The notes beneath the pieces are model-generated. The model saw only the letters and a list, made by a program, of their open reading frames with translations. It searched no databases and was not told the origin of the DNA. This document shows positions 1-23,944 of a stretch of DNA of 23,944 nucleotides, piece by piece (positions within the stretch are counted from its first letter, which is position 1; each line of letters starts with the position of its first letter). This DNA is from a virus. Location: the IMG/VR virus record IMGVR_UViG_3300037573_000265, positions 1-23,944 of that record. One strand, given 5' to 3'. The position numbers were made by a program, and so were the translations under genes.

Positions 1-2
1 AG

Positions 3-962
3 ATTACACAAGGAGATATGAAGATCCAAATGTTAACTGGAACTGCTGTAATGAGTAGACCAGTTGAGCTTTGGAATTTATTAGTTTTAGCTAAACAAGA
101 AAAGAAGATAGCAAAAGACTGGATGCACTTCATAACTAGATACTGTGGTGGATATAGAGGTAAATTTGGATGGGTTACAGATGGAGCTACAAATACATTA
201 GAACTGAATAGAAAGCTCAGAGAGGTGTGTTATATACGTAGAGAGAAGAGAGATGTACTCTCTGAATTACCTGATGTAACAAAACAAGTTATTCAAATGC
301 CAATTACAAATCTTGCAAAGATCAAAAGAGCTTTGACAGACTTCATAGCTTTTGTTAAAGAGACTAAAGGAGAAGAGAGTGCTGAGAAAGCTCAAGAGGC
401 TGAACACTTAGTTGCTTTAGGAACTATGAGAAAATTAGCTATTGAAGGAAAGCTAAAAGCTGTTGATTTATATCTTAGGGATTGGAAACAAGCTGAGAAA
501 GGTAAATTATTAATCTTTGGAATTCATAGAGAAGGACTTGATTATCTATCTGAAAAATTCAAAAGCAAATTAATTGCTGGTGGAATGAGCAGTAAGGTAA
601 AACAAGAAACAGTTAAGGAGTGGGTAGAGAATGATAATATGTTTCTATTTGCAAATATGCAATCAGCAGGAACTGGAGTAGATGGATTACAACATGCATG
701 TTCAAATATGCTAATTCTAGAACTACCTTGGAGACCGAGTGATTTAACTCAAGCAATTGGAAGATTGGATAGGAGTGGACAGAAAGAACCAGTTACAGTT
801 TCTTTTATGTTAAATGATGATACAATAGATAAAGAGATGTTTGAAATGATCTCAGATAAGGAGCTAGTAACTGAAGCAGTAAACAAAGGTGTTGATATTC
901 GAAAGAATAAGTCAGGATTAAAGTCTGTGATGAGAAAGTTGTTAAAAAGGGGAAAAAAATAA
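3..962 (+). CDS. SNF2/SMARCAL1-type DNA helicase, C-terminal part (5' end outside window)
   Basis: The reading frame is open to the left edge, so this is the 3' part of a longer gene; the ATG at 18 is probably an internal Met. The visible protein begins near superfamily-2 motif III (LTGTAVMSRP followed by ELW, typical of SNF2 proteins). It continues through the second RecA-like lobe: LLIFGIHREGLDYL, motif V (SAGTGVDGLQHA) and motif VI (QAIGRLDRSGQ with both arginines). The N-terminal ATPase lobe with Walker A and B must lie upstream. Phage SNF2-like helicases remodel or unwind DNA during replication or recombination, and the arrangement is closest to SMARCAL1-like annealing helicases. Replication and nucleotide genes follow downstream. 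The family call is firm; the exact role is inferred. Confidence 0.88.
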   Translation: MTQGDMKIQMLTGTAVMSRPVELWNLLVLAKQEKKIAKDWMHFITRYCGGYRGKFGWVTDGATNTLELNRKLREVCYIRREKRDVLSELPDVTKQVIQMPITNLAKIKRALTDFIAFVKETKGEESAEKAQEAEHLVALGTMRKLAIEGKLKAVDLYLRDWKQAEKGKLLIFGIHREGLDYLSEKFKSKLIAGGMSSKVKQETVKEWVENDNMFLFANMQSAGTGVDGLQHACSNMLILELPWRPSDLTQAIGRLDRSGQKEPVTVSFMLNDDTIDKEMFEMISDKELVTEAVNKGVDIRKNKSGLKSVMRKLLKRGKK

Positions 963-983
963 AAAATATTTTATTGCATGAAT

Positions 984-1012
984 AGGAGCCTTAGGGCTCC
1001 TTTCTTTGTTTT
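984..1012 (+). terminator. Rho-independent terminator after the helicase gene
   Basis: A perfect 7-bp stem, AGGAGCC (984-990) with GGCTCCT (995-1001), closes a TTAG loop and is followed by a T-rich tail (TTTCTTTGTTTTGTT). It lies 22 nt after the helicase stop and just before the next promoter. Confidence 0.85.
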
Positions 1013-1036
1013 GTTAAAAAATAAATGAAATAAATG

Positions 1037-1068
1037 TTGCTTTGAACTTTGGTTTAGGAGTATCTTTA
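1037..1068 (+). promoter_or_regulatory. Bacteroidota-type promoter P1
   Basis: TTG at 1037-1039 within GTTGCTTTG, a 21-nt gap, then TATCTTTA at 1061-1068 preceded by GGAG. This matches the Bacteroidota -33/-7 architecture (TTTG ... TAnnTTTG) and is shared with six other sites in the window. It sits between a terminator and the ATG at 1099, giving a leader of roughly 25-30 nt. Confidence 0.75.
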
Positions 1069-1098
1069 TCTCATCAAACAAATAAAAAAATAGAAATT

Positions 1099-1461
1099 AT
1101 GTTATCAAACAACACTTTAGAAGTATTAGAACAAAAATTAGCTTACGTAAAATCTCAGTTAAAAACTGAAGGAAAGTATTTAAATCCACAAGGGATGGTA
1201 ATTATCAACAGAGAATTATCTTCTCTTAAAGGTAAGATTAATGAAGCTAAACTTAGACACTTTGTTGGAAAAACAACAAAAGGAGCTTTAGTTTACACAG
1301 CAGTTAATCCTTATGGATCTACATCAGCTGATAAAGTACTTTATATAGAGGGTCTTCCAAGTGGATGGGATGCTGCTGCATTTGATCAAACAAGTGGAGC
1401 TGAACAAGAAGTTATGATTGATGGAGGTCAAGAGTGGTCAGAAACAATTATCTTCAACTAG
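1099..1461 (+). CDS. Hypothetical protein, 120 aa
   Basis: I chose the ATG at 1099 (context aaattATG). A longer reading from the TTG at 1042 would run through promoter P1. The protein starts with a predicted helical, lysine-rich region (NTLEVLEQKLAYVKSQL), then a second basic helix (ELSSLKGKINEAKLRHFVG). The C-terminal half is rich in Gly, Ala and acidic residues (GLPSGWDAAAFDQTSGAEQE). I see no signal peptide, membrane segment or known catalytic motif and do not recognise the family. It is the first gene of the P1 unit, followed 60 nt later by a lipoprotein gene. Confidence 0.75.
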   Translation: MLSNNTLEVLEQKLAYVKSQLKTEGKYLNPQGMVIINRELSSLKGKINEAKLRHFVGKTTKGALVYTAVNPYGSTSADKVLYIEGLPSGWDAAAFDQTSGAEQEVMIDGGQEWSETIIFN

Positions 1462-1521
1462 AAAAATACAAAGAGGGATATGGACCACTCTCTAACTGGT
1501 CCTATTACGAATAAATACAAT

Positions 1522-1887
1522 ATGAGAATATTAACAATTTTATTATTTGTGATTTCATTAAGTTGTAAGTCACAAGAGCCACAAAAAGTTCATGCTACAG
1601 TTTACAATGCTGTACCAGAACAAACTAATTCAGATCCTGGTCACACAGCATTTATGTTTGAGTTAGATTTACAAAATCCTTACAAGCACAAAATTATTGC
1701 AGTGAGTAGAGATTTATTAAAAAAGTATCCTAAAGGAACCAAAGTACAAGTACAAGGTACTACCTATGATGGGATTTTTATTGTAATGGATAAAATGAAT
1801 AAGAGATATACAAATCGTATTGATCTGTTGATTAATCAAGAAATGCAGATTGGCAATTGGCCAGATGCAACAATAACTAAAATCTAG
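1522..1887 (+). CDS. Lipoprotein with a 3D (three-aspartate, RlpA/MltA-like) domain
   Basis: The start at 1522 gives a classical lipoprotein signal: MRILTILLFVISLSC, with the lipobox cysteine at residue 15. The upstream in-frame ATG at 1480 would add 14 residues before it. The mature part has a double-psi beta-barrel feel, with a TVYNA strand, VSRDLLKKYPKGTKVQV, then YDGIFIVMDKMNKRYTNRIDLLI. The last stretch carries the conserved Asp pattern of the 3D domain found in MltA, YuiC and resuscitation-promoting-factor relatives. Such domains act on or bind peptidoglycan. In a phage, a lipid-anchored version could help lysis or alter the envelope of the infected cell; that role is inference. The next gene begins 4 nt downstream. 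Confidence 0.8.
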   Translation: MRILTILLFVISLSCKSQEPQKVHATVYNAVPEQTNSDPGHTAFMFELDLQNPYKHKIIAVSRDLLKKYPKGTKVQVQGTTYDGIFIVMDKMNKRYTNRIDLLINQEMQIGNWPDATITKI

Positions 1888-1891
1888 TAAT

Positions 1892-2254
1892 ATGAAAAAG
1901 TTTATTTTAGCGATCGATTTTGATGGCACAATAGCAACAGATAGTTTTCCAGAAGTAGGAAAGCTAATCAAAGATGCAGATAGAATTATACAAAAGCTGT
2001 ATGAAGATGGTCATGACATAATCATTAACACATGCAGAACAGGAAAGTATGAAGGATTGGCTGAGTACTTCTTAAAGAAGAATGATATACCATATCATTA
2101 CATCAATAGTAATTTACCAAGAGTGATTGAATTCTTTAAACAAGATTGTAGAAAGATTTCAGCAGACTATTATATAGATAATAGAAGTATTGGTAGATTA
2201 CCAAGTTGGACAGAAATTTATAAAATAATTAAAAAAGATAGCTTAGGCAAATAA
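1892..2254 (+). CDS. HAD-superfamily phosphatase (BT0820-like), 120 aa
   Basis: The N-terminus holds HAD motif I, IDFDGT, with the nucleophile D9 and acid/base D11. Motif II is near NTCR (T47), a lysine lies at about K88, and YYIDNR around D96 supplies the motif III/IV acid. The small size without a large cap domain fits compact HAD phosphatases such as the Bacteroides BT0820 type and phage 5'(3')-deoxyribonucleotidase or polynucleotide phosphatase relatives. Likely substrates are nucleotides or nucleic acid ends, given RNase H, phosphoribosyltransferase and ribonucleotide reductase genes downstream. The substrate is inferred from context only. Confidence 0.85.
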   Translation: MKKFILAIDFDGTIATDSFPEVGKLIKDADRIIQKLYEDGHDIIINTCRTGKYEGLAEYFLKKNDIPYHYINSNLPRVIEFFKQDCRKISADYYIDNRSIGRLPSWTEIYKIIKKDSLGK

Positions 2255-2268
2255 TTTTAGTATCTTTA
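2241..2268 (+). promoter_or_regulatory. Promoter-like site P2 (weak -33)
   Basis: TATCTTTA at 2261-2268 is preceded by AG, as at the other promoters. The upstream box is degenerate (GCTTAGG around 2241 instead of TTGCTTTG). The site overlaps the 3' end of the HAD gene and lies 14 nt before the ATG at 2283, implying a very short leader. Confidence 0.55.
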
Positions 2269-2282
2269 CCAAAAATACAATT

Positions 2283-2558
2283 ATGGCAGAAAGGTTTAAT
2301 GTAAGTGAAAATAGGTTTGAATGTCTCAAACAGCTAATGGCAGATGCCAAGGCTGGGAGGAAGAAAATCTCAGCAAAGCAACACAGAGAGTTGTTGAACT
2401 TAAAGGCAGCTTATAATGGATTCTCCAAAGACTTCGATCTACAAACTACACTGAGAGTAATTTCTCACTTAGAAGATATGAAGGCAGGAGAGGCAGCTAC
2501 AAGTAGCGACTTAATTAGATTAGAGATATTAAAAGATAAAATCTTAGGACATGAATAA
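2283..2558 (+). CDS. Hypothetical helical protein, 91 aa
   Basis: This short charged protein is predicted to be mostly alpha-helical, with a basic patch (ADAKAGRKKISAKQHREL) and an acidic C-terminal half. No known domain is recognised. It follows promoter P2 directly and its last 8 nt overlap the start of the RNase H gene, which suggests translational coupling. Association with nucleic acid metabolism is only suggested by its neighbours. Confidence 0.75.
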   Translation: MAERFNVSENRFECLKQLMADAKAGRKKISAKQHRELLNLKAAYNGFSKDFDLQTTLRVISHLEDMKAGEAATSSDLIRLEILKDKILGHE

Positions 2559-3090
2559 GATTATAGCATACACAGATGGAAGTGCAGTAGTTAGAGGAGT
2601 GGCTAAGGGTAATGGAGGTTTTGGAACTTATTTTCCAGATCTGTATGGATCCAAAGCTGCCTTTAGTTTAGGTTTTAAAACAACTAAGACTGGACGTATG
2701 GAAGTGTCTGCTTTATTCTATGCAATCAATGCTATCAAAAAAGATAGTGCAGTAGAACTTGTTATTTACAGTGATTCAGAATATGTAGTCAAATCCTTTA
2801 CAGAGAATAGATTACAAAAGTGGATTGCTAATGGATGGAGAAATTCTGGTGGCAGTATTGCAAACATAGATTTATGGAAGCCAATTATACAAGCATTGGA
2901 GGATAGACCTTTGATGAAGCTAACAATGATTCATATTAGATCTCATCAAGTCGAAAAGGAGAAGGATCCATATAAGAAAAAACTTCTAATGAAGGATCCA
3001 AACATTATTGGAAACATGATGGCTGATCAATTAGCTGATTACAAGAGACACAAAAATTTATTAGATTCAGATAAAATAAGTATTAATTAA
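2551..3090 (+). CDS. rnhA: Ribonuclease H
   Basis: The RNase H fold is recognised from YTDGS (D9), E51 in GRMEVSAL, YSDSEYVV (D75), the WRNSGG substrate-binding region, HIRSHQ (H132) and NMMADQLAD (D159). This completes the DEDD active site. The length of 179 aa is slightly above E. coli RNase HI because of an insert (KEKDPYKKKLLMKDP) between the catalytic His and the last Asp. The enzyme degrades RNA in RNA-DNA hybrids, in a phage typically primers of lagging-strand synthesis. The start at 2551 overlaps the previous gene by 8 nt. Confidence 0.95.
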   Translation: MNKIIAYTDGSAVVRGVAKGNGGFGTYFPDLYGSKAAFSLGFKTTKTGRMEVSALFYAINAIKKDSAVELVIYSDSEYVVKSFTENRLQKWIANGWRNSGGSIANIDLWKPIIQALEDRPLMKLTMIHIRSHQVEKEKDPYKKKLLMKDPNIIGNMMADQLADYKRHKNLLDSDKISIN

Positions 3091-3103
3091 TAAAACCAAA
3101 ATT

Positions 3104-3508
3104 ATGAGTAAAAAATTCAACATTGATTGGCAAACATTTGACTTTGCAGTAATTGATATAGTTGGTGAATATGAGGGTAAGGGAATTACACAAATTGTAG
3201 GACTTTCTAGAGGAGGTTTACCATTAGCTGTAGCACTAAGTAATCAACTAAGAGTACCAATGGTACCAATCGTATGGCAAACCAGAGATGGAGCTGTAAG
3301 GGATATTGAGGGTTTAAACAAACTTGAAAATATAGAAACTACTTTATTTGTAGATGATATTTGTGATTCAGGATTAACTATTGAACAAATAAGAGAAATT
3401 TATCCAGATTCAATTTGGTGTGCATTAGTAAATAAGAAACCTGGTTTTATAGATTATTCACCTCTTGAAGTAGATGGAGATGAATGGATCGTGTTCCCTT
3501 GGGAATAA
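3104..3508 (+). CDS. Phosphoribosyltransferase, 134 aa
   Basis: The type I phosphoribosyltransferase signature is clear: the PRPP loop LFVDDICDSGLT at about residues 81-92 with paired acids D84-D85, and an upstream GLSRGGLPLA loop that binds pyrophosphate. The small hood and a C-terminal VFPWE tail resemble xanthine/guanine phosphoribosyltransferases. It would join a purine-like base to PRPP, salvaging bases released by host DNA breakdown. The base cannot be decided from the sequence. It is the last gene before promoter P3 and the nrd operon, consistent with nucleotide supply. Confidence 0.9.
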   Translation: MSKKFNIDWQTFDFAVIDIVGEYEGKGITQIVGLSRGGLPLAVALSNQLRVPMVPIVWQTRDGAVRDIEGLNKLENIETTLFVDDICDSGLTIEQIREIYPDSIWCALVNKKPGFIDYSPLEVDGDEWIVFPWE

Positions 3509-3520
3509 TTAAAATAAATG

Positions 3521-3552
3521 TAGCTTCGTATAATAGGAGTAGAGTATCTTTA
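3521..3552 (+). promoter_or_regulatory. Bacteroidota-type promoter P3 (nrd operon)
   Basis: TAGCTTCG at 3521-3528 matches TTGCTTTG of the stronger sites with two changes. A 21-nt gap leads to TATCTTTA at 3545-3552, preceded by AGAG. It lies in the 83-nt gap before nrdB, with a leader of about 35 nt containing cagacgaagcaaATG. Confidence 0.72.
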
Positions 3553-3591
3553 ACAAAATAAAATAATTAACTAATAAAACAGACGAAGCAA

Positions 3592-4578
3592 ATGAACACA
3601 AAAAAAATGAACATCTTTAGAAAGAGAGTCTCTCTAAAGCCATATGAATATCCTGAGTTGGTAGAATATGTAGACGCCATACGACATTCGTATTGGATCC
3701 ATACAGAATTCAACTACACAAGTGACATACAAGATTTCAAGTCAAATCTTAGCACAGTGGAGCAGGATGCTATAAAAAATACAATGCTTGCAATATCTCA
3801 AATAGAAGTAGCAGTTAAGAACTTCTGGGGAGACATCAATCAAAAGATGCCAAAACCTGAGATAGCAGCAGTAGGAATTACATTTGCAGAAAGTGAAGTA
3901 AGGCATCATGATGCTTACTCACACTTGTTAGAGATCCTAGGACTGAATGAAGAGTTTGAAAAGTTAGGAGACAATCCAGTAATGATTGGAAGAATCAATT
4001 ATTTAGATAGAGCACTAAAGAGAACTGATGATAGCGATAAGAGCTTCTCTGAGTCAATAGTTTTATTCTCTTTATTTATAGAGCATGTATCTTTATTCTC
4101 TCAATTCTTAATTATTATGGCTTTTAATAAACATAAGAATGTTTTAAAAGGAATTTCTAATGTTGTAGAAGCAACATCTAAAGAAGAACAGATTCATGGA
4201 GATTTTGGAATTGATCTTATCAAGATTATTAGAGAAGAGAATCCAAGTTGGTTTGATGATGATCACAAAAGAATGGTAGCAAGAATATGCAGAAAGGCTT
4301 TCAAGCATGAGAGTAGATTAATTGATTGGATATTTGAGGGTGGTGAATTAGATTTCTTACCTAAAGATGTAATAAAGGAATTCATTAAAAACAGATTCAA
4401 TAATTCTTTAGAGAGTGTTGGAGTTGAAAAAATATTTGAAGTGGATCCAATATTATTAGAACAGACTGATTGGTTTGATGATGAGATTATAGGAACCAAG
4501 CATGGAGATTTCTTTGTAAAGAGATCAATCAATTACAGCAAGAGAACAAAAAGTATAACAGAAGATGACTTATTTTAA
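3592..4578 (+). CDS. nrdB: Class I ribonucleotide reductase, small (beta) subunit
   Basis: This subunit holds the metal/tyrosyl-radical cofactor that starts reduction of ribonucleotides to deoxyribonucleotides. The ligand set can be read directly: E72 (IEVAVKNFW), E102 and H105 (ESEVRHH), E164 (FIEHVSLF), E199 and H202 (KEEQIHGDF). Y109 sits four residues after H105, at the position of E. coli Tyr122, so a tyrosyl radical is possible. The first ligand is Glu rather than the Asp of the E. coli enzyme. At 328 aa it is a normal length. nrdA starts 10 nt downstream, so the two are co-expressed from P3. Confidence 0.95.
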   Translation: MNTKKMNIFRKRVSLKPYEYPELVEYVDAIRHSYWIHTEFNYTSDIQDFKSNLSTVEQDAIKNTMLAISQIEVAVKNFWGDINQKMPKPEIAAVGITFAESEVRHHDAYSHLLEILGLNEEFEKLGDNPVMIGRINYLDRALKRTDDSDKSFSESIVLFSLFIEHVSLFSQFLIIMAFNKHKNVLKGISNVVEATSKEEQIHGDFGIDLIKIIREENPSWFDDDHKRMVARICRKAFKHESRLIDWIFEGGELDFLPKDVIKEFIKNRFNNSLESVGVEKIFEVDPILLEQTDWFDDEIIGTKHGDFFVKRSINYSKRTKSITEDDLF

Positions 4579-4588
4579 ACATATATAA

Positions 4589-6277
4589 ATGAAAGAGAAA
4601 ACAGAATTCAATTGGCTAACAGAGAATAGTCGTAAATTTTTAGGAGCAGGATACTTAACTGGAGATCAAACACCAGAACAGAGAATTAGGGAGATAGCAG
4701 ACAATGCTGAAAAGATTTTAGGGATCCCAGGATTCTCAGATAAGTTTTATGGATATATGTCAAAAGGATATTACTCTTTGTCATCACCAGTTTGGTCTAA
4801 TTTTGGAAAGCAAAGAGGATTGCCAATTAGTTGTTTTGGATCCCACATAGCAGATCATATGGGTGATATATTATTCACTCAGTCAGAAGTAGGAATGATG
4901 TCAAAGCTAGGAGGAGGAACTTCTGGATACTTTGGTAACATTAGAGGAAGAGGAGTTGAGATTAAGAACAATGGTAATGCTTCAGGTTCGGTTCATATGA
5001 TGCAATTATTTGAAAAGATGGTTGATGTTGTAAGTCAGGGCTCAGTAAGAAGAGGAAGATTCTCTCCATACTTACCAGTCGAGCACAAGGACATTTTAGA
5101 ATTCTTAGCAATAGGAACTGAAGGTAATCCAATACAAGAACTGACTCATGGAGTAACAGTTGGGAATGAATGGATGGAACAGATGATTGCTGGAGATAGA
5201 GAAAAGAGAAGTATTTGGGCTAAGATCTTACAAAGAAGAGGTGAGATTGGATATCCATACATATTGTTTAATGACAATGCAAATAATGGAACAGTTGATG
5301 CTTATAAGGATAGAGGTGATAAAATTCTTGCAAGTAACTTATGTACAGAGATAATGTTACCATCTAACGATGAGTGGTCATTTGTATGTTGCTTATCTTC
5401 TATCAATGTAGTACACTATGATGAATGGAAAGATACTGATGCAGTTGAGACATTAACTTATTTCTTAGATGCTGTGATGGAAGAATTCATTACAAAGTTA
5501 GAAGTATATAAGGACTCAGATATAAGAGATGACAAATTGACATTCTTATTTATGGAGAAAGCATATACATTTGCAAAAGAGAATAGAGCTTTAGGATTAG
5601 GAGCTTTAGGATGGCATTCATTATTACAATCTAAGATGTTAGCATTTGATAGTGCTGAAGCATTTAATTTGAATAGTGAGATCTTCAAAGTGATTAAAGA
5701 GAAGTCTTATAAGGCATCTGAAGAGATGGCACAATTATTTGGAGAACCAAAAGTATTGAAAGGGTATGGAAGAAGAAATACAACGTTGAATGCAATAGCA
5801 CCAACTACATCTTCTGCCTTTATATTGGGACAAGTATCTCAAGGTGTGGAGCCTATCTGGTCAAACATCTATGTAAAAGATATTGCTAAGATAAAGACAA
5901 CAATTAGAAATCCATTCTTGGAAAAATTATTACAAGAGAAGGGATTGAATACTTCTGACGTTTGGAGAAGCATTAGAGATAATGATGGATCCGTTCAATT
6001 TATGAGTGAATTAACACAAGAAGAAAAGGATGTATTTAAAACATATTCAGAAATTGATCAACTAACGATAGTTTATCAAGCAGCAAATAGACAAGTCCAT
6101 ATCGATCAAGGACAGTCAATTAATATTATGGTACACCCAGATATGCCAATTAAAGATGTAAATAAAATTTACACTACAGCATGGGAGTTAGGCTTAAAGT
6201 CTATGTACTATCAACACAGTATGAATGCAGCTCAGAAATTTAAACAAAAGAAAGAGTGTGCTAGCTGTGAAGGTTAA
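4589..6277 (+). CDS. nrdA: Class I ribonucleotide reductase, large (alpha) subunit, compact form
   Basis: The catalytic subunit of the NrdA-NrdB pair. Visible residues: C82 (PISCFGS), the NLCTEI motif with N250, thiyl-radical C252 and E254, the partner cysteine C267 (FVCCLSS), the radical-relay pair Y540-Y541 (SMYYQHS), and the C-terminal shuttle CASC (C557, C560). At 562 aa it is much shorter than the roughly 750 aa of E. coli NrdA. The protein starts about 80 residues before the first active-site Cys, so an ATP-cone is absent and feedback inhibition by dATP through that domain is not expected. The spacing from C252 to the Tyr pair is normal, so the catalytic barrel looks intact. Confidence 0.95.
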   Translation: MKEKTEFNWLTENSRKFLGAGYLTGDQTPEQRIREIADNAEKILGIPGFSDKFYGYMSKGYYSLSSPVWSNFGKQRGLPISCFGSHIADHMGDILFTQSEVGMMSKLGGGTSGYFGNIRGRGVEIKNNGNASGSVHMMQLFEKMVDVVSQGSVRRGRFSPYLPVEHKDILEFLAIGTEGNPIQELTHGVTVGNEWMEQMIAGDREKRSIWAKILQRRGEIGYPYILFNDNANNGTVDAYKDRGDKILASNLCTEIMLPSNDEWSFVCCLSSINVVHYDEWKDTDAVETLTYFLDAVMEEFITKLEVYKDSDIRDDKLTFLFMEKAYTFAKENRALGLGALGWHSLLQSKMLAFDSAEAFNLNSEIFKVIKEKSYKASEEMAQLFGEPKVLKGYGRRNTTLNAIAPTTSSAFILGQVSQGVEPIWSNIYVKDIAKIKTTIRNPFLEKLLQEKGLNTSDVWRSIRDNDGSVQFMSELTQEEKDVFKTYSEIDQLTIVYQAANRQVHIDQGQSINIMVHPDMPIKDVNKIYTTAWELGLKSMYYQHSMNAAQKFKQKKECASCEG

Positions 6278-6292
6278 ACAAACACAAATAAC

Positions 6293-6670
6293 ATGAAAAA
6301 TAAACTCAAGCCGTTAAGGCAAAGGAAACCAAAGGTAACTACTACCGTTAGAGACATGAGTAGATACATAAAGAACGACACAGGATTCACTGAAGATGAT
6401 ATCCTCGTTGTGATAAAATCTATGATTAAATTCATAAAAAGTAGGATGCTAAAAGGATTTGGTGTATCTTTACCAAAATTAGGAATTTTTTATCCATTAA
6501 TCAAACCAGCTCGAACAGTTATGAGTATGAATGGTGGTATAGGAAAGCCTACAAAAATGAAGATGTCAGATAGATGGCAAGCTAAATTCAAAACAAGTGA
6601 AACATTAGATAAGGAGATGGCTAAAAGAACGCCAACCGAACAAGAGGTGAGAAACCTTTATGAAAACTAA
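6293..6670 (+). CDS. HU/IHF-like DNA-binding protein
   Basis: The central part reads like an HU fold: an N-terminal helical pair (FTEDDILVVIKSMIKFI) followed by GVSLPKLGIFYPLIKPART, which resembles the VxLPGLGTF...RPAR stretch at the base of the HU DNA-binding arms. The N-terminus (KPLRQRKPK) and C-terminus are basic and extended. HU-like proteins bend or coat DNA; in phages they can help replication or packaging. The protein lies in the nrd operon, 15 nt after nrdA and 11 nt before the next gene. The fold assignment is by motif only. Confidence 0.65.
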   Translation: MKNKLKPLRQRKPKVTTTVRDMSRYIKNDTGFTEDDILVVIKSMIKFIKSRMLKGFGVSLPKLGIFYPLIKPARTVMSMNGGIGKPTKMKMSDRWQAKFKTSETLDKEMAKRTPTEQEVRNLYEN

Positions 6671-6681
6671 AAACCAAAACT

Positions 6682-8244
6682 ATGAGTAAGTACACTGGAG
6701 AAAAATTAGACTACGTTGTAGCATTGCTAAAGAAGGATGAAGATCTTTCAATAGCAGGAGCTACCAAACAAATGTGTCAACAGTTTGAGATCAAGTATAA
6801 GGACTCTGTTAGAAGAGCAATTAGTCGACATATTAAACAAATGAGAGACGATCAAGCATTGGTAGATTCAGAGTTATTTGAAACTGCTAAGAAGAAAGTC
6901 ACTGAAGACAAACAAACTTTCTTAATTTCTTGGGCACAAAATGCAACACCGATTCATAAGAATTTTATGAAGAACATGAAAGCATATGCTGAAGAATTAG
7001 ATGCTGGTATTCATATCATTGCAGGAAGATATTCTAATCCAACTTCTATCTTTACAGATAAAGATAAGGATTGGTGGTCTCCTGAAGTGGTACCTTATTT
7101 AGATGCTGCAAGACATAATTTACATAAGTACTTACAAGTGCTTAGTGATATTAAAATTCCACCAACTGGATCCACTCCTCTATCAGGATTGAATTCTGTT
7201 ACTGGATTAGAGTCTTGTATCGTTGGTCATCCAAGACAACAAGTAAAGTCTTTACCAATTTTGGTAGGATATCCTCACAAGCTATTATTAAGTACTGGAG
7301 CTGCAACTGTGGCAAACTATACTGATAGCAAGTCAGGAAAGAAAGGTGAATTCCATCATAGCATTGGATTCGTTATTGTTGAATTGGATGGAGAGAACTT
7401 CCACATCAGGCAAGTAAGTGCTGATGATAATGGAAACTTCTATGATTTATACAAAAGAGTGAAGAATGGAATTGTACTTGACAATGTAGAAGGAGCAGAA
7501 GCTGCTGTACTTGGAGACATTCACATTGCTCACAATGATGAGAGAGCAACTGCTGTATCATTTAAGTTGTTAGATCAAATGAAGCCTAAGTCTACAATGA
7601 TTCATGACATTATTGATTGTGAAAGTATATCACATCATGAAGAGAATGATCCATTCAGACTTATGCAAAAGGAAGAGAATGGGACTGGTGACTTGAAGAA
7701 GGAACTAGAACAAATGTTAGAATGGGTTAAGTTGAGATTGAAATACAATTTGGTAATTGTAAGATCCAATCATGACGATTTCTTAGATAGATGGTTAAAG
7801 ACTGTTGATTGGAGAAGAGCTCGTAACAAAAGAATGTTTTTATTTGGTGCTAATATTTTAGCAAACCAACCAGTAGCTCAAAGTAAGGGAGTGATATCCT
7901 TCTTACTAGAAGATGCATTTGGAGACCAAATTAAGACCTTAGGATTAGATGATTCATATAGAATATTAGGATGGGAACTTGGAGTACATGGTCACGTAGG
8001 TGCAAATGGATCCAGAGGTGGTCATAACCAATATAAGAATATGAATACAAAGATGATTACTGGACACACTCACTCTCCTAACAGAGGTGATGGACACATG
8101 ACAGTAGGAACATTATCTGGATTAAGAGTAGGATATAATAAAGGAGCATCATCTTGGATGCATGCAAATGCTTTAATTTATCCTGATGGCAAAGCTCAAT
8201 TGATTTACATTGTTGGAGGAAAATATTGTAGAGATATGAAGTAA
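6682..8244 (+). CDS. Large calcineurin-like metallophosphoesterase with N-terminal helical (HTH-like) region
   Basis: The C-terminal half carries the metallophosphoesterase motifs in order: GDIH (D279, H281), HDIIDCES (D309, D312, in place of GDxxD), SNHDD (N363, H364, D365), HGH (H436, H438) and GHTH (H462, H464). All metal ligands are therefore present. The first 90 or so residues are helical and resemble a resolvase/terminase-like HTH (AGATKQMCQQF...DSVRRAISRHI). Residues about 100-270 are of unknown fold. At 520 aa it is long for the family. The substrate could be a nucleic acid or nucleotide; a phage DNA-entry or end-processing phosphoesterase is possible. It closes the P3 operon ahead of a strong terminator. 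Confidence 0.8.
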   Translation: MSKYTGEKLDYVVALLKKDEDLSIAGATKQMCQQFEIKYKDSVRRAISRHIKQMRDDQALVDSELFETAKKKVTEDKQTFLISWAQNATPIHKNFMKNMKAYAEELDAGIHIIAGRYSNPTSIFTDKDKDWWSPEVVPYLDAARHNLHKYLQVLSDIKIPPTGSTPLSGLNSVTGLESCIVGHPRQQVKSLPILVGYPHKLLLSTGAATVANYTDSKSGKKGEFHHSIGFVIVELDGENFHIRQVSADDNGNFYDLYKRVKNGIVLDNVEGAEAAVLGDIHIAHNDERATAVSFKLLDQMKPKSTMIHDIIDCESISHHEENDPFRLMQKEENGTGDLKKELEQMLEWVKLRLKYNLVIVRSNHDDFLDRWLKTVDWRRARNKRMFLFGANILANQPVAQSKGVISFLLEDAFGDQIKTLGLDDSYRILGWELGVHGHVGANGSRGGHNQYKNMNTKMITGHTHSPNRGDGHMTVGTLSGLRVGYNKGASSWMHANALIYPDGKAQLIYIVGGKYCRDMK

Positions 8245-8269
8245 TTGTCAAATATTATTTTAAGAGTAA

Positions 8270-8303
8270 AGGGGCACCATAACTGGTGCTCCTAAACTTT
8301 TTT
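8270..8303 (+). terminator. Rho-independent terminator of the nrd operon
   Basis: A 10-bp stem with one G-U pair, AGGGGCACCA (8270-8279) with TGGTGCTCCT (8284-8293), encloses the loop TAAC and is followed by AAACTTTTTT. It is the strongest hairpin in the window and separates the nrd operon from promoter P4. Confidence 0.9.
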
Positions 8304-8324
8304 AAAAAAAATTTCGTTTTATTG

Positions 8325-8355
8325 TTGTCAGAACGATATAGGTAGAGTATCTTTA
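8325..8355 (+). promoter_or_regulatory. Bacteroidota-type promoter P4, giving a nearly leaderless mRNA
   Basis: TTG at 8325-8327 (a second TTG at 8322), a 20-nt gap, and TATCTTTA at 8348-8355 preceded by GTAGAG. The start codon of the next gene is at 8360, only 4 nt past the -7 box, so the transcript should begin at or within a few bases of the AUG. Confidence 0.75.
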
Positions 8356-8359
8356 TGTC

Positions 8360-8929
8360 ATGGAAATAAAATCTACAAAATTATCAAACGGAGTAACATA
8401 TGGAAATGTAAGTTTCAAATGTGAATTAGAAGACAGAGATAGAAACAACTGTTCAGTAAGATCTCTTGCAACAGCTTTTGAAGTACCTTACAAGAAAGCA
8501 TTTGATGGTGCTGAAATGATTTGGGATAGACAAATAAATAAAGGAGCTAGTTGTTTTGGAGTACACAAAATGGCAAACATGGGATGGTTATGGGATAAGC
8601 AAATAACTAAGATGGGACAGATTGTAAAGGATGAAGATGATAATGAAATGTTCTTAGGAGAAAAGAAGTTAGGAAAATGGTATCCAGTTGGAGGTGGTGA
8701 GAGAAAGTTTAGAAAGATGAGTACTGGAACGTTTTTTAAGACGTATAAGGAAGGAACTTTTATTGTTAGTGTAAGAGGTCATATGTTTACAGTAAAGGAC
8801 GGAGAAGTGTTAGGAAACTATGAAGATGCTTTAATGTTGAAAAGACCAATCGATGTTGCATTTGCAGTTGGAAGTGTAGCTAACAGAGTAATCAAACCAA
8901 AAAGAATTAAAGGAAAAAGAGTTAGATAA
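8360..8929 (+). CDS. Papain-like (C39/C1-fold) cysteine peptidase candidate
   Basis: The layout fits a small papain-fold protease. An N-terminal NNCSVRSLATAF helix carries C31, a typical nucleophile at a helix start. About 110 residues later, GTFIVSVRGHMFTVKDGEVL places H141 in the typical VxGHxxxVxDG strand, and D147 or N153 could complete a triad. The middle segment (WDKQITKMG ... KKLGKWYPVGGG) is not recognised and the C-terminus is strongly basic (KPKRIKGKRVR). Targets could be phage structural proteins or a host factor; nothing in the sequence decides this. The start is fixed by promoter P4, since no nearby in-frame ATG follows. The stop overlaps the next ATG (TAATG). Confidence 0.6.
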   Translation: MEIKSTKLSNGVTYGNVSFKCELEDRDRNNCSVRSLATAFEVPYKKAFDGAEMIWDRQINKGASCFGVHKMANMGWLWDKQITKMGQIVKDEDDNEMFLGEKKLGKWYPVGGGERKFRKMSTGTFFKTYKEGTFIVSVRGHMFTVKDGEVLGNYEDALMLKRPIDVAFAVGSVANRVIKPKRIKGKRVR

Positions 8930-9309
8930 TGAACACAGAACAGAAACATAAGTTAGTAAAAAATTTATCAATCATAGGTTGTTTCGTTGCAGCCTTTGAT
9001 TTAGATAAAGAAGAAACGTACAATCGCATTGTACAAATGATAGAGAAGGGTGAGGAAGTAATAACTTTCAAAGAATGGACCAAGTATCCAACTAAAAGTT
9101 TGGGTTGCTTAGATCGTAAGTATTGGGCCAAAGGAGGAAGTGTAATGAGAAGAATGAGTTTAAAGACATTCTTAAAGGATTACAAAACTGGATCATATTT
9201 AGTAACATTAGATAAAGAAATGATCTATGTGAACAATGGAATGATAGCATTTGGAAAAGATGTTTCATTAAGATCAGGAATAGTTAAGGCAATAAAAATA
9301 ACTAAATAA
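8929..9309 (+). CDS. Paralogue of the upstream cysteine peptidase lacking the catalytic residues
   Basis: This 126-aa protein aligns with the preceding one. RRMSLKTFLKDYKTGSYLV matches RKMSTGTFFKTYKEGTFIV, and VAAFDLDKEET matches LATAFEVPYKK. In the same alignment the catalytic C31 becomes S14, and the catalytic H141 becomes E97 (LDKEMIYVNNG against VRGHMFTVKDG). The family fold is probably kept while proteolysis is lost. The region between the two blocks is shorter than in the partner. The gene starts inside the upstream stop (TAATG), so the two are translated as a coupled pair; complex formation or regulation of the active partner is a reasonable inference. It may equally be a decayed duplicate. 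Confidence 0.7.
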   Translation: MNTEQKHKLVKNLSIIGCFVAAFDLDKEETYNRIVQMIEKGEEVITFKEWTKYPTKSLGCLDRKYWAKGGSVMRRMSLKTFLKDYKTGSYLVTLDKEMIYVNNGMIAFGKDVSLRSGIVKAIKITK

Positions 9310-9318
9310 ATATATAAG

Positions 9319-9603
9319 ATGGCAGACAAGAAAGTAGAAAGTGTACAAGAAGAAATATTATTTGAATTAATGGTATTGGCAAGTGAAGCACCAAAGGAGG
9401 ATAGATTAATTAGCATTGCAACAATAGCTGCACTAACTCAATTCACTCCTGAGGTGACTGGGTACTTTATAGAAACAGCTCAGCAAATATTTGCTAAGGA
9501 AGGATATGATGCAATGATGAAAGTGTATTCAGAATTATTGTTTGCAAACCACAAAGAGGAGTTGGCTCTTGATTTGAATGAACTATCAATAAAGCTATCA
9601 TAA
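9319..9603 (+). CDS. Hypothetical acidic helical protein, 94 aa
   Basis: Predicted to be almost entirely alpha-helical and acidic (VQEEILFELMVLASEAPKEDRL, ALDLNELSIKLS). No membrane segment, signal peptide or catalytic motif is seen and the family is not recognised. It follows the pseudoprotease gene by 9 nt, and its stop overlaps the next start in a TAATG junction, so it belongs to the P4 operon. Confidence 0.7.
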   Translation: MADKKVESVQEEILFELMVLASEAPKEDRLISIATIAALTQFTPEVTGYFIETAQQIFAKEGYDAMMKVYSELLFANHKEELALDLNELSIKLS

Positions 9604-9974
9604 TGAAAGAAGACTATGCAAAAGTATCAATGATGCTTGATAAGGAATACACAGATGCACAATGTAGAAATTTAGTCAACTGTATCATGAGTGAAAATAT
9701 TGGCCCAGATGATGTTTGTAAAAGTCTTGTTGGGTTAGGAGTTAACTTGAATCTGTCTCATGAGTTAGTAGAGGAAAGTGAAATGGATGAAGATGGAGAG
9801 CTTGAGACTTTTGAGACAAGTGAGTTTCAGAACTTTGTTAATGAATCGATTGAGTCATTATTATACAATAAGGATACTATGAGTTGGGTAAAGTTTTATA
9901 GGAAGACTTTATTACAATTTGAGAAATATGAACTATTACACATTTTAAAATTAGAAAAAACATGGAATATTTAG
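9603..9974 (+). CDS. Hypothetical acidic protein, 123 aa
   Basis: The N-terminal 60 residues are helical with two cysteines (AQCRNLVNCIM). The centre has an acidic linker (EESEMDEDGELETFE) and the C-terminus is a more basic aromatic helix (MSWVKFYRKTLLQFEKYELLHIL). The family is not recognised. It starts in the stop codon of the upstream gene and its 3' end overlaps a further small ORF by 13 nt, an arrangement typical of translationally coupled phage early genes. Confidence 0.7.
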   Translation: MKEDYAKVSMMLDKEYTDAQCRNLVNCIMSENIGPDDVCKSLVGLGVNLNLSHELVEESEMDEDGELETFETSEFQNFVNESIESLLYNKDTMSWVKFYRKTLLQFEKYELLHILKLEKTWNI

Positions 9975-10099
9975 AATTTAAAGAATTTCTTTTAGCAGAA
10001 ACGTTATGCGACTTTGTCAACTATAATGCGATAAAGGCATTAACAATTACAAAAAGAGGAGAGTATTTTGTATTATTTTACAAAAAAGGATTAGATTAA
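9962..10099 (+). CDS. Small protein, 45 aa
   Basis: ATG at 9962 (context aaaaacATG) to TAA at 10097-10099. The product begins MEYLEFKEFLLAETL and ends YFVLFYKKGLD. It overlaps the end of the preceding gene by 13 nt in another frame and fills the gap before promoter P5. Hydrophobic and charged residues alternate in a way suggesting a small helix-strand fold. There are no homology clues. Support is positional: no other coding frame fits this stretch and the start context matches its neighbours. Confidence 0.55.
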   Translation: MEYLEFKEFLLAETLCDFVNYNAIKALTITKRGEYFVLFYKKGLD

Positions 10100-10101
10100 A
10101 G

Positions 10102-10133
10102 TTGCTTTGTATGTTCCAAAAAGAGTATCTTTG
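10102..10133 (+). promoter_or_regulatory. Bacteroidota-type promoter P5 (replication operon)
   Basis: GTTGCTTTG with TTG at 10102-10104, a 21-nt gap, then TATCTTTG at 10126-10133 preceded by AGAG. It is the closest match in the window to the Bacteroidota TAnnTTTG box. The ATG at 10155 follows with a leader of about 17 nt. Confidence 0.8.
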
Positions 10134-10154
10134 TGAAAAGATAAAACATATATT

Positions 10155-10400
10155 ATGAAAAATTTAATTATAAGTGTAGTATTAATTCTAGGAATATTTA
10201 CAAGTTGTGAACAATTTGATGAGATAGATGAGTGTGGAACCATAACCAACTATGATTATGAATATAGTAACTTTGTTGACCAATTTGGAAACCCAACAGA
10301 TACTTATTACTATGTATGGTTAGATGGAAACAAACACAGAGTGAACTTTGCTACATTCAGTGAAGCAAGATTAGGAGATGTAATTTGTATAGAATACTAA
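10155..10400 (+). CDS. Small secreted lipoprotein, 81 aa
   Basis: MKNLIISVVLILGIFTSC is a textbook lipoprotein signal, with the lipidated cysteine at residue 18. The mature 63 residues are acidic and Tyr-rich (CGTITNYDYEYSNFVDQFG, DTYYYVWLDGNKHRV) and look beta-stranded. No family is recognised. It is the first gene after promoter P5 and lies 5 nt ahead of the replication initiator gene. Small early lipoproteins in phages often block superinfecting phages at the envelope (known for T5 Llp and others); that role is inference here. Confidence 0.8.
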   Translation: MKNLIISVVLILGIFTSCEQFDEIDECGTITNYDYEYSNFVDQFGNPTDTYYYVWLDGNKHRVNFATFSEARLGDVICIEY

Positions 10401-10405
10401 GATAA

Positions 10406-11149
10406 ATGACAATAAACATAACACAAATAAAAGACTTGTTGAATAGTAAACTAACTGTAGTACAGAGAGGTTTGCTAATCACAATTCTTCTAGTAAAGGA
10501 TACCAAGCCAGAATATACATTAGCCAAGTTGAAGTCAGAGATTAAGATAAAGGAATACTACCAAGATCTAATCACACTTCATGAAGCTGAGTATATAGTA
10601 TGGAGTGGATATGCAGCTGCAAAAAGATCGTTGAATGAAAAAGATGATCCTAATGTAGCTGAAGTAATTATATTTATGAATAAGTTGTATGGAAGAAATT
10701 TCAACCCTGATTCTAAATATGCAACAAAAGGACTCAGAGAAAGATTAACAGAACATTCAGTAGAAGATATCAAAGCTGTAGTAGCAAATAGATATGTAGA
10801 GTGGAAGGATGATGCAGTAATGGAAAAGCACTTGAATCCAACTACAATATTTAGACCTAGTAAGTTTGATAAATATATTGAAGAAGCCAAGAGAACGAAT
10901 AAAGGAGAGTCTTTATTATTGGCTGACAAAATTAATCTAACACATGGGACAGAGATTGAATTCTCAATGAGTGAACACTTATTGGATAAAGATGTATATG
11001 CAATTAAAACATATGACTTAGACAAAACTGGAAACAGAACGACAAGTGGAATGTTTAGTAAAGTATATGGAAAAGACCTTAAAAAGATGTTAAAAGCTCA
11101 ACAAGGAAAACAATCAAAGGAGAATGAGTTTATTTACCAAGAACAATAG
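10406..11149 (+). CDS. Replisome organiser / helicase loader with Phg_2220_C-type C-terminal domain
   Basis: Residues about 90-165 match the conserved phage replication C-terminal domain. IIFMNKLYGRNFNPDSK is followed by LRERLTEHSVEDIKAVV, then VEWKDDAVMEKHLNPTTIF and SKFDKYIEEA, which is the signature of DnaD-like replisome organisers. The N-terminal 70 residues resemble a winged-helix-like DNA-binding part (LTVVQRGLLITILLV). Such proteins bind the origin and load the replicative helicase; the helicase gene begins 3 nt downstream, which strongly supports the role. The C-terminal 80 residues are of unknown function. Confidence 0.8.
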   Translation: MTINITQIKDLLNSKLTVVQRGLLITILLVKDTKPEYTLAKLKSEIKIKEYYQDLITLHEAEYIVWSGYAAAKRSLNEKDDPNVAEVIIFMNKLYGRNFNPDSKYATKGLRERLTEHSVEDIKAVVANRYVEWKDDAVMEKHLNPTTIFRPSKFDKYIEEAKRTNKGESLLLADKINLTHGTEIEFSMSEHLLDKDVYAIKTYDLDKTGNRTTSGMFSKVYGKDLKKMLKAQQGKQSKENEFIYQEQ

Positions 11150-11152
11150 GAT

Positions 11153-13042
11153 ATGATATTAGATAAAAAAGTAAGTTTCTTTAAGACTACCAAACACACT
11201 GATGTGCTAGGAAATTTTCCTATCAGTCAGGCCCTACAATATATTAAGGGAGGTAAGTTCAGAGAGAAGATTGACAAGGTGAGAGCTGGTCAAAAAGTAT
11301 TTAAGACTCAGCTTCCAACTGTTGCAATGCATGGTATTTTTTCTCATGAGAGAAAGAAGGATCAATTTGTTGAAGCAAGTGGACTGATCATATTAGACAT
11401 TGATGATGTAGATGTTGATAAGTTAGAAGAGATTAAACAAGAGATAATGGATGACTCCAACTCAGTAGTTGCTGTGATGGTTTCTCCTTCAGGTAATGGA
11501 ATCAAAGTTTTGTATTACATTGAACCAGATTTAATCACTGCAGATAATTATAGACAGATTGGAAAGCAATTGGTACAAGATTTTATGATCTATGGAGATG
11601 TAGATTATTTATCAGTAACAGATTGTTTGATTATGACTTACGATCCAAACATACTAATAAATGAATTGGCTGAGCCAGATCAAATATTGGTAGAGGAGAA
11701 ACAAGTAATTGTTGGAGAATTAGAACCTAAGGATCCAAACAGAAAAGTTTGGGATGATGCTGAAGAATTTTTTGAAACAGTACTTGCAAATAATATAGAA
11801 GAGAAGACAAATAATAACTTCCACTACATTCAAGTTGCAATATTGGATCTAAAGAAATTTGGATTTGAACATCCTAAAGAAGACTTAACTTTTGTAATAG
11901 ATTTTGCTGAAGCATGCTTCAAGAGATCAGCTGACAATAAACAGCGATTCTTAGAAGTAGTTGAATTGAGTAAGTCTTATCAACAAACTCAATGGCCTTA
12001 TAAGTCAGAGAGAGAAGTTGTAGAAGAAGTTGAGAGTATTGATTACAGTCAATACCAAGATGATGAAGAGGGAGTGTCTCATATAGTAGACGAAGATGGA
12101 ACAGAGATAGAGGTAGAAGAAAGTGGATTAATTAATTATGAAGGACTATTTGAAAATGTAGTTGAAGTAATTAAAGAAGGTGATAGAGTAGGATTCGAAA
12201 CATCACACAAAGCATTTTCAGACATCTTTAGATTCAAAGGTTCGGGGATCCTAACTGTCACTGGTATTCCAGGACATGGTAAGACTGAATTTGTTGATAG
12301 CTGTATTCTTGATTTGGCTAGATTGCATGGACATGAAAGTATTGTGTGTGGATTTGAACAAACTCCTGAAGAGCACATTATTAAATTATCAAGAAAGTTA
12401 ATTGGAACTGATGTAACTTGTAAGACTTGGTTTAATGAAAACAATATGCCTACATTAACGAATGCATATAGATTCATTACATCTAAGATTAAACATATTA
12501 ACTCTGACAAGGTTGGAGGAGATGTGATTAAGATTCTAGAGATTGCAGCACAACAAGTAGCTGAGTCAAGAGCCAATGGAGGAGATCCAAAGTATCTTGT
12601 AATTGATCCATTCAACATGCTAAGCATTAAAGGTAAGTTTAATGGACATGAAAAGATTGAAGAAATCTTGAGAAGACTAACACAATTTTCTCATCAGATG
12701 AAGATGATGGTTATTTTAGTAGCCCATCCATTTAAGATGAGAAAGGATGAAAAGACTGGAAACTATGAAGTACCAGATTTTTATTCTGTAAAGGGATCCT
12801 CAGCATTTTTTGAAATGTCTTATCATGGATTAGTCGTTTACAGATCACCAGGTCAAGTACTTGTAAGAGTATTGAAAGTTAAACAAAACAACTTAGGTAG
12901 AGCAGGAGCTGAGGTGTACTTTGATTATGAAAGAGCACCAGGTCGTTATATACCAAAAGATGAAGAAGGTAATGAACTTGGAGGAGATCACAGAAGTAAA
13001 GACTGGTTAACAGATGTATTAAAAAAAGAGAATAAATTATGA
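11153..13042 (+). CDS. Primase-helicase: VirE_N/BT4734-type (AEP-like) N-terminus with DnaB-type helicase
   Basis: The N-terminal 180 residues match the VirE_N/BT4734 family: ASGLIILDIDDVD (D82, D84, D85) and VSPSGNGIKVLYYI, motifs related to archaeo-eukaryotic primases. A linker with an acidic stretch (about 310-330) leads to a DnaB/Twinkle-type RecA helicase. This has Walker A GIPGHGKT (371-378), FEQTPEE, Walker B YLVIDPFN (D485), LVAHPFKM, and KVKQNNLGRAGAEVYFDYE with a probable arginine finger. One chain could therefore make primers and unwind the fork, like T7 gp4 but with a different primase class. Whether the N-terminus is catalytically active cannot be told from sequence. The gene ends by overlapping the next ATG (ATGA). 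Confidence 0.87.
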   Translation: MILDKKVSFFKTTKHTDVLGNFPISQALQYIKGGKFREKIDKVRAGQKVFKTQLPTVAMHGIFSHERKKDQFVEASGLIILDIDDVDVDKLEEIKQEIMDDSNSVVAVMVSPSGNGIKVLYYIEPDLITADNYRQIGKQLVQDFMIYGDVDYLSVTDCLIMTYDPNILINELAEPDQILVEEKQVIVGELEPKDPNRKVWDDAEEFFETVLANNIEEKTNNNFHYIQVAILDLKKFGFEHPKEDLTFVIDFAEACFKRSADNKQRFLEVVELSKSYQQTQWPYKSEREVVEEVESIDYSQYQDDEEGVSHIVDEDGTEIEVEESGLINYEGLFENVVEVIKEGDRVGFETSHKAFSDIFRFKGSGILTVTGIPGHGKTEFVDSCILDLARLHGHESIVCGFEQTPEEHIIKLSRKLIGTDVTCKTWFNENNMPTLTNAYRFITSKIKHINSDKVGGDVIKILEIAAQQVAESRANGGDPKYLVIDPFNMLSIKGKFNGHEKIEEILRRLTQFSHQMKMMVILVAHPFKMRKDEKTGNYEVPDFYSVKGSSAFFEMSYHGLVVYRSPGQVLVRVLKVKQNNLGRAGAEVYFDYERAPGRYIPKDEEGNELGGDHRSKDWLTDVLKKENKL

Positions 13043-13119
13043 AGAATAAAATAAGTGGCCATAGATTTGGCTTGATATTATTAATGGGACTTTTGGGTCT
13101 TTTATTACTAGCAATATAA
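13039..13119 (+). CDS. Very small membrane peptide, 26 aa
   Basis: ATG at 13039 overlaps the primase-helicase stop (ATGA), and its TAA overlaps the next start (TAATG at 13119). The peptide MKNKISGHRF followed by about 15 hydrophobic residues (GLILLMGLLGLLLLAI) is a single predicted transmembrane helix with a basic N-terminus. The tight coupling on both sides makes it more likely to be translated than a chance ORF. Function is unknown; an inner-membrane anchor or a holin-like helper is possible. Confidence 0.6.
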   Translation: MKNKISGHRFGLILLMGLLGLLLLAI

Positions 13120-13490
13120 TGAATGATACAGATTTAATATATGACGAAGAGTCATCGGAAGAAAGAATGAAAGCAATTGGACAGAATGGTAACACTGGAG
13201 AGCATTATGCAAATATTGATGCAGTTCTTAGTAAAACATTTGACAAAGAGCCAACTTGGACACATACTATTACAAAGGGAGATCAAAGAACAATGAGCCA
13301 AGCGGTAAGTGGTTCGACAGCAATTGCAAATGAACAACAATTGCCTGATGCAAGAAAGCATCAAATCATTTCATTCATTAAGTCAGGAGTAAGATTATTT
13401 GGATACGTACTATTACCATTTGATATAGTAGCAGCAACAGTAATTTTATTCATGAGTGAAGTAATAGGAATTTTGGAAGAATTAGTTTAA
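13119..13490 (+). CDS. Hypothetical C-terminally anchored membrane protein, 123 aa
   Basis: The first 85 residues are acidic and hydrophilic (DLIYDEESSEERMK, DAVLSKTFDKEPTW). The C-terminal 35 hold a hydrophobic stretch (VRLFGYVLLPFDIVAATVILF) that looks like a membrane anchor. No family is recognised. It starts in the stop codon of a 26-aa membrane peptide, so the two may form a membrane pair. It could be a replisome-membrane tether or an envelope-acting early protein; neither is supported beyond position. Confidence 0.7.
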   Translation: MNDTDLIYDEESSEERMKAIGQNGNTGEHYANIDAVLSKTFDKEPTWTHTITKGDQRTMSQAVSGSTAIANEQQLPDARKHQIISFIKSGVRLFGYVLLPFDIVAATVILFMSEVIGILEELV

Positions 13491-13508
13491 AATAAATAAA
13501 AAAACACA

Positions 13509-13616
13509 ATGGCATTAAATACACATCAAAGAAAAAGAAAAGGAATACATTCAAAGAATGCATCAAAAGGTCAGACTAAATACAAACAAAAGTATAGAGG
13601 ACAAGGTAAAAAATAA
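13509..13616 (+). CDS. Small, highly basic peptide, 35 aa
   Basis: The ORF begins MALNTHQRKRKGIHSKN and ends KYKQKYRGQGKK, with about 14 Lys/Arg residues and only one hydrophobic stretch. The start has the usual A-rich context (aaaacacaATG). Such composition suggests binding to nucleic acid or the ribosome. The C-terminal YRGQGK tail is reminiscent of small basic proteins seen in Bacteroidota genomes; this is recollection of a pattern rather than a verified family. It lies 18 nt after the preceding gene and 23 nt before the next. Confidence 0.6.
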   Translation: MALNTHQRKRKGIHSKNASKGQTKYKQKYRGQGKK

Positions 13617-13639
13617 TTAATCTAATAACATAGAATAAA

Positions 13640-13828
13640 ATGTCAAAAGTAGAATTAAGTACATACACACCAGAAGAAATAATTGCAATCATGAATACAG
13701 AAGTTAATTTCGAAGAAGTGGTGGATGAACAATTAGTTGATGATCTAATTATGATAGCAGGATATACAGAAGAAGAGGCAAGAGCGGCTGCTAAAGATAT
13801 CAAGAAAGAAGATCAAATTAAATTTTAA
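13640..13828 (+). CDS. Hypothetical acidic protein, 62 aa
   Basis: A compact acidic protein (YTPEEIIAIMNTEVNFEEVVDEQLVDDLIMIAG) ending in a UBA-like helix, YTEEEARAAAKDIKKEDQIKF. It has no signal peptide, membrane segment or catalytic motif. The context atagaataaaATG is a normal start for this genome. It closes the P5 unit; promoter P6 follows 22 nt later. Function is not recognised. Confidence 0.72.
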   Translation: MSKVELSTYTPEEIIAIMNTEVNFEEVVDEQLVDDLIMIAGYTEEEARAAAKDIKKEDQIKF

Positions 13829-13850
13829 TTAAAAATAAATTGGATTATCG

Positions 13851-13881
13851 TTGTGAGAACTATACAAAGAGAGTATCTTTA
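13851..13881 (+). promoter_or_regulatory. Bacteroidota-type promoter P6 (RNA polymerase operon)
   Basis: TTG at 13851-13853, a 20-nt gap, TATCTTTA at 13874-13881 preceded by AGAG. It lies in the 93-nt gap before the ATG at 13922 and is the nearest visible promoter for the single-subunit RNA polymerase gene four genes downstream. Confidence 0.78.
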
Positions 13882-13921
13882 TGACATCAATAAATTATAA
13901 ACCAATTTAAAAATTAAAATT

Positions 13922-14149
13922 ATGAAGTACACATCAACATTATCACAGATTGCAGAACAAGTTTTTACAGCAACAACAGTAGGTCAAGCCAAAAGTATTG
14001 TAACAAATCACATTGGAGACACAAAAATTAAAGATGCTGATAAGAATTTAATTATCAAGAATGTGAATGAATTGAAATCTTTAGTAAGAGTACAAACTTA
14101 TTTATGTAACTCTTTATTGAAGTTTGAAGGATTAGGATTGAATTATTAA
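13922..14149 (+). CDS. Hypothetical protein, 75 aa
   Basis: Begins MKYTSTLSQIAEQVFTATTVG and is predicted helical throughout, with a mixed-charge middle (NHIGDTKIKDADKNLIIKNVNEL). It has the strong local start context aaaattATG and is the first gene after promoter P6. No domain is recognised. The length and composition are typical of small phage regulatory or accessory proteins, but that is not evidence of function. Confidence 0.72.
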   Translation: MKYTSTLSQIAEQVFTATTVGQAKSIVTNHIGDTKIKDADKNLIIKNVNELKSLVRVQTYLCNSLLKFEGLGLNY

Positions 14150-14165
14150 CATTTAAAACAAATAT

Positions 14166-14327
14166 ATGAAACAACAAAAAGAACAACCAGTGGAGGAAAA
14201 AGTAGAGCCAACAGAAATGGTTTTGCCTTTGGAATTAGCTCAAGCTCTATTGAATTATTTAGGTAGCAAACCTTATAGTGAAGTTGCAGGATTAGTTAAT
14301 GGAATACAAGATTCAAAATTACAGTAG
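14166..14327 (+). CDS. Small phage protein, 53 aa
   Basis: ATG at 14166 to TAG at 14325-14327. After a charged N-terminal 17 residues (KQQKEQPVEEKVEPTE) comes LPLELAQALLNYLGSKPYSEV and a final helix GLVNGIQ. The second part has the amphipathic look of a short conserved phage protein that pairs helices. It has a good start context (aaatatATG), 16 nt after the upstream gene and 24 nt before the next. Function is unknown. Confidence 0.68.
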   Translation: MKQQKEQPVEEKVEPTEMVLPLELAQALLNYLGSKPYSEVAGLVNGIQDSKLQ

Positions 14328-14351
14328 TATTAATATTAAAAAAGAAAAATT

Positions 14352-14792
14352 ATGATAGTAAAGATTGTTTTAACAACAGTAGTACTTGGAGCGTTTTTAG
14401 GTTTAGTAATAGACTTATACAAGCAGATTCAATTGAACAAAGTGGCTTATCTTAAAAATGATTTGTCAAATGATTATACAAGATGGGAAGCAAGTGACCT
14501 TGCTATAGCAGCATTCGTTGGATTAGTTGCCTCAAAAGAAGTAAGATTGAGTGATGAATTCCAAGCTGTAATTTATGCAGTACTTAAAAGAAGTGAAAGA
14601 GCAGTTGATGAAAAGATTAGAAGAGTATCTACAATAGGTTCTGAAAAATCAGATGCATCAGTAGCTGACCAAGATGCAGCATTCTTAGTATTGAGTTATG
14701 AAAAGTCAGTAGCAAAGGATATGTTTGAATTAGACTTACAAGTGTCTGGAGCAAGCAACAAGCAGATTGAGACTCTAATGTCTTACTTATAG
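14352..14792 (+). CDS. Hypothetical membrane-anchored protein, 146 aa
   Basis: An N-terminal hydrophobic helix (IVKIVLTTVVLGAFLGLVIDLY) is followed by a long soluble, mainly helical region (WEASDLAIAAFVGLVASKEV, AVDEKIRRVSTIGSEK). There is no cysteine for lipidation and no clear cleavage site, so a single-pass inner-membrane protein is most likely. No family is recognised. It is in the P6 operon, 47 nt before the RNA polymerase gene. Confidence 0.72.
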   Translation: MIVKIVLTTVVLGAFLGLVIDLYKQIQLNKVAYLKNDLSNDYTRWEASDLAIAAFVGLVASKEVRLSDEFQAVIYAVLKRSERAVDEKIRRVSTIGSEKSDASVADQDAAFLVLSYEKSVAKDMFELDLQVSGASNKQIETLMSYL

Positions 14793-14832
14793 TTTTAAAC
14801 AACAACACAATTATTAATAACATTAATACCAA

Positions 14833-14841
14833 CTGCCCGAT
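14833..14841 (+). repeat. Left arm of a GC-rich inverted repeat bracketing the RNA polymerase gene
   Basis: CTGCCCGAT overlaps the annotated AUG of the RNA polymerase gene. Its exact reverse complement ATCGGGCAG occurs at 17210-17218, 15 nt after the stop codon. In RNA the pairing extends by two G-U pairs (14842-14843 with 17208-17209). A GC-rich stretch before a start codon is unlike every other gene here, where the leader is A/T-rich. Confidence 0.6.
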
Positions 14842-17194
14842 GGAGAATAATGAACAAAAAATGAAAGCCCAAGGTGTGGCTAAAGTCTACAAAGACATCC
14901 TTACCAAAGCTGGAAACAATAAGAGCGTTTCTTCAACTCAGGTTGGACAACAAATGTTATTTAATGAAGCCTTGAGGATCTATCCTGAGGTATTGGATTG
15001 GATCGATAACAAGTGTGCCAACATGCACAGAACTAAAATAAAAGAGTACTTCTCAACTAAAGAAATTTTGGTTGAGAAGATTACTCAAACTCTTTTATTC
15101 TTGTCAGGTCAGGTTCACTATGGAGAAGATCATGACAAAGGACTTCGTTCCAAGTCTCGACACAAGAGTGTGGCTGCACTTTGCAAAAAAGTTATGCCAG
15201 AATTGGAGTGGGAGAATACGTATAGATTTGTAGAGATTGTTGTAGAAGCATCTCAATACTATACAAAATCATCAAAGCCTGCTCACAAAGGAGAGGCTTA
15301 TAATGTTAAGATGAACTATGAGTCTACACTAAGCTGTCAGATACTAGAGAAACTTGCAGAGAAGGCTTTAAAGGCATTCTATCCAATGCCAACGACTGAG
15401 AAGCCATTGGACTGGAATATCAATGCAGAGAACAAAGCTGTAGGTGGATATGATGAAACTGTGGGTGGATATAAAACTCATCAGTTTAAATTGATACGTC
15501 AAGATGAAAGGTTGGTAGATTATTCTAAGATATCTCAAGAGGTATTGGATTCAATCAACTACATACAGTCAACACCATGGATAGTTAATAAACCTATGTT
15601 AGAGGTTGTTGAGAGAGATTTGAAGATTCCAGTAAGAGAAGACTTTGTTAAATTAGAATATCCAGATCATACTGAATGTCAATATGAGATTGATCTTAAA
15701 GACGAAGAAGTAAAGAAGACTTTGGATAACAAGTTTATAGAAGAGTTGATCATTACAAGAAATCAATATCAAGATCAGATTCAATTATATAGAGCTGAGG
15801 CTTCAGACTTTGAAAGTGAATTAGGAAAGTATAGAGCCATCAAACTAGCTTTGAAGATTGCAAATGATTATAAGGATGAGGAAGAAATTTACTTTCCACA
15901 TTCGTTTGACTTTAGAGGTAGAGTTTATCCATTACCAATTGGATTAAGTCCTCAGGGTTCAGATGCAGTGAAGTCTTTATTGTTGTATAAGAATGGTGAA
16001 GTACTTAATAGGAATGGTGCTGAGTGGGGATTTGCTTACTTGGCTTCATTATATGGAGAAGACAAATTGGACTTCTTAGATCGTGTTGAAATGGGTATGA
16101 GTCTTATGGAAGCAGATTATAAACAAGCTGATGAGCCATATCAATTCCTAGCACATCAACTATTACTTAAAGAGGTAGTTGAAGATCCTTCAATAGAATT
16201 TAGAGGTAGAATACATTTAGATGCTTGTAATAGTGGATCACAATTCACTTCAGCAATTACTGGAGATCTTTCTGGATGCTTAGCAACAAATGTAATTCCT
16301 TCGTTTGAAGATAACAGACAAGTTAGAAAGGATGCTTACTTATTAGTAGCAGAGAGAGCTTTGGAGTTATGTAAGAAGAAAATATCTAAGGCTGGAGATA
16401 GAAAGACTAAACAGATGTTTGAATTCTTTTATGAATTACTAACTACCAATGGAAGAAAGATTTGTAAGGTGCCAGTAATGGTTTCTAATTATGGTGGAAC
16501 GATGGGAGGAAGAACTGAGATTCTTTGGAATATGTTTAGAGAGTTGAAGGTAGATAGAAAATGGATCACTAAGAAAGTTGCAGCACAGTTTAGTAAGTTG
16601 ATAGGAGATTCAATTACTGGAACTCTTAAAGGTGGTAAGGCATTTGAAACTTATATTCACAAGATGAATAATTTAGTTGCTATGAATAATAGACACGTTG
16701 AATGGACTACAAGTGATGGGTTTAGAATTGTGCATGTTAAGAATAAAGAACTAAAACCTAAACAAGTAACAGTGATGCTTCCAGCATCAAGAAAATCTAC
16801 TGTCATCATCAAGAGAAGATGGAGCGACAGTGTATCAGTTGCTAAGATGAAGTTGGCAATTAGTCCTAATTATATACATTCATTAGATGCAGAGTTGCTT
16901 AGAAGAGTTGCTTTGAGAATGAAGGAGGAAGGAATTGTTGATTCAGATTGGATACATGATTCATTTGGATGTCATCCAAACTATGTTGAGTTGATGTTAG
17001 ACATAACGAAAGAGGAGTTTGGAGATTTAGTTATGAGGGATCCTTTGAGTGTACTTGATAGTGAATTGAGATCTCAGATGATTATGAATGATAAGACCAT
17101 AGATGGATTGTCTCAGTGTGACATTCCAAGATTGAACGAATTCGAGATGAAGGATATTGAAAAGGTATGGACTTCAGATTGGTTCTTTAGTTAA
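14840..17194 (+). CDS. T7-type single-subunit DNA-directed RNA polymerase, 784 aa
   Basis: All core motifs of the T7 family are visible: DFRGRVYPLP (357-366, T7 DWRGR); HLDACNSGSQFTSA with catalytic D461 (T7 D537); KVPVMVSNYGG with K543 and Y551 (T7 K631 and Y639, same spacing); PNYIHSLDAELLR (from 676, T7 NFVHSQDGSHLR); and IHDSFGCHP with catalytic D707 (T7 D812). The C-terminus DWFFS resembles the aromatic foot DFAFA of T7 RNAP. The chain is about 100 aa shorter than T7's, mostly in the N-terminal promoter-binding domain. It should transcribe a subset of phage genes. The start could instead be the in-frame ATG at 14861, which has a better A-rich leader. It is followed by a strong terminator. 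Confidence 0.95.
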   Translation: MENNEQKMKAQGVAKVYKDILTKAGNNKSVSSTQVGQQMLFNEALRIYPEVLDWIDNKCANMHRTKIKEYFSTKEILVEKITQTLLFLSGQVHYGEDHDKGLRSKSRHKSVAALCKKVMPELEWENTYRFVEIVVEASQYYTKSSKPAHKGEAYNVKMNYESTLSCQILEKLAEKALKAFYPMPTTEKPLDWNINAENKAVGGYDETVGGYKTHQFKLIRQDERLVDYSKISQEVLDSINYIQSTPWIVNKPMLEVVERDLKIPVREDFVKLEYPDHTECQYEIDLKDEEVKKTLDNKFIEELIITRNQYQDQIQLYRAEASDFESELGKYRAIKLALKIANDYKDEEEIYFPHSFDFRGRVYPLPIGLSPQGSDAVKSLLLYKNGEVLNRNGAEWGFAYLASLYGEDKLDFLDRVEMGMSLMEADYKQADEPYQFLAHQLLLKEVVEDPSIEFRGRIHLDACNSGSQFTSAITGDLSGCLATNVIPSFEDNRQVRKDAYLLVAERALELCKKKISKAGDRKTKQMFEFFYELLTTNGRKICKVPVMVSNYGGTMGGRTEILWNMFRELKVDRKWITKKVAAQFSKLIGDSITGTLKGGKAFETYIHKMNNLVAMNNRHVEWTTSDGFRIVHVKNKELKPKQVTVMLPASRKSTVIIKRRWSDSVSVAKMKLAISPNYIHSLDAELLRRVALRMKEEGIVDSDWIHDSFGCHPNYVELMLDITKEEFGDLVMRDPLSVLDSELRSQMIMNDKTIDGLSQCDIPRLNEFEMKDIEKVWTSDWFFS

Positions 17195-17209
17195 TATACA
17201 ATATACGTT

Positions 17210-17218
17210 ATCGGGCAG
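17210..17218 (+). repeat. Right arm of the inverted repeat bracketing the RNA polymerase gene
   Basis: ATCGGGCAG, the exact reverse complement of 14833-14841. It sits in the 3' untranslated region between the stop codon and the terminator hairpin, so it would be in the same transcript as the left arm. Confidence 0.6.
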
Positions 17219-17234
17219 GTGACGTTTTAAAATT

Positions 17235-17274
17235 AGGCTCTACAGAAATGTAGGGTCTTTTTTTTGTTTTTTTT
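17235..17274 (+). terminator. Rho-independent terminator after the RNA polymerase gene
   Basis: A 10-bp stem with two G-U pairs, AGGCTCTACA (17235-17244) with TGTAGGGTCT (17249-17258), is capped by a GAAA tetraloop and followed by eight T, a G and eight more T. It ends the P6 unit. Confidence 0.92.
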
Positions 17275-17284
17275 AAAAAAATAG

Positions 17285-17314
17285 TTGCTCATATATATTA
17301 AAAGAGTATCTTTA
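17285..17314 (+). promoter_or_regulatory. Bacteroidota-type promoter P7 (late/packaging unit)
   Basis: GTTGC with TTG at 17285-17287, a 19-nt gap (the shortest of the set), TATCTTTA at 17307-17314 preceded by AGAG. It follows the terminator directly and is the only promoter seen ahead of the packaging genes. The leader to the ATG at 17487 is about 165 nt, several times longer than after the other promoters. Confidence 0.75.
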
Positions 17315-17340
17315 TGACGCAGTAAGGATATCTAATTTTA

Positions 17341-17441
17341 CTCTGTTAAGTATCAGAGGATTAGTTAACCTTCATATAATAGAAGATAAAGTCGTTTTGA
17401 TAAAACAAATGACCGTTTATCAAATAGTTTTTTTATCTTAA
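17341..17441 (+). promoter_or_regulatory. Structured leader with attenuator-like hairpin and possible leader peptide
   Basis: A small hairpin CTCTG/CAGAG (17341-17358) is followed by a 9-bp stem TTTGATAAA (17396-17404) with TTTATCAAA (17416-17424), then TAG and seven T (17428-17434): an intrinsic-terminator-like structure inside the P7 leader. A 10-codon ORF, ATG at 17409 to TAA at 17441 (MTVYQIVFLS), starts in its loop and crosses the 3' arm, so ribosomes on it could open the hairpin. Confidence 0.5.
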
Positions 17442-17446
17442 AAATT

Positions 17447-17471
17447 CTTAGAGCAATAGTGCTCGAACAAT
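17447..17471 (+). repeat. Leader hairpin repeat, copy 1
   Basis: A 25-nt element starting CTTAGAGCAATA, with a hairpin GAGCA-ATAG-TGCTC (17451-17464). It is repeated at 19230-19254 with 23 of 25 positions identical. It ends 15 nt before the ATG at 17487. Confidence 0.8.
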
Positions 17472-17486
17472 ATTGAAAATAAAATT

Positions 17487-17858
17487 ATGTCATACAAAGA
17501 CAAGTTAAAATTAATAATTGTTGTAGGAGTTATGCTGTTGAGTTTAACTAGCATCTCTGCACAAAGTAAGTTTAGTATGTATACTCAATCAAGTGTACTA
17601 AATTTTAATAGAGCAAGTTTTGCTCTGGATGTTAAATACAAATTGAATCCCAAATATACTATATCAAGTTGGTCAGCAATGACTCTTGGCAATACTATAC
17701 AGATGGGTGGAGATTATAAAACTACAAATGTTTTGTTGAACTATTCTTCAAACAATAATAAAACAACTCTTAGTAGTGGAGTATCTCATTTGAATGTACC
17801 TCAATGGAATAGAGGAAGAACTGAATTTGTAATTAAGTACAGAGTAAAATTATTTTAA
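17487..17858 (+). CDS. Small exported beta-strand-rich (outer-membrane barrel-like) protein
   Basis: The N-terminus (KDKLKLIIVVGVMLLSLTSISAQS) is a typical signal peptide with a likely cleavage after SAQ or ISA. The remaining ~97 residues alternate polar and aromatic/hydrophobic residues in short strands (ALDVKYKLNPKYTISSW, TTNVLLNYSSNNNKTTLSSGV) and end in VIKYRVKLF, a terminal-Phe ending common in outer-membrane barrels. Its size would allow only a few strands, so it may oligomerise or be periplasmic. It lies 1 nt before a membrane glycosyltransferase gene. A role in altering or exporting surface glycan, or blocking phage receptors, is inferred from that pairing. Confidence 0.72.
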   Translation: MSYKDKLKLIIVVGVMLLSLTSISAQSKFSMYTQSSVLNFNRASFALDVKYKLNPKYTISSWSAMTLGNTIQMGGDYKTTNVLLNYSSNNNKTTLSSGVSHLNVPQWNRGRTEFVIKYRVKLF

Positions 17859-17859
17859 T

Positions 17860-19227
17860 ATGGCATACACAAGAAGTCAATATAAATTTGCAACATCAGT
17901 TAATCTGAAACAAACTTGCAATAATTTATTCAAAGGTAATCATATTTTGAATCTAGGATTACTTTTAGCAAGTGCCTTATATCTAATTGCTTTTGGATAT
18001 GATGGATTAGTATTTGCTTTAAACATTGGATCATTTACATTCTTCTTATATAGATTTGTACTTTCGTTAGTAGGTCTAAGAGGAGATACAGAATCAGATC
18101 TTAAAGTAGAATATTCAAAAGATCTTCCAAAGTATTGTGTATTACTTCCAATGAGGAATGAACCTATTCCAGTAGTACAAGCATTAGTAAAAAATATGCA
18201 GAAGCTAAATTATCCAACTGACAAATTAGATATAGTCATGTTGGTTGATATAGACGATGATTACTTGGATAGCATTAAACAATTAGATATACCTAGTCAC
18301 TTTAGAATACTATCTAGCGAAGCTACGTTTCCATTTACTAAGCCAAAGGTTTGTAACTTGGGATTGATAACTACAGATGCTGAATTTGTTACAGTATACG
18401 ATGCAGAGGATGCTCCTGATCCAGATCAGTTGTTGAAGGTGCTTTATAAATTTAAAGATGAGTCTGTGTCATGTGTTCAGTGTAGATTGAATTACAATAA
18501 CAAAAGACCTAATTGGTTAGCTAAATTCTTTAACCTAGAATATCTAACTTGGTTCTCTATGACAATAGTTGGACTCGATAAGGTACAAGGACAGAATGCA
18601 GTTATTCCTTTAGGAGGAACTAGTCAACACCTAAGAGTTAAAGAGCTCATTGAGATGGGAGGATGGGATGCAGTTAATGTAACTGAAGATTGTGACTTAG
18701 GAATAAGATTAGCAAGACAAGGAAAGAGAACTGTAATAAGTGACTCAGTAACTCAAGAGATTGCTGTAGAACAATTAAAACATTTTATTCCTCAGAGAAC
18801 AAGATGGCAAATGGGATTCATGGTAACTTACATCAATCAATGTAAGACTCCTATCAAGTTGATGAAGGAGTTAGGATTTATGGGTATGATCCATTTCTAC
18901 TTTAGTATCTTTGGAAACTTTATTAATCCATTGATCACTCCTTTACTATTTATTATATTCATTAGAAGTTACTTCTTTGGATATAGTGGAGAGACATTTT
19001 TAGAAGTGCTTCCTTGGATAACATTAGTAGGTAACTTTATATTGATAGTAGCAAGTCACTTGATAGCTTCACTCAAATATCAGAATGGAAAGTTTTGGTA
19101 CATGAGTATTCTACAGCCTTTCTATTATTTAATTCAAGTAGTAACTGTTCACAGAGTAGTATATAAATTAATCACAGCTCCTTACAAATGGGAGAAGACA
19201 GCTCACGTAGCTGAAGAAGAAGAATAA
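17860..19227 (+). CDS. XagB-type processive membrane glycosyltransferase (family GT2)
   Basis: An N-terminal pair of membrane segments (LGLLLASALYLIAFGY; FALNIGSFTFFLYRFVLSLV) is followed by a GT2 catalytic domain. This starts at YCVLLPMRNEP and has VDIDDD, YDAEDAPDPDQL (D181-D184, the metal/UDP-binding acids), IPLGGTSQHLR, the catalytic TED (E276-D277) and QRTRW (312-316), the Q/RxxRW mark of processive synthases. Three or more membrane helices follow (FGNFINPLITPLLFIIFI, LPWITLVGNFILIVASHLIA). The closest pattern is the XagB/cellulose-synthase-like group, which makes beta-linked polysaccharide at the inner membrane; the sugar is unknown. At 455 aa it looks complete. Processive GT2 enzymes are unusual in phages. 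Confidence 0.9.
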   Translation: MAYTRSQYKFATSVNLKQTCNNLFKGNHILNLGLLLASALYLIAFGYDGLVFALNIGSFTFFLYRFVLSLVGLRGDTESDLKVEYSKDLPKYCVLLPMRNEPIPVVQALVKNMQKLNYPTDKLDIVMLVDIDDDYLDSIKQLDIPSHFRILSSEATFPFTKPKVCNLGLITTDAEFVTVYDAEDAPDPDQLLKVLYKFKDESVSCVQCRLNYNNKRPNWLAKFFNLEYLTWFSMTIVGLDKVQGQNAVIPLGGTSQHLRVKELIEMGGWDAVNVTEDCDLGIRLARQGKRTVISDSVTQEIAVEQLKHFIPQRTRWQMGFMVTYINQCKTPIKLMKELGFMGMIHFYFSIFGNFINPLITPLLFIIFIRSYFFGYSGETFLEVLPWITLVGNFILIVASHLIASLKYQNGKFWYMSILQPFYYLIQVVTVHRVVYKLITAPYKWEKTAHVAEEEE

Positions 19228-19229
19228 AA

Positions 19230-19254
19230 CTTAGAGCAATATTGCTCGCACAAT
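19230..19254 (+). repeat. Leader hairpin repeat, copy 2
   Basis: A 25-nt element nearly identical to 17447-17471. Its core GAGCAATATTGCTC (19234-19247) is a perfect 14-nt palindrome. It begins 3 nt after the glycosyltransferase stop and ends 17 nt before the ATG at 19272. The two copies flank the exported-protein/glycosyltransferase pair exactly. Confidence 0.8.
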
Positions 19255-19271
19255 CCATTTAAAACTAAACA

Positions 19272-19514
19272 ATGGAAAATAGTAAACCAGTAAAAAAGAC
19301 AGTAGTAAAAAGAAAACCAAGAAAAAGATTCATTGCAGTGAATGTTTGGCAGAAGAAGTTTGGACCAGTATCAGAGAGAGCTGTGTATGATGTCTATGCT
19401 CAGAAGTTCAATGTAGAGCTTCACAACATGAAGAAGTATTCTTTTACACATTGTGTTACTGCACTAAGAAAATTAGAAACAGATCTATTAGATTCACAAG
19501 AGGAGTCTATTTAA
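19272..19514 (+). CDS. Hypothetical basic protein, 80 aa
   Basis: The N-terminal 20 residues are strongly basic (KPVKKTVVKRKPRKRF). The rest looks like a small helical fold (FGPVSERAVYDVYAQKFNVEL, YSFTHCVTALRKLETDLL) ending in an acidic tail. It may bind nucleic acid. It precedes the portal gene by 21 nt and so may be a virion or packaging accessory. The family is not recognised. A hairpin repeat lies 17 nt upstream of its start. Confidence 0.75.
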   Translation: MENSKPVKKTVVKRKPRKRFIAVNVWQKKFGPVSERAVYDVYAQKFNVELHNMKKYSFTHCVTALRKLETDLLDSQEESI

Positions 19515-19535
19515 CATTAACTAAATAAAATAAAT

Positions 19536-20720
19536 ATGTCATTCAATATTCAAACTCATCGAGAGTTGACACAAATAGAGACAAGGCAAGATGTCGGATT
19601 AGGGATCATGCGTTGGGGAAAGGATAATACTTTCCCACAGACATTAATTAATGTCATCCAACAATCTCCATCAGCAAAGACAGCTATAAGTAGAACTGCA
19701 AAGTTTTATAAAGGAGCAGGCTTTGATGGAGAGAATGAAATAATTAATGCATATGGATTGACTTTGAAAAAGTTAGTAGGGATCCTTGCAGATGATTATG
19801 CAAACTTTGAAGCATTTGCACTTCAATTGAATTATAATCTAAAAGGACAAGTTACTTCAATGAATCCAATTAGAATAGCTACATTAAGATTTAATGAGTT
19901 TGATGAATTGAACTATGCATCGAAGGTTGGGTATCATCCTAACTTTGGAAGAAATAGTGAAGTAGTCAAAAGTATTGATTCAACTGTAGCAGCTGGAGAT
20001 ATCAAATGGTTTAATAGATTCAATCCTAAAGCTGTTGAAGCTCAGATTGAAAAAACCAAAGGAGGTATTTCAAATTACTTAGGACAAGTACTTTACTTTA
20101 GTGAAGCAGGACATTCATCTTATCCTATTCCACCATTGCAATCAGGAATCAATTATGTACTTTCAGATGTAGAGAATTCTATATTAGTAAGAAAAGAAAC
20201 ATCAACTGGATTCATTAACACTTATATGTTAAAGACTACAATGGACTCAGAAGACTCAACTTTGATAGCTTTAGAAAGAGCAATCGAAGAAGCACAAGGT
20301 GCAAGAGGAACTGGGAAAGTAATTACATTCTCAGGATTAAGTCCTGAAGAAGTATCAACTACACTACTTGAAGAAATGGGTGGTGGTGGAGCTGGATCGA
20401 AAGCAATTATCGAATCAGCAAGAATGGCATTTGAATTAGACAGAGAAGTAATTACTGGAGCATATTTGATCCCACCAGCATTGGCAGGTATTGATCAAAA
20501 GACTGGTCTTAGTGGAGCTGATCTACAAGAAGCATATTATGTGTTCAATGCAATTACTCAAGGTGGTAGAGATGCTATCGAAAGTGAATTGAATAATGTA
20601 CTAGCTAATTCTATATTCAAAACCCAAGATGTATCAATCAAGAAATTATCTTTAGACGTTCAAGAAGAACGAATGGAGGGAGAAGATAATGAGGAGATGT
20701 TAACTAATAAATCAGAATAA
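19536..20720 (+). CDS. Phage portal protein
   Basis: Features of HK97-type portals as found in Bacteroidota phages: an N-terminal segment with MRWGKDNTFP, residues SPSAKTAISRTAKFYKGAGF (clip/wing region), a central beta-rich part with ADDYANFEAFALQLNYNLKG, then YPIPPLQSGINYVLSDVENSI, the YPxPP...D..... pattern seen at the start of the stem/crown. Later come TGLSGADLQEAYYVFNA and a long helical C-terminal part. At 394 aa it is a usual size. The portal forms the dodecameric ring at one capsid vertex through which DNA is packaged. Its position near the terminase genes supports the call. Confidence 0.85.
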   Translation: MSFNIQTHRELTQIETRQDVGLGIMRWGKDNTFPQTLINVIQQSPSAKTAISRTAKFYKGAGFDGENEIINAYGLTLKKLVGILADDYANFEAFALQLNYNLKGQVTSMNPIRIATLRFNEFDELNYASKVGYHPNFGRNSEVVKSIDSTVAAGDIKWFNRFNPKAVEAQIEKTKGGISNYLGQVLYFSEAGHSSYPIPPLQSGINYVLSDVENSILVRKETSTGFINTYMLKTTMDSEDSTLIALERAIEEAQGARGTGKVITFSGLSPEEVSTTLLEEMGGGGAGSKAIIESARMAFELDREVITGAYLIPPALAGIDQKTGLSGADLQEAYYVFNAITQGGRDAIESELNNVLANSIFKTQDVSIKKLSLDVQEERMEGEDNEEMLTNKSE

Positions 20721-20722
20721 CT

Positions 20723-21229
20723 ATGTATGATGTAAGTTTAGAAAGTAGATTGATATCTTCTGACATTGCTGACATGATGCAAGATTATGTTTCGATTCAG
20801 TTAGATATAGACAACACAAAGATTAAAGCAGCAGCTCTAGTAGCTCAAGAAATAGATATAGCAAGAGTAATTACAAAAGCCAACTTGGATAGAGTAATTG
20901 ATTTAGATATTTATGATGAGACTATTCCAGATGCTGATTTAAGTCTTAGAGCATTGTTGGTGGCACCTTGGTGTTACTATACATATGCAAGATGTCTTAC
21001 AATGTTCCAAGGAACATTCACAGACTCAGGTTATGCTGTTGAAGCAGAAGCCACAGATAAAGATGCTGCTAAGGCTGTAGCACAAGAAATGAAAAGTATA
21101 GGTGACAGTTTTATGTTACTTGTTACTGAATTCCTCACAGCAGAGGATGAAAGTACTTTAGCCGATGATAGCAAACTAGCTCCAAGAATCCGAGTAATGG
21201 GAGGAAAGGAGAATAGGGCATCTAATTAG
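20723..21229 (+). CDS. Probable head-tail connector / adaptor protein, 168 aa
   Basis: Starts 2 nt after the portal stop. It is predicted mainly helical (DIADMMQDYVSIQLD, ADLSLRALLVAPWCYYTYARCLTMF), with a long final helix (DKDAAKAVAQEMKSIGDSFMLLVTEFL) and a short disordered tail. The size and position next to the portal match the DUF6712-like/gp6-type connectors of Bacteroidota phages, which join the portal to the neck. The family assignment rests on context and general shape. The stop codon overlaps the 5' end of a tRNA-like element. Confidence 0.6.
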   Translation: MYDVSLESRLISSDIADMMQDYVSIQLDIDNTKIKAAALVAQEIDIARVITKANLDRVIDLDIYDETIPDADLSLRALLVAPWCYYTYARCLTMFQGTFTDSGYAVEAEATDKDAAKAVAQEMKSIGDSFMLLVTEFLTAEDESTLADDSKLAPRIRVMGGKENRASN

Positions 21230-21305
21230 TATTCTACTCAGTAGCATGGTTGGCACATTGACATCATCCGATGCATGTGTGGAGGTTCGATTCCTCCACT
21301 ACTAA
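21227..21305 (+). tRNA. tRNA-like element (non-canonical or degenerate tRNA)
   Basis: The 3' half is tRNA-like: a 5-bp T-stem GGAGG/CCTCC (21281-21285, 21293-21297) encloses TTCGATT, a perfect T-loop consensus. ACTACTA (21298-21304) pairs with TAGTATT (21227-21233) in 6 of 7 positions as an acceptor stem, followed by discriminator A. A GG-containing D-loop-like segment (CATGGTTGG) is present. However, I cannot fold a normal 4-bp D-stem or a 5-bp/7-nt anticodon arm. The best stem there is CACAT/ATGTG (21254-21258, 21275-21279) with a 16-nt loop. No anticodon can be assigned. CCA is not encoded. Confidence 0.42.
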
Positions 21306-21309
21306 CTAA

Positions 21310-21333
21310 ATGCAAAGTAATAGTACTTTGCAT
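21310..21333 (+). promoter_or_regulatory. Perfect 10-bp leader hairpin
   Basis: ATGCAAAGTA (21310-21319) pairs perfectly with TACTTTGCAT (21324-21333) around an ATAG loop, the same loop as in the hairpin at 17451-17464. It ends 18 nt before the ATG at 21352. There is no U-tract, so it is not an obvious terminator; a mRNA-stabilising, processing or protein-binding site is more likely. Confidence 0.65.
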
Positions 21334-21351
21334 AATTTAATTTTAATTATT

Positions 21352-21525
21352 ATGAGAGAAACAGAAGCTCTTTTAAAACTAGTGGTATCAATATTGACAG
21401 CCATTATTCTTTTCCCACTTACATTAGTTGTAGGAGTGTTGAGAATAATCAAATCAATCTTATCCATAATAGAAAAAACAATCTTAGCATTCATAAAGAA
21501 TGTAAGACAAGAACTAATAAAATAA
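21352..21525 (+). CDS. Small membrane protein, 57 aa
   Basis: The ATG at 21352 has the normal context taattattATG. An earlier in-frame ATG at 21310 lies inside a perfect hairpin and is rejected. The peptide begins MRETEALLKLVVSIL and has one hydrophobic segment (VVSILTAIILFPLTLVVGVL) followed by an amphipathic basic helix (LRIIKSILSIIEKTILAFIKN). It could be a holin-like or capsid-associated membrane peptide. Its position between the connector and terminase genes does not decide this. Confidence 0.62.
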   Translation: MRETEALLKLVVSILTAIILFPLTLVVGVLRIIKSILSIIEKTILAFIKNVRQELIK

Positions 21526-21530
21526 TAACA

Positions 21531-21944
21531 ATGGCAAGATCAATGAAAAATAGCAAACGAAAGGAAGCTAAGCTTTTGGAAACGAGAGCAGAATTTGTTA
21601 GAGCAGCTTTGGATGCAGGACACATATCGAGAAAGGATATATGTAAGGCAACTGGAATACAACTTCATGAGTTAGCTAATCTATTTACACTAGACAGAAA
21701 AGTGTATGGAGAGTATGTAGTGAGAAGAAAGACTATTTCAGATATAGCATCTGATAATATTCTTGACATAATAAATGATCCAACTCACCCACAACACTTT
21801 CAGGCATCTAAGTACATTTTAACAACATACAAATCAGATTTGGATGAAGTACTTGAGAGTCAAGATTCAGAGGCTATGAACGTATCTATAGGAGGAGCAA
21901 GTAAAGCATCCCCAATAGTAATTAAGTTCGGAGATAGCGAGTAG
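21531..21944 (+). CDS. terS: Probable terminase small subunit
   Basis: A 137-aa protein located 19 nt before the large terminase gene. The N-terminus is basic (KNSKRKEAKLLETRAEF). A helix-turn-helix-like stretch follows (ALDAGHISRKDICKATGIQLHELANLF), then a helical oligomerisation-like part (HFQASKYILTTYKSDLDEVL) and a flexible C-terminus. Small terminases bind the packaging site and present DNA to the large subunit. The HTH and gene order support the call; sequence identity to a named family is not obvious. Confidence 0.65.
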   Translation: MARSMKNSKRKEAKLLETRAEFVRAALDAGHISRKDICKATGIQLHELANLFTLDRKVYGEYVVRRKTISDIASDNILDIINDPTHPQHFQASKYILTTYKSDLDEVLESQDSEAMNVSIGGASKASPIVIKFGDSE

Positions 21945-21963
21945 TAATTATTAAAACACAAAG

Positions 21964-23232
21964 ATGGGAAGACCTAGAAAAGTAGAAGCGGCACCAATCG
22001 AATTAAATATCAATCCAACATTCAAACCATTATTTATGGATGAAATGGATATGCCTAGATACTATCAATTATTTGGTGGAAGGGGATCTGGTAAATCGTT
22101 TGTAGCTGCTTTGGCTATGGTTCAATTAACCTACAGTAAATATGAACACAAGATACTTTATCTAAGACAGACAATGGCATCTTCAGATGATTCGGTTGTA
22201 GCTGATATAAAAGCTGCAATAAGATTAATGAATGCAGAAGCTGACTTCAGAGAAAGTAAAGGAACGATCACAAACATTACAACTGGAGCAACAATTTCTT
22301 TTAAGGGAATAAGATCAAGTGGATCAGCAACTGCAAAGTTGAAATCTTTATCTGGAATCACAACTCTAGTAGTTGAGGAAGCAGAGGAGGTAGAATCGTT
22401 TGAAGAATTCTCTAAGGTGGATGAATCAATTAGGATTGCAGGAAAGCCATTAAAGGTTATTCTTATTTACAATCCAACATCTGCATTACAATCTTGGATC
22501 CACAAAGAATGGTTCATAGATGGAAGACCGATGGAAGGAAGGAGTGATACAATTTACATGCACTCAACTTATTTAGATAACGTTACCAATCTGAATCCAT
22601 CTGTAGTAAAAAGATATCAAGATCTTCAGGAAAGTAATCCAACTTACTATCTTAATACAATTATGGCTGAGTGGACTTTAGAGACTGCTGGTAGAATGTA
22701 TGCTGGATGGGGAATGTATCCTGAGCTAGAACAAGAAGGAGATACTTGGTATGGATTAGATTTTGGTTATGGTGGTAAAGATAGAACCTCAATGATTAAG
22801 ATTACTTGGATTGATGAAGTGTACTATGTTGAACAAATGTTCAGTGAGTCCAAACTTTCAATTAGAAGAACTCTTACTAAGATGAGAGAATGTCAGATAC
22901 CATTCAATGCAAAGATATATGCCGATAGTGCTATGCCATTACTTATTGATGAGATAAGAAGAGGTGGTTACAGAACAGTAAGAAAAGCTACTAAAGGAAA
23001 TGTTGAAGCAGGGATTAAGAAGATTCAGAATAAGGACATAGTATTAATAGGAGATCAGTCAACACATTTGTTTCATGCTTACATGACATTTGCTAGAGAC
23101 AAGAATGGAAAACTTCCTCACGAGCCAGATGAATTGGCTGCAATGAGATATGGAATTAATTCTAAGACTCCAACTAAGAATCCTGGAAAGAATAGACCAG
23201 TAAGAGCAAGAAGAAGAAAAGGCTTCTTATAA
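21964..23232 (+). CDS. terL: Terminase large subunit
   Basis: The N-terminal ATPase has Walker A GGRGSGKS (38-45), a TLVVEEAEE Walker B with E138/E139, and IYNPTS, a motif III-like coupling segment. The C-terminal RNase H-fold nuclease shows WYGLDFGYGG (D266), IYADSAMP (D321) and PDELAAMRYG (about D389), the three metal-binding acids. The PBSX/Terminase_3-type spacing and 422-aa length are standard. The motor translocates DNA through the portal and cuts it at the end of packaging. The C-terminus is very basic (RPVRARRRKGF). It is the last gene of the P7 unit, with a terminator 13 nt after the stop. Confidence 0.95.
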   Translation: MGRPRKVEAAPIELNINPTFKPLFMDEMDMPRYYQLFGGRGSGKSFVAALAMVQLTYSKYEHKILYLRQTMASSDDSVVADIKAAIRLMNAEADFRESKGTITNITTGATISFKGIRSSGSATAKLKSLSGITTLVVEEAEEVESFEEFSKVDESIRIAGKPLKVILIYNPTSALQSWIHKEWFIDGRPMEGRSDTIYMHSTYLDNVTNLNPSVVKRYQDLQESNPTYYLNTIMAEWTLETAGRMYAGWGMYPELEQEGDTWYGLDFGYGGKDRTSMIKITWIDEVYYVEQMFSESKLSIRRTLTKMRECQIPFNAKIYADSAMPLLIDEIRRGGYRTVRKATKGNVEAGIKKIQNKDIVLIGDQSTHLFHAYMTFARDKNGKLPHEPDELAAMRYGINSKTPTKNPGKNRPVRARRRKGFL

Positions 23233-23244
23233 ACATATCAAAAC

Positions 23245-23282
23245 AAAAAAGACTTAACCATTAAACGTTAGGTCTTTTTTTT
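23245..23282 (+). terminator. Rho-independent terminator after the large terminase gene
   Basis: A stem of GACTTAAC (23251-23258) with GTTAGGTC (23267-23274), one G-U pair, is extended by six A-T pairs from the A-tract 23245-23250 and the T-tract that follows. The loop is CATTAAAC. Confidence 0.9.
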
Positions 23283-23299
23283 GTTTACATTAATTTTAA

Positions 23300-23944
23300 A
23301 AACAAATAAAGAATGTTAACTTCGGTTGGGGTAGAGAAGGAGTAGGATACAATCAATGTAGAATTGCTACAAATATATCCTCTTCTACTTGGTATGCAGT
23401 TTATGTAGCTCACAGTGGAGCTAGATACAGTGCAGGTAATGCTACAGCTACTAATTTATCTAATGCTTTTGACATTAGAGTTATGAGTAGTGCAGATTCA
23501 TTTGCTTCATTAAGTAGTAATTTATCTACCACTTCTAATTGGAATCAGACTGGAGTCAGAATGTCTAGAACCTTTGCTGGAGAATTTACAGTAGGAGGTA
23601 GAACAACTAGTTATAGCTTTAGAGGTAAGGTAGCTTCTATGTTAGTACACGCTTTAAGATGTGGTGTAGCTATGCCTGATGCTACTGAGATTAAGTTAAT
23701 AATTACAGACCCTACTAAATGGGAGGCTGATTACTTAGTAGGTAATCCATATAGACGACCATATTATTCAGGAGACACATCCAACTATAGTAAAGGATAT
23801 GGAAGTCAAGCGTTTTCCTCAACTCAGATGTGGCTGATGGGAGACGGTGTTTCTGACACATTCCCTACCATTAGGAATAATCAAAGACCTGTTCTTACTG
23901 GTTACACAACAATGGATATGCAAAATATGGTATCTAACGATATT
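23300..23944 (+). CDS. Start-less open frame, probable structural/adhesin-like protein (continues beyond window)
   Basis: The frame containing 23315-23317 is open from just after a TAA (23297-23299) to the window end, 210+ codons. It reads as real protein: NFGWGREGVGYNQCRIATN, then SSSTWYAVYVAHSGARYS, repeated Ser/Thr/Asn-rich strands and RRPYYSGDTSNYSKGYGS. This is beta-rich and resembles lectin/LamG-like or tail-surface proteins. There is no ATG at the beginning; the first in-frame ATG is 23483. An ATG at 23313 is offset by one frame and stops after 10 codons. Possible explanations are a sequencing or real frameshift, programmed -1 frameshifting, an unusual start codon, or a rearranged gene fragment. 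No promoter of the local type precedes it. Confidence 0.6.

Follow-up and report, generated by a model that had tools for sequence, protein, structure and literature searches.

Two adjacent genes of a phage genome encode related proteins of the family phrog_3754, of which the first (copy 1) would be a cysteine hydrolase and the second (copy 2) a pseudoenzyme acting by independent binding. This reading of the pair is given a probability of about 45%.

The window, that is, the whole stretch of DNA analysed here, is a virus record of 23.9 kb. A 78.5 kb IMG/VR contig carries the same sequence: over 15,327 bases, 8 positions differ, all of them in the last bases before the contig end. By portal protein, the nearest named phages are those of Cbastvirus: identity reaches 68% for the Cellulophaga phages phiST, phi13:1, and phi19:2 and 59% for Tenacibaculum phage Larrie. 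These relatives point to a host of the Flavobacteria type.

The gene pair and its transcription unit

The pair lies after an A1-like DNA transfer gene and before replication initiator-like and primase/helicase genes. The features of this region are as follows.

8270..8293, + strand: terminator-like hairpin (intrinsic) closing the unit of the A1-like DNA transfer protein; stem of 10 pairs, 6 of them G-C, followed by a T run
8322..8357, + strand: promoter motif TTG-N20-GAGTATCTTTATG in front of copy 1; 0 mismatches, by construction, because the motif was read off this site
8360..8929, + strand: copy 1, predicted papain-like hydrolase of phrog_3754; 189 aa, C31 and H141 intact
8450..8452, + strand: TGT codon of C31, the first residue of helix 31-40 and predicted nucleophile
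8780..8782, + strand: CAT codon of H141, the first residue of strand 141-146 and predicted catalytic His
8927..8931, + strand: TAATG junction, in which the stop of copy 1 overlaps the start of copy 2
8929..9309, + strand: copy 2, paralogue with neither Cys nor His (predicted pseudoenzyme); 126 aa, S14 and E97
9319..9603, + strand: first gene after copy 2 in this unit; 94 aa, no family match
9603..9974, + strand: second gene after copy 2 in this unit; 123 aa, no family match, joined to the preceding gene through TAATG
10100..10135, + strand: next copy of the promoter motif, preceding a small lipoprotein-like gene (10155-10400) and bounding the unit of copies 1 and 2

Both open reading frames are intact and run head to tail in different frames with the A of TAA and ATG in common, which confirms the adjacent genes sharing TAATG (8360-8929 and 8929-9309) described in the initial annotation. 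The residues that it had named are likewise found in the sequence: C31 and H141 occur in the first gene, and the alignments place S14 (codon 8968-8970) and E97 (codon 9217-9219) of copy 2 in their columns. The junction was also considered as the sign of a special pair, and this was rejected. TAATG is found at 2 of the 32 adjacent gene junctions in the window, the other one at 9603 in the same operon, so the junction between the copies is ordinary for this genome.

That the pair heads an operon, as had been proposed, is supported by the terminator-like hairpin and the promoter motif in front of it. With up to three mismatches, TTG-N20-GAGTATCTTTATG matches seven times in the window, compared with a shuffle mean of 1.59. 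The exact core AGTATCTTTRTG occurs four times, always on the + strand and upstream of genes, a count that includes the site at 8322-8357 from which the motif was read; it is found 0 times in each of 200 Markov sequences. A shorter core, AGTATCTTT, also precedes the gene phiST gp070. The motif stands in front of the gene at 17487 as well, upstream of the portal region, and is therefore no marker of early genes. Its TATCTTTR part resembles the -7 element of Bacteroidota, TAnnTTTG. Since copy 1 starts a few bases past the promoter core (8346-8362), a leaderless transcript is possible for this gene. As a phage-wide motif, GTTG...GAGTATCTTTRTG is seen at 1059, 8346, 10124, 13872, and 17305 of the window and at 2517 of the IMG/VR locus L091, with a core common to phiST.

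Family membership and predicted fold

The phrog_3754 profile matches copy 1 at 5.9e-14 and copy 2 at 7.5e-6, and in BLASTP the two copies align with each other over 45 aa in the C-terminal half (E 8e-7). Copy 2 is also recovered, at 2.6e-7, by a profile from which it had been omitted. When all window rows are removed, copy 2 scores 14.2 bits, against at most 10.1 for 2000 shuffled versions of it. Judged from these comparisons, the homology of the two copies is above chance, and the signal of copy 2 is real but weak without the window rows. The view of the initial annotation that the two proteins are related is thus borne out by BLASTP, by phrog_3754, and by the profile searches.

Residue states were surveyed in an alignment of 100 member ORFs from 84 loci, with same-phage duplicates counted and L002-L007 and L040 excluded. 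Of these ORFs, 82 have both the Cys and the His (live members). Another 13 have lost the Cys and kept the His, with Ser (9) or Asp (4) in the Cys column; they come from Pootjesviridae records and from loci fetched with their Cys-less copies. The Ser/Glu state is confined to two ORFs, copy 2 and its identical twin, and the remaining three are fragments. Copy 2 accordingly fits its initial description as a paralogue devoid of the active site, with S14 and E97 in place of Cys and His. In seven aligned members C31 and H141 are invariant. A third catalytic residue, Asn or Asp, was looked for after the His: 11 residues on, most members have Asp; copy 1, L106, L104, and Vibrio 193E37-1 have Gly-Asn. 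Compared with the family at large, which is found in Pseudomonas, Vibrio, and other phages and in which a few members are annotated as 'peptidase', copy 1 has the same N-x-C motif and the same short hairpin after the His. Members mostly occur singly and are live, whereas copy 2 has neither Cys nor His.

All 51 members scanned match phrog_3754, and none of them reaches E 0.01 with any peptidase family of Pfam or NCBIfam, copy 1 itself giving 0 families. The profile check suggested at the outset (peptidase C39, C1) thus found no support in Pfam or NCBIfam, and, as neither database gave a peptidase match, no annotated function backs hydrolase activity. Assignment to peptidase C39 or C1 by sequence was rejected, as there was no match in Pfam, NCBIfam, or PDB sequences; the sole two rows of the PDB sequence search are centrin (E 0.78) and caltractin (E 0.99). 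A single weak PADLOC methyltransferase row for copy 1 (E 0.00094, 16.5 bits) was taken as chance because the match spans residues 78-135, among which is the least confident part of the copy 1 model.

Members of phrog_3754 occur in 122 Pseudomonas phage records (one DNA search), in phages of Rhizobium and Vibrio, and in numerous uncultured phages. Two scans of prokaryote genome contigs, with one peptide pattern each, gave no host-encoded homologue, and for this reason the family looks viral. The locus L125 (2160-2687) holds a live member with a signal-peptide-like N-terminal stretch, which lies upstream of an A1-like gene sharing 80% identity with that of the window; judging from this N-terminus, some members may be exported. 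Another live member, at 14211-14921 of L104, has a zinc-ribbon-like C-terminal extension of the form CxxC...CxxC.

In the predicted structure of copy 1 (pLDDT 71.8, pTM 0.68), C31 is the first residue of its helix and H141 the first of its strand. The model of copy 2 reaches pLDDT 77.0 and pTM 0.71; both models were built with family alignments, which pull copy 2 to the family fold, so that its model is not independent. A plain Foldseek search of the PDB yielded no match below E 0.001 with either model. With VIA-align, papain-like proteases, deubiquitinases, and effectors prevail among the 50 matches listed for copy 1, the best of which has a Z of 5.3 (rmsd 3.6, 120 residues aligned), a moderate value, as is any Z under 8. 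The best fold match of copy 2 is YopQ (Z 7.8, rmsd 3.1, 108 aligned), also moderate by the same mark, followed by the viral deubiquitinase M48 (6.3), the PCAT1 peptidase domain (5.9), and AvrPphB (5.3). Against predicted viral proteins, Foldseek returned 18 matches to copy 1 under 0.001, among them phiST gp070 (M4SL82) at E 2.6e-5. These matches favour a papain-like fold for both copies, as a predicted fold class, but fall short of proof. The fold match, together with the intact Cys and His, supports the papain-like nature that the initial annotation had ascribed to the first protein.

On these grounds, copy 1 would most likely be a small cysteine hydrolase with catalytic activity, as deduced from model and residues. 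Its chemistry may be other than proteolysis: Z values are similar for proteases, deubiquitinases, the C39 peptidase domain, OspI, and Tae4. That copy 1 is a different papain-fold enzyme (an amidase, a deamidase, a deubiquitinase-like enzyme, or an acyltransferase) is judged to stand somewhat short of an even chance; the question concerns chemistry only, and either answer is compatible with the preferred reading of the pair.

Cys-less members in related phages

In phiST, the slot of the pair is occupied by gp070, a gene of 142 aa behind A1 with the same promoter core upstream. Its product contains no Cys at all and has Asn at the His position. It matches the family profile at E 9e-8 in the C-terminal half only, and it is the sole family member found in the phiST genome. 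In the PHROGs database it belongs to a family of its own, phrog_20338, and reaches phrog_3754 only at E 0.053. Thus it resembles the window pair in its place behind an A1-like gene and in its promoter core, and copy 2 in particular in having no Cys and a replaced His, but it stands alone. The uncultured relative L106 has a single live copy in the slot, and the gene next to it is unrelated. In L104 and L105, a live copy lies elsewhere and is extended at the C-terminus by CxxC-CxxC. No member was found in the whole genome of Larrie or in the stretches fetched from L103, L107, and L108.

A conserved slot behind A1 was rejected: among the best 80 of 346 A1 loci, three have a member within the fetched flanks; several loci end soon after A1. 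The three are the twin of the window (L124), the L106 contig (L128), and L125, in which the member precedes A1. It had been proposed to check whether the pair is kept together in other phages, and in close relatives it is not: L106 is live-only, phiST is dead-only, and Larrie has no member. Since the live and the dead forms can each stand alone, the live/dead pair is not an obligate unit.

The Pootjesviridae offer a different picture. Three places match in 21 of the 30 records that respond to the Cys copy of Atu_ph04; its Cys-less copy, used as query, retrieves 22 records, 21 of them with three places and the other a Thermus phage, all counts including GenBank and RefSeq doubles. Residues were read in phiM9, RL38J1, RHph_Y68, RHph_N34, Atu_ph04, and the IMG/VR loci L087-L090. 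These genomes have one Cys copy, one copy with 'PSS', and a third, Cys-less copy where the locus reaches; L090 shows only two Cys-less copies in the available stretch, and for Atu_ph04 the reading covers two of the three places. The copies lie within about 6 kb, and in the annotated records one to three genes separate the Cys copy from the nearest Cys-less one. The sets (phiM9, RL38J1, RHph_N34, Atu_ph04) thus resemble the window in combining Cys and Cys-less copies in one genome region. They differ from it in that their Cys-less copies keep the His and in that the copies are not directly coupled. In the Atu_ph04 record, which has 48 features in 143 kb, both papain-like copies are unannotated (NC_070890.1, 106000-112500; L018).

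Selection on these copies was estimated by the Nei-Gojobori method in matched genome pairs. The dN/dS of the PSS copy is lower than that of the Cys copy in three of three pairs (0.075 vs 0.24, 0.033 vs 0.168, and 0.087 vs 0.126), rough values in that two of the three pairs share RHph_N34 and some dS are near or above 1. The third copy gives 0.11 and 0.09 in other genome pairs, and the PSS copy 0.211 in the pair phiM9/L090, where no Cys copy was compared. Because purifying selection is stronger than on the live copies in the three pairs, the Cys-less copies do not look like decaying genes; by this measure, they are maintained in Pootjesviridae.

In the best tree of 38 family members, copies 1 and 2 are united with support of 96/48, a grouping to be read with the warning that long branches meet there, and together they adjoin L106 (94/83). 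The branch of copy 2 is very long, at 4.07 changes per column. A highly divergent member is also seen in OLIVR5, a phage of Pootjesviridae (L017, 2361-2780), where it is the sole one, is live, and has a branch of 2.94. At least three changes between the live and dead states are needed on the tree. A single dead clade is barely rejected (p-AU 0.0455), and the alternative that joins copy 2 to phiST gp070 is above rejection (p-AU 0.312). From these topologies, Pootjesviridae and the Cbastvirus group probably underwent their losses independently.

Possible roles of the second copy

In the preferred reading, copy 1 would be a catalytically competent member of phrog_3754, a widespread family of small phage papain-fold cysteine hydrolases. 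Copy 2 would most likely have arisen by tandem duplication of copy 1 or of a close ancestor and would then have lost both catalytic residues with its fold kept. It would act without catalysis, by itself binding a protein of the host (or of the phage). The target would probably be the same as, or related to, that of copy 1, and copy 2 would not be an obligate regulatory subunit. A host target for the family is suggested by analogy: for other peptidases, it has been argued that those with a patchy distribution and a variable copy number among phages have host proteins as their targets (PMC7824862). Pseudoenzyme paralogues in general are already known. Papain-like superfamily members with Ser for the catalytic Cys and a retained fold are reviewed in PMC10318531, and SERA5 is likewise reported to have lost the Cys and kept the fold (PMC4671257). 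The proteins named there are not from phages, and copy 2 differs from them in that the His is missing too.

A regulatory heterodimer, in which binding of copy 2 regulates the activity or specificity of copy 1 while translational coupling sets the stoichiometry, would account for the adjacency and the TAATG overlap, and the recurrence of live and Cys-less copies together in Pootjesviridae (three places in each of the 21 records) speaks for it as well. The initial idea of a live and an inactive copy occurring together therefore holds for these distant phages, but it fails in the closest relatives that bear the slot, where L106 and phiST have one form each. In addition, only 12 of the 84 loci hold two or more member ORFs (including the window, its twin, Pootjesviridae loci, and L080, in which one gene is read as two pieces), and the intervening genes in the annotated Pootjesviridae records also count against it. 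The heterodimer is on balance considered unlikely. Copy 2 could also be in decay, as the only relative of it that was found is identical. As a non-functional duplicate heading for loss, it would explain its very long branch, the loss of both catalytic residues, its shortness relative to copy 1, and its absence from relatives. This is nevertheless regarded as improbable: the ORF is intact in a compact operon, the fold is still predicted, the Cys-less relatives elsewhere are conserved, and all five Cellulophaga phage records that contain the phiST dead copy have it intact and in identical form, a weak point given that these phages are near-identical. The dead-only slot of phiST and the conservation of Cys-less copies elsewhere place independent binding by copy 2 ahead of a role as regulatory subunit, and both ahead of decay.

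More broadly, and tentatively, since we hold it to be somewhat unlikely in its full form, phrog_3754 may be a phage-specific papain-fold family in which catalysis was lost, probably three times, and the dead proteins were kept, in Pootjesviridae under tighter constraint than the live ones. If this is true, viral pseudoproteases would bind a host factor and thereby disarm it, and live/dead pairs like that of the window would hit one target in two ways, by cleavage and by sequestration. A recurrent, constrained loss of the Cys would give a direct handle on the function of the family, and the binding partner of the conserved dead copies would therefore be a good candidate for its target. With phiST and its Cellulophaga host in culture, a dead-only member is open to phenotype tests.

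The family is widespread, yet it has no assigned function. Literature searches, with most subscription journals outside their coverage, found no paper on it. In Pseudomonas phage records, the same gene region is labelled 'fiber protein' in H95, H192, and H216 and 'peptidase' in H73 and H208; the former label is probably an error.
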